The translations under genes were made by a program, and so were the position numbers. The notes under the pieces were generated by a model, which searched no databases, was not told the DNA's origin, and saw only the letters and a program-made list of their open reading frames with translations. A stretch of DNA of 64,000 nt, taken from positions 3,879,501 to 3,943,500 of the forward strand of contig NZ_LT629710.1 of NCBI RefSeq assembly GCF_900104535.1, in the 5' to 3' direction. Origin of the DNA: Nakamurella panacisegetis (GTDB lineage: Bacteria; Actinomycetota; Actinomycetes; Mycobacteriales; Nakamurellaceae). Below, piece by piece: positions 1 to 64,000 of the stretch; the first letter of the stretch is position 1, and each line of letters opens with the position of its first letter.

Positions 1-2
1 CA

Positions 3-110
3 CCTTTACAGGGTAAACCGGCATTTCAACCATTCCTCTCGGTCACCTCGGTCGGCACCCACATCCCGCCTTATCTCGATCCGTTCGGCGCCTACCGCAG
101 CACCCACTGA
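3..110 (+). CDS. C-terminal end of an unidentified protein (partial)
   Basis: The frame is open from the window edge to a TGA at 108-110 and encodes about 35 residues ending in ..PPYLDPFGAYRSTH. The composition looks protein-like (Pro/Tyr-rich, no runs of rare residues), but the rest of the gene is outside the window and I do not recognise the family. A strong hairpin at 245-288 lies downstream and could end its transcript. Confidence 0.4.
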   Translation, partial: PLQGKPAFQPFLSVTSVGTHIPPYLDPFGAYRSTH

Positions 111-244
111 GGGCGTACCGCCAGGCCATCGTCGCCTGGCGTCCTTGCCCCACCCGTATCGGCGAATCTGCGGTTTGTGCACGGAGCGATCCTTGGCTGC
201 GAATGAAATGGCGACGAGGTCGCTGGCTCTACGCCTCCTCGACG

Positions 245-288
245 AAGGTCGCCCCCCGTTGCCGTGGATGGCATCGTGGGGCGACCTT
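245..288. terminator. Bidirectional hairpin between convergent genes
   Basis: AAGGTCGCCCC at 245-255 pairs perfectly with GGGGCGACCTT at 278-288 (11 bp), with a further short TGCC/GGCA stem inside the loop. It lies between the rightward partial gene ending at 110 and the leftward csbD-like gene ending at 352. It is flanked by short T/A runs on both sides, as expected for a shared intrinsic terminator. Confidence 0.65.
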
Positions 289-351
289 TCCCGTGGTCAC
301 CGTTTAGTTGCGCCGAGTGTCCGGGTGTTCTGGTAGCGACCTGTGGTTGAT

Positions 352-537
352 TCAGCGGTCCAGTGCGTCATCGACGGCGCCCTTGGCCTTGTCGCCGGCC
401 TGCTTGATGTTGGCCGAGGCCTGGTCGCCTTTCCTTTCGGCTTCGAGCTGCTCGTTGCCGGTGGCACGCCCGGCACCTTCCTTGACCTTCCCGCCGGCTT
501 CCTCGGCGGTGTGCTTGATCTTGTCACCCATCGTCAT
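352..537 (-). CDS. CsbD family stress protein
   Basis: 61-residue, highly charged, predicted helical protein that starts MTMGDKIKHTAEEAGGKVKE and ends in GAVDDALDR, the classic CsbD-like pattern (small general-stress protein of unknown mechanism). The start is well set by an AAAGGAG Shine-Dalgarno a few bases upstream. It diverges from the small gene at 821 and sits at the edge of a block of stress and envelope genes, so stress-sigma control is likely. CsbD members are usually 55-70 residues, so it is full length. Confidence 0.88.
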   Translation of the reverse strand: MTMGDKIKHTAEEAGGKVKEGAGRATGNEQLEAERKGDQASANIKQAGDKAKGAVDDALDR

Positions 538-724
538 CTCGAGACTCCTTTGTCTGGTGTGCTGGGTTGGACTGCGAACTAAAGACGCACCCGCGTCCCA
601 GGGAAGTCGTTTCCCGACAAGGCCAGGAGCAAAACTCCGCGGGTTCGTATCGAGGGCAGGTAGGACGTACGGCGTGGACCTGCATCAAGAGTCTGCACCT
701 GTCCGAAAATTTTACCCATGTCGC

Positions 725-751
725 GGTTTAGGGCGTAAAACGGACGGGCAT
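725..751 (+). promoter_or_regulatory. SigF/SigB-like promoter upstream of the 821 gene
   Basis: GGTTT at 725-729, a 16-nt spacer, then GGGCAT at 746-751. The actinobacterial SigF/SigB consensus is GTTT-N15-17-GGGTAT, so this is one mismatch from ideal. It lies 70 nt upstream of the GTG at 821, inside the stress-gene block. A weaker match on the other strand (GTTT, 20-nt spacer, GGGTAA over 712-741) faces csbD. Confidence 0.5.
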
Positions 752-820
752 CAAGGGACGTACACGTTCGAGTGAGACCGACCACTCCGTCATCGACGGG
801 ATGCCAGACGGGAGAACCGA

Positions 821-1000
821 GTGAACATCAGCAAGGACCAGATCCTTCAGTTCCTGAAGGACACGGGACAGTCCGGGAAGGCCGACCAGGCTGCCGCCGA
901 GCTTCCGGACCAGGTTGACACCGACCAGCACGCCGGCCTGCTGTCCAAGTTCGGGATTGACCCGAAGGAGCTGCTCGGCCAGTTCGGCAACCTGTTCTAA
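821..1000 (+). CDS. Small acidic protein of unknown function
   Basis: 59-residue protein beginning (V)NISKDQILQFLKDTGQSG and ending KFGIDPKELLGQFGNLF. It starts at GTG behind GGAGAA and is preceded by a SigF-like promoter. The sequence is amphipathic with two helix-like segments joined by a DTDQHAG linker, which resembles small conserved actinobacterial proteins found near stress genes. I know of no established function. It stands alone, 87 nt before the PRC-barrel gene. Confidence 0.7.
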   Translation: MNISKDQILQFLKDTGQSGKADQAAAELPDQVDTDQHAGLLSKFGIDPKELLGQFGNLF

Positions 1001-1087
1001 CCCGCCATTCGGTTCTTCACCATTTTCCCAGCAGGACATTCCCAGTTCAACCATGCCCAAAGAGGGCGGACACAAAGGAGCATCACC

Positions 1088-1900
1088 ATGACTTACGCAC
1101 AGGGCCCGGAAGCCTACGTCGGCAAGACCGCCGTCGATCCGCAGGGCGACAAGATCGGCTCGGTCGGCGAGGTCTACGTCAACGACGAGTCCGGCCAACC
1201 GGACTGGATCACCGTCAACACCGGCCTGTTCGGCATGAAGGAGAACTTCGCACCGCTGCGCGGCTCCACCTTCGACGGCGACAACCTGGTGCTGCCGTTC
1301 GACAAGTCCGTCGTGAAGGATGCGCCGGACGTTCCGGACTCCTCGCATCTGGACCCCGACGAGCAGCAGTCCCTGTACTCCTACTACGGCCAATACCTCG
1401 GCGGCGCCGCCGGCACATACGCCGAAACCGGTACGAACAACGAATACGCGAGGGGCAACACCCGCGGCGCCCACGGCTACGACACGTCCGGCCCCACCAC
1501 CGACGAGGCGATGACCCGTTCCGAGGAGCACCTCAATGTCGGCACCCAGCAGGTCGAGGCCGGCCGGGCCCGGCTCCGTAAGTACGTGGTGACCGAGCAG
1601 CAGACCGTCTCCGTCCCGGTCTCCCACGAGGAGGTCCGCATCGAGCGGGAGCCGATCACCGACGCCAGCCGCGGTGACGCCGTTGATGGCCCGGCCATCT
1701 CCGAGGAGGAACACGAAGTGGTGCTGCACGCCGAGCAGCCCGTTATCTCCACCGAGGCAGTCCCGGTCGAGCGGGTCAAGATCGGCACCGAGACGGTCAC
1801 CGAGAACCAGAACGTCTCCGGTGAAGTCCGTAAGGAGCAGGTCGAGGTCGAAGACGGCACCACCACCGTCGACCCAGACGCCCGCACGCAGAACCGCTGA
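1088..1900 (+). CDS. PRC-barrel and DUF2382 domain protein
   Basis: 270 residues. An N-terminal PRC-barrel (about 8-85, with GKTAVDPQGDKIGSVGEVYV and DWITVNTGLFG) is followed by an acidic Tyr/Gly-rich linker and a DUF2382 (YsnF/AvaK) domain at about 135-255, shown by the repeated EEV.I.REPI and VPVERVKIGTE..TE pattern. This fusion is common in actinobacteria, often beside CsbD and holin-X genes, and is linked to general stress rather than to ribosome maturation. An AAAGGAG precedes the ATG. It is probably cotranscribed with the next gene (47-nt gap). Confidence 0.88.
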   Translation: MTYAQGPEAYVGKTAVDPQGDKIGSVGEVYVNDESGQPDWITVNTGLFGMKENFAPLRGSTFDGDNLVLPFDKSVVKDAPDVPDSSHLDPDEQQSLYSYYGQYLGGAAGTYAETGTNNEYARGNTRGAHGYDTSGPTTDEAMTRSEEHLNVGTQQVEAGRARLRKYVVTEQQTVSVPVSHEEVRIEREPITDASRGDAVDGPAISEEEHEVVLHAEQPVISTEAVPVERVKIGTETVTENQNVSGEVRKEQVEVEDGTTTVDPDARTQNR

Positions 1901-1947
1901 CCCCCACCGCCCATCTCGTCCACCACCACCAGAGAGGGAACCCTGAG

Positions 1948-2757
1948 ATGACCAGCAGCCAGGATTTCGGAACCTACCCCCCAGCCGGGCAGAACCCGAT
2001 CGCCGGTGCCTACGCCACCCCACCGCCCAGCACCTATGACCTGAACCCCTCCCATTCGAGGGCTACGTCGTCCAGTGATGAACCGTCAACCACCGACGTC
2101 GCCAAGGACCAGGCCGCGAACGTCGCCGGCAGTGCCGGTGAAGCGGCCCAGCAGGTCGCCGGAGTGGCGAAGGAACAGGTGCAGCAGGTCACCGCTGAAG
2201 CGACACGGCAGGCCAAACACATGCTGTACCAGGCCCAGTCCGAATTGTCGGACCAGGCTCAGGTGCAGCAGGAAAAGTTGGCCGATGGTTTGCATGCGGT
2301 CGGTGACCAGCTCAAGTCGATGGCCCAGGGATCTGATCAGCCCGGCGTGGCGACCGATTTGGCACATCAAGCGGCGGACAAGGCGCATGAGATCGCTGGG
2401 TGGCTCGAGGGTCGCAAGCCCGGCGACGTGTTGAACGAGGTTCGCAGCTTCGCGCGGCAACGTCCGGGAATGTTCCTGGCGGTCGCCTTGGGCGCCGGCT
2501 TGGTCGCGGGCCGGCTGGCGCGCGGTTTGGCCGCCGACCCGGACGAGTTGGGCAACAGCGTTGGTACGGCGCCCAAGGCCCCTGCGCTTCCTCGGCAACC
2601 CGGGTATGTGGCCCGCCCCGCAGTCGGCGGCGTCCAGCCCAGTGCGCTGAGCGCCGGCGGTGCCCATTCCTCTCCGGACGGCACTGACCTCTACGGGACC
2701 GGCGCGGTCCCGGACTGGACCGGCAAGTCGGTCGAGGATCTGCGGGAGGGCCGGTGA
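1948..2757 (+). CDS. Helical coiled-coil membrane-anchored protein, first of a coupled trio
   Basis: 269 residues. A Pro/Tyr-rich N-terminus is followed by a long Ala/Gln/Val-rich amphipathic helical stretch (about 45-160, many QQVA and KEQVQQV units, similar in style to LEA/apolipoprotein-like segments). One hydrophobic segment follows (GMFLAVALGAGLVAGRLARGL, about 175-195), then a disordered tail. Its TGA overlaps the GTG of the next gene (GTGA). The context suggests an envelope stress role. No named family is assigned with certainty. Confidence 0.75.
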   Translation: MTSSQDFGTYPPAGQNPIAGAYATPPPSTYDLNPSHSRATSSSDEPSTTDVAKDQAANVAGSAGEAAQQVAGVAKEQVQQVTAEATRQAKHMLYQAQSELSDQAQVQQEKLADGLHAVGDQLKSMAQGSDQPGVATDLAHQAADKAHEIAGWLEGRKPGDVLNEVRSFARQRPGMFLAVALGAGLVAGRLARGLAADPDELGNSVGTAPKAPALPRQPGYVARPAVGGVQPSALSAGGAHSSPDGTDLYGTGAVPDWTGKSVEDLREGR

Positions 2758-3248
2758 GTTCCCCGAACGGGGGGCACGCCGCCCCGGATCCGGGCCTGTA
2801 CCCGCCGCAGGGTTACCGGGCCGCCGAACCAGGGGGCTCGTCGCCGATCGAAACGTCGAACGACACGCCGCGGTCCCTGGGCGAGTTGATCAGCGAGATC
2901 ACCACCGATCTGTCCACGTTGATGCGGCAGGAGGTGGAACTGGCCAAGGCAGAGCTGACCCAGTCCGCAAAACGCGCTGGAAAGGGCACCGGGCTGTTCG
3001 CAGGCGCCGGCGGGGCCGGACATTTCGTGCTGTTGTTCCTGTCGATCTCATTGTGGTGGGCGTTGGGTGATCATCTGGGCTACGGGTGGTCGGCGTTGAT
3101 CGTCGCCATCCTGTGGGGCATTGCCGCCGCGGTGATGGCGCTGATGGGCAAGAAGGAATTTTCCGCGATCCGCGGTTTGGATCGCACCAGTGAAACGCTC
3201 GGCAAGATTCCGAACGCGGTCAAGGGCAACGAACAGGAGAACCGATGA
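2754..3248 (+). CDS. Holin-X / phage holin family (DUF1469-like) membrane protein
   Basis: 164 residues. About 40 disordered residues precede the family signature SLGELISEITTDLSTLMRQE and VELAKAEL, then two transmembrane helices (about 84-105 and 112-132) joined by a short loop, and a basic/amphipathic tail. This is the actinobacterial holin-superfamily-III architecture, found in chromosomal stress operons with no phage context. The GTG start overlaps the previous stop by 4 nt, and the stop overlaps the next ATG in the same way. Confidence 0.85.
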   Translation: MSSPNGGHAAPDPGLYPPQGYRAAEPGGSSPIETSNDTPRSLGELISEITTDLSTLMRQEVELAKAELTQSAKRAGKGTGLFAGAGGAGHFVLLFLSISLWWALGDHLGYGWSALIVAILWGIAAAVMALMGKKEFSAIRGLDRTSETLGKIPNAVKGNEQENR

Positions 3249-3832
3249 GCAACGACCCCGACGTCATCCGCGCCCAGATCGAACAGACCCGGGCCGGCCT
3301 GTCCAGCGACGTCAACGAACTCGGCGAGAAGGTCAGCCCGGCGCAGATCGCCAAACGTCAAAGGGACAAAGTGAAGGGTAGAGTCATGACGGTCAAGGAC
3401 CACATCATGGGCGCCGCCGACACCGCGAAAAGCTCCACCGGCGGCGCGATGTCCTCGGCTGGCGACGCGGTCAGTGACGCCCCAGGGATGGTGGCCCAGC
3501 ATACCAAGGGCAGCCCGGTGGCCGCCGGGTTGATCGCGTTCGGCGCCGGGATGCTGCTGTCCGCCCTGATCCCGGCGTCAAAGCCAGAGGCGCAAGCCGC
3601 CGCCGCGATCAAGGAGCAGGCGCAGCCCCTGGTCGATCAGCTGACCTCGACGGCGAAGGAGGCCGCGGGCAACTTGCAGGAACCGGCTCAACATGCGCTG
3701 GAGTCGGTGAAGACCACCGCATCGGACGCCGTCGACACAGTGAAGGACGAAGGCAGTTCCGCGGTCGATGACGTCAAGGGCCAGGCGCAGGACGCGAAAG
3801 ACACCGTGCAGCAACACGTATCGGACAGTTGA
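3245..3832 (+). CDS. DUF3618 domain protein
   Basis: 195 residues. DUF3618 occupies about 4-55 (DPDVIRAQIEQTRAGLSSDV, NELGEKVSP). It is followed by an amphipathic region, a hydrophobic segment at about 88-105 (SPVAAGLIAFGAGMLLSALIP), then Ala/Asp/Lys helical repeats of apolipoprotein type. It is the third member of the trio coupled through ATGA overlaps, a gene order (coiled-coil, holin-X, DUF3618) seen in other actinobacteria. It probably associates with the inner face of the membrane. A very stable hairpin follows 24 nt after the stop. Confidence 0.85.
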   Translation: MSNDPDVIRAQIEQTRAGLSSDVNELGEKVSPAQIAKRQRDKVKGRVMTVKDHIMGAADTAKSSTGGAMSSAGDAVSDAPGMVAQHTKGSPVAAGLIAFGAGMLLSALIPASKPEAQAAAAIKEQAQPLVDQLTSTAKEAAGNLQEPAQHALESVKTTASDAVDTVKDEGSSAVDDVKGQAQDAKDTVQQHVSDS

Positions 3833-3856
3833 TCCCGGCGGTCACTTGAACTCCGC

Positions 3857-3884
3857 GGGCGGGGCCGGTTCGCCGGTCCCGCCC
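3857..3884 (+). terminator. UUCG-tetraloop hairpin after the DUF3618 gene
   Basis: A 12-bp stem (GGGCGGGGCCGG with CCGGTCCCGCCC, one G-U pair) is closed by a TTCG tetraloop. It starts 24 nt after the stop of the coupled trio and 32 nt before the YihY start. There is no long T tail, which is usual for high-GC actinobacterial terminators. Confidence 0.7.
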
Positions 3885-3916
3885 TTCGCCTTCACCCCAC
3901 ACCTTCGGAGACGACG

Positions 3917-5050
3917 ATGAACCAGCACAGCAGCGGGAGCAAGGCCCAGACCGCACCGGACCCGGACGACGACCGCAAACCCGATGATCTGGGTGATCTG
4001 ACCAAAAGATCCTGGAAGTTCATCCTGAAAAAGACAATCCGGGTATTCTCCAAGGACCAGTGCACCGACCTGGCCGCCGGATTGACCTACTACGCCGTAC
4101 TGGCCGTGTTCCCCGCCCTGTTGGCCATCATCTCCCTACTGAGCCTGTTCAACCAGGGCCCCAGCGGCACTGACGCACTCATGGGCATCGTCAAAGACGT
4201 TGCCCCCAGCGCCGCCGACACCCTGCAGGGCACCGTGACGCAGCTCAGCTCCAGCCATGCCGGCGGCATCGGCCTGATCATCGGCCTGGCTGGGGCGTTG
4301 TGGTCGGCCTCGGGTTACATCGGGGCGTTCGGTCGCGCGATGAACCGGGTGTATGAGATCGACGAGGGCAGGCCGTTCTACAAACTTCGCCCGGTCATGC
4401 TGCTCGTCACCGTCATCGCGGTCATCCTGGCCGCGCTGGTTGCGGTGGTCCTCGTCGTGTCTGGGCCTATCGCGCGGGCGGTGGGCGCGGCGATCGGATT
4501 GGGCGGCACTGCGGTCACCGTCTGGAACATCGGCAAGTGGCCGATCATCCTGGTTGTCGTCATTGCGGTCATCGCGGTCCTGTACTACGCCACACCGAAC
4601 ATCAAGCAACCGAAGTTTCGGTGGATCAGTGTCGGCGCCGTCATCGCCGTGCTCGTCTGGATTGTGGCGTCGGTCGGCTTCGGGTTCTACGTCGCCAACT
4701 TCTCCCGCTACAACAAAACCTACGGCTCTCTGGCCGGCGTCATCGTGTTCTTGCTGTGGCTCTGGATCACCAACCTGGCGTTGCTGTTCGGCGCCGAGAT
4801 CGACGCCGAGATCGAACGAGGGCGACAGCTGCAGGCCGGGATCGCCGCGGAGGAGTCGTTGCACCTCCCACCCCGGGACACCAAAGCCAGCGACAAACTC
4901 GCCGCCAAAGACGAAAAGGAAATCGCCGAGGCTCGCGCCATCCGTGACGGCCCAGCCAATAGTTCACGGCGGCCGGCTACCCGAACATTGCACTCGCCAT
5001 CCGGGCAAGGCGAGCGCGATTCGTCCCTGGCGCGCGACGGACATCACTGA
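3917..5050 (+). CDS. YihY/BrkB family inner-membrane protein
   Basis: 377 residues with about six transmembrane helices between residues 55 and 300. The family hallmarks are AAGLTYYAVLAVFPALLAIISL at the first helix, the YNKTYGSLAGVI region and the following LLWLWITNLALLFGAEIDAE. An acidic N-terminus and a charged 75-residue tail are cytoplasmic. The family was once labelled RNase BN, but that activity belongs elsewhere and the role of YihY proteins is unknown. The TGA overlaps the ATG of the TetR gene by one base, so the two are coupled. Confidence 0.88.
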   Translation: MNQHSSGSKAQTAPDPDDDRKPDDLGDLTKRSWKFILKKTIRVFSKDQCTDLAAGLTYYAVLAVFPALLAIISLLSLFNQGPSGTDALMGIVKDVAPSAADTLQGTVTQLSSSHAGGIGLIIGLAGALWSASGYIGAFGRAMNRVYEIDEGRPFYKLRPVMLLVTVIAVILAALVAVVLVVSGPIARAVGAAIGLGGTAVTVWNIGKWPIILVVVIAVIAVLYYATPNIKQPKFRWISVGAVIAVLVWIVASVGFGFYVANFSRYNKTYGSLAGVIVFLLWLWITNLALLFGAEIDAEIERGRQLQAGIAAEESLHLPPRDTKASDKLAAKDEKEIAEARAIRDGPANSSRRPATRTLHSPSGQGERDSSLARDGHH

Positions 5051-5814
5051 TGGCAACGGCCGGCGCAGATCCAGACTCCCCCGAAACCCTCGGTGCAGCG
5101 GCTGCACCGAGGACGCCGGTCACCAACCGCGACACCATCACCCGGCAGAAGGTCATCCTGGCGGCCGTCCAGGTGATCGACACCGAGGGCCTGCGGCAAT
5201 TCACCTTGCGCCGCGTTGCCCAGGTCTTCGGAGTGGAGACTATGGCGCTCTATCACTACATCTCCAGTCGTGAAGCGCTGCTGGACGCGGTGGTCGAGCA
5301 CGTCATCGACGAGCTTTACGGCGACCCGGACGTGCACCTGCACACCGACAACTGGCCCGACTACCTAGTCCGTCTGGCCCACGGTGTGCGCCGCATCGCT
5401 CTGGCCCACCCGCTGCTGTTCCCGCTGATCGCCACTCGGCCGCCGGCGGCTCCATGGGTCAAACCCCCTCTGCGGAGCCTGCGGTGGATGGAATCGTTCC
5501 TGCAAACCCTCCGCGATTGCGGCTTCGGCCCGGCGGCATCGGTCGCGGCCTACCGCGCATTCTCCAGCCTTCTACTCGGACATTTGCTCCTGGAGGTGTC
5601 CACGCATGGCGCCGAGACGAGCCCCATCGAGCAGGAACCCCCCGGACGGGCCGACCCGGCCGACCTGAGCAACTACCCGGTGCTGCTGAGCCTGGAGAAG
5701 GAGCTGACCGAAGACCACGCCGCCGAAGAGTTCGAGGTCACCCTCGAGATGCTGCTGGATCGGCTGGACCTGATGAAGCCGGCATCTGCCCAACAACGTC
5801 GGCGACATGATTGA
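5050..5814 (+). CDS. TetR/AcrR family transcriptional regulator
   Basis: 254 residues. A 30-residue N-terminal extension precedes the DNA-binding helices (TRQKVILAAVQVID, then FTLRRVAQVFGVETMALYHYI), followed by a TetR C-terminal ligand domain. It is a close paralogue of the regulator at 8885-9571: both share IATRPPAAPW.KPPLRSLRW and SS.LLGHLLLEVS. No later in-frame start exists before the HTH, so the ATG overlapping the YihY stop is the start. A perfect 25-bp palindrome lies within the first 21 codons and may be its operator. The ligand is unknown. Confidence 0.88.
   Translation: MATAGADPDSPETLGAAAAPRTPVTNRDTITRQKVILAAVQVIDTEGLRQFTLRRVAQVFGVETMALYHYISSREALLDAVVEHVIDELYGDPDVHLHTDNWPDYLVRLAHGVRRIALAHPLLFPLIATRPPAAPWVKPPLRSLRWMESFLQTLRDCGFGPAASVAAYRAFSSLLLGHLLLEVSTHGAETSPIEQEPPGRADPADLSNYPVLLSLEKELTEDHAAEEFEVTLEMLLDRLDLMKPASAQQRRRHD
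5088..5112. promoter_or_regulatory. 25-bp perfect palindrome inside the TetR 5' coding region
   Basis: CCTCGGTGCAG, then CGG, then CTGCACCGAGG: 11-bp arms with no mismatch. It encodes a low-complexity Ala/Pro stretch before the HTH, where sequence is free to vary. It could be an autoregulatory operator, or a hairpin that limits readthrough from YihY. Its core GTGCA...TGCAC recurs upstream of the paralogous regulator at 9571. Confidence 0.5.
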
Positions 5815-5878
5815 CCGGTCTGCGCGTTCGCAGCCCGGCTGACGACACACACGATCCACTAGATCATCGGAGCGAGAT

Positions 5879-6809
5879 ATGAGCACACCCATGGATCCCG
5901 AAGCGATCCCACCGCAAATCGACAGCGGCGAAGCACCTCTGGGCGAAGGGGGCCCGACCGAGCACGCCGACGAGCGGTTGCGGGAAGGGCCGAGCACTGC
6001 CGCGCCGCGCTACAGCGCAGCCAGCTCGGACACCGGATGGCAACGCGAAAATTCTCTGTCATCGAACCAGCCCGCCGAGCCGCTCCCGCCCGAGCACCCG
6101 GCCAGGCCGGTAACTGCTACCGGTGATGCCGTCGTACTCCAGGACAGCCCACCTCAATCAGCAGAAACGGTGCGCCTGGCCCGAGCCGAACCAGCGGTCA
6201 TCCCGACCTCGGAGACAGTGCTGGCCCGCGAGCGGGACCAGTTCGGGGGCATCAAATTTGGGTCGACGTTCTTCGGCTGGCTCACCGCCACCGGTCTGGC
6301 CGTCCTGCTGCTGGCGATCCTGGCCGCCGTCGGCGTCGCATTCGGTATCACCAGCACAGCGAATGTCGACAAAGCCGTCCAGGAAGCGCAGAAGGCCACC
6401 GGGACCGCCAAAACAGTCGGACTGGTCGGGGCCATCGTACTGCTGGTGATCTTGTTCGTGGCCTACCTACTGCGGCGGCTACGTCGCCGGCCGGATGGCC
6501 CGGTTCAACGGCGTCAAACAAGGTCTAGCTGTGTGGTTGTGGGCGATCGTCACTTCCGCGATCATCGCCGCCGTCGCCGCCATCGGCGGGTCCAAGTACA
6601 ACGTGCTGGCCCAACTGAACCTCCCGCGCATCCCGGTCGACGAAGGCGACGTCACCACCGTCGGCCTGGTCGCCATCGGCGCCGCCATCCTGGCCGCGCT
6701 CTTGGGCGCCTTGCTGGGCGGAGCCTTGGGCACTCGCTTCCACCGCCGCGTCGATGCCGCCGGGTACAGCGCTCTCACCGACCAGCAGGCATCCGAGCGG
6801 CAGATCTGA
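5879..6809 (+). pseudogene. Four-helix membrane protein gene broken by a 1-nt insertion
   Basis: The first frame gives a 120-residue disordered acidic N-terminus and two membrane helices (GWLTATGLAVLLLAILAAVGVAFG and a second ending LVILFVAY). The protein then goes out of frame at the CC of 6466-6467. Removing one C restores ..FVAYYCGGYVAGRMARFNGVKQ and leads into the +1 frame, which has two more helices and ends SALTDQQASERQI. The rejoined product would be about 309 residues. It resembles actinobacterial membrane proteins of unknown function. It may be a true mutation or a base-calling error. Confidence 0.7.
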
Positions 6810-6832
6810 TCCAGCATGAAAGGAGACAGGCA

Positions 6833-7084
6833 ATGTCGATGTCCTCCCGGGATATGGCCTGTTCACGGGCCTCGGTGTTCGCTGTGCTGTCCGACCGTTG
6901 GTTGCTGGGCCTATGGGTTGTCGGCGCGTCCCGCATCCGAGACGTCGCTGCCACCTGGCCCGCAGCGGGGTCCCAGGTGCACCATTCGGTCTGAGCGTGG
7001 CCGGCGCTTCTGCACCGCCGCAACACCGAGTCCCTGCGTCGATTGGCTTACCTGGCCGAGCACCGACGACCCCCCCCGGAATGA
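6833..7084 (+). pseudogene. SRPBCC (START-like) protein fragment with an in-frame TGA
   Basis: The start ATGTCGATG lies behind AGGAGA. The first 53 codons read like the N-terminus of a small SRPBCC protein (SVFAVLSDRWLLGLWVVGAS, RIRDV.A.WPA.GS.VHHSV). A TGA at 6992-6994 follows where the family normally has a small residue, and the same frame then continues AWPALLHRRNTES to a second stop at 7082. The 3' two thirds of a normal gene are missing. I read it as a decayed copy. No SECIS-like hairpin follows the TGA, so selenocysteine is not supported. Confidence 0.6.
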
Positions 7085-7137
7085 AGCATTCAGCTTTCGG
7101 GTAACGACAGGGCAGACCACACGGAAAGAGGCACTGA

Positions 7138-7497
7138 ATGAAAGCAGTGACCTGGCATGGTAAACGGGACGTCCGCATCGACGAGGTGCCGGACCCCATG
7201 ATCAAGGAACCGACCGACGCGATCGTGAAGATTACCTCGACTGCCATTTGCGGCTCGGATTTGCACTGGTACGAGGTGCTCGGCCCGTACCTCTCGGTTG
7301 GGGACATCCTCGGCCACGAGCCGATGGGTATCGTGCAGGAAATCGGCTCCGGGGTCACCGATATCGCGGTCGGAGATCGGGTGGTGGTGCCGTTCAACAT
7401 TTCCTGCGGTCACTGCTGGATGTGCCAGCGAGGGTTGCAATCTCGCCCGCCTGCGACTTTCAGCTCACAACTGCGGCTCGATGCGTGTCCTTTATGA
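7138..7497 (+). pseudogene. Truncated zinc-dependent alcohol dehydrogenase
   Basis: The N-terminal GroES-like domain of a medium-chain zinc dehydrogenase: [20 protein letters not shown], catalytic-zinc site [22 protein letters not shown], and the start of the structural-zinc loop [16 protein letters not shown]. Homology stops abruptly at about 7445. The remaining 17 codons are unrelated, and the NAD-binding half is absent. The IS30 inverted repeat begins at 7507, about 60 bp beyond the break, so an earlier rearrangement rather than this IS insertion alone removed the 3' part. Confidence 0.8.
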
Positions 7498-7506
7498 GTG
7501 AGCCCT

Positions 7507-8747
7507 GGCGGTTTCTAGCGAACGTTGCGAATCATTGAGTTGCCAGTCGGCGGTCCCAGCGTCGCATGAGCTGTGCTGGTGTGCGATCCGCCAGGCACAG
7601 GCGTGGTCGCGAGTTCATTTCCGCTGTTACCTGAGCGAGGTGGGCGGCGGTGATGAGCGAGAGGTCGGTGCCCTTCGGAAAGTACTGTCTCAAGAGGCCG
7701 TTGGTGTTTTCGTTGCTGCCTCGCTGCCAGGGTGAGTGTGGATCCGCGAAGTAGATTTTGATCTTGGTGGCCCGTTCGATCCGGTCGTGGTGAATCATCT
7801 CGTTGCCCTGGTCCCAGGTCAGTGTGCGACGCAGCGCTGGTGGCATGCCGGCGAACACAGCGATCAGTGCGTCACCGACGGATTGGGCCGAATGTCCGTC
7901 GGGCAGTGGGACCAGGACGGTGTGTCTGGTCTTGCGTTCGACCAGTGTTGCGATCGCAGACCGTTGTCCCGCACCGATGATGAGGTCACCTTCCCAGTGA
8001 CCGACCTGACCGCGACGCTCGACCACGGCCGGCCGGTTTGAGATCGACTTCATCTTGGTCAACTGCTTCATCGCGCCTTCACGGGTTCGGCCCCTACCTC
8101 TGCGGTGGCGGTAGATACGGGCCGTACGCAGGTTGCTAGGGGTCGCGGCGCAGATCAGCCCGCGGTAGACGCCCGCGTAGATGGTCTCGGCGCAGACGTG
8201 CCAATCGGGTCGATTGCGGTAGCTGCGCCGCAGCCATCGACTGATCTGTCCCGGCGACCATCGGGTCTTGAGCTTGCCGGCGACCACTGCGCGAAGTTGG
8301 TCGTCCGCGGCGAATCGGTGCGGCTTGGGTCGCCGACGTCGCTCGTGGGCTTGGTTGTGGGCGAACCACGGCTGATATCTGCCGTCGGCCTTGCTGTTCC
8401 TGGCGATCTCCCGATAAACGGTCTGGAAGCTGCGACCGATGCGGGCAGCGATCGACTTCACCGGCTCTCCCCGGGCCAGCCCGTCGGCGATCTCGATCCG
8501 GTCGTCCTGATTGAGGTAGCGGTTGCTGATCGGCGTATCGACATAGCTCACGCTGCCAGCGTCGATGAACCACAGCGATCCGCAGCTCAAGGACACGCCG
8601 ACCATCTCCGACGCCGCAGCCCCGGACAGGCCAGTTCGGATCAGCTCAAAATATCGTCGTTTGACCGCAGCCGGCATCTTGTTGGCAGCGAATCCAGGCA
8701 TGTCGTACTCCACTCGTCAGGATTCACGACGTTCGCTAGAAACCGCC
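7507..8747 (-). mobile_element. IS30-family insertion sequence
   Basis: 1241-bp element bounded by inverted repeats GGCGGTTTCTAGCGAACGT (7507-7525) and its exact reverse complement (8729-8747). It contains one full-length transposase gene on the minus strand. I see no convincing target-site duplication in the immediate flanks, which fits a later rearrangement on the alcohol dehydrogenase side. Confidence 0.9.
7532..8713 (-). CDS. IS30-family transposase
   Basis: 393 residues, intact. An N-terminal HTH region (RIEIADGLARGEPVKSIAARIG, FQTVYREIARN) is followed by the DDE integrase core: first Asp in HWEGDLIIG, second in LTWDQGNEM, and the catalytic Glu in SPWQRGSNENTNGLLRQYFP, the typical IS30 spacing. 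Length and ends match a functional IS30 enzyme. It fills nearly the whole element between its inverted repeats. Confidence 0.93.
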   Translation of the reverse strand: MEYDMPGFAANKMPAAVKRRYFELIRTGLSGAAASEMVGVSLSCGSLWFIDAGSVSYVDTPISNRYLNQDDRIEIADGLARGEPVKSIAARIGRSFQTVYREIARNSKADGRYQPWFAHNQAHERRRRPKPHRFAADDQLRAVVAGKLKTRWSPGQISRWLRRSYRNRPDWHVCAETIYAGVYRGLICAATPSNLRTARIYRHRRGRGRTREGAMKQLTKMKSISNRPAVVERRGQVGHWEGDLIIGAGQRSAIATLVERKTRHTVLVPLPDGHSAQSVGDALIAVFAGMPPALRRTLTWDQGNEMIHHDRIERATKIKIYFADPHSPWQRGSNENTNGLLRQYFPKGTDLSLITAAHLAQVTAEMNSRPRLCLADRTPAQLMRRWDRRLATQ

Positions 8748-8884
8748 CCCCACCGTGTACGGGTACGGATCACGATGAGGATCGCAGTAGCACGAGTGGT
8801 GCGCTCCTCGCGTGCCCGTCGGTTCAGCAGCGCAGCCGACGGGAATCACCTTCACCCACCGCTGCTACATCGCCGGAGATGTGG

Positions 8885-9571
8885 TCAGCGTTTGCCGCGG
8901 CTGGTGAGCCGCTCGATGAGCGCCTCGAGCCCTTCCTCGAACTCCTCCGCGCCACGGTCCCGGGACAGCAGCGGTTCCAGGCGTTTGAGCAGCGGGTAGT
9001 CGTCGAGGTCGGATGCGTCTGGCGGGGTTGGTTGCGCTTCTTCGACTGGACCGACGTCGGCGCCTAGGGCGGAAACCTCCAGAAGCAGGTGGCCGAGCAG
9101 GAAGCTGGAGAATGCTTGATAGACGGCCACGGCGTTCTCGTCGGCAAACCCGCAGGCCTGCAGAGCCTGCAAGAACGTCTGGATCCACCGCAGGCTCCGC
9201 AGCGGCGGCTGTATCCACGGGGCGGCGGGCGGCCGGGTCGCGATCAGCGGGAACACTTGCGGGTGGGCCAGCGCGATCCTTCGGACCGCATGGGCTGTCC
9301 GGTAGAGGTATTCCTCCCAGTGCGCAGCGTGGACTTGCAGGTCCGGGTCGTCGTGCAGCTCGTTGATGACGGTCTCCACGACACTGTCGAGGACCTCGTC
9401 CCGGCCGGTGAAGTAGTGGTAGATCGCCATGGCCTCGACGCTCAGGCTGGCGCCGAGTTTGCGCATGCTCAGAGCGTGCGCGCTCTCGGCGTCGATCAGG
9501 GCAATTGCAGCGGTGGTGATCCGGGCCCGGTCCAGCGGACCCGCACCACCGGTGTCGCTCTTGGCCATCAC
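8885..9571 (-). CDS. TetR/AcrR family transcriptional regulator (paralogue of 5050-5814)
   Basis: 228 residues. The HTH is at about 15-60 (ARITTAAIALIDAESAHALSM, KLGASLSVEAMAIYHYFTG), with a C-terminal domain very similar to that of the regulator at 5050 (RIALAHPQVFPLIATRPPAA, ending EEFEEGLEALIERL). Two more copies of this subfamily appear as relics at 18640-18780 and possibly 20068-20681. An inverted repeat lies 60 bp upstream of its start. No obvious target gene is adjacent: upstream is a decayed PAS-ANTAR gene and downstream is the IS30 element. Confidence 0.88.
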   Translation of the reverse strand: MMAKSDTGGAGPLDRARITTAAIALIDAESAHALSMRKLGASLSVEAMAIYHYFTGRDEVLDSVVETVINELHDDPDLQVHAAHWEEYLYRTAHAVRRIALAHPQVFPLIATRPPAAPWIQPPLRSLRWIQTFLQALQACGFADENAVAVYQAFSSFLLGHLLLEVSALGADVGPVEEAQPTPPDASDLDDYPLLKRLEPLLSRDRGAEEFEEGLEALIERLTSRGKR

Positions 9572-9630
9572 CCGCCGCCTTCCCCTTCTGATGCCGGACG
9601 CTTATGTGTGAGCCCAGGGTACCCAATCCG

Positions 9631-9654
9631 CTGTGCAGCACAATCTATGCACAG
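9631..9654. promoter_or_regulatory. Inverted repeat upstream of the TetR gene
   Basis: CTGTGCA at 9631-9637 and TGCACAG at 9648-9654 form perfect 7-bp arms spaced by 10 bp, 60 bp upstream of the minus-strand start at 9571. The GTGCA/TGCAC core is shared with the palindrome in the paralogous regulator at 5088-5112, so it is a candidate operator. Confidence 0.45.
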
Positions 9655-9738
9655 TGCGGTGCCCGGCTGGCGTATCGACACCGTCGAGGGTATTTCATGT
9701 CGTGAAAAGGTTGAACTGTCACCTCGATTATCGCACAC

Positions 9739-10020
9739 GTGGAAGGCGAGGGACCTTTTGATGACTCTGCGGACGCCAGCCCGCTCGACGGCGGGTTCGA
9801 CGAACCGATGGGCCGCTACACCTACAACGCGGCTACCGACTCGTGGTGGCGGTCGGAACAGATGCAGGCCATTTTTTTTGGGCGTCACCGAATCCGAACG
9901 GTTGCACTCCAGGACGTCGTGCACGAGGTGGTCGAACACTCGGCGCACGGCCGCGCCGTCATCGAGCCAGCGAAGGGGGCGATCATGCTCAGCTACGCCT
10001 CACCGACGTGGTCTGGCTAT
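9739..10020 (+). pseudogene. Relic of a PAS-ANTAR regulator
   Basis: From GTG at 9739 the frame gives a PAS-like opening (GRYTYNAATDSWWRSEQM). It then passes over a T8 run with loss of most of the PAS domain, and resumes with an ANTAR-like segment (DVVHEVVEHSAHGRAVIEPAKGA...IMLSY) before similarity ends near 10008. Full PAS-ANTAR proteins in actinobacteria are about 200-250 residues, so the middle and the end are missing. The frame stays open to 10176, but the last 50 codons look unrelated and overlap the next gene. Confidence 0.4.
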
Positions 10021-10517
10021 CAGCCGGCTTGGATGGCTTCTGTTCCGCTGATTCGGGCGGGCACGCCGCGCTCGGTGGGGCGGGTTGCGGTGGGGGATTC
10101 GGCGAGCCAGGACCTGAGTGCCCGTGCTGTCAGATCCTCGTCGGCGGCGGAGGTGAAGGTGGCGGCGGTTGTTTGAATGCCGGCAGAGGCGGCTTCATCG
10201 GGCGGTGGCCCGAGGGGCGCGGAGGCCGTAGCCTGCTTGTCGAAAGACGGTCGGGGCCGCGGGACGGCGGACCGCACGATCTGGGGTGGTGTCGGGAAAG
10301 CACGCTGGACGGTGGCGGCATCGACGCCGAGGTCCCGTAGAACTTGCTGCTGTTGCTCGCTGTCGAAACGCGCGGGCAGTTCCCGCTGCGCCCGCCCGGC
10401 CAGGCGCACCAGCCCGCTGCTGTACAAGAACCGCACCACGGCGTTGCGTCGAATCTCCACGATCGGCCACCGTCCTTCTCCGTCGGGAATCGATTTTGCC
10501 GCTCCATCCAGGTTCAC
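10020..10517 (-). CDS. Hypothetical protein
   Basis: 165 residues starting at GTG (MNLDGAAKSIPDGEGRWP) behind GGAGGG. The N-terminal 75 residues are plausible structured sequence (VEIRRNAVVRFLYSSGLVRLA, FDSEQQQQVLRDLGVDA), and the rest is Pro/Ala-rich and probably disordered. I do not recognise a family. The 3' end overlaps the open frame of the PAS-ANTAR relic, so the exact C-terminus is uncertain. Confidence 0.5.
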   Translation of the reverse strand: MNLDGAAKSIPDGEGRWPIVEIRRNAVVRFLYSSGLVRLAGRAQRELPARFDSEQQQQVLRDLGVDAATVQRAFPTPPQIVRSAVPRPRPSFDKQATASAPLGPPPDEAASAGIQTTAATFTSAADEDLTARALRSWLAESPTATRPTERGVPARISGTEAIQAG

Positions 10518-10842
10518 TCAAAGATACCCTCCGACTGCCCGTCGAGGCGGATCCAAGACGACTCCACTCCAACGGGGTCGCAAATCACGCGCGTTCACAC
10601 CTACGGCGTAAGCCTGTGGGCGTCTTGGGTTCTCCTTCGAGAAGCACAGAATCGACGCGGACGTACTCTGGGCGGGCACACGCAAGAGGTCCGATTGGTC
10701 ACCCGGAACCAGTTACGTCGTGTCGCATCCGCAGGGGGGTGGGCTGGGCGGCCCGACTCGGGCGGCGATGGGATGGCGCACGCGCTGCGGTGGAGCTGTG
10801 CCGGGCGGTGTTCGTCCCTGATCGCGATCCAGGGGCTCACTG

Positions 10843-11600
10843 CTACCGCGAGCTGATGGCTTCGAGGTGGATCCTCGATCGGTCCAATTGGGCGGACTCG
10901 TCCAGCAGCCGGGGGAGTTGGTCGGCGATCGCCAACTGCGCGTAGGTGTCACGGTCCCACCACATCGGTACGGTCAGGTACCGATCGTCGGGGTAGGGCA
11001 CCGGGTGTACCCCTTGGCTGTTGACTCCGCCGGTGGTCTGCCAACGCCGGACGGCATGTTGGGCGACGGCGCCCAGGGCGTAGCGGGCGCCGGTCAGGCG
11101 TAAAGCGTGGACGAAAATCCGGGCCAGAGCATCAGTCAGGTCACGTCGATGGGCGGCGGTGTCCTCGACCCAGCCGGTTTTCATCTCGATGACCCCGCCT
11201 GGCAGGCGCGCGTTGATCTCGGCGTGCAGGGCGGCGGCGCCTTCGCGGCCGGCCCATTCCTGCAAAGCATGGGCTTGTCGGGGCTGGCGTAGGGACCTTG
11301 GACTCGCATTCCGCCGACGACGGCACCTGTGTCATCGGTTGCGCAGAAGAACATCGCCGTACTCGATCCGTCCGCGACCTGGTCGTATTCGAGCACCGCC
11401 GCGACGTCGTGCCGGCTATAGCTGGCCAGGGCGCCCGCGATATAGGCCAGCCAGAGGGCGGGTTGGGCCGCCGACGTGGCCACTACAAACGTGTATCCGG
11501 AGATCGGGTCCTCGTACCGAGCAACAACTTCCCGATCGATACCACCCCGGCCATCCCAACGGGTTGCATCAAGAGTGACGGCGGCGGAGTCGTTATACAC
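10843..11600 (-). pseudogene. GNAT-like N-acyltransferase gene with a 1-nt deletion
   Basis: Two overlapping frames read as one protein. The first (from 11600) runs MYNDSAAVTL...YTFVVATSAAQPALWLAYIA...AMFFCATDDTGAVVGGMRVQGPYASPDKP. The second continues ALQEWAGREGAAALHAEINA...IFVHALRLTGARYALGAVAQ...VPYPDDRYLTVPMWW. They join near 11262-11270 if one C is added to the CCC before ATGCTTTGCAG. The rejoined protein of about 252 residues resembles GNAT-fold acyltransferases of the FeeM/N-acyl amino acid synthase type (inference from pattern only). Confidence 0.5.
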
Positions 11601-12277
11601 ACAGTCATCCTATCGGGGCGCGCGTTACGGCCTGAGACACCCCTTCGAGTGGAATCGTCCAGCAACCCGGCGCTGCGGTACCCGGTCGCGGTGTTCCGTC
11701 CCGGCCGTCCCGGGGTGCATCACCAAAGGCCTCAAGCTCGGCGGTGGCCCGCCGCGCCGTGCATGGCGACCGCAGGTAAGCCCAACCGTCAGCGAGCAGT
11801 TCGGCTCACAACGCCGCCGACTACCTGATCGGCGGAAAACTTGGCCTCGCCGCTTGGCCGCCCGATGTCGGTTCGCGATCGAATTTCACGTCGCCCGATC
11901 CAACCCCACCTCGCGGAGCTCAGGGCGTAGAAAGGGTGGAGGTTTACGCTTTTCCATTTCGTTGGCATGAGCCGATGTGGGTCTGCCACCACGTCCCGGT
12001 GATCGCGATCGTCGGGCAGACGGAACGCTCCGCGATGGGCGGGTCGGATCAGCAGGAGGTTGGCCTGCTGAGCCTTTTCAAAGATGTCTGTTCGGATTAT
12101 GTGCAGATGTGCACCGGGCCGCAGCAACATCCACACCCACCCATCTCACAGCCGAGGAATTGAACGGGTTCGCGCCACCTCGATGCGCGGGCGGGTTGCG
12201 GAACCGGCAGGATGGTGTGCATGCGGCTTCCTCGGCAAAGCGCCACACGCTCCGCAGCTTGAGCGGCGGCTCGCGGC
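11601..12277. other. Intergenic stretch without a supported gene
   Basis: About 680 bases between the GNAT-like relic and the HAD gene. Open frames exist on both strands, but none has a ribosome site and family-like sequence together. A minus-strand frame over 11789-12136 (MWMLLRPGAHLHIIRTDIFE...) is the only one with a mildly protein-like start. The promoter of the HAD-aquaporin pair probably lies near its end. Confidence 0.4.
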
Positions 12278-13129
12278 ATGACCGACGACATCCTGGAGGG
12301 TGCGCTCCCGTCCTGGCGCGATGGGCCGCCGAAGCAGTCGCTGCTCGCGTTTCTGCGCGAGGTCAGCTGCGGGCCGGCGATGATCGCCGTCGCGGAGCGG
12401 GTGGCCGCCTTCGACTTCGACGGGACCCTGGCGTGTGAGAAGCCGCGGACTGCGTTGGCGCAGTTCCTCGCCGAGTGTTGCCGCCCGGACAGCCCGGAGA
12501 GTGTTCGCCGTGCCGCCGCAGAGGGCAGCGGCGCGGACGTGCTGCGTGGTTTGGGTGTGCTGTTCGCCGGCCGGACGGTCCAGAATTATGGAGAGCGGTC
12601 GAGAGAGTTCCTGGATCGGGCCGCGCACCCGCGCTTTCGCCGCACATATCCGAGCTTGGTGTATCAGCCGATGCTGGAACTGATCAGGCTGCTCTGCGCT
12701 CTCGAATTCAGCGTATTTGTCTGCACCGACAGCTCCCGGGACTTCCTGCGGGTCATCGCCGACTCAGCCCTGGGTTTACGGCGCGAGCAGATCATCGGCT
12801 CCGAGGTCCGGATCGACTACGTCGACGGTCGGCTGGTGCGCACGCCGAACCCGATCCCCTTCGACGACGGACCCGGTAAGACCGTGCACCTGTGGGACCG
12901 CACCGGCACCCAGCCGGTGCTGGCGGCCGGCAACGCCGCCGGCGACATCGAAATGCTCCGCGCCGCCCGCTATGCCCTCGTCGTCCATCACGACGACTCG
13001 GTCCGCGAGTACGCCTACGCTGATGAGCAAGTGCTCGACGCCGCGGCCGGCGACCGGTGGACGGTGTTGAGCATGCGCACGGATTTCGCCCGCATCTGGG
13101 CATCCGAGGCCACCGCAGGTGTCCAGTGA
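12278..13129 (+). CDS. HAD-superfamily (subclass IB) phosphatase
   Basis: 283 residues. HAD motif I is FDFDGTLACEK (nucleophile Asp46, acid Asp48), motif II is in VCTDSSRDFLRVI, and motif III/IV is in PVLAAGNAAGDIEML. The helical cap between motifs I and II (about 60-150) is of the subclass IB, SerB-like type. It is a cytoplasmic phosphomonoesterase; the substrate is not determined. Its TGA overlaps the GTG start of an aquaporin gene, so the two are made together. A role in releasing a small neutral solute for the channel is possible but inferred only. Confidence 0.82.
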   Translation: MTDDILEGALPSWRDGPPKQSLLAFLREVSCGPAMIAVAERVAAFDFDGTLACEKPRTALAQFLAECCRPDSPESVRRAAAEGSGADVLRGLGVLFAGRTVQNYGERSREFLDRAAHPRFRRTYPSLVYQPMLELIRLLCALEFSVFVCTDSSRDFLRVIADSALGLRREQIIGSEVRIDYVDGRLVRTPNPIPFDDGPGKTVHLWDRTGTQPVLAAGNAAGDIEMLRAARYALVVHHDDSVREYAYADEQVLDAAAGDRWTVLSMRTDFARIWASEATAGVQ

Positions 13130-13953
13130 GCGGAGACCAGTCACGCCCAGCCGCCGACTCGCCCCGCGGGTCCTTGCCGGCGCTGCGGGAGCGGCACGGC
13201 GCCCACATCGCCGAGCTGCTGGAACGGCAACCCGCCTGGGCTCGTGACTTCACCGACCTGAGCCAGGAGTGGCGGCGGCTGGTGGCGGAGTTGTTCGGGA
13301 CATTCCTGCTCGTCCTGGTCGGTGCCGGTGGCGCCGTCCTGGACGCCAAGACGGGTGGGATCGGCCGGGTCGCCGGTGTCACAGCCCCGGGTCTGCTGGT
13401 GATGGCGGTGATCCTGTCCCTGGGGGCGGTGTCCGGCGCGCACCTCAATCCGGTGGTCAGCGTCGCGTTCGCGTTGCGCCGGGATTTCCAGTGGCGCCGC
13501 GTGCCCGGGTACGTCGCGGCGCAGATCGCTGGTGCAGCGCTTGCCTGCTTGCTGCTGCGGGCCACTTTCGGAACCATCGGCGAGGTCGGGGCGACGCTGC
13601 CCAAACCCGGTTTCAGCAGCACCCAGGCATTCATCATCGAGGCCGTGCTCACCCTGGGCCTGGTCAGCGTCATTCTTGGCACCGCTTCGACGGCGCAGAA
13701 CATCGGCCCGCTTGCGGCCCTGGGCGTCGGCGGCTACATCGTCCTAGCTGGCCTATGGGCTAGCCCCGTCAGCGGGGCGTCGATGAACCCGGCCCGCTCT
13801 CTTGGCCCCGACATCGTGCGAGAGAACGTTGACGAGCTCTGGCCTTATCTGGCCGGTCCCCTCTGCGGGGCGGCGCTTGCGGTGGCCTTGGCCTACGTCT
13901 TGCGCGGACCCGGCGGAGACCCCGCCGCCCGCAAAGCCGCGCAAGGCCACTGA
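13126..13953 (+). CDS. MIP-family aquaporin / glycerol facilitator
   Basis: 275 residues starting at the GTG that overlaps the HAD stop (GTGA). A 50-residue cytoplasmic N-terminus is followed by six membrane helices. The two pore half-helices carry HLNPVVS (NPV instead of NPA) and SMNPARSL. EWRRLVAELFGTFLLVLVGAGG is the first helix. The length and motifs fit bacterial MIP channels. Selectivity (water, glycerol or other solutes) cannot be set from sequence reading alone. Coupling to a phosphatase is the notable feature. Confidence 0.9.
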   Translation: MSGDQSRPAADSPRGSLPALRERHGAHIAELLERQPAWARDFTDLSQEWRRLVAELFGTFLLVLVGAGGAVLDAKTGGIGRVAGVTAPGLLVMAVILSLGAVSGAHLNPVVSVAFALRRDFQWRRVPGYVAAQIAGAALACLLLRATFGTIGEVGATLPKPGFSSTQAFIIEAVLTLGLVSVILGTASTAQNIGPLAALGVGGYIVLAGLWASPVSGASMNPARSLGPDIVRENVDELWPYLAGPLCGAALAVALAYVLRGPGGDPAARKAAQGH

Positions 13954-14005
13954 AGCGCTGAGCCTGGACTACCGTGCGGCCCTGAAGAGCGGGAGGTGAC
14001 CTCGT

Positions 14006-14037
14006 GATGGGGTCATCTTGGGATGGGGTCATCTTGG
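14006..14037. repeat. 16-bp perfect tandem duplication
   Basis: GATGGGGTCATCTTGG occurs at 14006-14021 and again immediately at 14022-14037, just after the aquaporin gene. It lies in the 560-base gap 13954-14516, which otherwise has no supported gene. A minus-strand frame across 14040-14250 (RRCKLRLILETVQLLPHEG...) looks like a decayed coding fragment, but I cannot name it. Confidence 0.7.
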
Positions 14038-14516
14038 TTCGTGCTCGTCGTTGCTCTGCCGGTGTGAGTGCGGTCCGGATCGAAGCCCAGTGTCGAAGGC
14101 CCTCATGGGGAAGCAACTGGACGGTCTCCAGGATGAGGCGGAGCTTGCAGCGTCGTGAGAGGTCCTGCCTGTGAGGGTGGGAGCCGCGGGAGCCGAGCCG
14201 CTGATTCCACGGCAACGGACTACGGATGCGGTGAGGACCCTGAATTTGCAGCCGCGGTGAACCCTCCGGCGCGCGGGGCAGGGAACGTTCAGATGGTGAC
14301 GACGGGAACAGGAGGGATCCTCCCGGGCCTGGTGAGTTGCGCCGACTTCTCACCGGACATCGTGCGCTATAACCGGTTTGCGCCGGGAAGGGCGTTGGTG
14401 CCTGGTGGGCGTGGGAGGCAGCCGTAGTGGTGAGGTACCGGTACAGGACTCCGTCGCCGCCGACTGCGACAGGTGATCCCGTCGCAGCCGGAGGTCTGCT
14501 GGACTACGTTGAGAAG

Positions 14517-14699
14517 ATGACTGAACCGAGTCCGTTGCAGATCACCGTACGAGGCGGGGAGCATGACGGGGAGCAGTTCGAACTGCCGGCCGACGAAGCC
14601 GGTGCCGGCGATACCGTGCCGTACCGCGATGCTCACTACCGCCTCATTCGTGGTGGTGGCGGTGAATGGATCGCCCGGGTCGTCTCAGGCGACGTCTGA
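14517..14699 (+). CDS. Small hypothetical protein
   Basis: 60 residues from ATG 14517: MTEPSPLQITVRGGEHDGEQ...FELPADEAGAGDTVPYRDAHYRL and a short tail. The pattern suggests a small beta-rich cytoplasmic domain with no signal or membrane segment. No family is recognised. The frame is open further upstream to 14427, but without better sequence. Its 3' end overlaps the convergent DUF72 gene by 15 nt. Confidence 0.55.
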   Translation: MTEPSPLQITVRGGEHDGEQFELPADEAGAGDTVPYRDAHYRLIRGGGGEWIARVVSGDV

Positions 14700-15548
14700 T
14701 GTCGACGGCAGGCTCTGAATGAGTCGTCGCGCGTCGAAAGCGGCATTGGATTCGAAGTCGTTGTCGAAGTAGACATAGTAGGTGCCCGAGCCACTGGCGC
14801 GGCCGATCCTCTCGGCCCATAGGCGGATTTCTTCGTCCGTATAGCGGCTGGAGTACAACTGCTGCGAACCGTGCAAGCGGATGTAAGAGAATTCGGCGGT
14901 CGACTGGTCGATCACCGGGAACCGACCGGCGCTGTCGGCTAGGACGATCGCGATCCCGAAACGCCGACACAGATCGTAGAACGACTCGACCTCGAACGAC
15001 GGGTGCCGCACCTCGATGGCATGACGAAGTGCGGTATCCGGCCCCAGTAGATCGGGCGCCGCTCCCGGCTCCGCCTTGAAGCGCGAGATCACCCGCTCCT
15101 CGGCCTTGGCAGCCAACTCGACGGCCGCCCCGACATCGCCCGGAAGCAGTTCGAAGAACTCCTCCATCCGTTCGGCGTCGAACCGGAGCGCCGGCGGCAG
15201 CTGCCACAGGAACGGGCCGAGTCGCTCTCCCAACGCCAGTGGTCCGGACGCGAAGAAGTTGGCCAACGGAGGAGCGACGTCACGGAGTTTCTTGTTGTGC
15301 GTGATGAACTTTCCACCCTTGACGGCGAACACGAACCCGTCCGGAGTCTCCTGCCGCCATCGCCGATAACTGCTCGGCCGCTGGAGCGAGTAGAACGAAC
15401 CGTTCAACTCCACCGTGTTGAAGTGCTCGGCCAGGTACGCCAGCTCGTTCTTCTGAGCCAGGCCCGGGGGATAGAAGTTGTTTCGCCAGTGCGGGTACCG
15501 CCATCCGGAGGTACCGATCCGAAACTCGGTAGGTCCACGTCGAACCAC
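14685..15548 (-). CDS. DUF72 domain protein
   Basis: 287 residues from GTG 15548 (VVRRGPTEFRIGTSGWRYPH). DUF72 hallmarks are GTSGWRYPHW near the N-terminus, YLAEHFNTVELNGSFY, the YRRWRQETPDGFVFAVK segment, and a C-terminal YIRLHGSQQLYSSRYTDEEI with YVYFDNDF. The family has a TIM-barrel fold with unknown function. The start is chosen because it lies 4 nt after the stop of a small upstream gene. The frame is open further upstream without family sequence. Confidence 0.85.
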   Translation of the reverse strand: MVRRGPTEFRIGTSGWRYPHWRNNFYPPGLAQKNELAYLAEHFNTVELNGSFYSLQRPSSYRRWRQETPDGFVFAVKGGKFITHNKKLRDVAPPLANFFASGPLALGERLGPFLWQLPPALRFDAERMEEFFELLPGDVGAAVELAAKAEERVISRFKAEPGAAPDLLGPDTALRHAIEVRHPSFEVESFYDLCRRFGIAIVLADSAGRFPVIDQSTAEFSYIRLHGSQQLYSSRYTDEEIRLWAERIGRASGSGTYYVYFDNDFESNAAFDARRLIQSLPSTSDVA

Positions 15549-15552
15549 GATG

Positions 15553-15714
15553 TCACTGTCGTTCCGCGTCGGGGTCGGGCGCGAATTCGGCGCCGGCGGC
15601 CTGCGACGGGTCGACCATGTCGCTCCGACCCTGACCGTTCTCCTCGTCCTGGGTCGGATCAGCACCGGGCGAAACGGCCTGTGTCGGTTGTTCCGGCCGT
15701 GGTGTGCTGCTCAT
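15553..15714 (-). CDS. Small acidic disordered protein upstream of the DUF72 gene
   Basis: 53 residues, MSSTPRPEQPTQAVSPGADP...TQDEENGQGRSD...DPDAERQ, entirely polar and probably disordered. A clear GAGGAGAAAG Shine-Dalgarno sits just before the ATG, and the stop is 4 nt before the DUF72 start, so it looks like a real leader gene of a two-gene operon. No function is known. Confidence 0.6.
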   Translation of the reverse strand: MSSTPRPEQPTQAVSPGADPTQDEENGQGRSDMVDPSQAAGAEFAPDPDAERQ

Positions 15715-16025
15715 GACTTTCTCCTCGATCGGATCGTTGAGTCGGTGGGGTTCTGTGCTAGTACCCGGCGAGCCAACTTTCAGCCGTCGGCCGACCGCAT
15801 CGACCACAGCGCCCACGCGATCAGTCCTGGTTGCCCGAGCCGCCGAAGCTCACCCTTGAGTTCGCTGTTTCGCCCAAGCTCGTCTCGATGCCCGGTGAAA
15901 CTGCACGAGGTTGCCCGGGAACACGCTGCAGCGAAGGCTGCCGAAAAACACGCCGAGCTTTCGCTGCTCCCTGGGCAGGAAGATGACAGGCCGAGGCCAG
16001 CGCCAGCTCGAGAGCCCCGGACAGC
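15715..16025. other. Intergenic stretch, no supported gene
   Basis: About 310 bases upstream of the small gene at 15553-15714 and before the ISL3 transposase start. It must hold the promoter of the leftward DUF72 pair. I saw no clear left inverted repeat of the ISL3 element here. Confidence 0.4.
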
Positions 16026-17378
16026 ATGGATCAGGGTAGTTCACTGCTTTTAGGAATCGAAGGATTGCAGGTCGTCGACGTCCGGTTGAACGCCGACGGC
16101 CGTCGGGTCGTGCGCTGTTGCACCAGCCCGGAGTTGGCCGGGTGGTGCCCGGCCTGCGGGGAGCAATCCACCTCACCGAAAGGGCTGGGTGACCACCCGA
16201 CCCCGCGATGTCGTGGTCGGCTCCGATGTGCCGATCCTGTTGTGGCGCAAACGGAAGTGGCGTTGCAAGGTGTCCTGGTGTGAACGTAAGACGTTCACCG
16301 AATCGCTGTGGGCGATCCCCGCCCGGTCGCGGCTCACGGCCCGGCTCCGCCGACGGATCGGTGAGGCGATCGGTGATCACCAGCGGCCGGTGTCCGGCGT
16401 CGGCGGCGAGCACCAGGTGGCGTGGCCGATTGCCCACCGGGCGTTCATCGCCCTCGCCGAAGCCCTCGCCCCGGGCGACGCCGGGCCCCCTGCGGTGACC
16501 GTGCTGGGCATCGACGAGACCCGCCGCGGCAAGGGCCGCTATGAGGTGGACACCGACGCCGGGGTGAAGATGTGGGTGGATCGGTTCGACACCGGCCTGG
16601 TCGACATGAGCGGGTCCGGTGGACTGTTCGCGCAGATCAACGGCTGCAGCTCTCAGTCGGTGATCGACTGGATCGAAGAGCAGAGCGACGAATGGCGGGC
16701 CGGGATCACGCACGTCGCGATCGACACCTCGGCGACCTACGCGAAGGTGGTGCGAGAGGCACTGCCCCACGCGCTGGTCATCCTGGACCGCTTTCACCTG
16801 GTGGCGTTGGCGAACCGGGCGGTCACCGACTACCGGCGGGAACTGGCCTGGAGCCGCCGCGGCCGGCGAGGCCGCAAGATCGACCCCGAGTGGGCCCAAC
16901 GCAACCGGCTGTTACGCGCCGGGGAGAACCTCACCGACTCGGAGCGGGTGAAGATGCACCAGGCGATGAAGGCCGCCGACCCGTCGGGCGGGTTGCGGAA
17001 GTGTTGGCAGGCAAAGGAACTGCCCCGGCATCTACTGAAGCTGGCCGGAACCGACCCCGACTGGGCGCCGCTCTGGCGGCGGCTCACCGACTTCCAAATG
17101 TTCGCCGCCGACAACATCGACATCCCGCAGATCAGCCGGCTCGCCCAGACCGTCGACGACTGGCGGTCCTCCATATCGAGGGGATCTTCACCGGCATCAG
17201 CAACGGCCGGGCCGAAGGCTACAACTGCATCGTCAAACACGTCGGCCGGACCGCTTTCGACTTCCGCAACCAGACCAACCACAAACGCCGGATACGATTC
17301 GCCTGCACCCGCGCATCACGCCGGGCGGCAACCAGGCTCAAGCCCGACGAGCAAAGACCCACTCTAGTCGCCGGGTAG
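16026..17378 (+). pseudogene. ISL3-family transposase with two frameshifts
   Basis: N-terminal part MDQGSSLLLGIEGLQVVDVR..CPACGEQSTSPKGLGD (zinc-finger region) shifts frame near 16190 into ..RPRDVVVGSDVPILLWRKRK. That frame carries the DDE core, with first Asp in VLGIDETRRGKGRY, second in THVAIDTSATYAK and ILDRFHLV. A second shift near 17170 moves the end into another frame (GIFTGISNGRAEGYN.IVKHVGRTAFDFRNQ.NH), which supplies the catalytic Glu region. Neither frame alone makes an active enzyme. Element ends were not resolved. Confidence 0.82.
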
Positions 17379-17385
17379 TTCACTG
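16034..17385. repeat. 13-bp direct repeat bracketing the ISL3 transposase
   Basis: GGGTAGTTCACTG occurs at 16034-16046, inside the first codons of the transposase, and again at 17373-17385, inside the last codons of the leftward GAF-ANTAR gene. ISL3 elements usually make 8-bp duplications outside the element, so this is not a simple target-site duplication. Confidence 0.55.
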
Positions 17386-18188
17386 GTGCTTGTCAGCTGC
17401 TCGCACAGGGCCCGGAGTTTGATGTTGTGGTTCTGGGAGAGCCGGATCAGGGTCTGGAAAGCTTGGGCACTGGTCAGTTTGTGCCGTTCCATGAGGATGC
17501 CTTTGGCTTGGCCGATGATGTCGCGGCTGTCGGCCTTGGCGTTGAGGTGCCGCACTTGGCGGACACCGGATAGGGCCAGGGTGGCGTGGGCGGCGAACAC
17601 GGCGGCCAGCACTGCCGATTCGGAGTCGAATGCGTCGGGTTGGGTGGAGAGCAGGCTGAGCGAGCCGAACACTTCGTCCTGCACTGCCAGTGGGGTGCAC
17701 AGGATGCTCCGTACTCCCCACTGCCGCGCCCCGGCGGTGAACGCCGGCCATCGGGTGTCGGTGTGGACGTCGCGGAGCACGATCTGTCCGGTTTGGGTGA
17801 CCGCATCCAACGTCGGTCCTTCCCCGATCTCGTTCTGCAACTGAAGGATCAGGGCCGGCAGGTCACCATGGGCGGCCGGCGCCTCCAACTGTCCTGCCGC
17901 GGTGAGGACAACGACGGCCGCGTGCTGGGCACCGCCGATCGCGGAGACGGCCCCTTCGGCGATGACCGCCAATGCTTTGCCGTCGTCGTCGGTGCCGGCG
18001 CCTTGCCGTTTGATGGTCAACGCCAGTTCGGCCAGGGCCGCCCCGAACGCCCCGGGTGAGTCGGTCGGGTCGGCGCCGGCCGGTGTGCCTGGGGTCGGGA
18101 ACGGACCGACCCAGTGGTGGGGGTAGCCGTCCATCTCCGACATCCGGCCGCGAGCGTTCGCCACCTCGACATCAACGGACTCCGCCAC
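17364..18188 (-). CDS. GAF-ANTAR transcription antitermination regulator
   Basis: 274 residues from GTG 18188, behind GAGGAGCGG. A 35-residue Pro-rich lead is followed by a GAF sensor domain at about 60-205 (HAAVVVLTAAGQLEAPAAHG, RWPAFTAGARQWGVRSILCTPL) and an ANTAR RNA-binding domain at about 210-270 (DIIGQAKGILMERHKLTSAQ, AFQTLIRLSQNHNIKLRALCE). ANTAR proteins bind paired hexaloop hairpins in nascent RNA and prevent termination. No target hairpins were identified here. The last residues overlap one copy of the 13-bp repeat linked to the ISL3 element. Confidence 0.9.
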   Translation of the reverse strand: MAESVDVEVANARGRMSEMDGYPHHWVGPFPTPGTPAGADPTDSPGAFGAALAELALTIKRQGAGTDDDGKALAVIAEGAVSAIGGAQHAAVVVLTAAGQLEAPAAHGDLPALILQLQNEIGEGPTLDAVTQTGQIVLRDVHTDTRWPAFTAGARQWGVRSILCTPLAVQDEVFGSLSLLSTQPDAFDSESAVLAAVFAAHATLALSGVRQVRHLNAKADSRDIIGQAKGILMERHKLTSAQAFQTLIRLSQNHNIKLRALCEQLTSTSELPGD

Positions 18189-18339
18189 GTCTCACCGCTC
18201 CTCACGTTCAGCTCAAGTACATCCAGAACAGGTCCAGCATTGACATATCGACCTGTCGCACCGATTCGGCCCTGACTCCGCTTGGACCGGCCACCGGCTG
18301 GCGGACGTCACCGGCAGCACGGGGCGAGGATCGGCAGCT

Positions 18340-18408
18340 TCAGCGGCGGGCCTCCGCTGCCAAGACGGCGTGATCAGCAGCCTGGGCCGACAGTTGAGCA
18401 GTCATCAT
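18340..18408 (-). CDS. Possible 22-residue peptide
   Basis: MMTAQLSAQAADHAVLAAEARR, starting at ATG 18408 with a strong GAAGGAG 5-6 nt upstream and ending at TGA 18340. It is Ala-rich and helical, with no known family. A 26-bp near-perfect palindrome lies 45 nt upstream, so this may be a regulated leader peptide, or the surviving 5' end of a lost gene. It is supported mainly by the ribosome site. Confidence 0.35.
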   Translation of the reverse strand: MMTAQLSAQAADHAVLAAEARR

Positions 18409-18452
18409 TGACTCCTTCGTCCAGATCCGAGGTGGACTTCTATGTGCGGTCC

Positions 18453-18478
18453 GACTTGACACCGACGGGTGTCGAGTC
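18453..18478. promoter_or_regulatory. 26-bp palindrome (candidate operator)
   Basis: GACTTGACACC (18453-18463), GACG, then GGTGTCGAGTC (18468-18478). The 11-bp arms match except at one position, where a T faces a G. It is upstream of the 22-residue frame and 160 bp from a TetR relic, so it may be the former operator of a TetR-type regulator. Confidence 0.5.
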
Positions 18479-18639
18479 TGACAGATCTTACATCGTACGA
18501 GGCGGCTGGCGGTAGGTCGATCCGGCCGTCTTCGGCTGCACAAACTACGTAGCTGGGTGGTCAGCGGCAAGGTGTGCGGCGGCAGCGCGCGCCAGGGGGG
18601 TCACGCCGACGTTGGCCTGGTTACCCAGCCCGACCCCGG

Positions 18640-18780
18640 CCCGCCCACCCATCCCACCTTCACGACTCCCCGTTGCTGCAACGGCCCCGGCCATTGCTAT
18701 GCCGCGACCACGCGGTCGACCAATTCGAAGAAGCGCTCGAAACGATGATCGAACGGCTCGCCACCCACGGCTGCCGCTGA
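18640..18780 (+). pseudogene. C-terminal relic of a TetR regulator of the local paralogue family
   Basis: The frame ..LHDSPLLQRPRPLLCRDHAV, DQFEEALETMIERLATHGCR, then TGA aligns with the C-terminus of the regulator at 8885-9571 (DDYPLLKRLEPLLSRDRGAE, EFEEGLEALIERL) with the same spacing. Nothing of the HTH or the body of the protein remains upstream. It is a third copy of this TetR subfamily, reduced to about 45 codons. Confidence 0.6.
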
Positions 18781-18848
18781 CCCGCAAGGATCGCCCTGCC
18801 ACACGGCTCATGCGGGATCTCGGGAATGTGTCCCTTCTGGGCGATGGG

Positions 18849-19619
18849 TCAGTCAGGCGCCGGATTGTCGCTGATGACGTGCGCGGCCTGGTCGCTGACC
18901 GTGCGGCCCCAGTCCTGGGCGAGGTCAATCAGCACCTCCCGGGCCCAGTCGACCCCGAATCCGTAGGTCCGGGTGAGCACTTCGATAGCGCGCTCCACCT
19001 CGACCCAGTCGGCGACGGTGCGGCGCAGTACCTCATCGGCTGACGGGGCGGGATCGGAGTTCTGAAAATCAGTCAGGCCGCGGCCGGCGTACTCGGTCAG
19101 GACAATGAGCAGGTCAAGGTCAGGGGTGGGCACAAGGCTGCGGGAACTGTAGAGGTTCAACGCGCCGACGGAGCGGCCGTTGGCGAACAGCGGTAACGCC
19201 AAGATGGCCTGCACCCCGACCTGCCGGGCAACCTGAGCCAGCTGCGGCCACACCCGACTCAGCTCGGTGGCGGTCATGGCCACCGCCATGCCCGTGTGCG
19301 TCGCCCGCAGGCATGGACCGTCCTGCGCCTGGTATTGCCGCTCATCGACGATCAGCACTCGGGTGTCGGTGTGCGACGCGGTCATCGGCGGGCCGTCGAA
19401 CTGGGCGGTGATGCCGGCCCAACCGACGTCCGGCAGCAGCCGCACCGCCTCCCGGCCGATCCGGCCCATCAGGTCCAGCAGCATGTCCGCATCGAGAGCC
19501 CGGCGGTGCAACGCGTGGACGAGGTGAGCCATCTCGAGTGGGTGGGCGGCCAGGGCGCGCATCAACGCCGCCGACTCGGGAGGAGACGCGGGTGGGGATG
19601 TGGCGTGGGTATTGGCCAT
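18849..19619 (-). CDS. GAF domain regulator with ANTAR-like C-terminus
   Basis: 256 residues from ATG 19619 (MANTHATSPPASPPESAALM), behind GGAAGAAG. A GAF domain occupies about 50-185 (DVGWAGITAQFDG, DGPCLRATHTGMAVAM, QVGVQAILALPLFANGRSVGALNLY). The last 60 residues (WVEVERAIEVLTRTYGFGVDWAREVLI) sit where an ANTAR domain is expected but lack the usual IGQAKGILM motif, so the output domain is divergent. It belongs to the actinobacterial GAF-ANTAR group and has no adjacent partner. Confidence 0.8.
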   Translation of the reverse strand: MANTHATSPPASPPESAALMRALAAHPLEMAHLVHALHRRALDADMLLDLMGRIGREAVRLLPDVGWAGITAQFDGPPMTASHTDTRVLIVDERQYQAQDGPCLRATHTGMAVAMTATELSRVWPQLAQVARQVGVQAILALPLFANGRSVGALNLYSSRSLVPTPDLDLLIVLTEYAGRGLTDFQNSDPAPSADEVLRRTVADWVEVERAIEVLTRTYGFGVDWAREVLIDLAQDWGRTVSDQAAHVISDNPAPD

Positions 19620-20067
19620 GGCTGGCTTCTTCCAGTGGTGTCGCATCGTGACTGCCGACAGGTCGGAGACCGTTTGAGTACTGCGATGCAATCCCGGCCT
19701 AGCAGGGCACCAACCCCAACGTAGCCACCGCGGACAGCCTTACAGCGATATCCCCAGCAACCATTCTTCCACCCGGGCCGAAGGCGTCTGCCCAGCCCGA
19801 TGGCGACGGCTGGAAGCAGCCGTCGGCTGCGCTGTTGAACCGACGACGGCCCCAGGAGCAACCAGCACAACGTAGGAGTACTCCCGGTCAGCCAATGCCC
19901 GCTTCGCCGACCAGCCACCCATGGCCAACCGGCGACCTGACCAGTGGCCGAACTGGCCCGGGCGATTGCATCGCGTATCCAGCGCAGGGCATGTCGGTGC
20001 GGCTTCCGCTGTCGCTCCGTACGGGACGGACCAGATCCGCGGCTACCGGTCGAAACCAGGTCCGGCG
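19620..20067. other. Intergenic stretch, no supported gene
   Basis: About 450 bases between the GAF gene and the frameshifted TetR gene. Open frames here lack ribosome sites and family-like sequence. It probably holds the promoter of the GAF gene and otherwise looks like decayed DNA. Confidence 0.4.
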
Positions 20068-20681
20068 TTACGAGCTGAGAGTGAGCCCACCGATGAACGC
20101 CTGCAAACTGTCCCGCAGCGCCGTCTCGGCGCCGGCGGCGTCGACTGGTTCGCTGGGATGCCCGGGCAGCAGACCGTCAACGGCCAGCACGATCGCGCCG
20201 ACGATGAGGGCGATCAGTCCGTGGCGGGCGCTGGCCCGCAGCGATGCGGGCAGCCCCGATCCGGCCAGGACCGTTTCGACCCGGCCGATGAGGATCAACG
20301 TGGATGGGTTTTCCTCCTCGACCGATACCCGCTCCACTTCCAGCGGCTGTTGTAACGCCGACGCCATCACCGGCACACCGCCGGGTTCCCCACCCCGGCG
20401 CGATAGGCCGCCAGGAGCATTGCCAGAAGCTGCTCCTCCCACGTCCGGTTCGGGTCCGGGTCAGGAAGGGCGGCGACGGTCCGGTCAGCCATCAACACCA
20501 GGAGGGCGGCATTGCTCGGCACGTAGTGGTACAGCGACATCGCCTGCACACCTAATTCAGTGGCCAATCGACGCATCGACAGACCGTTCACCCCTTCAGC
20601 GGCAGCGAGCCGGATCGCCGCATCCACGATCCGGTCCCGGGACAACCCTGGCCGGGTCGACGGGTTGATCGGCACGTTCAC
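20068..20681 (-). pseudogene. TetR family regulator with a 2-nt frameshift
   Basis: The N-terminal frame from 20681 has a perfect TetR HTH (RDRIVDAAIRLAAAEGVNGL, SMRRLATELGVQAMSLYHYVPS) and stops after AAYRAGVGNPAVCR. The C-terminal frame continues VPVMASALQQPLEVERVSVE...HGLIALIVGAIVLAVDGLLPG..LQAFIGGLTLSS. They join if one TG of the GTGTG near 20367-20372 is removed. The rejoined protein is about 203 residues, normal for the family. Its body differs from the local TetR paralogues, although the LYHY motif is shared. Confidence 0.75.
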
Positions 20682-20996
20682 ACCTGCTCCTCGAGGTCAG
20701 CATTCTGAACACATTGAACATCAACGCGCACAAGGTCCGATCCCAACGGCAAAAAGAGCGCGGTGCCAGGTAGCAAGAGATGCAGGTGGCCTGGTCCGGT
20801 GACCCACTTGTGCGGCGGCATCGACGGCGTCGCCTGCCGGCTGCAGATATCTGTTTGATTGACCGTGGTGGCGGGCGGTATCTGGCACGGTGTTGTCGGT
20901 AGAGCAGCCTGCCCGCAAATGCCATTCTCGTCGCCAACGCCGGCGTCAAGGAAGTGGACTGACCAGCCCGTCGAAGACGGTGAAAGCTGCTGGTGG

Positions 20997-21227
20997 AGAG
21001 CCGCGATCTGCCACGGCCCCTGGACTCTGGTGGAGGCGGGCGTGATGGTGGGCAAGGATCTGACCAGCTGGCCGAGCCTGCAGACCGACATCCGCAATGC
21101 CGGCGGCGAATGGCAGGACAGCCAGGTCGTCGACTGCCCGAAGGCCGGATTCACATCGATCACGAGCCGAAAGCCCGACGACCTGGACGCCTTCGACGCG
21201 GCCTTGGTGCAGACATTCGCCAAGTAA
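20997..21227 (+). pseudogene. C-terminal half of a DJ-1/PfpI family protein
   Basis: The sequence starts in the nucleophile elbow ([20 protein letters not shown]) and continues [20 protein letters not shown] and [20 protein letters not shown] to TAA 21225-21227, which is the C-terminal half of PfpI/YhbO-type stress proteins including the catalytic Cys-His pair. The N-terminal half is absent: the upstream frame is unrelated and the required start is missing. It is a deletion relic lying 80 nt before the formate dehydrogenase operon. Confidence 0.65.
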
Positions 21228-21307
21228 TAACTGATCCGGTGGTCGTCCGGCGCGGCCTGGTTGCATAATGGTCAGACAGTCCTGACCGACGAAGGTGGTG
21301 ATGACAG

Positions 21308-24300
21308 ATGGACCTCAAGCGAACGTTCCTCTCGTGGCCCGTCGTCCGTCAGTTGACCGGCGCCGATGGGTCCGGGCGCGGGTCCGCCGTCACGTCGGAA
21401 CACACCAGATCGCTTCAGCCACGGACGGATACCGCGGACCGCGTGGTCAAGAGCATCTGCCCGTACTGCGCGGTCGGCTGCGGTCAGCGGGTCTACGTCA
21501 AGGACGAGAAGGTCGTCCACATCGAAGGCGATCCCGACTCTCCCATCTCCCGGGGACGGTTGTGCCCGAAGGGCTCGGCCAGCGAACAGCTGGTCAACTC
21601 ACCAGGTCGCCAGCAGAAGGTCCTCTATCGACGGCCGTTCGGCACGGAGTGGGAATCGCTGGACCTCGACGCGGCCATGCAAATGGTCGCCGATCGGGTG
21701 GCCGACACCAGGGCGCGGACCTGGCAGGACACGGACGATGAAGGCCGGCCGCTGCGTCGGACTCTCGGTATTGCCGGGCTGGGCGGTGCCACCCTGGACA
21801 ACGAGGAGAACTACCTGATCAAGAAGATCTTCACGGCAATGGGTGCCGTGCAGATCGAGAACCAGGCCCGTATTTGACACAGCGCCACGGTTCCCAGTCT
21901 GGGAGCCTCTTTCGGCCGCGGCGGTGCCACCGGATTCCAGCAGGACCTGGCTAACGCGGATTGCATCGTCATCCAGGGTTCGAACATGGCCGAGTGCCAT
22001 CCGGTCGGATTTCAGTGGGTGATGGAGGCCAAGGCCAAGGGCGCCACGGTGATTCATGTCGACCCTCGGTTCACTCGGACTTCGGCGGTGGCGGATCAGC
22101 ATGTCCCGCTCCGGGCCGGCAGCGACATTGCCTTCCTCGGCGGCATCGTCAACTACATCCTGTCCACCGATTCCTACTTCAAGGAGTACGTGGTCGCCTA
22201 CACGAACGCGGCGACGATCCTGCGTGACGACTTCGTCGATGTGGACGACCTGGACGGAGTGTTCTCCGGCTACGACCCGACCACCGGCACCTACGACACG
22301 GCATCCTGGCAGTACGAGGGGGCGGAGGTGACCTCGACGTCCAGTGGGGAAGAGGAGGATATCGAGAACTCCGGTGCGGCCACGGACGAACATTCGCAGA
22401 CCGAGCGCGGGGCCGGCCATGAGATGGGTGGTCACGGCGCCAACCTCGAACACAGCCGGGTGCACCGGGACGAGACCCTGCAGAATCCGTTGACCGTGTT
22501 CCAGGTGCTCAAACGGCACTACTCCCGGTACACGCCGGAAATGGTGCAGGACGTGTGCGGTGTCTCGCCTGCTGACTTCCGCAAGGTGTGCGAGGCGGTC
22601 GTCCGCAACAGCGGTCGAGACAAGACCACGGCGTGGGTCTACTCGGTCGGTTGGACCCACCACTCGGTCGGCGTGCAATACATCCGGGGTGCGGCGATCA
22701 TCCAACTGTTGCTGGGCAACATGGGCCGCCCGGGTGGTGGCATTCTCGCGCTGCGTGGACATGCAAGCATCCAGGGATCCACTGACATTCCGACATTGTT
22801 CAACCTGCTGCCGGGCTACCTGCCCATGCCGAAGGTTGGCGAGCACGAGAATTTAAGGGATTACTTGGCCACCATTTCCAGCCCGAAGCAGAAGGGCTTC
22901 TGGACGGCGGCCGACGCGTACACGGTCAGTTTGCTGAAGTCCTACTGGGGTGCCGCGGCGACGTCCGACAATGACTACTGCTTCGACTATCTGCCGCGGC
23001 TCACCGGCGATCACGGCACGTACCGGACGGTCATGGACATGCTGGATGACAAGGTCGAGGGCTACATGCTCCTCGGGCAGAACCCGGCCGTCGGATCGGC
23101 ACACGGGAAGATGCAGCGGCTGGCCATGTCCCACCTGAAGTATCTGGTGGTCCGTGACCTCAACATGATCGAATCAGCCACGTTCTGGAAAGATTCACCC
23201 GAGATCGCCACCGGCGAACTCGTGACAAAAGACATCGGTACCGAGGTGTTCTTCTTCCCGGCCGCCTCGCACGTGGAGAAAGACGGTTCGTTCACCCAGA
23301 CCCAACGGGTGCTGCAGTGGCACCACAAAGCCGTCGAGCCACCGGGCGACTGCCGCAGCGATCTGCATTTCTTCTATCACCTGGGTCGGATGCTCAAGGA
23401 AAAGGTGGCCAAATCGGAGTTGGATCGCGACAAGCCCCTGCAAGATCTGGTCTGGGACTACCCGGTGGACGACAAGGGTGAACCATCGGCGGATGCCGTG
23501 CTCCAGGAGATCAACGGCCGTCACCTGACCGGAGAGAAGAAAGGTGAGTTGCTGACCGCCTACACCGAGATGAAGGCCGACGGCTCGACGTCCGGCGGAT
23601 GCTGGATCTACACCGGTGTGTACGCCGGCAGCGTCAACCAGGCCGCCCGCCGCAAGCCCGGGCAGCAGCAGTCGTGGGTCGCCCCGGACTGGGGCTGGGC
23701 CTGGCCGGCCAACCGTCGGGTGCTGTACAACCGGGCATCGGCCGATCCGGACGGCAAACCGTGGAGTGAGGCCAAGGCCCTGGTCTGGTGGGACGCCGAG
23801 AAGAAACGGTGGACCGGCCACGATGTGCCGGATTTCCCGCCCACCACGGCCCCCGATTACCGCCCGGAGCCGGGGACCGGAGGTCCCGAAGGGTTGTCCG
23901 GTGACGACCCCTTCGTCATGCAGGGCGACGGGAAGGCATGGCTCTTCGCGCCGACCGGACTGCTCGACGGGCCGCTGCCGTCGCACTACGAACCGCAGGA
24001 ATCGCCGGTGAGTAATGCCTTCTACCGGCAGCAGGCCAACCCGACCCGACAGGTGTTCCGGCGCACCGACAACCTGCAGAATCCGTCGGGTCGAGCCGCC
24101 GGAGCCGAGGTCTTCCCCTACGTGTTCACCACTTATCGGCTGACGGAACATCACACGGCCGGGGGTATGAGTCGCTGGCTGCCCTACTTGTCGGAACTGC
24201 AGCCAGAGTTCTTCTGCGAGATCTCCCCGGCCCTGGCCCGGGAGCGCGGGCTCGAGCACATGGGCTGGGCGACCGTCGTCACCGCCCGGAGCGCGATCGA

Positions 24301-24628
24301 GGCCCGGGTGATGGTGACCGATCGAGTGGTGCCGTTACGGATAGGTGGGCATACGGTCCACCAGGTCGGTCTGCCGTATCACTGGGGTGTCGGCGGTGAC
24401 GCCCTGGTCAGCGGCGATTCCGCCAATGATCTGTTCGGTGTGACTCTTGATCCGAACGTGCACATCCAGGAGAGCAAAGTGGCCTCGTGTGACATCCAGC
24501 CCGGACGGCGTCCTACTGGGCCGGCCCTGCTGAAGTTCGTGAAGAGCTACCAGAAGCGGGCCGGCATCACGGTCTACACCGGCAACGACCAGCGGACGCC
24601 GATGGGCGAACAGGATGGGACGTCATGA
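21308..24628 (+). CDS. fdhA: Selenocysteine-containing formate dehydrogenase, catalytic (molybdopterin) subunit
   Basis: 1106 residues, read through the TGA at 21875-21877 as Sec190 in NQARI-U-HSATVPSLG, the FdhF/FdnG active-site motif. An [4Fe-4S] site is formed by Cys51, Cys54, Cys58 and Cys86 (CPYCAVGCG...RLCPKGS). Molybdopterin domains follow (GSNMAECHPVGFQWVMEAKA, GGILALRGHASIQGSTD), then a C-terminal dinucleotide-binding domain (HTVHQVGLPYHWGV). The enzyme oxidises formate to CO2. No twin-arginine signal is present at the N-terminus (MDLKRTFLSWPVVRQLTG), so it probably works in the cytoplasm. An acidic/His-rich insert lies at about 340-380. The stop overlaps fdhB (ATGA). Confidence 0.95.
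21875..21907 (+). other. UGA selenocysteine codon and bacterial SECIS element
   Basis: The UGA at 21875-21877 is followed by an 11-nt spacer and a hairpin at 21889-21907: GGTTCCC pairs with GGGAGCC (one G-U) around an AGTCT loop containing the GU that SelB contacts. The 11-nt spacing and the GGTT stem start are the same as in E. coli fdhF. Both frames flanking the UGA are formate dehydrogenase in the same reading frame. Confidence 0.9.
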
Positions 24629-25524
24629 CGATTTCGCTGCCGTATCCGGCGATCCGCTCGGGATGGGCCGATCCGCCGCCGCGCAAGGGATTCTTCACCG
24701 ATACCTCGATCTGCATCGGGTGCAAGGCCTGCGAGGTGGCGTGCAAGGAGTGGAATGGCGTGCCCGAGGACGGCCTGGACCTGCTCGGGTCGTCGTACGA
24801 CAACACCGGCGCGCTCGGCGCCAGCACGTGGCGCCACGTTGCGTTCATCGAGCAGTCGGCGCCGACCAAGCCGTCGGTGGACCTCGGCATGCCATCGTTC
24901 AACCTCCCCGGAGCCGAAGCTGATGCCCAGGAACGGACCGACTTTCGGTGGCTGATGTCCTCCGACGTCTGCAAACACTGCACCAACGCCGCGTGCCTTG
25001 ATGTCTGTCCCACCGGATCGCTGTTCCGGACGGAGTTCGGCACGGTGGTGGTGCAGGAGGACATCTGCAACGGGTGCGGATACTGCGTCCCGGCCTGCCC
25101 GTTCGGCGTGATCGACCGGCGCATCGGGGAGAAGACGGAAAAAAACGTTGGTATCGCCCAGAAATGCACCCTGTGTTACGACCGCATCGGTGCAGGACAG
25201 ACGCCCGCCTGTGCGCAGGCCTGCCCGACCGAGTCCATCCAGTTCGGCGATGTCGACGAGCTCCGCGAACGCGCGGCAGCGCGGGTGGCGGCGCTGCACG
25301 CCGACGGGGTGGCCGAGGCACGGCTGTACGGGGCGGACCCGGACGACGGGATCGGCGGCGCCGGCGCCATGTTCCTCCTGCTCGACGAGCCCGAGGTCTA
25401 CGGACTGCCACCCGATCCGGTTGTCACGACCCGGGACCTGCCCGATATGTGGCGTCGGGCCGCGCTGGCCGCCGCGACCCTCCTGCTGGGTTCGGTCGGA
25501 GCATTCCTCGGGCGGCGGAGATGA
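24625..25524 (+). CDS. fdhB: Formate dehydrogenase iron-sulfur subunit
   Basis: 299 residues. It has four [4Fe-4S] clusters of the FdnH type: cluster Cys30/33/36/40 (CIGCKACEVAC), then VCKHCTNAACLDVCP (about 113-127), ICNGCGYCVPACPFG (about 147-160) and KCTLCYDRI with PACAQACPTE (about 174-196). A C-terminal hydrophobic helix (AALAAATLLLGSVGAFLG, about 278-296) anchors it to the membrane. It carries electrons from the catalytic subunit to the NrfD-type membrane subunit. Start and stop both overlap neighbours by 4 nt. Confidence 0.93.
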   Translation: MTISLPYPAIRSGWADPPPRKGFFTDTSICIGCKACEVACKEWNGVPEDGLDLLGSSYDNTGALGASTWRHVAFIEQSAPTKPSVDLGMPSFNLPGAEADAQERTDFRWLMSSDVCKHCTNAACLDVCPTGSLFRTEFGTVVVQEDICNGCGYCVPACPFGVIDRRIGEKTEKNVGIAQKCTLCYDRIGAGQTPACAQACPTESIQFGDVDELRERAAARVAALHADGVAEARLYGADPDDGIGGAGAMFLLLDEPEVYGLPPDPVVTTRDLPDMWRRAALAAATLLLGSVGAFLGRRR

Positions 25525-26570
25525 GCAGCCCGCCGGACGACCTGACAGCGGCGCGGGCCGGGATCGGGGCCCGACGGGAGAACGGGAGCCGGCGCGACGG
25601 CAAAGGTCGGCGTCGTGGTGGGCGGGGCGGCGGCGAGCGAAAGATGGTGCCGGACGCCGTGTTCACGTCCTACTACGGCCGTCCGGTGGTCAAGGCGTCG
25701 CCCTGGGAGGCCGATATTCCGGCCTACCTGTTCCTCGGCGGGTTGGCCGCCGGATCGTCCCTGTTGGCCGCGGGGGCGGAGCTGACCGGTCTCGCTTCGC
25801 TGCGCCGCACTGGCCGGCTCGGCGCCACTGTCGGGATCGGTCTGAGCTTCGCGGCGTTGGTCCACGACCTCGGGCGCCCGGAGAGGTTCGTCAACATGCT
25901 GCGCGTCGCCAAGCACACGTCGCCGATGTCGGTCGGCACCTGGATCCTCACCGGGTACGGCCCACTCGCCGGACTGGCCGGGGCGGCCGAGATCGCCGCG
26001 ATGTTCACCGGTGTGCCCGCGCCACTGCGTCGTGTGTTGACCGCGGCGGCCCGCCCGGCCGGCTGGGCGGCCGGTCTGGCCGCCCCGGCCGTTGCCTCCT
26101 ACACCGCGGTGCTTCTGTCCGACACGGCTACCCCGAGTTGGCACGAGGCCCACCGCGAGCTTCCTTTCGTCTTCGTTGGTTCGGCCGCCGCCGCGTCGGG
26201 CGGACTGGGTCTGATCGGGGCCACGCTGGCCGATGCCGGGCCGGCGCGGCGTCTTGCCGTCGGAGGGGCAGTACTGGAGTTGCTGGCCGAGCACTTGATG
26301 GAGCCGTCGATGGGACTGGCCGCGGAGCCACTCCACCGTGGCACCGCGGGACGTCTGATGCGCACTTCAAAAACGTTGACCGTGGTCGGTGCGGTTGCGG
26401 CCGCGGTCGGCCATCGGAACCGCGTCGTGTCGGCGTTGGCGGGGCTGTCCTTGCTGGCCGGGTCGGCCTGCACCCGTTTCGGAATCTTTCACGCCGGTCA
26501 AGAATCGGCTCGCGATCCGAAGTACACCGTTGTGCCGCAACGGGAACGACTCGACGCCCGAGAAAGCTGA
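25521..26570 (+). CDS. NrfD/PsrC-type membrane subunit of the formate dehydrogenase
   Basis: 349 residues from ATG 25521 (ATGA overlap with fdhB). A basic N-terminus of about 45 residues precedes FTSYYGRPVVKASPWEADIP and about eight membrane helices of the NrfD family, including YLFLGGLAAGSSLLAAG and ALVHDLGRPERFVNMLRV, the conserved family signatures. It replaces the cytochrome b subunit (FdnI) of classical FDH-N and probably passes electrons to the quinone pool. It ends 9 bp from the convergent selD gene. I give no symbol because usage varies. Confidence 0.9.
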   Translation: MSSPPDDLTAARAGIGARRENGSRRDGKGRRRGGRGGGERKMVPDAVFTSYYGRPVVKASPWEADIPAYLFLGGLAAGSSLLAAGAELTGLASLRRTGRLGATVGIGLSFAALVHDLGRPERFVNMLRVAKHTSPMSVGTWILTGYGPLAGLAGAAEIAAMFTGVPAPLRRVLTAAARPAGWAAGLAAPAVASYTAVLLSDTATPSWHEAHRELPFVFVGSAAAASGGLGLIGATLADAGPARRLAVGGAVLELLAEHLMEPSMGLAAEPLHRGTAGRLMRTSKTLTVVGAVAAAVGHRNRVVSALAGLSLLAGSACTRFGIFHAGQESARDPKYTVVPQRERLDARES

Positions 26571-26579
26571 CCTCGGCGG

Positions 26580-27587
26580 TCAGCACACCCGAACGGTGAA
26601 CTCCTCGGACGCCACGAACTCGCCAATCACCGGCGCCCCCGGGATTTCCCCGGCGATCAGCAGGCCGCCGCTGGTCTGTGCATCGGCCAGGAGCAACAAC
26701 TCGTCCTCGCCGACCGTGCTGGTCAGATGAGGGAGGACCCAACCCAGATTGCGGCGGGTGCCTCCGCTGACGAACCCGTCGCGGACGGCGGCGCTCGCCC
26801 CATCCAGGTACGGAACGGCGCCGGAGTTGATGACGGCCGAGACTCCGGACGCCCGGGCCATCTTGAACAGATGGCCAAGGAGACCGAACCCGGTGACGTC
26901 GGTCGCCGCGGTCACGCCGGCATCGACGGCTGCCTGTGATGACCGATCGTTGAGGGCGACCATCGATGCGACGGCCTGCGGAAACACCTCTCCAGTCGAC
27001 TTGTGCCGATTGTTCAGCACTCCGACCCCTAGCGGTTTGGTCAGACTGATCGGCGTCCCGGCGCGGGCGGCATCGTTGCGCAGCAGCCGATTCGGGTCGA
27101 CGATGCCGGTGACCGCCATGCCGTAGAGCGGCTCCGGGCTGTCGATGCTGTGGCCGCCGCCGACGTGGCAGGCGGCCCCCTTGGCTACGTCCAACCCACC
27201 GCGCAGCACCTCGTGCAACAACTCTGTCGGGAGCAACGAGCGCGGCCAACCGACCAGGTTGACCGCGACCACGGGTCGGCCGCCCATCGCGTAGACGTCG
27301 GAAAGGGCATTCGCCGCGGCGATGCGGCCCCAGTCGTAGGGATCGTCGACGACCGGCGTGAAGAAGTCCGCGGTGTGCACGATGGCAGTCCGGTCGTCCA
27401 ACCGCACCACGGCCGCGTCGTCACCATCGTCGAGGCCGACCAGCAAGTCAGGGGAGCCGACGCCGGTCAGCCCGCGGACGATCTCCTCCAGCTCCCCAGG
27501 TGGGATCTTGCACGCGCAGCCACCGCCGCTGGCGTACTGGGTCAAGCGGATCCGGGAAGAAGCCGGCAGGGTCGATCGGGCGGTCAT
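26580..27587 (-). CDS. selD: Selenide, water dikinase
   Basis: 335 residues. It makes selenophosphate from selenide and ATP, the selenium donor for SelA. The active-site loop is YASGGGCACKIPP with Cys24, Cys26 and Lys27 (Cys form, not Sec). Metal/ATP residues follow in DDAAVVRLDD and TADFFTPVVDDPYDWGRIAA, and GGGHSIDSPEPLYGMAVTG is typical. C-terminal PurM-like domain is complete. It diverges from the tRNA-Sec gene (100 bp apart) and converges on the formate dehydrogenase operon. Confidence 0.95.
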   Translation of the reverse strand: MTARSTLPASSRIRLTQYASGGGCACKIPPGELEEIVRGLTGVGSPDLLVGLDDGDDAAVVRLDDRTAIVHTADFFTPVVDDPYDWGRIAAANALSDVYAMGGRPVVAVNLVGWPRSLLPTELLHEVLRGGLDVAKGAACHVGGGHSIDSPEPLYGMAVTGIVDPNRLLRNDAARAGTPISLTKPLGVGVLNNRHKSTGEVFPQAVASMVALNDRSSQAAVDAGVTAATDVTGFGLLGHLFKMARASGVSAVINSGAVPYLDGASAAVRDGFVSGGTRRNLGWVLPHLTSTVGEDELLLLADAQTSGGLLIAGEIPGAPVIGEFVASEEFTVRVC

Positions 27588-27687
27588 GACCGAAAGGTAC
27601 CCATGTCCGGCCGGATCAGTCGGACGGCTCCTTCCGCGGCAAGGCCCAAGGGTGTTTTTCCATCCGGTGAAGGTTACGGTGAGCGGC

Positions 27688-27780
27688 GGAGGCGTAAAGG
27701 CGTCTGGTGGCCCTCCCGGTCTTCAAAACCGGTGGAGCCGAGTATCTCGGTTCGGCGGGTTCGATTCCCGTCCGCCTCCG
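27688..27780 (+). tRNA. selC: tRNA-Sec (anticodon UCA)
   Basis: 93 nt without encoded CCA. Acceptor GGAGGCG pairs with CGCCTCC, extended as in Sec tRNAs. The anticodon stem CCGGT/ACCGG closes the loop CTTCAAA with TCA at 27723-27725. A long variable arm has a 6-bp stem (GCCGAG/CTCGGT, loop TAT), and the T arm is GCGGGTTCGATTCCCGT with G discriminator. The long variable arm, 13-bp acceptor-T stack and UCA anticodon identify it. It lies 42 bp upstream of selA, so they may be cotranscribed. Confidence 0.93.
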
Positions 27781-27822
27781 CACATCGTTCGACGACTGCC
27801 CTGAAGTGAAAGGGATACCGCT

Positions 27823-29121
27823 ATGACCGACCCACGGCGGGCGATCCCACGCACCGATACGGTGGTGAATGATCCCCGGCTACGGTCAGCCACGAACCGG
27901 CTGGGGAGCAGAGCCGTGAAGGCCGTTGTCACGGAGATTCTTTCCCAGGTGAGGGCCGGCACGGTCCCCATCGACGAGACTGTCCAACGAGTGCTCGATC
28001 GGCTGCCGGCGCGCGCGTCCACCCTGACGCCCGTGATCAATGCAACCGGAGTGGTGCTCCACACCAACCTCGGCCGGGCCTGTTTGTCGGCAGCCGCAGT
28101 GGACGCAGTCGTCGCCGCATCCGGGTACGTCGACGTCGAGTTCGACCTGGCCGAAGGGGTGCGGGCGTCCCGCGGCCGAGGAGCCTTGGACGCCTTGGCC
28201 ATCGCGGTGCCGGCCGCGGAGTCGGTGGTGGTCGTCAACAACGGCGCCGCTGCCCTCCTGCTGGCCGTCACCACCTTGGCCGCCGGTCGCGAGATCGTCA
28301 TCAGTCGCGGCGAGATGGTGGAGATCGGGGACCATTTCCGGTTGCCAGACCTGATGACGTCCGCCGGCGCGCGTCTTCGCGAAGTCGGTACCACCAACCG
28401 GACGGTCCTCGCCGACTATGCCGAGGCGATCGGTCCGGACACCGGGTGTGTGGTCAAGATCCATCCCAGCAACTTCCGGATCGAAGGCTTCACCGGATCG
28501 GTGAGCACGGCCGAGCTGGCCACCCTGGGCGTCGACGTCATCGCCGACGTCGGTAGCGGATTGCTCGAAGCAGAGCCACTCCTGCCGGACGAGCCAGATG
28601 TTTCCAGCGCGCTGATTTCGGGTGCGGCCGTCGTGACCTGCAGTGGTGACAAGCTGTTGGGTGGGCCCCAAGCCGGTCTGGTGTTCGGTCGCGCCGATGT
28701 CGTCGAGTTGATGCGACGGCACCCGATGGCTCGCGCGTTGCGATGCGACAAGCTCACTCTGGCGGCACTGGAGGCGACCCTGCGAGGTCCGGAGCCCCCG
28801 GCATCCCGCGCACTGCACGTGAAGTCGGACCAGCTCCGGCGGCGCGCCGAGGTCGTCGCGGCCGGACTGGGTGCGACGGCTGTTCCATCCGAGGGTGCCG
28901 TCGGTGGCGGGGGAGGGCCCGGGGTGACGCTACCCGGTTGGGCGGTTGCGCTCCCGGCGGAACTGGCCGCCGTGCTTCGGGTCGGCGATCCGGCCGTCGT
29001 CGGGCGGATCGCCGGCGGGCGCCTCTTGCTCGACCTGCGGTGCGTGCCGGCCGACCAGGACGACGCGCTGATCGGTGCAGTGCAACAAGCTCGAAGTCGT
29101 ATCGGCCTGCCGTGCACGTGA
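27823..29121 (+). CDS. selA: L-seryl-tRNA(Sec) selenium transferase
   Basis: 432 residues. The PLP enzyme converts Ser-tRNA(Sec) to Sec-tRNA(Sec) using selenophosphate. Lys277 in SGDKLLGGPQAG forms the PLP Schiff base. Other signatures are INATGVVLHTNLGRACLS, VVVNNGAAALLLAV and SRGEMVEIGDHFRLP. The N-terminal tRNA-binding region is present though slightly shorter than in E. coli (463 residues). The start ATG follows AAAGGGATACCGCT. The stop overlaps selB by 10 nt. Confidence 0.95.
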   Translation: MTDPRRAIPRTDTVVNDPRLRSATNRLGSRAVKAVVTEILSQVRAGTVPIDETVQRVLDRLPARASTLTPVINATGVVLHTNLGRACLSAAAVDAVVAASGYVDVEFDLAEGVRASRGRGALDALAIAVPAAESVVVVNNGAAALLLAVTTLAAGREIVISRGEMVEIGDHFRLPDLMTSAGARLREVGTTNRTVLADYAEAIGPDTGCVVKIHPSNFRIEGFTGSVSTAELATLGVDVIADVGSGLLEAEPLLPDEPDVSSALISGAAVVTCSGDKLLGGPQAGLVFGRADVVELMRRHPMARALRCDKLTLAALEATLRGPEPPASRALHVKSDQLRRRAEVVAAGLGATAVPSEGAVGGGGGPGVTLPGWAVALPAELAAVLRVGDPAVVGRIAGGRLLLDLRCVPADQDDALIGAVQQARSRIGLPCT

Positions 29122-30875
29122 TCGCCACCGCCGGACACGTCGACCACGGGAAATCGACTCTGGTGCGGGCGTTGACCGGGATGGAACCGGACCGATGGGC
29201 GGAGGAAAAGGCCCGCGGGATGACGATCGATCTCGGCTTCGCCTGGACGACGCTTCCGCAGGGTCCGACTGTGGCCTTTGTGGATGTGCCGGGGCACGAG
29301 CGATTCATCGGCAACATGCTGGCCGGGGTCGGCGCGGCACCGGCGGTGATGATGGTCGTCGGGGCCGACGAGGGCTGGCGAGCGCAGAGCGCCGAGCACC
29401 TGCAAGCTGTGGACGCGCTCGGAGTGCAGCACGGACTGCTGGTGGTCACGCGAGCCGACCTGGCCGATCCGGGGCCGGCGACGGTGAGTGCCTTGGCGAA
29501 GATGGCCGGTTCCAGCCTCAGTGCCGTCGAGGCGGTTGCCGTCTCGGGCCGTACCGGCGCGGGTCTGGACGAGCTTCGTGATGCGCTGGCTCGGATGGCG
29601 CTTCGACTACCGACGCCGAGGACCGATGGACGGGTGCGTCTCTGGGTGGACCGATCGTTCAGCATCCGGGGCAGTGGAACCGTGGTGACCGGTACGTTGT
29701 CCGCCGGGTCCTTGGCCGTCGGCGACACCCTCCACCTGAACGGGCACCCGGTCCGCATTCGTGGCCTGCAGAGTCTGGGCCGGCCGCAGGAGCGGGTGGA
29801 CGCCCTAGCTCGGGTTGCGATCAATCTGCGGAACGTTGGAGCACGAGAGATCCACCGCGGTTCGGCATTGCTGACGCCCGATGCCTGGATCCCGACGTCA
29901 GTGGTCGACGTCCGAACCAACGTCGACACCCCAGACCTGCCGACGAGCCTCGTTCTGCACATCGGCAGCGGCGCGTTCACGGTCCGACTGCGGCAGCTCG
30001 GACAGCGAACGGCGCGGCTGACAACGTCAATTCCGCTGCCTTTGGAGCCCGGAGACCGTGGCATCCTTCGGGATCCAGGCCAGGGCCGCATCGTCTGCGG
30101 GGTCGAGGTGGCCGATGTGGCGCCGCCGGAGTTCCGCCGGCGGGGCGCCGCGGCCGCGCGGGGAGCCCTCCTCGACGCGATCAAGGGACCGCCGTCACTG
30201 GCCGGAGAGGTCAGACGACGTGGGGCGGTCCTCGCGCGAGACCTCGAGCGGGCAGGAATTGACACCACTGATTGGAAGGGCGTGCGTGTCGAGGGGGCCT
30301 GGCTGGTCGACCCTACCGGCTGGGAACGCTGGGCCGACCAACTCGTCCGCGCCGTGCGTGCCAACGACGACAAGTACCCACTGCACCCCGGACTTCCGCT
30401 GGAAGCCGCACGTCGCGCTGCCAACCTTCCCGACGGTTCGTGGCTTCCCCAGTTGGCTGTAGATGCCGGACTGGAGATCCGGGATGGCCGCGTGACGCGA
30501 CCCGGGTCGGTTCCGTCACTGGGACCGGCAGAGGCGGCGATGAGGTGCGTGGAGGAACGGCTGCGGTGCAATCCGTTCGACGTGCCCGACCGTCCCGAGC
30601 TCCAGCGGTTGAAGCTGGGCCGCGCCCAGTTGGCAGCGGCCGAAGCGGCCGGTCGGATCGTACGACTCACCGACGACATCGTGCTCCTCCCACAGACTCT
30701 CACGACCGTCATGATCGAGCTGGCGCGGCTGCCGCAGCCGTTCTCGACCAGCGCCGCTCGCGCATCAATGGGGACCACCAGGCGGGTAGCGGTGCCGCTG
30801 CTGGAATATCTGGACCGTGTCGGCCGGACGAAATCGTTGTCGCCAGGGTCGCGGATCGTTGTTGTCAGGGAGTAG
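29112..30875 (+). CDS. selB: Selenocysteine-specific elongation factor
   Basis: 587 residues from GTG 29112, giving the usual N-terminus MHVIATAGHVDHGKST (P-loop 8-15). It is a GTPase with DVPGHERFIGNML (G3) and VVTRADLADPG (G4 region), two beta-barrel domains, then C-terminal winged-helix repeats (about 400-587: FDVPDRPELQRLKLGRAQLA, TRRVAVPLLEYLDRVGRTK) that bind the SECIS hairpin. It delivers Sec-tRNA(Sec) to the UGA of fdhA. It overlaps selA by 10 nt, so it is translationally coupled. Confidence 0.95.
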   Translation: MHVIATAGHVDHGKSTLVRALTGMEPDRWAEEKARGMTIDLGFAWTTLPQGPTVAFVDVPGHERFIGNMLAGVGAAPAVMMVVGADEGWRAQSAEHLQAVDALGVQHGLLVVTRADLADPGPATVSALAKMAGSSLSAVEAVAVSGRTGAGLDELRDALARMALRLPTPRTDGRVRLWVDRSFSIRGSGTVVTGTLSAGSLAVGDTLHLNGHPVRIRGLQSLGRPQERVDALARVAINLRNVGAREIHRGSALLTPDAWIPTSVVDVRTNVDTPDLPTSLVLHIGSGAFTVRLRQLGQRTARLTTSIPLPLEPGDRGILRDPGQGRIVCGVEVADVAPPEFRRRGAAAARGALLDAIKGPPSLAGEVRRRGAVLARDLERAGIDTTDWKGVRVEGAWLVDPTGWERWADQLVRAVRANDDKYPLHPGLPLEAARRAANLPDGSWLPQLAVDAGLEIRDGRVTRPGSVPSLGPAEAAMRCVEERLRCNPFDVPDRPELQRLKLGRAQLAAAEAAGRIVRLTDDIVLLPQTLTTVMIELARLPQPFSTSAARASMGTTRRVAVPLLEYLDRVGRTKSLSPGSRIVVVRE

Positions 30876-31043
30876 ATCGGAAAGGCGCGGTTTGGGCGCG
30901 GCGCGGATGATCTGGACGGCGGTGGCGCCGCTCGCCGGGCAGCCCCTATCGGACCGCCCCCGGTCCACCCGACTGTCGTCGACCCGGCCACGGCGGATGA
31001 GCTACTCGTCGGCCCTACCGAACGCTCGGCGCCGAGGGCCGGG

Positions 31044-31269
31044 GTGGTCTTGCCGTGCGGGCAGACCTACACCGCCGGCCTGGCAGCACGCCAGGTCGCG
31101 CTCAACGACCTGACCGAAGCGGGACGGGCACTGGACGAAGTAGACGCTGCGGGTTGACGCACTCAACGCCCGGATCGTCGAGATTGATCGGTGGATCGCC
31201 GGTCACAATGATTCCTCGTCCAAGGACTACCGCCGCACACGGTCCGACTTGAGACAACGGGAGCGGTAG
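31044..31269 (+). pseudogene. Decayed small coiled-coil protein
   Basis: From GTG 31044 one frame reads VVLPCGQTYTAGLAARQVAL, NDLTEAGRALDEVDAAG and stops. One base later a second frame continues LNARIVEIDRWIAGHNDSSS, KDYRRTRSDLRQRER to TAG. Together they look like one helical protein split by a 1-nt shift near 31150. No ribosome site is evident and the family is unknown. It follows selB, but there is no sign that it is part of the selenium system. Confidence 0.3.
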
Positions 31270-31581
31270 ACCGCAACGGCCCGATGGTGGCGCGCCAGCC
31301 TGCTACGCATCAGGGCAATCGCGACCCGCTTCAGGCTTTGCCGTCGGCCTGACCGGTAGGGCCGGTGTGGATGAGGATCCGGCGCGTCGCCAGGCGGCTT
31401 TGCCAAGTGGGCGTAGACCGATGAGCCAGACGATGACGGTGGATCATTGCGATCTGCGCGCCAGTGAGCCGCTCGGCGGCGACGCCATCTACGGGCCGGC
31501 GCCGCGTGGGACCCACCGGCCGACGACGCGTCGGAGCGCGCCGTGACATGGCGTCCGACAGTGGCTGCGCTGCAGCGCTTC
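31270..31581. other. Gap after thiE, no supported gene
   Basis: About 310 bases between the decayed coiled-coil fragment and the end of the true thiE frame. The minus-strand frame continues open through it only because of the thiE frameshift, and its Arg/Pro-rich translation is not thiE. Confidence 0.45.
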
Positions 31582-32236
31582 TCAGGCGCCGGGGGGGTGC
31601 GCGCCGGCCATTCGGGCGGCGAATCGCGCGGCAGCGGAGTGGGGATCGTCGGCGTCGGTGATGGCCCGGACGACGACGATCCGGTCGGCGCCGGCTTCCA
31701 GGACCTGGTCGAGGTTGCCCTCGTCGATCCCGCCGATGGCGAACCACGGACGGGTCGGCCGCGTCTGGGCGAGTTCGCGGTGCGGTTGCAGGCCGGTGTG
31801 GGGGCGCCCGGGCTTGGTTGGGGGTGGCCCAGATCGGTCCCAAGCAGAAGTAGTCGACATCCGGGTGCTGCGCGGCGTTTGCGGCCTCGGTGAAGCTGTG
31901 GCTGCTCAGGCCGATGATCATCTGCGGCCCGACGATCCGGCGGCCCAGAGCGGGGGGCAGGTCCCGCTGACCCAGGTGCAGCACGTCGGCCCCGGCCGCC
32001 GCGGCGATGTCGGCGCGGTCGTTGACGGCCAGTAGTTTTCCGTGTCGCCGGCAGGCATCGGCGAACGCGGCCAGCAGCTCCAGCTCCTCGGCCGCTTCCA
32101 GGTGCTTTTCCCGTAGCTGGATGATGTCGACGCCGCCGGACAGAACCGCGTCCAGGAACTGGGGCAGGTCACCCTGGCGGCGGCGGGAGTCAGTGCACAG
32201 ATACAGACGGGCGTCGGCAAGGCGGGATCGGGTCAC
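31582..32236 (-). pseudogene. thiE: Thiamine-phosphate synthase with a 1-nt frameshift
   Basis: ThiE joins HMP-PP and thiazole phosphate. The first frame (GTG 32236, alternatively TTG 32248) gives [51 protein letters not shown] and [12 protein letters not shown], all ThiE signatures, up to [10 protein letters not shown]. An extra base in a run of five C (minus strand; G5 at 31820-31824) shifts the frame. The missing end ([30 protein letters not shown] and [12 protein letters not shown]) lies in the next frame to 31582. Corrected length is about 218, normal for ThiE. A homopolymer error is as likely as mutation. Confidence 0.85.
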
Positions 32237-32279
32237 TGGTGCATCCAACCAGCAAGCCGCGACGCCCTACGCTGCCAGG

Positions 32280-33435
32280 GTGTCTCGTCCCCGTGGTGAT
32301 GTGGTGATCGTCGGCGGTGGCGTCATCGGACTGGCCTGTGCCTTCCGGCTCTCCGAGGCCGGGGCCGAAATCACCGTCGTCGACCCGGGTGGCGCGGCCG
32401 GTGCGAGCTGGGCCGCGGCCGGGATGCTCGCTCCGCTGAGCGAGGCCGGTTTCGGCGAGCAGGATCTCGTGGAGCTCAACGTCGCTGCGGTTGCCGAATT
32501 CCGTGTGTTGGCCGAGGCCCTGGATGAGCTGCCCGGTGAGTCGGTCGGTCTGCGGACCGAGGGCACGCTGGCCGTGGCCTTCAACACCGGCGACAAGGCT
32601 GCGCTGGCGCGCATGAGCGCCTACCGCAATTCGTTGGGCTGGGCCACCCAAACACTGACCGGAAGCGCGACCAGGAAACTGGAGCCATTCCTGGCCGCGG
32701 GTGTCAACGGCGGTGTGCTGGCCGGCGGCGACCTGTCGGTCGACAACCGGCGGTACCTGCGTTCGCTGCAGCGAGCCACCGCGGCCCGGGGTGTGCGAAT
32801 GGTGACCGGCACCGTCAGCCGGCTCGACCGGACCGGTGGTCGGGTCAGCGGCGTCACCACCGACTCCGGGGAACAGCTGCCGGCCGCGACGGTGGTGCTC
32901 TGCGCCGGCGCGCAGTCCGGTCGGTTGTCCGGGTATCCGATCCATCCGGTCAAAGGCCAGATTCTTCGGTTGCAGATCCCCCCGAGGTTGCTGGCCGCAG
33001 GTCCGGTGCTCACACACACCCTCCGCGCGTTGGTCAGGGCCAGGAGGTCTATCTGGTGCCCAGGGCAGGGGGCGAGGTGGTGCTCGGCGCCACCCAGGAG
33101 CAGCAGGGTTTCGACACCGTGGTCACCGCCGGCGGTGTGTTCGAGTTGCTGCGCAACGCATACGAGCTCCTGCCGATCTCCTCGGAATTCGAGATGGCGG
33201 AGATGCGGGCCGGTCTGCGGCCCGGCACGCCCGACAACGGGCCGCTGCTCGGGGAGACCGAACCGGGCCTGATTCTGGCCACCGGCCATCACCGCAATGG
33301 GATCCTGCTGTCAGCATCCACCGCGGTCGCAGTGACGGCCCTGCTCGCCGGCGGCCCGTTAGCACCACAATGGGAGCCCTTCCAACCGGATCGGTTTCCC
33401 AAGACCGACAAACCGACGAACGAGGGAGATCAGCG

Positions 33436-33445
<10 letters not shown>
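32280..33445 (+). pseudogene. thiO: Glycine oxidase ThiO with a 1-nt frameshift
   Basis: FAD-dependent oxidase that forms the imine used for the thiamine thiazole. GTG start at 32280. FAD motif DVVIVGGGVIGLACAFRLSE, ASWAAAGMLAPLSEA, and YPIHPVKGQILRL are seen. Near 33033 one base is missing. The second frame continues QGQEVYLVPRAGGEVVLGAT, PGTPDNGPLLGETEPGLILA and ATGHHRNGILLSA, completing the enzyme to 33445. The corrected length of about 389 is normal. The end overlaps thiS by 10 nt. Whether this is a true mutation or a read error cannot be told here. Confidence 0.88.
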
Positions 33446-34447
<1,002 letters not shown>

Positions 34448-34521
34448 CACCGCAGATCAAACGAATATCGGGGCCGCCGGATGCACGATCCCGGTAGCTC
34501 TGGCATAGTGAGCACCAATGA

Positions 34522-36246
<1,725 letters not shown>

Positions 36247-36509
36247 CCGACCACTATCATCATGCGCCGCCACATTGAACAGCAACGCTCGAAGGGCTCG
36301 ATTCCGGGGGCCTGCGGCTGGTCCACCCCCTCATCAGTCGTCACAGCGTCAATGGTGTCAGCGATGATCTGCTACCTCTCGGTCGCACCAGATCCACCAT
36401 TTAAAATTGACAGTCCGTCGCCGGCATCTGAGGCCTGTCTACGGTGTACGGTTCCGCGATGTGGTCCAGAACCCCGAGAAACCTTCGGAGTCGCAGGAAA
36501 GGAGACGCT

Positions 36510-37904
36510 GTGCCTGACGCTGCCGACTCCTCTGCAGAGTTGGTGCCTGCGGCCGCTGGGAAGGGTGACGCCGAAGGTTCGCAACTGCGGAGTGAGGTCG
36601 ATCTGACCCAGGGTCCGCACCGGACCGGTTGGCGGTATTACCTGCGCGCCATTGGTCCCGGCCTGGTGACCGGGGCGAGCGATGACGACCCCTCCGGCGT
36701 GGCCACCTACAGCCAGGCCGGCGCGGCCCAGGGTTACGGCATGCTGTGGGTCAGTCTTGTTACCTTTCCGCTGATGGCGGCCGTGCAGGAGATCTGCGAT
36801 CGTACGGCGCTGGCCACCGGCAAGAGCCTGGGCGAGCTGGTCGTCATTCGATGGCGAAGTCGACCGGCGCGGATCTTCTTCGGGGCCTTGCTGATCGGCC
36901 TGCTCGCCGCAAACGCACTGAACATCGCCGCCGACCTGGTCGCGGTCGGATCCGGAATGACCTTGCTGCATGCCGGTCCCACCTGGCTCTGGGCCCTTGT
37001 GGCCGGCGTCGCGACCACGGCCCTGGTGATGTTCGGTTCGTTCGCCCGGATCGCCCTGGTGTTCAAGGTGCTCTGCGCCGCGCTACTGGTCTATTTCGTC
37101 GTCGCCATCTTGGTGCATCCACCGGCCGGGCAAGTGCTGCGGGGCACCTTTGTCCCCCAGATGCAGCTCAATCCCACCTACCTCACGTTGCTGGTGGCCG
37201 TGCTGGGTACCACCATCAGCCCCTACCTTTTCTTCTGGCAATCGGCGCACCGCCTCGAGGACATGCGAGACGAGCCAGAGCAGGGACGACGCGCGGTTCC
37301 GCTGGCCGAACGTGACAGCAGCAAATCACGGCGCAAGCTTCGCGCATCCAGGCTGGATGTCATCGCCGGGATGGCGTTCAACAACCTGGTCATGTTCGCC
37401 ATCATCGTGTCGACCTCGGCCACGCTGCACGCCCACGGCACCACGAACCTGAACAGCGCGGCCGACGCAGCGAAGGCGCTGGAACCTTTGGCCGGCCGCT
37501 GGGCCGGAGCCCTGTTCGCGTTGGGATTCATCGGCTCGGGAATGCTCGCTATTCCAGTCCTGGCCGGCGCCGGGGCCGCTGGTATGGCAGGACTGTTGGG
37601 CCGGCGGTTCGGTTTCTCTCGTTCGGTCCGCCAGGCCCCCGTGTTCTACGGCCTCGTCGCCGTCGGAACTCTGGGGGGCACCGCTCTCACCCTGGCCCAC
37701 GTCGACCCCGTTCAGCTCCTGGTCATCAGCGCCTACATCAACGGTGTCGCCGCCGCGCCCTTCCTTCTCCTGGTGATGCTCATCTCGAGCAGCAGGACAA
37801 TCATGGGCCCCCACCGCAACGGACGGATCGCAACAACGCTGGGATGGGCCACCATGGTCCCCATGACCACCGCCGCAATCACCAGCTTCATCGTCGGCGG
37901 CTGA
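36510..37904 (+). CDS. Nramp-superfamily metal ion transporter
   Basis: 464 residues from GTG 36510, behind GGAAAGGAG. It has about 11 membrane helices. Helix 1 carries IGPGLVTGASDDDPSGVATY in place of the canonical DPGN metal motif. The helix 6 region lacks the usual MPH motif (LVVISAYINGVAAAPFLLLV at the end is typical of this branch). These changes place it in the NRMT-like or other divergent Nramp branch, where substrate (Mg2+, Mn2+ or another ion) is uncertain. A long intracellular loop lies at about 255-300 (RDSSKSRRKLRASRLD). Confidence 0.85.
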   Translation: MPDAADSSAELVPAAAGKGDAEGSQLRSEVDLTQGPHRTGWRYYLRAIGPGLVTGASDDDPSGVATYSQAGAAQGYGMLWVSLVTFPLMAAVQEICDRTALATGKSLGELVVIRWRSRPARIFFGALLIGLLAANALNIAADLVAVGSGMTLLHAGPTWLWALVAGVATTALVMFGSFARIALVFKVLCAALLVYFVVAILVHPPAGQVLRGTFVPQMQLNPTYLTLLVAVLGTTISPYLFFWQSAHRLEDMRDEPEQGRRAVPLAERDSSKSRRKLRASRLDVIAGMAFNNLVMFAIIVSTSATLHAHGTTNLNSAADAAKALEPLAGRWAGALFALGFIGSGMLAIPVLAGAGAAGMAGLLGRRFGFSRSVRQAPVFYGLVAVGTLGGTALTLAHVDPVQLLVISAYINGVAAAPFLLLVMLISSSRTIMGPHRNGRIATTLGWATMVPMTTAAITSFIVGG

Positions 37905-38364
37905 CCCCGGCCGGCCCGGCCGGGCGCGGCCGCAATTTTCGCTCGTCGTATGGGGCCCCGCTCATGGCGACCGCTGAGCCGCACTGGCTGACTCCGCGTG
38001 GCCTACGAGCCCGCCGCAGCGCAGGCCCTCGTGCGAAACAATCCCGGGTGCTCAGCCATCGCCGAGAGTGACCGCCGCTGGCTGCCCTACCGGCGCGGCC
38101 TTGGCCTGACGGCCCTGATCGCCGACGTTGCCGGGCATCACCGGCGGCAGTGGCGGCGATGATGATGACCAGAACGTCAGCGTCCACCAGGCCGCCGGAT
38201 GAATGATCGTCAAGACCACCGGGACCACCCCGGTCGACCAGGGCGCCCCGGACGAGCCGGTCGGACACAAACACGACGGGCCGAGTAATCGGCCTGGTCA
38301 CCGCGATGAAAAGTCCGCATGAGTGGGCGAGCCGAGTAGCTCCCGTGAACCGTGAGTAGGGACG
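37905..38364. other. Intergenic stretch, no supported gene
   Basis: About 460 bases between the Nramp gene and the thioredoxin-like gene. Frames on both strands are low-quality (Arg/Pro-rich, no ribosome sites). It probably holds the promoter for the pair at 38365-39440. Confidence 0.45.
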
Positions 38365-38778
38365 ATGTCAAACATGAAGGTTGAACTGCTGGTTGTGCCT
38401 GGATGTCGGCACACTGATCCGGCGTATGCGCTGTTGCAGCAGGTGCTTGCCGATCTGCGCGTGGGCGCTGCGGTCTCTACCGTGACGGTGAGCACCGCGG
38501 AGCAGGCGCAGCAGCTGCGTTTTCTCGGTTCGCCCACGATCCTCATCGACGGGGTTGATCCTTTTCCTCAACCTGGGCAGCGGCCGGCGTTGGCGTGCCG
38601 CCTCTATCCGGGCGTGGACGGCCCGGCCGGGCTGCCGGCCCGGGCCGCGCTCAGCTCAGCGCTGACCCGAGCAGCCCAGCCGAGCTTTCCTGCCGTGCCG
38701 ACGTCGGCGCCCTCGCAGGAACAGCGGCAGCGCAGTGAAGCCGCACCCGCCATCACCGACATCACCTCCGGCCGATGA
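38365..38778 (+). CDS. Thioredoxin-like protein (alkylmercury lyase / DsbA-like small fold)
   Basis: 137 residues: MKVELLVVPGCRHTDPAYAL...LLQQVLADLRVG, then FLGSPTILIDGVDPFP and a cysteine in ALACRLYPG. The opening beta strand, the PGC.HT site and the cis-Pro loop GSPTILIDG are thioredoxin-fold features seen in small actinobacterial proteins next to mercury or metal genes. Only one Cys is in the active loop, so disulfide chemistry is not assured. Two ATGs are possible (38365, 38374). Its stop overlaps the next ATG. Confidence 0.75.
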   Translation: MSNMKVELLVVPGCRHTDPAYALLQQVLADLRVGAAVSTVTVSTAEQAQQLRFLGSPTILIDGVDPFPQPGQRPALACRLYPGVDGPAGLPARAALSSALTRAAQPSFPAVPTSAPSQEQRQRSEAAPAITDITSGR

Positions 38779-39440
38779 TCACCGGCGACGGTCGGCGGGA
38801 TCTGCCGCACCGCGGGCGGGGTAACGGGGTGTCGGCGCGAACGCGGCTGTTGACTGCGATGGTCATCGGCGTCGCTGTGGGCGTGGGTGTGTCGATCCCG
38901 GGGACCTGGCGATACGGGGTGTTGATCGGCTGGATCGCCGCGGCGGCGGTGTTCCTGGTGTGGATGTGGTACTCCCTCTGGCCGATGGATGCGGCGGCGA
39001 CGGCCAGGCATGCCACCACCGAGAATCCCGGCCGTGGCCTGACCGAGGTGACGATGATCGGCGCGTCGCTGGCCAGCCTCCTCGCGGTCGGGCTATTGCT
39101 GGCGGGCGGCTCGGGGAACAAGTCGATCCAGGCCGGGGCGAGCATCTTGGCGGTCGCCGCAGCGTGGAGTTCGGTGCACACCGTGTTCACCACCCGCTAT
39201 GCGCGGCTGTACTACACCGGCAGCGACGGCGGGATCGACTTCAACCAGGACGACCCGCCCCAGTACTCCGACTTCGCCTACCTGGCGTTCACCATCGGGA
39301 TGACCTTCCAGGTGTCGGACACGGACCTCAAGACCAAGCCGATCCGCGGTACCGCGCTGCGGCACATGCTGCTGTCCTTCCTGTTCGGGGCGGTCATCAT
39401 TGCCACCACCATCAACCTGGTCGCCGGCCTCAGCAAATAG
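38775..39440 (+). CDS. DUF1345 membrane protein
   Basis: 221 residues with about five membrane helices. The DUF1345 hallmarks are the YSDFAYLAFTIGMTFQVSDT segment and AAAWSSVHTVFTTRYARLYY, with a final helix LLSFLFGAVIIATTINLVAG. The function of the family is unknown. It is coupled to the thioredoxin-like gene by an ATGA overlap. Confidence 0.88.
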   Translation: MITGDGRRDLPHRGRGNGVSARTRLLTAMVIGVAVGVGVSIPGTWRYGVLIGWIAAAAVFLVWMWYSLWPMDAAATARHATTENPGRGLTEVTMIGASLASLLAVGLLLAGGSGNKSIQAGASILAVAAAWSSVHTVFTTRYARLYYTGSDGGIDFNQDDPPQYSDFAYLAFTIGMTFQVSDTDLKTKPIRGTALRHMLLSFLFGAVIIATTINLVAGLSK

Positions 39441-39683
39441 ATCACGCCCCGCGGCGGCCAGCGCAGTCGGATGTTGGGCCGCGGCGTCCAGTGTCCCGCC
39501 GCGGCTGAGCTTGGCAGAGGAGGTCGCACGGTCAACTCGACTGTTCTGAAGCGGCATGGACGCCGCCGACCTGCCCCTGCCGTTGCTGGGCGGCGGTGCG
39601 TCGTTGGTGACATTCTGGAGGGCTTCTAAGCTAGTGTCGCGTGTCGGAAGTGACTTTACTGTCGGTGTTTGAGAAAATGGGTC

Positions 39684-40191
39684 ATGTCGATCGCTGCCCC
39701 GCTGGTCCTGCGTCCTGGTGACGAACCGAAGCTGACCGCCCTGCTGCGGGCCACGACGGTTGGGGCCGGGGTGGCGCAGCGGGCCAGGATCGTGTTGCTG
39801 GCCGCGGAAGGAATGCCGAACGTAGCGATCAGCCAGCTGGTAGGCGTATCCCGACCGACGGTGCTGGAATGGCGGAACCGTTACACCGCCGGTGGTATCG
39901 CAGCGTTGCAGGATTTGGACCGGTCGGGGCGGCCGCCGGTCATCGACGACGCTGCGGTCGTGGTCGCGACCTTGAAACCGCCGCCGCCGTCGTTGGGGGT
40001 GACCCACTGGTCAGCGCGACTGCTGGCCGCGCAGCTGGGGATCTCCTTCGCCTCGGTTGCCCGGATCTGGCGGGAATGGAACCTGCAACCATGGCGTCAG
40101 GAAACCTTCAAGTTCTCCACCGACCCGGAACTGGACGCCAAGGTCCGCGACGTCGTCGGGCTCTACCTCAACCCACCGCAGAAGGCCGTGG
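39684..40191 (+). pseudogene. IS630-family transposase, 5' half, cut by the IS3 element
   Basis: The ATG at 39684 begins MSIAAPLVLRPGDEPKLTAL. It has the N-terminal HTH (NVAISQLVGVSRPTVLEWRN, RYTAGGIAALQDLDRSGRPP) and linker (SVARIWREWNLQPWRQETFK), then runs to ..LYLNPPQKAVV, just before the first DDE Asp. It ends exactly where the inverted repeat of the IS3-family element begins. The 3' half (DDE domain) is not present on the other side of that element. Confidence 0.85.
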
Positions 40192-40242
40192 TGAGTCACC
40201 CCGGCATGTCCGGACACTCCTCTTGTTAGGAAAGATGGAGTC

Positions 40243-40566
40243 ATGGCGAGTACGTCGAAGCGGTACCCGGCCGAGTTGAAGGACCGGGCGGTGCGGATGG
40301 TGGCGGAGATCCGGTCCGATCATGGGTCGGAGTGGGCGGCGGTGGAGTCGGTCGCGGCGAAGTTGGGGATCGGGACTGCGCAGACGGTGCAGAACTGGGT
40401 CCGCCGCGCCGAGGTCGATGCCGGCAAACGGCCGGGGGTGTCCTCCGAGGCGGCGGAGGAGCTGCGGAAGTTGCGGGCGGAGAACCGAGAGTTGAAGCGG
40501 GCCAACGAGATATTGAAGTCGGCGTCAACTTTTTTCGCGGCGGAGCTCGACCGCCGACAGAAGTGA
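40243..40566 (+). CDS. IS3-family OrfA
   Basis: 107 residues: MASTSKRYPAELKDRAVRMV, HTH (VESVAAKLGIGTAQTVQNWV), then a leucine zipper (EELRKLRAENRELKRANEIL). It binds the element ends. Near its end a T6C slippery site (40530-40536) allows a -1 shift to form the OrfAB transposase. It overlaps orfB by 4 nt. Confidence 0.92.
   Translation: MASTSKRYPAELKDRAVRMVAEIRSDHGSEWAAVESVAAKLGIGTAQTVQNWVRRAEVDAGKRPGVSSEAAEELRKLRAENRELKRANEILKSASTFFAAELDRRQK
40530..40536 (+). other. -1 ribosomal frameshift site of the IS3 element
   Basis: T-TTT-TTC in the orfA zero frame is an X-XXY-YYZ heptamer. The -1 frame is that of orfB and reads ..SAST-FF-RGGARPPTEVIISY, giving a continuous OrfAB fusion. Confidence 0.75.
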
Positions 40567-41492
40567 TCATCAGCTACATCGATCAGCACAAGGCGGAATA
40601 CGGCGTCGGGACGATCTGCCGGGTGCTCACCGAGCACGGCTGCAAGATCGCGTCGTCCACCTACTACGACCGCACCCACCAGCAGCCCTCCGCCCGCGCT
40701 GTCCGGGACGAGGCGCTGTCCGCGCAGGTCAGTGCGGTGCATGCGGAGAACTACGGCGTCTACGGGGCGCGGAAGGTGTGGTTGACGCTGAACCGGGAAG
40801 GCACCGCGGTGGCCCGGTGCACGGTGGAGCGGCTGATGCGCCGGCTCGGTCTGGTCGGGGCTCGTCGGGGCAAGGTCAAACGCACCACTATCGCCGACCC
40901 GCAAGCGCAACGGGCCAGTGATCTGGTGGATCGTCATTTCGACCCGGAGGCGCCAGATCGCCTATGGGTGGCCGACTTCACGTATGTTTCGACGTGGTCC
41001 GGGTGGGTGTACGTGGCGTTCGTGATCGATGCCTACTCCCGTCGGATCGTGGGGTGGCGATCGGCGACCACGATGACCGCGCAACTCGTCCTGGACGCCA
41101 TCGAGCACGCGATCTGGACCCGGCAACGTGAAGGGGTGCAGGACCTTTCGGGGCTGATTCACCACAACGACCGCGGATCTCAATATACGTCTGTGGCGTT
41201 CACCGAGCGGCTGGCCGACGCCGGCATCGACGCCTCCGTTGGTCGCACCGGGGATAGTTTCGACAATGCTCTGGCCGAGACGATCAACGGGCTCTACAAG
41301 ACCGAGCTGATCAAGCCCCGCGGCCCGTGGCGGACCGTCGAGCAGGTCGAAGTCGCCACCCTGGAATGGGTCGACTGGTTCAACCACCGCCGCCTGTACG
41401 AGCACAACGGCGACCTCCCACCGGTCGAACTCGAGCAGGCCCACTACGCTCAAATCAGAGCCCAGCAAACCGCTGCGCTCTCAAACCCGTAG
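40563..41492 (+). CDS. IS3-family OrfB (DDE integrase core)
   Basis: 309 residues from GTG 40563, or the C-terminal part of the OrfAB fusion. An HTH_21-like lead (EYGVGTICRVLTEHG, ENYGVYGARKVWLTLNREG) precedes the rve core: first Asp in LWVADFTYVSTWSGW, second in HHNDRGSQYTS, and Glu in DSFDNALAETINGLYKTELI. It appears intact. Confidence 0.93.
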   Translation: MIISYIDQHKAEYGVGTICRVLTEHGCKIASSTYYDRTHQQPSARAVRDEALSAQVSAVHAENYGVYGARKVWLTLNREGTAVARCTVERLMRRLGLVGARRGKVKRTTIADPQAQRASDLVDRHFDPEAPDRLWVADFTYVSTWSGWVYVAFVIDAYSRRIVGWRSATTMTAQLVLDAIEHAIWTRQREGVQDLSGLIHHNDRGSQYTSVAFTERLADAGIDASVGRTGDSFDNALAETINGLYKTELIKPRGPWRTVEQVEVATLEWVDWFNHRRLYEHNGDLPPVELEQAHYAQIRAQQTAALSNP

Positions 41493-41518
41493 GTGTCCGG
41501 ACATGCCGGGGTGGTTCA

Positions 41519-42890
41519 GCTTCGGCGATCAGTTGTTGTGGTGTTTGGTGGCCGGCCGGGTGGATTGGGGTGTAGCCGATGCTGGCTTGGACTTGCAGGC
41601 GGGTGCCGCCGGGGAGGGTGATCAGGGCACCTATGGTGGTGATGATTTTTGTTGTCAGCTGGTGTGTGTGGGTTGTTGTCAGGTTGTCGGCGACGACGAC
41701 GAACTCGTCGCCGCCGATCCGGGCGACAAGATCCTCTGGTCGTACGGCTGCGGCGATCCGGTCGGCGACGATGGTGAGGACTTGATCTCCGGTGGGGTGT
41801 CCGTGCCGGTCGTTGACGGTTTTGAATCCGTCTAGGTCGATGAACAGTACAGCTCCGGTTGATCCTGTGTGCTGCGCGGTGGTTACCGCTTCAAGGAGCC
41901 GGGTGATCAACGCTGTGCGGTTGGCCAGGCCGGTCAAGGGGTCGTGTTGGGCTTGGTGTTGGAGCGCTTGGTGTTGTTCTCTGCGGTGGGTGATGTCCTC
42001 GATCTGTCCGATGGCGTAGTCCGCGGTCCGGTTGGGGCTGCCGGAGGAGCTGACGGTGATGGTGACCCATACAGGTGTGCCGTCGCCTTTGATGTATCGC
42101 TTGTCCCGCTGGTACATCGATTCGGTCCCGGTGTGCAGGGCCCGCAGCTGCCGCACGTCTTCTGCTTGGTCATCGGGGTGGGTGAGTTGCGCGCTGGTGA
42201 GCTGGAGTATTGCGTTCTCCTCCCGTCCCACGATGCGGCAGAACATCGGGTTGACCCGTAGGTACCGGCCGTAGTTGTCCGGGGCTAGGGAGATCAGCGC
42301 CATGCCGATGCCGGCGCGGTCAAAGGACCGGCGGAACAAGCGTTCAGAAGCCCGCAGCTGTTCGGTGATGTTGGCGTTGTCGATGGCCGCTCCGGCCTGT
42401 AGCGCCAAGATCTCCAGCAACTCACGCTGTCGTCGACCCGGCCGCCGGCCGTTGATCGGTAGGTCCACCGACAACACCCCCACGAGGGTTCCGGTGGGGG
42501 AGTGAAGCGGTGCGTACAACGCGTCCAGAGGGTGCCATCGGCGACCCCGGGTCCGCCCCGTGGGCGACGGCGGGATCCAACCTCTTCCGCTGGCGTCGCT
42601 GACCCTGCCGTGCGGTACGAACAACAGTTTGCCCCACACGTCAGCGACAGCGAACTCATCCTCGTAGAGTTGGCGGGCCTTCTTCGTTCCCAGCAGGAAA
42701 CTGCGGGCTTCCTCGCTGCCGGACACGGCGACCATTTCCAGCACCTCACCCGAGCCCAGCACACTTAAGGCCGCCACGTCGAACCCGGCGAACGTGACGA
42801 CCGCGTCGGTGATCGCCTGCACCGTCTGGGCGATCTGCGGGGCGCCATGGACCCCGATGATCACCTGATGGAGACGATGGGCCCCGATGA
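41519..42890 (-). pseudogene. GAF-PAS-GGDEF signalling protein truncated at both ends by IS elements
   Basis: The remaining frame (about 457 codons) begins at AIIGAHRLHQVIIGVHGAPQ, directly at the IS21 end. It has a GAF domain (AITDAVVTFAGFDVAALSVL, PLHSPTGTLVGVLSVDLP), a PAS domain with PAC (MALISLAPDNYGRYLRVNPM, ...DYAIGQIEDITHRREQ), then GGDEF (DPLTGLANRTALITRLLEAV, ...LVARIGGDEFVVVADN). It breaks off in QLIAEAE at the IS3 end. An intact gene would make or sense cyclic di-GMP; this copy lacks its start and the last part of the GGDEF domain. Confidence 0.88.
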
Positions 42891-42919
42891 TGGCGCTCAC
42901 CGAAATTCCCCAGTCTCGC

Positions 42920-43753
42920 TCAGCGAAATTGGCCACTTGGTGACCGGTCAAGCGTAGCGGTTGCTGGTTGGACGGTGCGGCGGAGGTTGTCGGTGCGGGC
43001 TTGGTGGTCGCGCAGGCGATAGGACTCTCCGGTGATGTCGATGACCACTGACCGGTGTAGTAGGCGATCCAAAAGTGCTGCAGCAACGGTGTTGTCGCCG
43101 AGCACCTGACCCCATTCAGTGACTGGACGGTTGGTCGTCATGATGATCGAGGACTTCAGATACCGCTGATTGACAACTTGGAACAGTGCGGACGCCGCTT
43201 CGGCCGGCAGTGGCAGGTAGCCCAGCTCATCGATCACCAAGCACGCCGGACCCGCGTAGAACCGCATGGTGGTGGCCCACCGGCCTTCGATGGCGGCTCG
43301 GTGGCAGCGGGCGGCCAGGTCGGCGGCGTTGGTGAAGTAGGTTCGGTGGCCGCCTTCGGCGACTTTGCGGGCCAATCCGACGGCGAGCATCGTCTTGCCG
43401 ACGCCGGGCGGGCCGATGAGCAGGATGTTCGTCGCGGTCTGAAGGTAGCGGTTGGAGGCGAGGTCGCGGATCAGAGCGGGGTCGACGCCGGGTTGCGCTT
43501 CGTAGTCGAAGTCCTCGAGGGTGGCGGGGCTGGGCAGGTTGGCGAACCGCAACCGCCCGGTTAACCGGCGGGCTTCGGTGGCGTCCACTTCGATGCGGAA
43601 TAGTCGTTCCAGGGTGGCCGTTGGGGAGAGCTTCTCGGTTTTCGCTTGGTCCAGGACGGTCGGCAAGGCCGCGGCGGCGTCGGGCAGCCGCAGGTAGTTC
43701 AGGTGGTCTCGGAGCTGTTGGTAGCGGCTGGCCTCGCTTGTGGTTGGGGTCAT
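42920..43753 (-). CDS. istB: IS21 helper ATPase IstB
   Basis: 277 residues. An AAA+ ATPase that selects target DNA for IstA. Walker A is NILLIGPPGVGKTMLAVGLA, Walker B is ACLVIDELGYLPLPAEAAS, and the sensor region is SSIIMTTNRPVTEWGQVLG. The N-terminus (LRDHLNYLRLPDAAAALPTV) is the IstA-binding part. The ATG overlaps the end of istA by 4 nt. Confidence 0.93.
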   Translation of the reverse strand: MTPTTSEASRYQQLRDHLNYLRLPDAAAALPTVLDQAKTEKLSPTATLERLFRIEVDATEARRLTGRLRFANLPSPATLEDFDYEAQPGVDPALIRDLASNRYLQTATNILLIGPPGVGKTMLAVGLARKVAEGGHRTYFTNAADLAARCHRAAIEGRWATTMRFYAGPACLVIDELGYLPLPAEAASALFQVVNQRYLKSSIIMTTNRPVTEWGQVLGDNTVAAALLDRLLHRSVVIDITGESYRLRDHQARTDNLRRTVQPATATLDRSPSGQFR

Positions 43754-45128
43754 TTTTGTTCCTTCGCAACGGGTGTGGGGTCGGTGGGTAGGGTGCGGCG
43801 GCGGGCGGCCGCCTCGGCGTATTGGGTCAGATCGATGACCGAGCCGGTCGGCCTGGTCGGGGCCGACTGTTCGCCGCGTAAGAGCGCGGCGGCTTCGCGG
43901 GCGGCCGGGCCGGGTGGGATCCGCCGTTTGGAGCGGTGCGGTGCGGCGGTGGTGAACGCTGTCAGTGCGGCGGTGTTCAACGCGGTCACGTCCGCTTCGG
44001 CGCGGACGGTGACGCCGGCGCCGTCGGGTTTGCGGGCGTGAACGGCGACGGTCACCCCCGTGGTGGTGATGATCGAGATGGTGGCCGCGCCAAGTCGGTG
44101 GGTCACACTCATTTGTTGACCGACGTGCACGGGTGGGACGGAGTAGGTGTTGCCGCGGAAGGACACCAATGCCTGCGCGGAGACCTTGCGGTTCACTGAC
44201 GCCACCGCGATCGGCGGGGTCGCCGGGACCGGCCGCAGCGGTTCCCGTGAGGCGAGATCGGCGACGGGCAATGATTGCCGTCGGCATCGACCCGCTTTCG
44301 TTGGTCGGTGACCGATGCGCAGAACTGATCCAACGACGTCTGGGCTTGCGCGGCGGTGACCTCGTCGGGAAGCGACCGCCACCACCGTTGCGCGACCGTG
44401 TGGTTTGCCTTCTCGACAACGCCTTTGCGGTTGCCGCGCCGGGGTGGACACGGCCGCACCCGCACCCCGAAGTGTTTCGCGATCGGGGCGTAGGTGGCCG
44501 TCACCGTCCCCGAACCCGGCTGCACCACCGTCGCCATCCGATCGAACCGCCAGTCCTTGGTGAGGCCACCGAGTTTCATCGCGACCTGGTGTTGGGCTTC
44601 GGCTAGCTGCGGCTGCTGCATCGACTCACAGAGCACCCCGCGCCACTTAGAGGAGTGAGATAGCGCCCCCACCAATAGAAACGCCTTCTTGCCGTAGCCG
44701 TCCCACCCCGGCGGCGGGTCAGGGAGTTCCACCCAGTCCCACTGCGTTTCCTCACCGGCGGGGTGCTCTATCACCGCAGCCGGGCGGCCCTTGGTGGGGT
44801 GGCACGGTTCGCACGCCGGCCGCACCCCCCGCAGCCGCAACGCCCGGGTGAACGAAGGATAGGACCGCTCGTAGCCGAGCTTCACGACCTCGTCGAACAA
44901 CGCGGTGGCCCACAGATGCGGATCCTCGGTCAGCCGGGCCGAGCAGTAGTCGACGAACCGGGTGAAGCTGTCCTGCGCGGCGGGCGCCCGCTTCCCGACC
45001 TGCCGTTTCCCGTCCAGATAGGCCCGGACGGTCTTGCGGTCCCGGCCGACATGCCGGGCGATCGCCGAGATCGTCCACCCTCGTTTTCGTAGTGCATGGA
45101 TGTCCACGTCGTCCTCCTGTGTGAGCAT
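43750..45128 (-). pseudogene. istA: IS21 transposase IstA with a 1-nt frameshift
   Basis: The first frame from 45128 holds the HTH (WTISAIARHVGRDRKTVRAY, LDGKRQVG) and the DDE core (EETQWDWVELPD, ATVVQPGSGTVTATYAPIAK, NRKGVVEKANHTVAQRWW). Near 44270 one base is lost after KRVDADGN. The C-terminal frame continues LPVADLASREPLRPVP...VSFRGNTYSVPPVHVGQQMS and the beta-barrel tail to 43750. The rejoined protein would be about 459 residues. Confidence 0.88.
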
Positions 45129-45312
45129 GAGGCGGGGCCCTTCCGAGTAGCTGGTGTGTGGTCAGAGACCGCCAGCATCGGGAGGGCCCCGCCTCGATTG
45201 CGGGAGCCACGCAGGTGGGGAATTTCAGTGAGCAGGTCTGGGGAAGTTCAGGTGAGCGCCATCACCAGCACTGATCCGCACCCCGGCCTGCGGCAGCAGG
45301 GCTCGCCACGGC

Positions 45313-45730
45313 GTGCAGCAATGCTTCTTCGACATCGGGAGGATCGGTCTCAACCTGCCGGCGGACGCGCTCGACGCCGCGATCGTCGCCGCCGGCGAAG
45401 GCGGAACCCTCGCGGTCACCAAACTCTCACGCCTAGCCCGGAGTCTGGCCGAATTGGGTCAGGTGCTCTTTCGGCTCGCCGAACAGAACATCACGCTCCA
45501 GGTCGGTCCGGCCACCTTCGACCTGCGCCAATCCGACCAGCCGCTGATCGGCGTGATCAGTGTGGCCGCCGACTTCGACGCCGACCTGGCCGCCCAGCGC
45601 GCCACCGAGGGCTGGCGAACCGCTCGCAGCTCGGGCCAGCTGCCCGGCCGCAAGCCCAGCCTGACGCCCGCGCAGGAAGCAGAAATCGCCCAGCTGAGCC
45701 GCGCCGGTGACCACGAAACAGCGCCTCCTG
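45313..45730 (+). pseudogene. Serine recombinase (resolvase) fragment
   Basis: It contains the mid and C-terminal part of a resolvase catalytic domain: ALDAAIVAAGEGGTLAVTKL...SRLARSLAELGQVLFRLA, VISVAADFDADLAAQRATEG and PGRKPSLTPAQEAEIAQL. The N-terminal active-site Ser segment and the C-terminal HTH are missing. It lies immediately outside the IS21 right end, so the insertion probably removed its start. Confidence 0.7.
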
Positions 45731-45949
45731 GGCGTCCTTCCCGCAGCATCCCTTATCACCGGCGCGCTCCTGGCGTCCGTCATCCTGGCTCCGGCCGCCG
45801 CCGCGGCCACCCCCGCCATCCCCGCCGCGAGTACGGCAGCGTTCGCCCCGGCCGCGACCATGAAGACCGTCCTGAAACTGGACCAGCTGCGCCCGCAGAT
45901 CTACCTCGCACCGTGGACAGCGACCGGATCCCTCACGGCGGCGAGTTAG
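45707..45949 (+). CDS. Exported protein fragment with a signal peptide
   Basis: 80 residues from ATG 45707: MTTKQRLLGVLPAASLITGA, a hydrophobic core LLASVILAPAAAAA with an AXA-type cleavage site, then TPAIPAASTAAFAPA. It stops at TAG 45947-45949 after GSLTAAS. The same frame continues GVAARAVTLYGENYRDSSSA, so this is probably the 5' part of a broken secreted-protein gene. The family is unknown. Confidence 0.4.
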   Translation: MTTKQRLLGVLPAASLITGALLASVILAPAAAAATPAIPAASTAAFAPAATMKTVLKLDQLRPQIYLAPWTATGSLTAAS

Positions 45950-46327
45950 GGCGTCGCGGCCCGGGCTGTCACCCTGTACGGCGAGAACTACCGGGACAGC
46001 AGTTCTGCCATCCCGGACAAGCGCCGGCCGTCCGCATCCTCCTGAGATGGCTTGCAGTGCGGGCGGCCCTCTTCTGTAGCTCCTTGCAGCCGGGCGGCTG
46101 ATGGCTTGCGGAAGGCATGCGCCATTGACGATGACCCGGTCTGCAAAGGCGAATGGATCGGTTGATCGGGCGGTCTGGGTGAGGTCGATCCGAAGCCCTG
46201 CCGAGCCTGCGGTCGGGCAGAGGTACGCGGTGTCGGACGCTTGAGGCGAACAGGATGGATAGACCCCAGGGCAGCGGGATCAGACTCCGCGGGCCGGCGC
46301 CCGATCAATTCTGCGAAAGTTGTGACA
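45950..46327. other. Gap with no supported gene
   Basis: About 380 bases between the exported-protein fragment and the DUF2180 gene. I saw no family-like frame or repeat; it probably holds decayed coding sequence. Confidence 0.4.
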
Positions 46328-46564
46328 TCACATCGGCATTGCAGCCATGGGCCACGATCCTTGCCGGTTTGACAAGACCTTCTCGCAGTCATTGCAGGTC
46401 AGTGCACGAGTGAACTTGGGGATGTAGGTACCTGGGCTGCTGGTGTGGGCCAACTCGTGGGCATCCAGATGCAGGTGATCCGCGCATACCCCGGCGCCGC
46501 AGCTGGTGCATGTACCTACAGCCTGCACCGACAACCCGCTGGCCGAGCATTCAAAGCAGTTCAT
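46328..46564 (-). CDS. DUF2180 zinc-binding protein
   Basis: 78 residues from ATG 46564, behind GAGGTG. MNCFECSASGLSVQAVGTCT and SCGAGVCADHLHLDAHELAH place a Cys/His set (C-x2-C, C-x2-C, C-x2-H-x4-H) suited to zinc, followed by LTCNDCEKV. This matches DUF2180, a small family seen in archaea and actinobacteria with no known function. The region around it is slightly AT-richer than its neighbours. Confidence 0.8.
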   Translation of the reverse strand: MNCFECSASGLSVQAVGTCTSCGAGVCADHLHLDAHELAHTSSPGTYIPKFTRALTCNDCEKVLSNRQGSWPMAAMPM

Positions 46565-46932
46565 TACACACCTCATTGAATAAGAATGACAACTGCAAAC
46601 CGAGCCGATCGCTAACAGTCGAAGATGTTGACACGAAGCATATTTCATTGTCCCACAGCTGAAGATCGGTCACCTGGAGGCGACCTTCTCGGGTTAAGGA
46701 GGGTGTGCCGACGGGCCGAGGTCTGAGACTCGAGGACATTCGGCGCGAACTATCTCCAGGGCAACGGCAACCATCCGGCTTTGCTGTTGCGACGGCGCGT
46801 CGACCACTGGGTCCGTCGAACCAAAGTGAATGCGGCCGGGTGCCGGGCCCAAGGGCCCCTCGAACAGGTGCCGGTAGATCGGCCGGTCGGGTTTGGGCCC
46901 GCTAGGCGGTGTTGGGAGCGGACGGCCTGGTT
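46565..46932. other. Gap with no supported gene
   Basis: About 370 bases between the DUF2180 and MarR genes. The first part (46565-46670) is AT-richer and probably contains the DUF2180 promoter. The rest has only poor frames on either strand. Confidence 0.4.
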
Positions 46933-47352
46933 TCAGGGGATCGTGAGGGTGTCGATCATGGACTCGAATAGAGGGATCAGGCGGTCGATCTCCTCCAGAT
47001 GCGCGCTGGTGAGTGCCTCCAGGGTGCGTGCTCCCTGGGCCGAGAGTTGCAGTCGAACGGCACGGTGATCGTTGGAGTCCTTGGTGCGGATGATCAAGCC
47101 GGCGGCTTCGGAGCGGTCGGCAAGTTCGACCGCGGAGTGCTGCCGGATCAGCAGGTACTCGGCTGCTTCGCTGATGGTGGGCCCGTGGTCGCCGGGGTGC
47201 CCACGGATTGCGAGCATCAGCTGATGCTGGCTGGCGGTGAGGCCGTGGCCGGTTGCCTGCGCGGCGCTCCATCGTTCGAACTGGCGCAGCGCGGTGCGGA
47301 CGGTGAGCAGACGGGTGTAGTCGGCGTCGCCGATCTGACGGCGTCCTGACAT
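46933..47352 (-). CDS. MarR family transcriptional regulator
   Basis: 139 residues. The winged helix lies at about 35-105: LTASQHQLMLAIRGHPGDHG, TISEAAEYLLIRQHSAVELA and the wing IIRTKDSNDHRAVRLQLSAQ. It is divergent from the ClcA gene, with two palindromes in the 72-bp intergenic region, so it probably represses itself and the transporter. The signal molecule is unknown. Confidence 0.9.
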   Translation of the reverse strand: MSGRRQIGDADYTRLLTVRTALRQFERWSAAQATGHGLTASQHQLMLAIRGHPGDHGPTISEAAEYLLIRQHSAVELADRSEAAGLIIRTKDSNDHRAVRLQLSAQGARTLEALTSAHLEEIDRLIPLFESMIDTLTIP

Positions 47353-47398
47353 CGTTCACCTCTGCTTCGTCGGCGTGCCCGCCCGAATAGCTTCTCAC

Positions 47399-47433
47399 AT
47401 CGTCTCACGATACACTCTCACCTCGTGTCACGA
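47399..47433. promoter_or_regulatory. Two palindromes between marR and clcA genes
   Basis: ATCGT-CTC-ACGAT (47399-47411) and TCGTG-T-CACGA (47423-47433), both perfect. The second overlaps the GTG start of the chloride transporter. They sit within four degenerate TCTCACnTCG units (starting 47393, 47403, 47416, 47426), a good MarR operator candidate. Confidence 0.6.
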
Positions 47434-49308
47434 CATAAATTGCGGTCACGCGAGGCGGATCCAATACCCTCCGGCGGAGTCGACGTGGGACCGGCGCCGG
47501 GTCGCGATGTCAGCCACCTGGGCGACTTCACCGTGTCCTCGCGGATGCTGGCCATCGCCGCGCTGGCAGTGCCGGTGGGCGCAGCCAGCGCCGGCGTGTC
47601 GTGGGCGCTCCTACGACTGATCGGTCTCATCACCAACGCGGTGTTCTACGGTCGCCTGGGCACGGCGCTTGTCGCCCCCGGCTCGGGGCATCACAATCCC
47701 GCAGTGGTGTTGCTCGCGCCGGTGGCCGGCGGTCTGGTGATCGGCCTGATGGCACGATACGGCTCGGAGAAAATCCGAGGCCACGGCATGCCAGAGGCCA
47801 TCGAGGCGATCCTGCTGGGCGGCAGCAAGGTCCAACCCAGGGTTGCCCTGCTCAAGCCGGTCTCGGCCGCCATCGCTATCGGGACCGGTGGTCCGTTCGG
47901 CGCCGAGGGGCCGATCATCATGACGGGTGGTGCAGTGGGGTCCCTTTTCGCGCAGTTCCTGCGACTGACCGCCGACGAGCGCAAGACACTCTTGGTGGCC
48001 GGAGCCGCAGGCGGGATGGCGGCCACCTTCAATTCACCGTTCGCCGCCCTGATGCTGGCCGTTGAACTATTGCTGTTCGAGTGGCGTCCTCGCAGCTACG
48101 TGCCGGTGGCGGTCGCGGTCTGTGTCGCAGCCATCGTCCGCCAGCCGCTGCTCGGGACGACAGCGCTGTTCCCTGCGGTCGGTGTCCTACATCTGACCTA
48201 CGGCGTCTTCGCGCTGTGCGTGGTATCCGGGATCGCTGCCGGGCTGTTGGCGCTGGTGGCCACGGTACTGGTGTACGCAGCCGAGGACGCGTTCCGCCGG
48301 TTGCCGGTGCACTGGATGTGGTGGCCCGCGATCGGTGGGCTGATCATCGGCATCGGCGGGCTGATCGTCCCGGAAGCCCTGGGCGTCGGGTACAACATCA
48401 TCGGCGCCGAACTGGACGGCAGCATCGGCCTCGGTTTGGTCGCCGGCATCCTTCTGATCAAGACCTTGATCTGGTCCCTGTCGCTCGGATCGGGCACGTC
48501 CGGTGGTGTGCTGGCGCCAATGTTCATGATTGGGGGCGCGCTGGGCACAATGGAAAGTCACGTCTTTCCAGCTGTGGGCCCCGGCTTCTGGGCGCTGATC
48601 GGTTTGGCCGGCGTCCTCGGTGGCGTGATGCGGTCACCGTTCACCGGGGTGGTCTTTGCTATCGAGCTGACGCACCGTCTCGACGCGTTGTTGCCACTGA
48701 TCATCGGCGCGACGACCGCCTACGCCGTGTCCGTACTGGTGCTGAAACGATCGGTGCTGACCGAGAAGATCGCCCGCCGCGGCTACCACCTCTCCCGTGA
48801 GTACGACGTCGACCCCTTGGAGATCCTCTTCATCGGTGAGGTCATGGAGCGTGACATCCTCACGTTCGAGGCACATCTGACCGCAGAGGAGGCGCTCGCC
48901 GCGATCTCCGACATCGACCCGGCGACCGTCAATGCGCGCCGCCAACTGCTCTACCCGGTTGTGGGCGACACCGACCGGCTCATCGCTGTTGTCACGCGCA
49001 GCCAGCTCGAGACCGCAGTGCACCAGGACGACCACTGCCTGACCGTGGCCGACCTCGGTCTGACCGACCCTGTTGTCACCCATCCCGACCAGACTCTGCG
49101 GGCCGTCGCCACGGCCATGGCCGAGCACGCCGTCGACCGTATGCCGGTGGTCGACCGGGACGACCCGACTCGCATCGTCGGCCTGATCACCCTGACCATG
49201 CTGCTCGCCGGCCGACTACGCGACCTACAAGAAGCCCGGGACACCGCACGGGTCCTGCACCTGCGGGTCATCCGCCCTCGGCGGCGCCCGTCGACGCCCG
49301 CTGCGTAG
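47425..49308 (+). CDS. ClcA-type chloride channel/antiporter with CBS domains
   Basis: 627 residues. The CLC membrane domain (about 30-440) has GHGMPEAIEAI (in place of GSGIPE), GTGGPFGAEGPIIMTGG (selectivity region) and GSGTSGGVLAPMFMIGGALG. A C-terminal CBS pair (about 465-600) includes VMERDILTFEAHLTAEEALA and ADLGLTDPVVTHPDQTLRAV. It moves chloride, perhaps coupled to protons. The start is GTG 47425; a later GTG near codon 21 is possible. It is probably repressed by the divergent MarR protein. Confidence 0.9.
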   Translation: MSRHKLRSREADPIPSGGVDVGPAPGRDVSHLGDFTVSSRMLAIAALAVPVGAASAGVSWALLRLIGLITNAVFYGRLGTALVAPGSGHHNPAVVLLAPVAGGLVIGLMARYGSEKIRGHGMPEAIEAILLGGSKVQPRVALLKPVSAAIAIGTGGPFGAEGPIIMTGGAVGSLFAQFLRLTADERKTLLVAGAAGGMAATFNSPFAALMLAVELLLFEWRPRSYVPVAVAVCVAAIVRQPLLGTTALFPAVGVLHLTYGVFALCVVSGIAAGLLALVATVLVYAAEDAFRRLPVHWMWWPAIGGLIIGIGGLIVPEALGVGYNIIGAELDGSIGLGLVAGILLIKTLIWSLSLGSGTSGGVLAPMFMIGGALGTMESHVFPAVGPGFWALIGLAGVLGGVMRSPFTGVVFAIELTHRLDALLPLIIGATTAYAVSVLVLKRSVLTEKIARRGYHLSREYDVDPLEILFIGEVMERDILTFEAHLTAEEALAAISDIDPATVNARRQLLYPVVGDTDRLIAVVTRSQLETAVHQDDHCLTVADLGLTDPVVTHPDQTLRAVATAMAEHAVDRMPVVDRDDPTRIVGLITLTMLLAGRLRDLQEARDTARVLHLRVIRPRRRPSTPAA

Positions 49309-49446
49309 CCCCGCTCAAGCTGCCAGCCCGTACGACACTCGATCTACCTCCGACGCTCATCACCGCGTAGGCACAAGTAAACCTTGTGCGCCGACAAGGG
49401 TTTGGGGGCTACCGCACCTTCGATCCGGTTGGGCACAGTGGCCGAT

Positions 49447-50457
49447 ATGAGCTCACCGGGCGGACGACCAGGCCTGGTGTCGGTACGGGGTTTCGTCCCC
49501 GGTGTGCTGGCGACTGCGGCAGCCACTGCGTGCGCCTACGCAGTCGCAGCGCTCGTTCCAGCGTTGAATCCGACCTCGGTCGCGGTGCTTCTCGGCGCGC
49601 TGGTCACCAATGTCGGGTTGAATCGGCCGTTCCTGCGGCTCGGCACGCAACTGGCGGCACGCCACTTCCTACGGGTCGCGGTGGTGCTGCTGGGCCTGCA
49701 ACTTTCCGTGCCGCAGCTGCTGCACCTGGGCGGCCTGGGCTTGGCGGTGGTCGTGGTGACCGTGGGCCTGACGTTCACCGGAACCCGGCTGCTGGGCCGG
49801 TGGTTCGGTGTTCCGCCGGCGCGCAGTCTGCTCATCGCGACAGGATTTTCGATCTGCGGGGCTTCCGCGGTCGCGGCGATGGAACCGGTCGCGGATGGTG
49901 ATGAGCAGGACACCAGCACGGCGATCGCTTTGGTCACCCTGTGCGGAAGTTTGGCGATCGTCGCCTTGCCGTTACTGCGGCAGCCCCTGGGCCTGGATGC
50001 GGCATCTTTTGGGTCCTGGGTCGGGGCCAGCGTGCACGACATCGGACAGACGGTGGCCACCGCCGACCGGGTTCCAGGCGCGCTGACCGCCGCGGTGGTG
50101 GTGAAATTGACCAGAGTGATCCTGCTGGCTCCCATGGTCGCCGGGGTTGCGCTGGTCAGGCGGCACCGCAGCCCCGACACCGCACGGGCTCGGATACGGC
50201 CGCCGGTGCCGCTGTTCGTCGCCGGGTTTCTGTTGGCCGTCGCCATCGCCAGCCTCAACGCAGTGTCACCGGCAACTCTGTCCGTAGCCAAAGACGTTCA
50301 GGGCACGCTGCTGGTGGCGGCGTTGTTCGCGTTGGGCACCGGCATCCATCTGCCGACTCTGCTGCGGACCGGTGGCCGCTCACTGGCCTTGGCGCTCACC
50401 TCATGGGTGCTGATCGCCGGGGTCGCCTACGCAGGGGTCCGACTGGCGGGTCTGTGA
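49447..50457 (+). CDS. YeiH/UPF0324 family membrane transporter
   Basis: 336 residues with about ten membrane helices. Family signatures are LLGALVTNVGLNRPFLRLGT, the helix RVAVVLLGLQLSVPQLL, FSICGASAVAAMEPVADGDE and SWVGASVHDIGQTVATADRV. YeiH proteins are annotated as putative sulfate or sulfonate exporters; the substrate is not proved. The ATG at 49447 is preferred to an in-frame GTG-rich upstream extension. Confidence 0.88.
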   Translation: MSSPGGRPGLVSVRGFVPGVLATAAATACAYAVAALVPALNPTSVAVLLGALVTNVGLNRPFLRLGTQLAARHFLRVAVVLLGLQLSVPQLLHLGGLGLAVVVVTVGLTFTGTRLLGRWFGVPPARSLLIATGFSICGASAVAAMEPVADGDEQDTSTAIALVTLCGSLAIVALPLLRQPLGLDAASFGSWVGASVHDIGQTVATADRVPGALTAAVVVKLTRVILLAPMVAGVALVRRHRSPDTARARIRPPVPLFVAGFLLAVAIASLNAVSPATLSVAKDVQGTLLVAALFALGTGIHLPTLLRTGGRSLALALTSWVLIAGVAYAGVRLAGL

Positions 50458-50856
50458 CACACCGGGCTGCCGCGATGATCAATGACCAGGCCAGTTGAGC
50501 GCATCCGGGGAGACGGTTGATGATGAGCCGGATACCGAAGAGGTTTCAAGATCTCCTGGTCCGCCCGCCACTGCCGCCGGCCCGGGTGTATTCGGGCCCA
50601 CTCGGTGGCAACTGGCGATGGTGAGAAGCGGTGCGGATGTCGACAACGCACCTACCGCTGATCGGCAAAAATGCCGTCAGTTCCCTTTGTCTACTGCGGT
50701 GCTTGCGGCGATTGATGGTGCGGCGGCTCCGCTGAGCTGATCTGCCGTCAGGGCTGTGCTGCGGGAAATCCTGGGGTGTCACCCTGGGGCGGTCCTGGTG
50801 TCAGCAGTGGAATCGTGCCCTGATTCGAGCATACGAAATTCGTTGAAAGGACGCCA
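50458..50856. other. Upstream region of the sedolisin operon
   Basis: About 400 bases without a supported gene. It contains the regulatory motif at 50768-50792, an AT-richer stretch just before 50857, and a GAAAGGA ribosome site, so it is taken as the promoter region of the five-gene operon. Confidence 0.6.
50768..50792. promoter_or_regulatory. Candidate LAL-regulator site upstream of the sedolisin operon
   Basis: CCTGGGGTGTCACCCTGGGG (50770-50789) consists of two CCTGGGG units 13 bp apart, with a GGGTG-T-CACCC palindrome between. Closely related sequences lie at 61094-61137 upstream of the AAA-LuxR regulator gene at the far end of the locus. Confidence 0.6.
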
Positions 50857-52245
50857 ATGCGCGCCAACTTAAGGGTATGCCGGTGCGGCATGCGGATGCG
50901 TGCGGTCGTGTTCGTTGCTCTGCTGGCGGCCGCGACAGGGTGTGCTGGCACATCGGGTCAACCGGTTGCCGGCTCGACCGTCGGCTCCGTGCCGTCGACG
51001 AATCCGCTGCTCGTGCCGTTGTCGACAGCGTCGTCCAGCCCTGCCATGCCGTCGGCCCCGGTTTCGTCGCCGCCGGTTTCCTCCCCACTGGTTTCCTCTG
51101 GACCTGCGACGATTCCGTCCCCAACCAATGGGCTGATGGGGAAATCGTTGCAGGGCAACGGCTTCACTTCAAGGATCCCCGAGGGCTGGACCGAGCAGTC
51201 GACGGCGTCGGGCCTGATATTGCAGGCGGCCGACGGCGGAACGCTGACCATCGGGGACCCGAAGCCGACGACCGCGACCGCTCCGGCGATCGGTGAGGCA
51301 ACGGCGAGCACCTTGACCACCGAGGGCTACACCATCAAGGCCGGGCCGTCGGCGACGACGGTGGCCGGCGCGGCGGCGTTCGACCTGGCGGCGGTGAGCG
51401 CCGACGGCAAGTCGGCGGTGGTGGTGATAGCGGTGGTACACGGTGGCTTGCTGTACGACCTCTCGTTCGGGATCTCGGCGGATCTGGCAGCCTCCACCCC
51501 GGACACCTCCGGGCTGGATCAGATTCAGCAGTTCTGGGCTTGGTCTGCGGTTGCCGCCAGTAGCACGTCCGTGCCGGCCGCCGTCGTTGGGCGTCAGGGA
51601 TGCCCGTCGGGTGCCCACTGGTGCGACACCTTCGACAAGGGCGTGGGGGGCTGGGCAACGGCCAATACGACGGATTTCTATGCCAACTTTCTTGCCTATG
51701 AAGGCGGAACATATCGATTGAACCAGCGGGCGGCGGGCATCGCGATGATCAGTTCTCCGCACAGCATCGTCGATGTGTCGCCCGACTACGGCGTGACCGT
51801 CGCCGCCGACGTCGGGACCACCGGGATCGCCGGACAGAACCCCGGCTTCGGTTTGTCCTGTTGGAACACGGCAATATCCGGCGGCGGCGACGGGGCGTAC
51901 GCGTTCATCGTGACCGCGGCCGATGCCACCCTGGTGTTCTTCGCCGCCGGTCAGAACGGGGCCGTCTTCGCCACCAAGAAACTCGCCGCCGGTGTGGTGC
52001 ATGCCAGTCCCGTGGGCCGCGTGGCCTGGAACCACCTGCAGATCAGCTGCGCCCAGACCGGAGGCGGCAACGCCCATCTGACTTTGTCGGTGAATGGTCA
52101 TCCGACCCTCAGCGTGGACTATCCCGGTAAGTCCGACACCGCGGGGCCGGTGGACCCGGGTCCCGGGTACGGCGTGCTGGCCTCCGGTAAGGGAACGGAT
52201 CTGTTCTACGACAACATCGCCGTGACTGCGTTGCCGGCGCAGTGA
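50857..52245 (+). CDS. Lipoprotein with a MOG1/PsbP-like and a LamG-like domain (gene 1 of the sedolisin operon)
   Basis: 462 residues. A lipoprotein signal (FVALLAAATGC, lipid Cys29) is followed by a Ser/Pro-rich linker. The first domain (about 88-230) starts NGFTSRIPEGWTEQS and has the look of MOG1/PsbP-like folds (hydrophobic strands, then a long helix). The second domain (about 245-460) begins CDTFDKGVGGWATANTTDFY and ends YGVLASGKGTDLFYDNIAVT, like LamG/DUF1080 jelly-roll modules that bind sugars or other ligands. It is exported and membrane-tethered. The stop overlaps the next GTG. Confidence 0.75.
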   Translation: MRANLRVCRCGMRMRAVVFVALLAAATGCAGTSGQPVAGSTVGSVPSTNPLLVPLSTASSSPAMPSAPVSSPPVSSPLVSSGPATIPSPTNGLMGKSLQGNGFTSRIPEGWTEQSTASGLILQAADGGTLTIGDPKPTTATAPAIGEATASTLTTEGYTIKAGPSATTVAGAAAFDLAAVSADGKSAVVVIAVVHGGLLYDLSFGISADLAASTPDTSGLDQIQQFWAWSAVAASSTSVPAAVVGRQGCPSGAHWCDTFDKGVGGWATANTTDFYANFLAYEGGTYRLNQRAAGIAMISSPHSIVDVSPDYGVTVAADVGTTGIAGQNPGFGLSCWNTAISGGGDGAYAFIVTAADATLVFFAAGQNGAVFATKKLAAGVVHASPVGRVAWNHLQISCAQTGGGNAHLTLSVNGHPTLSVDYPGKSDTAGPVDPGPGYGVLASGKGTDLFYDNIAVTALPAQ

Positions 52246-54650
52246 CCGAACAGGAAACGCCGCCTGGTGCGGTCGACCACGAGGTAACGGCGATCGGGGC
52301 GGCCGTGGGTGAGTCGGCCGAGCATGACGTACCGGGGCTGCGGGCCACTTTCGCTGAACGTCGGCTGTCGGTTCGCACCATGGACCGGCCGTTGCGGCTG
52401 GCCACGGCGGGCGCTGCGGCCAGCCTGGTCGGTGCGGCGCTGCTGGTCGCGCTGCGCGACGTCGGTCATTCGAAGGTCGTTCTGCTGCCCAGCGGTGGAG
52501 TGGAAACGACGTTGAGCACCCCGCTGTTCATCGCGGCGCTGTGCCTGCTGGCGATCGGCTTCGGTTATTTGACCACCGGTGTTGTGCTGGCGCACCGGCT
52601 GGTCGGTTTGTTGGCCGTTGCGGTGGTGACCGGGGCGCTGGGGTTCTACACCGGCGTCCTGGGCGTCGGCCTGCGGGCTGTCTTGCCCAGGTGGGCGACG
52701 TGGGCCACCCGCGGCCTGTTGCTGGCGATCTGGTTGGTTGCGATCGGTGCCACCCTGTGGCGTCGGCACCGCCATGGCGACGCACCGCAGGATCGGGTGC
52801 TGCGGCTGGTCCTGCTGGTCGTGTATTGCGTGGTGTTCGGCGGCTACCTGCTGATCCTGCGGCTGGCCAGTCCGACGCTGAACGGCCTGACCAACTTTCC
52901 GGGTTCGGTGACGCTGTTGATGGGCGGCTTGGCGTTGCTGACCACGCCCATCCTGTTCGTCGCGGCCATCGACTTCGGCGAATGGGGGCAGCTGACCGGT
53001 CAGCGACTGCTCACCGCGGCCGGCCGGCCGAAGTCGCTGGCCAACGTTAGTCGGGTGGTGATCCCCGCGGCCCTGTGTGTCGCCCTGCTGGCCGTCGCCT
53101 GGACGATGGATCCCGAGACGACCGCGCATCGTCTGGCCCGGATCACCCAGTCGGCGCTGATCTTCGCCGTCGCGGTGCTCGTGCTGCTGGCGATCTGGCG
53201 GCTGCCCCGGCTGCGCAGCGGGGCCTGGCCGGAGACGCTGAACTTCGCCGTCGTGCTGGTGGTCGCGGCGATTGTCGCCACGATCGTCCCGGACGTCGCA
53301 GGTCTGCTGCAGGGGCAGATCATCGCAAAGCCGACGCCGGAGGTCTCGACGGCGGGCGAGTTCACTGCCGCCGCAAATGTGGTCTCCCGGACAAGCCCGA
53401 CCGGCTTAACCCTGCTGGTGCCGGCGGGTTGGCAGGTCGATGCAACACCCACGTTCGAGCAGTACACGAACTCTTCGGTCGCCTTCGGCGCTCTCGTGCT
53501 GCTCATCGGGGGACCCATTCCAGGGCCGGCGAGTCTGCGGGCCCTGACCGCGGGGCTGGGTGCACCGCTCGGACCGGTCGAGACCGTGGGCACCCTGCAA
53601 CGGCTGGAGTTCACGCCGGCTTCTCCCAGGACCCTCAGCGTCGGATGGTTGGCTCGGAACCCCGAGGGGTCGGCGGCCTATCTGTTCATCGGCGCCGCCA
53701 CGGGCTCGGACCCGCAAGGCGCGGAGCAGTACCTGGCGGCAATGGTGAACAGCTTCCGGCCACCAGGCGCGCCGTCCGCGCAGATTCCCAGCACCGCCGA
53801 CGAGGTGACACCGGCCCAGGCGCAGCAGACGAGCAGTGATCGTCTCAACGTGACCGCCGATGCTCTGACGGTGTTGCTGGCCCTGATCTGTTTGGCGCTG
53901 CTGGCGGGTCGCACCCGCGGCTGGACCGGCCGCACCCGTGCCGGGCTGATGTTGTTCTGCTTTGTGGCGGTTCTCGACCTGTGCTACGACGCCGACTCGA
54001 TCGGTCGAGTGCTGCTGGGACCGGCGACGGCCTGGCCGACGCCGGGCCAGCCGGGAGTGCTCGCCGCGGTCGCTGTTGCCGGTCTGGTGTTGCTGGCCAT
54101 CGCGCGGAGAAGTACCCGGCGGTGGGCCCGGCGGTTGCCGACAACTCTCCCCGGCCTGGCCGGCGGGCTGCTGGCGCTGCGAGGGGTGGAAGTGCTGTAC
54201 AACCATGCGCTGGCCGCCAACCGCATCTCCGTGTGGGCCGCGGTGATCGTGTTGCTGGCGATCAGCTGGGACGTCATCATGTCCGGTGAATCGATGACCA
54301 ACCACGCGAGCCGGTGGGTGCCTCGGTCCAGCCGCGTCCTGGTGTTTCTCGGCTACGCGATCCTGTTGGCCTGCGCGGTGGTGTTCTTCTCCGGCCAGCG
54401 GGGCCTCGGGTCGGGACTACCACTGCCCGAGGTGATATTCGAGCCGGAGTCGATCACCAAATCCGGGCTGTTCGGTTTGGCGATGCCCCTGATGATCCTG
54501 CTGTTCCTGCTGCACACCTTCGGCGAACGGGAACCCCGAGATCATGAGACCGCCGACCTTCCCCCGGACCCCGCGAGCCGAGCCGCTGCGGGCGAAATGG
54601 TCACCAACCGGAGCGTTGACGCCGGGCGGCTCGACGGGGCGGCGTCATGA
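52242..54650 (+). CDS. Polytopic membrane protein with an extracytoplasmic domain (gene 2)
   Basis: 802 residues from GTG 52242. About eight membrane helices lie in the first half (from LRLATAGAAASLVGAALLVA to LNFAVVLVVAAIVATIVPDV). An extracytoplasmic domain follows at about 375-525, with SPTGLTLLVPAGWQVDATPT and EQYLAAMVNSFRPPG, similar in layout to the first domain of gene 1. Five or six more helices follow (including LMILLFLLHTFG near the end). No known transporter or enzyme motif is recognised. It is coupled to genes 1 and 3 by 4-nt overlaps. Confidence 0.75.
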   Translation: MTEQETPPGAVDHEVTAIGAAVGESAEHDVPGLRATFAERRLSVRTMDRPLRLATAGAAASLVGAALLVALRDVGHSKVVLLPSGGVETTLSTPLFIAALCLLAIGFGYLTTGVVLAHRLVGLLAVAVVTGALGFYTGVLGVGLRAVLPRWATWATRGLLLAIWLVAIGATLWRRHRHGDAPQDRVLRLVLLVVYCVVFGGYLLILRLASPTLNGLTNFPGSVTLLMGGLALLTTPILFVAAIDFGEWGQLTGQRLLTAAGRPKSLANVSRVVIPAALCVALLAVAWTMDPETTAHRLARITQSALIFAVAVLVLLAIWRLPRLRSGAWPETLNFAVVLVVAAIVATIVPDVAGLLQGQIIAKPTPEVSTAGEFTAAANVVSRTSPTGLTLLVPAGWQVDATPTFEQYTNSSVAFGALVLLIGGPIPGPASLRALTAGLGAPLGPVETVGTLQRLEFTPASPRTLSVGWLARNPEGSAAYLFIGAATGSDPQGAEQYLAAMVNSFRPPGAPSAQIPSTADEVTPAQAQQTSSDRLNVTADALTVLLALICLALLAGRTRGWTGRTRAGLMLFCFVAVLDLCYDADSIGRVLLGPATAWPTPGQPGVLAAVAVAGLVLLAIARRSTRRWARRLPTTLPGLAGGLLALRGVEVLYNHALAANRISVWAAVIVLLAISWDVIMSGESMTNHASRWVPRSSRVLVFLGYAILLACAVVFFSGQRGLGSGLPLPEVIFEPESITKSGLFGLAMPLMILLFLLHTFGEREPRDHETADLPPDPASRAAAGEMVTNRSVDAGRLDGAAS

Positions 54651-56269
54651 CCACACGACGGAGCCTCGTCAACCGCGCATGTGCTCTGCTGTGCAGCGGC
54701 GTGCTCGCTGTGACAACGGCCGGCTGCAGCCAACCGGACCCGACCGCTGTTGAGGTAGTGCAGGTGGGTGGGCCCCTTGCCGCGCTACTGCTGAGTTCGA
54801 CCGACCTCGGGCCCGCCGTCGATGCGAACGTCGGTGCGGTGGTGAGCCTGCATCGGCGCGACCGCCCGCAGGTGCTGTCGGCCTGGGCCGGCCAGCACGG
54901 GGTCAGCGTCGACTGGCACCCGGGCGATGACTGGGCGTCGATCCACGGGTCGGCGGCGGCCCTCGCCCAGGCGTTCCGGGTCCCGGTGCATGACTATCGC
55001 GCCCACGACGGCCAGCGGTTCTATGCGACAGGGGAGTCGATCCCGGTGCCTGCTGAGGTGGCCGGCGAGGTCAGCGCGGTCGGGCGCATCATGAACTACC
55101 GGGTGGGGGCGGCGACCGCCGGTGCGGCCGGCGCCCCGGCGGCGAGCGGGTCGTCCGACGGATTGCTCAGCGCTGCGCAGCTGCGAACGGCGTACGACGT
55201 GGGTCCGCTGGCTGCCGCCGGGTACACCGGTCAGGGCACGACCGTCGTCTTCTTCGAGCTCGACGGGTTTTCCCAAGCCGATCTCGATGCCTTCTCCACC
55301 GCGAACGGGCTGCCGGACTTCACACCGGTGCTGGTCGGTGGCATGCCGGGCCCGCCGGCAAAGGGCGGCGAGACTCCGATGGATCTGGAGGCAGTGCACG
55401 CCGTGGCTCCTGGCGCGCGGTTGGTGGTGGTCAACCTGCTCTCGTTCGGCGACGGATCTCTGGCCGCGGTGATGAGCTCGGCGTTCCGCTCGGCGGACCA
55501 GCAGTTCCCGGGGGCGATCTGGAGTCTGTCGCTGTCGGACTGCGAAGGCTTGTATACAACCGCCGATCTGGAACCGCTCGAGGAAGAGCTGGTGCACGCC
55601 CAGGCGCACGGCACCTCGGCGTTCGCCTCCACCGGCGACACCGGCTCGCTCGAGTGCCGATTTGCCAACAACAATATCGCCGGGCCGCCGACGCCACCGG
55701 ACGTGGGAGTCGGCATGCCGGCCTCGCTGCCGGCGATGACGGCCGTCGGCGGCACTCGTCTGACGGTCGACGTGTCCGGCCGCTGGCTCGGTGAGCAGGC
55801 CTGGGACTACTCGGCACTCTCGCAAGGCTCCAGCGGCGGCGTATCCGGGCTCTTCCCGCGGCCGTCCTGGCAGCAGACCGACGGCGTCGCCGCGGCCCGC
55901 GACCAGACCCACCGGCTGCTGCCGGATGTGTCTGCATTGGCCGACCCGGCGACCGGTCTGCGCAACGTCATCGCCGGCCGTGTATCTCCGGGGGGCGGAA
56001 CGTCCCTGGCCACGCCACTGTGGGCCGCGTTCACCGTCCTGATGGATCAGTATCTTCTCGCGCAGGGCGGGCAGGTCCTCGGTGCGCTCAATCCGCTGCT
56101 CTACCGGGTAACCAACGGGGCGGCCCTGCCAGCCTTTCACGACATTCTGCTGGGCGGTAACGCGGTCGATCTGGCCGGGACCGGCTATGACCTCGTCACC
56201 GGCATCGGCAGTCCTGACGTGTGGAACCTCAGCCAGGATCTGCTGACCGTAGAAAGGGGTGGCTCATGA
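54647..56269 (+). CDS. S53 (sedolisin) protease lipoprotein (gene 3)
   Basis: 540 residues. Lipobox TAGC with Cys27, then an activation propeptide (about 40-150; VDWHPGDDWASIHGSAAAL). The protease domain has the sedolisin set: Glu242 and Asp246 (GGETPMDLEAVHAVAP), oxyanion Asp331 (ASTGDTGS) and Ser453 (GGGTSLATPLWA). The calcium site is Asp499-Ile500, Gly511, Gly513 and Asp515 (FHDILLGG..AGTGYDL). All key residues are present, so it should be an active, probably acid-acting serine-carboxyl protease on the outer face of the membrane. Membrane-anchored S53 members in operons like this are unusual. Confidence 0.92.
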   Translation: MTTRRSLVNRACALLCSGVLAVTTAGCSQPDPTAVEVVQVGGPLAALLLSSTDLGPAVDANVGAVVSLHRRDRPQVLSAWAGQHGVSVDWHPGDDWASIHGSAAALAQAFRVPVHDYRAHDGQRFYATGESIPVPAEVAGEVSAVGRIMNYRVGAATAGAAGAPAASGSSDGLLSAAQLRTAYDVGPLAAAGYTGQGTTVVFFELDGFSQADLDAFSTANGLPDFTPVLVGGMPGPPAKGGETPMDLEAVHAVAPGARLVVVNLLSFGDGSLAAVMSSAFRSADQQFPGAIWSLSLSDCEGLYTTADLEPLEEELVHAQAHGTSAFASTGDTGSLECRFANNNIAGPPTPPDVGVGMPASLPAMTAVGGTRLTVDVSGRWLGEQAWDYSALSQGSSGGVSGLFPRPSWQQTDGVAAARDQTHRLLPDVSALADPATGLRNVIAGRVSPGGGTSLATPLWAAFTVLMDQYLLAQGGQVLGALNPLLYRVTNGAALPAFHDILLGGNAVDLAGTGYDLVTGIGSPDVWNLSQDLLTVERGGS

Positions 56270-57477
56270 CGACTCCCGAATCGGCGCAAGGGCTTTCACC
56301 TTCAGCGCCAGCCTGCCCGGGGTGTGGTGAGCAGGCGCAACCAGGTGCCTACTGCGGTGCCTGCGGATATCACCTGGCCGGTCACTACATCGGCGGCCGC
56401 CGAGGCCGTCTGCATTCCTACGCCGCCGCACCGCAGGAACACGTGTTGCGGCTGTCGGTGGTCAGCTCACTGTTCCCGCATCTACCGCACCGCTCGCACG
56501 CGCCGTTCCGGGCCGGACTGGCCATGCTCGTCGTCGTGCTGGCCCTGCTCGCCGTATTCCGGTTGCAGGCACCGGTGGTCGCGGTCAGCGCAGTGGGATT
56601 CCCGCTGCTGTTCCAGCTGTATCTACAGGAATCGGACGTCTATGCCGATCTGTCCCGCAGCGTCGTCATCGGCATCGCCGCGTTCGGCGCCCTGCTCGGC
56701 TGGGGGTGGTCACAACTCACGGCCAACCCGGTGGCCAGTTCCTTCGGCGATCGTCTCGGCGGAAGTCGGAATCAGGAACAGATCTGGACGGTCGGGATCG
56801 CCATCCCGGTCGGCGGAGTCATCGTCATGCTGCTGCCGATAGCCCTGTGGCGGCTGCGCCGGCGGGCAGACGCCGAGGGTCTGGACGGCTTCGTGCTCGG
56901 TTCGGCCGCGGCTCTCGCGTTCGCCGCCGCCGCCACCGTGACCAGGTTGGCACCGCAACTGAAGGCCGGCTTGGTGGCGCATGGTCGTCCGGTGCAGGGC
57001 CTGCTGGTGGAAGCCGGTTTGCAGGGCGTGACCGTGCCATTGACCGCCGCCTGCGCCGGTGGGCTGTTCGGCGCAGCCCTGTGGGTCAGCCGGCGGGATC
57101 CGGTGCACCCAGGCCGGATCCTCACCTCACCGGTCGTCGCGGCGGCCGTCATCGTGGCGCTCTACGCGGGCCTCGGCCTGATCGATCTGTGGCAGCCCGC
57201 CGAGGTCGGCCTGTTCGGGCTGCATGCGGCTGTTTGCGTGCTGCTGCTCATCGGGCTCCGGCTCGGCATGCACGCGATGCTGCTGCACGAACACCACCCT
57301 CCCGTGCCCGGCCCGCCGGCCTTCTGTCAGCAGTGCCTGAACCTGGTGCCGCAAATGCCGTTCTGTCCGCACTGCGGCGTCGCCAGGCGGGCAACGTCCC
57401 GGTCTTCCCGAGCCGCGCTGCGGCTGGACCGGACCGTCGAGATTCTTGACCCGACCAGCAGAGGGGATCTGCCGTGA
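56266..57477 (+). CDS. Membrane protein with a zinc ribbon at each end (gene 4)
   Basis: 403 residues. N-terminal zinc ribbon Cys17/20/30/33 (CPGCGEQAQPGAYCGACG), about eight membrane helices between 90 and 345 (starting RAGLAMLVVVLALLAVFRLQ), then a second ribbon Cys354/357/367/370 (CQQCLNLVPQMPFCPHCG) and a charged tail. The ribbons are cytoplasmic if the helix number is even. No enzyme motif is recognised. The ATG overlaps the protease stop; the stop overlaps the next GTG. Confidence 0.78.
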   Translation: MTTPESAQGLSPSAPACPGCGEQAQPGAYCGACGYHLAGHYIGGRRGRLHSYAAAPQEHVLRLSVVSSLFPHLPHRSHAPFRAGLAMLVVVLALLAVFRLQAPVVAVSAVGFPLLFQLYLQESDVYADLSRSVVIGIAAFGALLGWGWSQLTANPVASSFGDRLGGSRNQEQIWTVGIAIPVGGVIVMLLPIALWRLRRRADAEGLDGFVLGSAAALAFAAAATVTRLAPQLKAGLVAHGRPVQGLLVEAGLQGVTVPLTAACAGGLFGAALWVSRRDPVHPGRILTSPVVAAAVIVALYAGLGLIDLWQPAEVGLFGLHAAVCVLLLIGLRLGMHAMLLHEHHPPVPGPPAFCQQCLNLVPQMPFCPHCGVARRATSRSSRAALRLDRTVEILDPTSRGDLP

Positions 57478-58208
57478 CCGTGAAAATGCCGACCTACCCG
57501 GCGATGTCGATGACGCCTGCGGTAACGGGCTCCGGGATCGCGTGTCACACCTCGCACCGACGGGTCTTGCTGTTCCTGGGGATCGGACTCTTGGTGGCCA
57601 TCGGTGCCGTGGCCGGCATCGCGGCGTTGGTCGCCCCCGCGGTGGCGATCTACCACTGTCCGCCGCAGTGCGGCAGCCCGCCGCAGGGCACCCCGCAGGA
57701 CGGACTGCCGGTGTTCGCCGGAGCGGACAACTCCTTCACCGTGGAGTACTACCCGGAATCGCCGGACTGGCACGCGGGCACAGACGCCTCGGGTGTCACC
57801 GATGAACGACTGACCGGTGCGGGTGGTGCGCTGCGGATGTTCGGGACGGCGGCCGGTGGCCGAACAGCGCAGCAAGTGGTCACCGCGCTGGTGCAGCAGG
57901 CTTACCCGAATGCGACCCAGCGGTACCAGCTGACCAACGCGATGGTCGGCTACCAGCTCGGCTACGGCGAGGTGGACGAGATCATCCCGCAGAGCTCGGA
58001 CGGCAGTTACCAACCGCAGTCCTTGGTGGTGATGGCCTCGGTGAAGGGCGACGTCGCGCTGGTCGGCGAGGCGATCGGGCCGTATCAACCATGGGACCCG
58101 GACACCGGACCGTGGGATGGCCACCCCTCCGGTGTCGCCATGGCAGTCGCCGGCGACCTCGATCAGCTGATCAACAGCTTCAGTTGGGCGGGAGATCCGG
58201 CCCGATGA
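57474..58208 (+). CDS. Single-pass exported protein (gene 5)
   Basis: 244 residues from GTG 57474. One membrane helix at about 30-60 (VLLFLGIGLLVAIGAVAGIA), then a cysteine pair (YHCPPQCG) and a soluble domain at about 75-240: DNSFTVEYYPESPDWHA, RTAQQVVTALVQQAYPN, VAGDLDQLINSFSWAG. Strand-helix order resembles the MOG1/PsbP-like domains of genes 1 and 2. It ends the operon and overlaps the convergent regulator by 29 nt. Confidence 0.75.
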   Translation: MTVKMPTYPAMSMTPAVTGSGIACHTSHRRVLLFLGIGLLVAIGAVAGIAALVAPAVAIYHCPPQCGSPPQGTPQDGLPVFAGADNSFTVEYYPESPDWHAGTDASGVTDERLTGAGGALRMFGTAAGGRTAQQVVTALVQQAYPNATQRYQLTNAMVGYQLGYGEVDEIIPQSSDGSYQPQSLVVMASVKGDVALVGEAIGPYQPWDPDTGPWDGHPSGVAMAVAGDLDQLINSFSWAGDPAR

Positions 58209-61044
58209 GGGCCATCGCGGCGCCCAGTTCGTGGCGGCGGCCAATACCCAGACGCTGGTAAATCTGCCGCAGGTGGTATTCGACAGTCTTCGGGGTGACG
58301 AACAGTGCCTGGGCGATCTCGTTGTTTGTCAGGCCCTGCAACGCCAGGTCGGCGACCCGATGCTCGCTGGGGGTCAGCGTGCGGTGGTTGGCCGGTGCCG
58401 GCGGGCGGGCGCCGGCGGCGGCGAGCTCGTCACGGACCCGGCGACCCAGCAACTCGGCACCCAGTCGTGCGGTGATCGCGTTGGCCAGGGTGAGCGGCCG
58501 CCGCGCCTGCACGCGGTGGCCGGCCCGCCGCAGCGCTGCGCCCAGTTCGGCGAGGGAATATCCGTATTCCAGCTCCGCCGACGTACCGGCGAGCAGCTCG
58601 GCGCTGTCGGCCAGCAACGCCAGACCGGCCGAGCCACCCAGCAGCAGCCCCTGCACCCGCAGGCCCCGTCCACGGGTGATCAAGGCATCCTTGCGTTCGA
58701 CAACCGCGAGGATGTCCGACACCAGCTGCTGTGCCTGCGCAGTGTCGCCGACGGCCAGCGCAGCCATCGCGGCACCCGAGCGCCACGGCAGCACGGTGTG
58801 CTCGACTTTCAACTCCTGCATCAGATGAGCCCCGGCCTGCTGGAAGTGCTCCAGCGCCGCGCTTGGCCGGTGCCTGGCCAACTCCAACCTGGCCCGCGAG
58901 TCCAGCAGCCACGGCAGGTCCAGCATGCTGCGACTGTCTGTCAACTTCTCCGCCGCACGCAGCGCCTGCTCGGCCGCGGCGAGATCGTCACGTTCGATCG
59001 ATACGTTGGCGCGCAGCACTAGTGACGACACCAGGTAGCGGTGCCGGCCGTTGCCGGCCACCTCGATGGCCTGGTCTGCGTCGGCCTCGGCGTCCATGAT
59101 GCGCCCCAAACGCAGGCTCGCGTAACCATGGAAGTAGCTCCCGGCCGCGAACGCATCGATTGATCCGACGACCCGGGCCGCGGCGATGGCCGCGGCGCAG
59201 ACCGACAACGTTGCCGGGCTGTCCTCCGCCAGCTCGTAGGCCCACGCCGTCATCAGCCAACCGGACCCATCCGGTCCCTCGGTCGCCAGCAGCGCACCGC
59301 TGTCCCAGGCCCGATAGGCCAGGTCGATCGTCTGCGGGTTCGGCTGCCAGGACTGCCCGGACCGCATCGCCAACGCGGCCAGTATCAACCGTGACTCCGG
59401 CGAGGAGTTGTCCGGAGGTTCCCGTAGCAGCGGGGTGACACGCGTGATCGACCGCTGCCGCTGCTCGGTGGAGAACGCCGAATAGGTCAGATAGTCGGCG
59501 AGCAGGCCGGCCCGCAGCTGCTCGGTGCCCGGCCCGACGCGTTCCAGTGCCTCCTCGAGCACCTGCGCGGCAACCTGATGTTCCCCGCTGTGCGCATACG
59601 CCCGCGACAGCAACCGGGCCACCTCCAGCCAGCGCATCGGGTCACGCTGTTCCGCCAACGCGGCCCGCAGGTTCTCCACCGACGCCGGCAGGCCCGCCGC
59701 CGTCTGTGCGCAGCCGAGGGCGATCAGCAGCGCGACCCGCCTCGCCGTGTCGCCCCCTGCTTCGATGACTGCCCGGCTCAGGTATCTGGCGGCGCTGTGT
59801 GGGGCGCCCTGCGCCATCGCCCGCTCCGCCGCCAACTCAAACGTGGCGACGGCCCAGTCGAGCATCCCGGCGGGCGAGGCCAACAACTGGGTGGCGACCC
59901 GCTCGGCCGGTGCGCCCGACCGGCGCAACAACACCGCTGCGGCGGCATGGTCGACGGCGCGCCTGGCCGGTGGGATCTCCGCGTAGATCGACTGCCCGAT
60001 CAGCGGATGCAGGAACTCCAACTCAACGCCGGAGGAGATCAACTGCTCATCGGCCAACTCGTCCGCCGCCGTTGCCGCATCGCCGGTGCTCAGCCCGGCC
60101 AGCTGCGCCACCACGGCCAGCGGACTCTGCTCGCCGAGTACGGCCAGCGCGCCGGCCAACGACACGGACCCCGGCCCCAAGCGCAACAACCGGAACAGGG
60201 CCACCCGGGCGAGTGACGCGCCACCCAGATCCCGGATCCGCTCGGCCGTGAAATCCGGAGCGGCGTCATCCAGCGACAGCAACGTCTCTCGCAGGTAGAA
60301 GGGATTTCCATTGGCCACCTCGACACAGGCCGCGCAGGTCACCGGGTCCATCGCGGGCCGGCTCCTGTGCACCAATTCCGTCATTCCCGCGACGGACAAC
60401 GGTGCCAGCGACAGCCGGGTCTGGGCGGGGCTGTAACGCAGCGCAGTCAGCACGGCGGCCTCCGGCGAGCGCCGCGGTCGGGCAGCGGCAACGAGCGCGA
60501 CAGGCAGGTCCTCGATCCGCTCCGCCAGGTACAGCAGAAACTGCAGGCTCGCCTCATCGGCCCACTGCACGTCGTCCACGGTGAGCAGCACCGGACGCTG
60601 CGCGGCGATGTTGAGCACCAACCAGAAAAGACCGTGCAGCACCGCGGCCTGCGGGCGGATCGCTCCATCACCCTCCGTCGGCATTCGGCCCGCGGGAGCC
60701 AACAAGGGCACCGCCAGTTCCGCCGAGCCCGCGAACACCGCTGCACGCCGATCGGCGGACAGCTTGACCAGAAACGGCTCGAACAGCCGCAGGATCAACC
60801 CGAACGGGTAATCCCGGTCGCCCAGGTTAGCTCTGGCCCGGATCACCGTGAGGCCGCGGGCATGCCCGAATGTCGCCGCCTCCTCCAACAGTCGCGACTT
60901 ACCCAGTCCTGCCGCTGCCTCGACGAGCACACTCTCCCCGGCACCGCCGCCGGCTGCATCCAGCACCGCAGCCAGGGCGGCCAGTTCGCTGTCGCGGTCA
61001 ACAGGAGGACCAGAACCCAGCACTTTTCCCTCACCTCCGGCCAT
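58180..61044 (-). CDS. LAL-family AAA/LuxR transcriptional regulator
   Basis: 954 residues from ATG 61044, behind GGGGAGC. An AAA ATPase domain has Walker A in EAAAGLGKSRLL (43-54) and Walker B in VLLTVDDVQWADEASLQFLL. A long helical repeat region (about 350-860, TPR-like) follows, then a C-terminal LuxR HTH (LTPSEHRVADLALQGLTNNE, IAQALFVTPKTVEYHLRQIY). It is convergent with, and overlaps by 29 nt, the sedolisin operon. Motifs related to those upstream of that operon lie before its own start, so it probably controls both. Confidence 0.92.
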   Translation of the reverse strand: MAGGEGKVLGSGPPVDRDSELAALAAVLDAAGGGAGESVLVEAAAGLGKSRLLEEAATFGHARGLTVIRARANLGDRDYPFGLILRLFEPFLVKLSADRRAAVFAGSAELAVPLLAPAGRMPTEGDGAIRPQAAVLHGLFWLVLNIAAQRPVLLTVDDVQWADEASLQFLLYLAERIEDLPVALVAAARPRRSPEAAVLTALRYSPAQTRLSLAPLSVAGMTELVHRSRPAMDPVTCAACVEVANGNPFYLRETLLSLDDAAPDFTAERIRDLGGASLARVALFRLLRLGPGSVSLAGALAVLGEQSPLAVVAQLAGLSTGDAATAADELADEQLISSGVELEFLHPLIGQSIYAEIPPARRAVDHAAAAVLLRRSGAPAERVATQLLASPAGMLDWAVATFELAAERAMAQGAPHSAARYLSRAVIEAGGDTARRVALLIALGCAQTAAGLPASVENLRAALAEQRDPMRWLEVARLLSRAYAHSGEHQVAAQVLEEALERVGPGTEQLRAGLLADYLTYSAFSTEQRQRSITRVTPLLREPPDNSSPESRLILAALAMRSGQSWQPNPQTIDLAYRAWDSGALLATEGPDGSGWLMTAWAYELAEDSPATLSVCAAAIAAARVVGSIDAFAAGSYFHGYASLRLGRIMDAEADADQAIEVAGNGRHRYLVSSLVLRANVSIERDDLAAAEQALRAAEKLTDSRSMLDLPWLLDSRARLELARHRPSAALEHFQQAGAHLMQELKVEHTVLPWRSGAAMAALAVGDTAQAQQLVSDILAVVERKDALITRGRGLRVQGLLLGGSAGLALLADSAELLAGTSAELEYGYSLAELGAALRRAGHRVQARRPLTLANAITARLGAELLGRRVRDELAAAGARPPAPANHRTLTPSEHRVADLALQGLTNNEIAQALFVTPKTVEYHLRQIYQRLGIGRRHELGAAMALIGPDLPPN

Positions 61045-61093
61045 CACAGCTCCCCACAGCGGCCGGCATCCGGCCAGTCGACCGGGGCGCTCC

Positions 61094-61137
61094 GACACCC
61101 CAGCGCTCAACACGATCCTAGGGTGCCCCCTGGGGCG
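61094..61137. promoter_or_regulatory. Candidate LAL-regulator sites upstream of its own gene
   Basis: GACACCCCAG (61094-61103) is the exact reverse complement of CTGGGGTGTC at 50771-50780. ATCCTAGGGTGCCCCCTGGG (61115-61134) matches the motif at 50768-50792 (CCT.GGG units 12 bp apart). They lie 50-93 bp upstream of the regulator start, a normal place for activator or autoregulatory sites. Confidence 0.55.
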
Positions 61138-61169
61138 CGCCGGGCCGTAGACGGGCCACTGTGTCTGGT

Positions 61170-61370
61170 ATGCCCCTGCCGACTTCTCTCGACGTGCTGC
61201 TGCATCTCGAGGCGGCCGACGGCACCATCAAAGGAACGCTCCAGGAAGGCAGCGGTTATCGCTGGCCGTTCTACGGCTGGCTGGAGCTCAGCTCGATCCT
61301 GGACAACCTCCGAGCTGCGCACAGTGGTGCAGTCACCGCACCGGTCGACCCGGCCAGCGACGGCGGGTAG
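61170..61370 (+). CDS. Small hypothetical protein
   Basis: 66 residues: MPLPTSLDVLLHLEAADGTI, KGTLQEGSGYRWPFYGWLEL and SSILDNLRAAHSGA. The WPFYGWLEL segment followed by a helix reads like a real folded protein similar to small actinobacterial proteins, with no known function. It diverges from the LAL regulator gene. Confidence 0.5.
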   Translation: MPLPTSLDVLLHLEAADGTIKGTLQEGSGYRWPFYGWLELSSILDNLRAAHSGAVTAPVDPASDGG

Positions 61371-61577
61371 CTGGTCGGCGGCCAGAAGCGGCCCGCAGTG
61401 CCCGGTTCCGAGTGGTGTGACAGACGGCGAACGTTGCCGTCGGATGGTCGCGCCGCGGGTACTCGGTCGGTCGGGTCCCGCCGGACCACCTTGCGGATAG
61501 GCAGTAGGCGGAGTGATCACCGTGGCCAGAGTTGTTCCGGAGAGTCCCAACCAGTCGAACAACTTCAGGTGAGGTGT

Positions 61578-61883
61578 TCAACGTTGGGCGGAGCGGGCAA
61601 CCCGTCGGTGGATGTCATCGGTGTAGTCGTCGTAGGCGGCGATGACGTCTTCCAGGTCCAGGGTGTCGGGTAGTTCATCGGCGCGTTGGCGGTCCAGCAG
61701 GTACGCCAGGGTTTCCCGCACGATGCGCGGCTCATCACCGGCCGCCATTCCGATGCGTTCAAGCCCGGCCGCGCTGACGCTGATTCGGATGTCGACGGTT
61801 GCCTCTTCATCGGTGACGGAGGCTAGGTACGTCTGCCCGTCGAGCGCTTGGATGTTCGATATCTCGTTCACCATTTTGGGCAT
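61578..61883 (-). CDS. Small hypothetical protein coupled to the upstream regulator
   Basis: 101 residues from ATG 61883: MPKMVNEISNIQALDGQTYL, RISVSAAGLERIGMAAGDEP, TLAYLLDRQRADELPDTLDL. The start overlaps the regulator stop by one base (TGATG). A short beta region is followed by helices. It is compact and acidic, with no recognised family. An alternative start is ATG 61874. Confidence 0.65.
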   Translation of the reverse strand: MPKMVNEISNIQALDGQTYLASVTDEEATVDIRISVSAAGLERIGMAAGDEPRIVRETLAYLLDRQRADELPDTLDLEDVIAAYDDYTDDIHRRVARSAQR

Positions 61884-62659
61884 CACCTTTCTGTGGCGGG
61901 GTGTGCATGTCCGGATGGGGGGAACCGACGGCGGGAAGCAGCAGGGGCCGGCACATCGATCCGTGCTCCAGAACGGCTGCGGCCACCGTCGGTGGCGGTC
62001 ACCCTCAGGTGCGCGATGCACAGGTTCGGCTCGACGAACGGGTCGAGCCGTTCCACGGCGACACCGTCGGTCAATGCTGTCATCGCTCCTTGCATGAGGC
62101 CCAGGTGCAGGGCACAGATGATGTCGCCGTGATCGCCGACCAGGTCCAGGAACGGACAATGTCGCAGACGTATCTGATTGACCGGGGGACTGCTCGTGGT
62201 GTCCGGGTCGAATCCGAGTTCATCGAGCAGGGCTGTCAATCGGGCGACGGCCGCGCTGCTGCTTGTCGTGCTGGCGGGCGCGGATGGGCCGATCAAGTAG
62301 GGCCCCCAGTTTCTGCCCAGTTCCGTCGCGGTTGCGGCGGCCGTGCTTCCGGTTGCGGCGAGGTGGCTGGTCAGCATGGTGGCGAGCAGTTTGTAGTTCG
62401 ACGGTCCGGTTCGGTCCATGTCACGGCGGCCCCGATACAGGATTGGTGGCCGTCCCGGACCGGCGATATCGCCGAGGACTTTCTCTACGCGCCCGGCAGC
62501 AGTCAGGGCGTCGAGGTGAAAACGGATCGTGTTGACATGCACGCCGAGATGCTGGGCGATGACCGGGATGCTCAGCGGGGTGGCCGAGGCCCGGACCATG
62601 TCCAGGATCAGTTGGCGGCGGTCCGGTCGGCGATCCTGGCCTGGCTTCGGCGGCTCCAT
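61883..62659 (-). CDS. HTH regulator with C-terminal cysteine cluster (SufR/ArsR-like)
   Basis: 258 residues. N-terminal winged HTH (LSIPVIAQHLGVHVNTIRFH, LDALTAAGRVEKV) as in ArsR/SufR-type regulators. The C-terminal part has spaced cysteines (RHCPFLDLVGDHGDIICALH, EPNLCIAHLRV) as in proteins of this group that bind an Fe-S cluster or metal. It diverges from the DUF2249-cupin gene across 62 bp. There is no clear Shine-Dalgarno before the ATG, so it may be leaderless. A similar regulator lies at 63363-64000. Confidence 0.8.
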   Translation of the reverse strand: MEPPKPGQDRRPDRRQLILDMVRASATPLSIPVIAQHLGVHVNTIRFHLDALTAAGRVEKVLGDIAGPGRPPILYRGRRDMDRTGPSNYKLLATMLTSHLAATGSTAAATATELGRNWGPYLIGPSAPASTTSSSAAVARLTALLDELGFDPDTTSSPPVNQIRLRHCPFLDLVGDHGDIICALHLGLMQGAMTALTDGVAVERLDPFVEPNLCIAHLRVTATDGGRSRSGARIDVPAPAASRRRFPPSGHAHPATER

Positions 62660-62721
62660 GGTGGTAGTTTACACAAAATGCACATGTAGGAATAGTCAAA
62701 TGACGAGGGAAGGTCAGGGCG

Positions 62722-63333
62722 ATGACCATGGTCGAGTTGGATGTGCGGCAGGTTCCGAAGCCGCAACGGCACGGGCAGATCTTCGAAGAATTCGCGGCGC
62801 TCCCGGTCGCTGAATCGTTCGTACTCATCAACGGCCACGATCCCCGGCATTTGAGGCAGGAGTTCGACCGTGATCATCCTGAGTCCTACGGGTGGGAATA
62901 TCTCGAATCCGGTCCGGTGTGGCGCATCCGAATCACCAAACTCAGCTCCACCGATCTGCCACGAAAGCTGTGCGACGTTCGAGCGGTGGTGACCAACGCG
63001 ACGGCAGCCGATGCTGGCGGGGCCGTGTGGAGGCTGGAGGTCGGTGAGCGGCAACTGGATGCGAACGTCGTCCATCTGCCGCCCGGGGATCAGATCGCCC
63101 AACACATCGGACCTGATCTGGACGTCCTCATCGTGATCGTGGAAGGCGACGGAGAATTGCTGACCGAGACCGGCACCGTGCCTTTGGTTGTCGACGCACT
63201 GGTGTGGCTGCCGCGCCGGTCGCAGCGATCCATCACAGCGGGCGCACTCGGGTTGAGCTACTTCTCGGTGCATCAGCGGCGTCCTGCGCTGAGCATCGGC
63301 AGTGCCCCGAGCCGGCAGCGAACACCGGGGTGA
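62722..63333 (+). CDS. DUF2249 and cupin domain protein
   Basis: 203 residues. DUF2249 (about 3-75: ELDVRQVPKPQRHGQIFEEF, PVAESFVLINGHDPRHLRQE, YGWEYLESGPVWRIRI) is followed by a cupin beta barrel (about 105-185: ANVVHLPPGDQIAQHIGPDL, DVLIVIVEGDGELL). DUF2249 proteins are often found near nitric oxide and nitrite genes, but the activity is not known. Flanked by two Cys-containing HTH regulators. An AGGGAAGG ribosome site precedes the ATG; ATG 62728 is an alternative. Confidence 0.85.
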   Translation: MTMVELDVRQVPKPQRHGQIFEEFAALPVAESFVLINGHDPRHLRQEFDRDHPESYGWEYLESGPVWRIRITKLSSTDLPRKLCDVRAVVTNATAADAGGAVWRLEVGERQLDANVVHLPPGDQIAQHIGPDLDVLIVIVEGDGELLTETGTVPLVVDALVWLPRRSQRSITAGALGLSYFSVHQRRPALSIGSAPSRQRTPG

Positions 63334-63362
63334 GCGGCGACCGCACCGGTTCCGGTCGTTTG

Positions 63363-64000
63363 TCAGGCGGCTGGTCCGGTGTCCAGCACCACGCAGCAGC
63401 GGCCGGCGGCCGGGTCAAGCCTCGCGGTCAGGGTGGCCGCGCTGTGTCGTGCTGTGGCATCGAGCAGCGCCAGGTTCATCCCGCAGACCAGTTTGGTGTG
63501 TTCACGGGCGAGTGCGTCGAACGGGCAATTGACCAGCGTGATGATTCCGGGTCCGCGCCGAGGCTCGTAGCCGTAGTGAGCAAGGGCAGCGCACATCGAC
63601 GTGACCACCTGCGCCTCGGTGGGTGTCGGGCCGGCCTCCGCGCGGACCGTCTGGGCCACGGTGACCCCAAGGTCGGCGGCGGCCCGGTGCAGCGACCCGA
63701 CGACGGCAGTCCCGTCGCGGGTGGAGTCGTCGATCGCCCGCGCCATCAGCTGGCCGGCGAGGTCGTAGCGACGTTCGGGTAGCGACACCGACACCTGGTG
63801 CGCCGACCGCTTGTACAGCTTGGTGGGCCGCCCGGCGCCGGGCCCCGTCCGCCCGGACAGCCGCTTGAACTCGGTGGCCAACAACCCTTGCTCGACCAAC
63901 TTGTCCAGGTGGAACTTCACCGTCGGGCGCGGCACTCCCACCCCGGCGGAGGCCGCATCCCGGCTGACCGGTTCGGGTTGGCCGGCCACATACAGATAGA
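63363..64000 (-). CDS. HTH regulator with cysteine motif, 5' end outside the window (partial)
   Basis: At least 212 residues, open to the window edge. Winged HTH (GVPRPTVKFHLDKLVEQGLL, GAGRPTKLYKRS) and a C-terminal part with ITLVNCPFDALAREHTKLVC and AAGRCCVVLD, the same cysteine arrangement (NCPF...VCGMN) as in the regulator at 61883-62659. It converges on the DUF2249-cupin gene (29-bp gap). It probably binds an Fe-S cluster or metal; which signal is unknown. Confidence 0.8.
   Translation of the reverse strand, partial: YLYVAGQPEPVSRDAASAGVGVPRPTVKFHLDKLVEQGLLATEFKRLSGRTGPGAGRPTKLYKRSAHQVSVSLPERRYDLAGQLMARAIDDSTRDGTAVVGSLHRAAADLGVTVAQTVRAEAGPTPTEAQVVTSMCAALAHYGYEPRRGPGIITLVNCPFDALAREHTKLVCGMNLALLDATARHSAATLTARLDPAAGRCCVVLDTGPAA

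Follow-up and report, generated by a model that had tools for sequence, protein, structure and literature searches.

An S53 protease operon core with PrsW-type and Mog1/PsbP-fold partners recurs in actinobacteria and points to an envelope protease complex

The window considered here, a 64,000-nucleotide stretch of the Nakamurella panacisegetis genome, carries a five-gene operon whose last three genes form a recurrent core: gene 3 encodes an S53 protease with an intact catalytic site, gene 4 a membrane protein that appears by sequence to be a PrsW-type protein deprived of the PrsW catalytic residues, and gene 5 a membrane-anchored protein with a predicted Mog1/PsbP-fold outer domain. This core set was found repeatedly among environmental mycobacteria and again in a distant family of actinobacteria (f100), which points to an undescribed envelope protease complex. 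Because of the different distributions of genes 1, 2 and 3-4-5, the system is described as having a core (genes 3-4-5), a larger form that includes gene 2, and outer parts that vary.

Organization of the operon

The five genes lie on the plus strand and are joined by four 4-nt overlaps (Table 1), exactly as the initial annotation had it. The mechanical ORF of gene 4 begins at 56221, and the ATG listed in the table is the start that produces the overlap with gene 3. Each of the five ORFs is supported as coding by its codon-position G+C, the third-position value being 0.79–0.84 in all of them. Lipobox-like N-termini can be read from the sequence in gene 1 (TGC) and gene 3 (AGC). The overlap is beyond chance, since among the mycobacterial relatives 64 of the 77 S53 ORFs, which lie 5′ of gene 4, terminate in ATGA or GTGA.

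Table 1. Genes of the operon and features of their products (positions in the window).
Feature	Position	Strand	Description
Gene 1	50857–52245	+	462 aa lipoprotein, Ser/Pro linker, two C-terminal regions
Gene 2	52242–54650	+	802 aa polytopic membrane protein, outer domain between helix blocks, family unassigned
Gene 3	54647–56269	+	540 aa S53 (sedolisin/kumamolisin) serine-carboxyl protease, prodomain, lipobox AGC
Catalytic Glu242, Asp246 (gene 3)	55370–55372, 55382–55384	+	Present in 91/91 clade sequences
Oxyanion Asp331 (gene 3)	55637–55639	+	Present in 91/91 clade sequences
Nucleophile Ser453 (gene 3)	56003–56005	+	90/91; remaining row gapped there
Gene 4	56266–57477	+	403 aa, predicted 8-helix PrsW/APH-1-fold protein, zinc ribbons at both ends
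N-terminal zinc ribbon C17, C20, C30, C33 (gene 4)	56314–56364	+	66/66 aligned sequences
PrsW-like region, residues 132–321 (gene 4)	56659–57228	+	Profile 4–188 of 196, Pfam E 8.3e-4
C-terminal zinc ribbon C354, C357, C367, C370 (gene 4)	57325–57375	+	66/66 aligned sequences
Gene 5	57474–58208	+	244 aa: N-terminal tail, one helix, CPPQCG motif, predicted Mog1/PsbP-fold outer domain
Mog1/PsbP-fold domain, residues 79–241 (gene 5)	57708–58196	+	Predicted, VIA-align

None of the five proteins has a PADLOC match at E ≤ 1 or an ATPase match, and a Pfam scan of the five genes and five neighbours revealed no sigma or anti-sigma gene. A gene for a large AAA/LuxR-type regulator on the opposite strand (58180–61113) shares 29 nt with the end of gene 5, and an integrase-core transposase gene (IS3-like, 40332–41492) is found about 9 kb upstream of the operon. 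Elsewhere in the window, a formate dehydrogenase-like molybdopterin enzyme (21308–24628) has an in-frame TGA at residue 190, which may encode selenocysteine; within 10 kb of it are a tRNA-Sec (27688–27781), SelA, SelB, and a gene with an AIRS domain, possibly SelD.

Co-occurrence of genes 3, 4 and 5

The distribution of the core was approached from two sides. An alignment of gene 4 was used to scan the species genomes, giving 197 relatives, and the best 80 of the 197 were kept (L059–L138); they comprise 76 Mycobacterium/Mycolicibacterium loci, three from uncultured or unclassified actinobacteria, and one from a Mycobacteriaceae bacterium. S53 and gene 5 stand beside gene 4 in 78 of these 80 best loci, some of the S53 genes being split or cut by a contig end; in the other two, L071 and L116, neither S53 nor gene 5 accompanies gene 4. 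In the same 80 loci, gene 4 is fused to gene 5 in 43 of 93 gene-4 ORFs. A second copy of genes 4 and 5, as one fused ORF, occurs downstream of the core in L059, L060, L065, L069, L070, and L073, as well as in L076, L080, L083, L110, and L138.

As the 80 loci had been chosen by gene 4, a search from the S53 side was added, covering 78 genomes of g7 (family f7), a genus taken here to be Mycobacterium in the wide sense. Profile searches detected S53 in 36 of the 78 genomes and gene 5 in exactly the same 36; gene 4 was detected in 39, the three extra cases being weak partial matches of 33–67 bits. There are 80 S53 matches in g7, 71 of which span more than 1200 nt; the nine shorter ones were excluded from the counts. 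Gene 5 lies directly downstream in 69 of the 71 long matches and gene 4 is nearby in 62. Both genes are downstream in 57; gene 5 is downstream with gene 4 nearby but elsewhere in four; and gene 5 has no gene 4 nearby in eight, every S53-bearing genome having gene 4 somewhere. One long match has gene 4 alone, at a contig edge, and one has neither partner. These two S53 matches without adjacent gene 5 both come from G490, a 70% complete genome in about 640 contigs. The outcome named in advance as speaking against the proposal, an S53 gene standing alone as often as with partners, thus fails for this clade, whereas the other S53 genes of the order, which form a separate clade, have no linkage to this gene 5. 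The claim of a fixed coupling of all five genes is narrowed accordingly: it holds for genes 3-4-5 and, in the distant family, for gene 2 as well, but not for gene 1.

Broader sampling gives a sparse picture: across 346 genomes from the phylum, gene 5 turned up in just four (the window genome and three of g7). Among 101 genomes, i.e., the window's own and 100 relatives, near-full-length S53 proteins of 45–50% identity were present in four f7/g7 genomes, which belong to a different family of the order, in two to four copies each. Some environmental mycobacteria hold four to six S53 copies (e.g., G022, G100, G498, and G522). A cruder gene caller had suggested partner-less S53 at 3 of 12 mycobacterial loci, but profile searches found gene 5 next to each of these three and gene 4 next to one, and the suggestion was abandoned. 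Weak partial relatives of gene 4 (33–68 bits) also occur away from any S53 match in G506, G524, G465, and G490:C175, and perhaps represent the parent family of gene 4.

Gene 3, a member of a distinct S53 clade

S53 enzymes are as a rule acid digestive proteases, known mainly as free acid proteases, and carry an inhibitory prodomain. Gene 3 possesses the sequence hallmarks of the family: the Glu, Asp, oxyanion Asp and Ser residues and the prodomain. Pfam detects the Pro-kumamolisin activation domain (PF09286, 1.4e-7, above the cut-off, profile positions 67–139 of 143) and Peptidase_S8 (3.8e-5), and kumamolisin (1t1e) matches at 7e-30 in phmmer. The initial description of an intact site was borne out for E242, D246, D331, and S453 alike, and all four residues are kept in 90 of 91 clade sequences, the exception being a split ORF gapped at the Ser.

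The coupled S53 proteins form one clade (support 100/100) apart from the other S53 proteins of the order. The f100 enzymes belong to this clade, and the window protein falls outside the mycobacterial group with support of 82/97 and 87/93 in two trees. Two cysteines near the oxyanion Asp, Cys299 (88 of 91) and Cys337 (91 of 91), could form a disulphide bond; kumamolisin has no cysteines at the aligned positions. The lipoprotein anchor, in turn, proved not to be a general feature, as a simple pattern recognised a lipobox in only 2 of 75 mycobacterial S53 proteins. Since the window protein and two f100 S53 proteins do have a lipobox, the mode of anchoring seems to differ among lineages.

Gene 4, an apparent PrsW-type protein without the PrsW catalytic residues

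As far as sequence comparison can tell, gene 4 is a PrsW-type protein without the PrsW catalytic residues, a relationship that the initial annotation had missed. The Pfam profile PF13367 gives 19.4 bits on gene 4, or 21.0 in the genome search, below the curated cut-off of 23.5, and at E ≤ 0.1 it matched one of nine gene 4 members. A profile of our own, built from 22 PrsW proteins of the order, was searched against 1882 ORFs, including 102 of gene-4 type. All 38 matches at E ≤ 0.1 were of gene-4 type, with 64 of the 102 not reaching this threshold, and none of the 69 other ORFs with at least five predicted helices matched; at the looser E ≤ 1, 3 of 55 matches were not of gene-4 type. The best E-value, 1.2e-10, belonged to an f100 protein, and the window gene 4 scored 2.3e-5. 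A profile–profile comparison of PrsW with gene 4 by hhalign yielded a probability of 93%, and kinship at the level of sequence is found by these tests.

The PrsW residues that we take to be catalytic are Glu-Glu, Glu, and His. In the hhalign alignment, the Pro-x-x-Glu-Glu block of PrsW falls on the Pro181-Val-Gly183-Gly184 region of gene 4, the Glu-Asn pair on approximately Ala223-Thr224, and the His on Ala261. Among the 66 gene-4 sequences that match most of the profile, Gly occupies column 183 in 57 and column 184 in 45, the remaining residues being Ala, Ser, Val, or Ile, while column 223 is Ala in 64 and column 261 is Ala in 65. The placement of the Glu-Glu pair in the alignment may be off by about one residue, and no register yields a conserved Glu in gene 4 because the neighbouring column 182 is Glu in only 8 of 66. 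The structural residues Pro191, Gly208, and Gly269 persist in all 66 (66/66 each). Judging by the profile span, a few fused gene 4 relatives have lost one or both zinc ribbons. The ribbons seem dispensable in some copies, since the fused gene 4-5 protein of L040 (5458–6921) has neither.

The structural model of gene 4 (pLDDT 86, pTM 0.87) gave APH-1 as its best VIA-align match (Z 14.8, 216 residues, rmsd 4.5), followed by TMEM147 (13.9) and then CcmB (7.7), with Mce, Mla, and ABC membrane domains at Z 5–7; helical models can reach Z 13–14 without proven kinship. Foldseek found nothing at E ≤ 0.001, its top three being TMEM147 (0.22), a GPCR (0.61), and APH-1 (0.91), and the archaeal Rce1 structure was absent among the fold matches listed by either program, an absence that carries no weight against the relationship. 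Within the caution due to helical models, gene 4 is predicted to share its core fold with APH-1. According to excerpts of PMC6588880 and PMC3482391, PrsW, the CAAX proteases, and APH-1 constitute one superfamily; in the former excerpt, ABC-exporter membrane domains are also said to look like APH-1.

Gene 5, a predicted Mog1/PsbP-fold ectodomain

The model of gene 5 contains one predicted membrane helix (28–53) and an outer domain, and it is modelled confidently in the outer domain, the mean pLDDT being 78 overall. This domain is predicted to have the Mog1/PsbP fold, another feature that had been overlooked. The best solved folds in VIA-align are M. tuberculosis Apa (Z 12.4), human Mog1 (11.8), LpqN (11.3), and Tsi3 (11.2); the immunity protein TplEi matches at Z 9.8. 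By sequence, gene 5 has no Pfam match at E ≤ 1 and no PDB match at E ≤ 10. The CPPxCG motif lies immediately outside the helix, and both of its cysteines are invariant in 58 gene 5 sequences.

Genes 1 and 2 and the larger version of the operon

Gene 1 had been counted as a part of the set, which its distribution does not bear out: besides itself, one weak 72-residue match and no credible relative was found in 296 genomes. It has no Pfam match at E ≤ 1 and does not occur in 72,556 plasmid records; genes 2 and 4 are likewise absent from the plasmid records. The proposal that genes 1, 2, and 5 have shared exported domains received no sequence support either, hhalign probabilities being below 4% among the outer domains compared.

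Gene 2 has three weak Pfam matches (the best at 0.057), and among the 101 genomes it was found only in that of the window. A two-row profile searched against 394 genomes of the class revealed three further near-full-length homologues, each from a genome of genus g330 (family f100). The gene 2 homologues (L006/L039 and L175–L177) are 30–36% identical to the window protein; the most distant one, L039, is nearly full length (L006/L039), and its 18-kb contig, which begins about 1.4 kb upstream of gene 2, contains no S53 or gene 4. Short partial matches to gene 2 were judged not credible in three of the six other genomes of the profile search and in three of the four others of a separate search, whose fourth match is L006/L039.

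In all three f100 loci, gene 2 is followed by genes for a lipoprotein (about 245 aa), S53, and gene 4, in that order; gene 5 comes next in two of them, while in the third the contig breaks off within gene 4. Each of the 11 junctions examined (11/11) has ATGA or GTGA at its end. In the three loci, gene 2 comes after a gene for a single-pass proline-rich protein. In both loci with enough sequence, the operon is headed by a further zinc-ribbon membrane protein, a second and more diverged relative of gene 4 (L181, 5898–6983; L182, 10691–11851), with the proline-rich single-pass protein next, an arrangement that looks like a doubling of the gene 4/gene 5 pair at the head of the operon. The f100 genomes are drafts, 68–93% complete, one of them with 8% contamination.

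Proposed complex and alternative explanations

With moderate confidence, we infer that genes 3, 4, and 5 encode the core of an envelope-anchored proteolytic complex composed of the S53 enzyme, a dead-protease scaffold, and an ectodomain partner. This reading is preferred because S53 provides the only known catalytic site that is intact, gene 5 is its constant partner, and gene 4 is tied to gene 5; co-transcription and fusion by themselves are no proof of a stable complex with S53 itself. The complex would reside at the outer face of the cytoplasmic membrane, with gene 3, made with its prodomain, as the sole part with an intact known catalytic site. The protease would be tethered by a lipid in the window and in two f100 proteins, and by an N-terminal hydrophobic segment in most mycobacteria. 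Gene 4 would serve as a dead PrsW-type scaffold of eight helices with the APH-1/CAAX-protease fold and its zinc ribbons in the cytoplasm, fixing the geometry of S53 and the outer domain, while gene 5 would place its Mog1/PsbP-fold domain beside the protease. Genes 4 and 5, often a single polypeptide, presumably work as one unit. Most probably the role of the outer domain is to hold or gate S53, either presenting the substrate or restraining the enzyme until acid or some other cue arrives. Genes 2 and 1 would be accessory envelope parts of the larger version.

The near inseparability of gene 5 from S53, together with its fusion to gene 4 in almost half of the ORFs, would also suit a signalling relay, in which S53 as a site-1-type protease clips the gene 5 outer domain on cue and gene 4 relays the event through its zinc ribbons to the cytoplasm; Zn-ribbon-fused PrsW proteins have indeed been proposed as signalling peptidases (excerpt of PMC3482391). 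We regard this as unlikely in view of the lost PrsW residues of gene 4, the lack of a sigma or anti-sigma gene among the five genes and the five neighbours scanned, and the existence of fused proteins without ribbons. The same near-perfect pairing might mean that gene 5 is a membrane-bound inhibitor, positioned by gene 4, that shields the producer from S53 in the manner of toxin–immunity pairs, and the immunity proteins Tsi3 and TplEi do have the gene 5 fold. Such a guard is quite improbable, though, as Mog1 and mycobacterial envelope proteins give the best fold matches, a shared fold says nothing about function, the prodomain already provides S53 enzymes with an inhibitor, and this S53 appears to be tethered to the membrane and not released.

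A nutritional acid protease operon, with the other proteins as unrelated envelope passengers, would agree with the usual digestive role of S53 enzymes and with the variation of genes 1 and 2 between lineages, but it is very hard to reconcile with the finding of genes 3-4-5 together in most copies, in 36 genomes and f100, with conserved 4-nt overlaps. Still less probable is that gene 4, instead of being a dead PrsW, is a transporter or channel with a similar helix arrangement that moves the peptides made by S53; transport-type domains (Mce, Mla, ABC) do appear in its fold list, but an ATPase match is lacking in the five proteins and the PrsW signal is not given by the 69 other polytopic ORFs at E ≤ 0.1.

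The proposed protease complex can be extended, tentatively and with rather low probability, to an independently evolved bacterial secretase-like machine, in which the dead APH-1/PrsW-fold scaffold, the ectodomain as a substrate gate, and the tethered S53 as the catalytic subunit would bring about regulated shedding of envelope proteins in actinobacteria.

Comparison with known systems

Searches of the open-licence literature turned up no description of the S53/gene 4/gene 5 set; PMC8525676, considered as a source on S53 proteases, was set aside, as "S53" in its excerpt stems from the mutation S531L. Kumamolisin and sedolisin (MEROPS S53) align with gene 3 in the prodomain and the Glu-Asp-Asp-Ser residues, whereas the gene 3 clade is separate, tethered, and nearly always accompanied by gene 5. 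Similarly, the mycobacterial LpqN, Apa, and MTC28 share with gene 5 the predicted Mog1/PsbP fold within the cell envelope, but gene 5 has no detectable sequence match, is anchored by one helix, carries the CPPxCG motif, and is tied to S53. Mycosins, the membrane-anchored proteases of type VII secretion in mycobacteria, are S8 enzymes of the same clan as S53 with polytopic partners. They resemble this operon in that an anchored protease is encoded with polytopic partners and differ from it in the protease family, S8 versus S53; according to Pfam, no type VII secretion ATPase or WXG100 partner is present among the five genes.

Gene 4 resembles PrsW (PF13367) in its eight helices and in the aligned motif blocks with conserved Pro and Gly, and its zinc ribbons recall the Zn-ribbon-fused PrsW forms described in the excerpt of PMC3482391, where fusions to cytoplasmic sensor domains, Zn-ribbons included, are treated as proposed signalling peptidases. 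It differs from PrsW in that the catalytic columns are occupied by Gly/Ala/Ser or Ala, ribbons are present at both ends, and the gene belongs to an S53 operon.

In gamma-secretase, APH-1 has a scaffold role. APH-1 and TMEM147 are the best VIA-align fold matches of the gene 4 model by a wide margin, and APH-1, like the putative scaffold proposed here, is a CAAX/PrsW relative within a protease complex (excerpt of PMC6588880). The QExxR motif and two His residues conserved in APH-1, according to the same excerpt, were not identified in gene 4. An intramembrane aspartyl protease subunit like that of gamma-secretase is not part of this set, the protease being S53 and presenilin-type Pfam matches being absent at E ≤ 1 in the five proteins; the partner of APH-1 is presenilin, and that of gene 4 would be an S53 enzyme. 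A distinct S53 clade bound to a retired-looking intramembrane protease would resemble the route by which APH-1 entered gamma-secretase. If true, the operon would add an undescribed envelope protease system to environmental mycobacteria and offer a small bacterial model of a pseudoprotease scaffold serving a protease.
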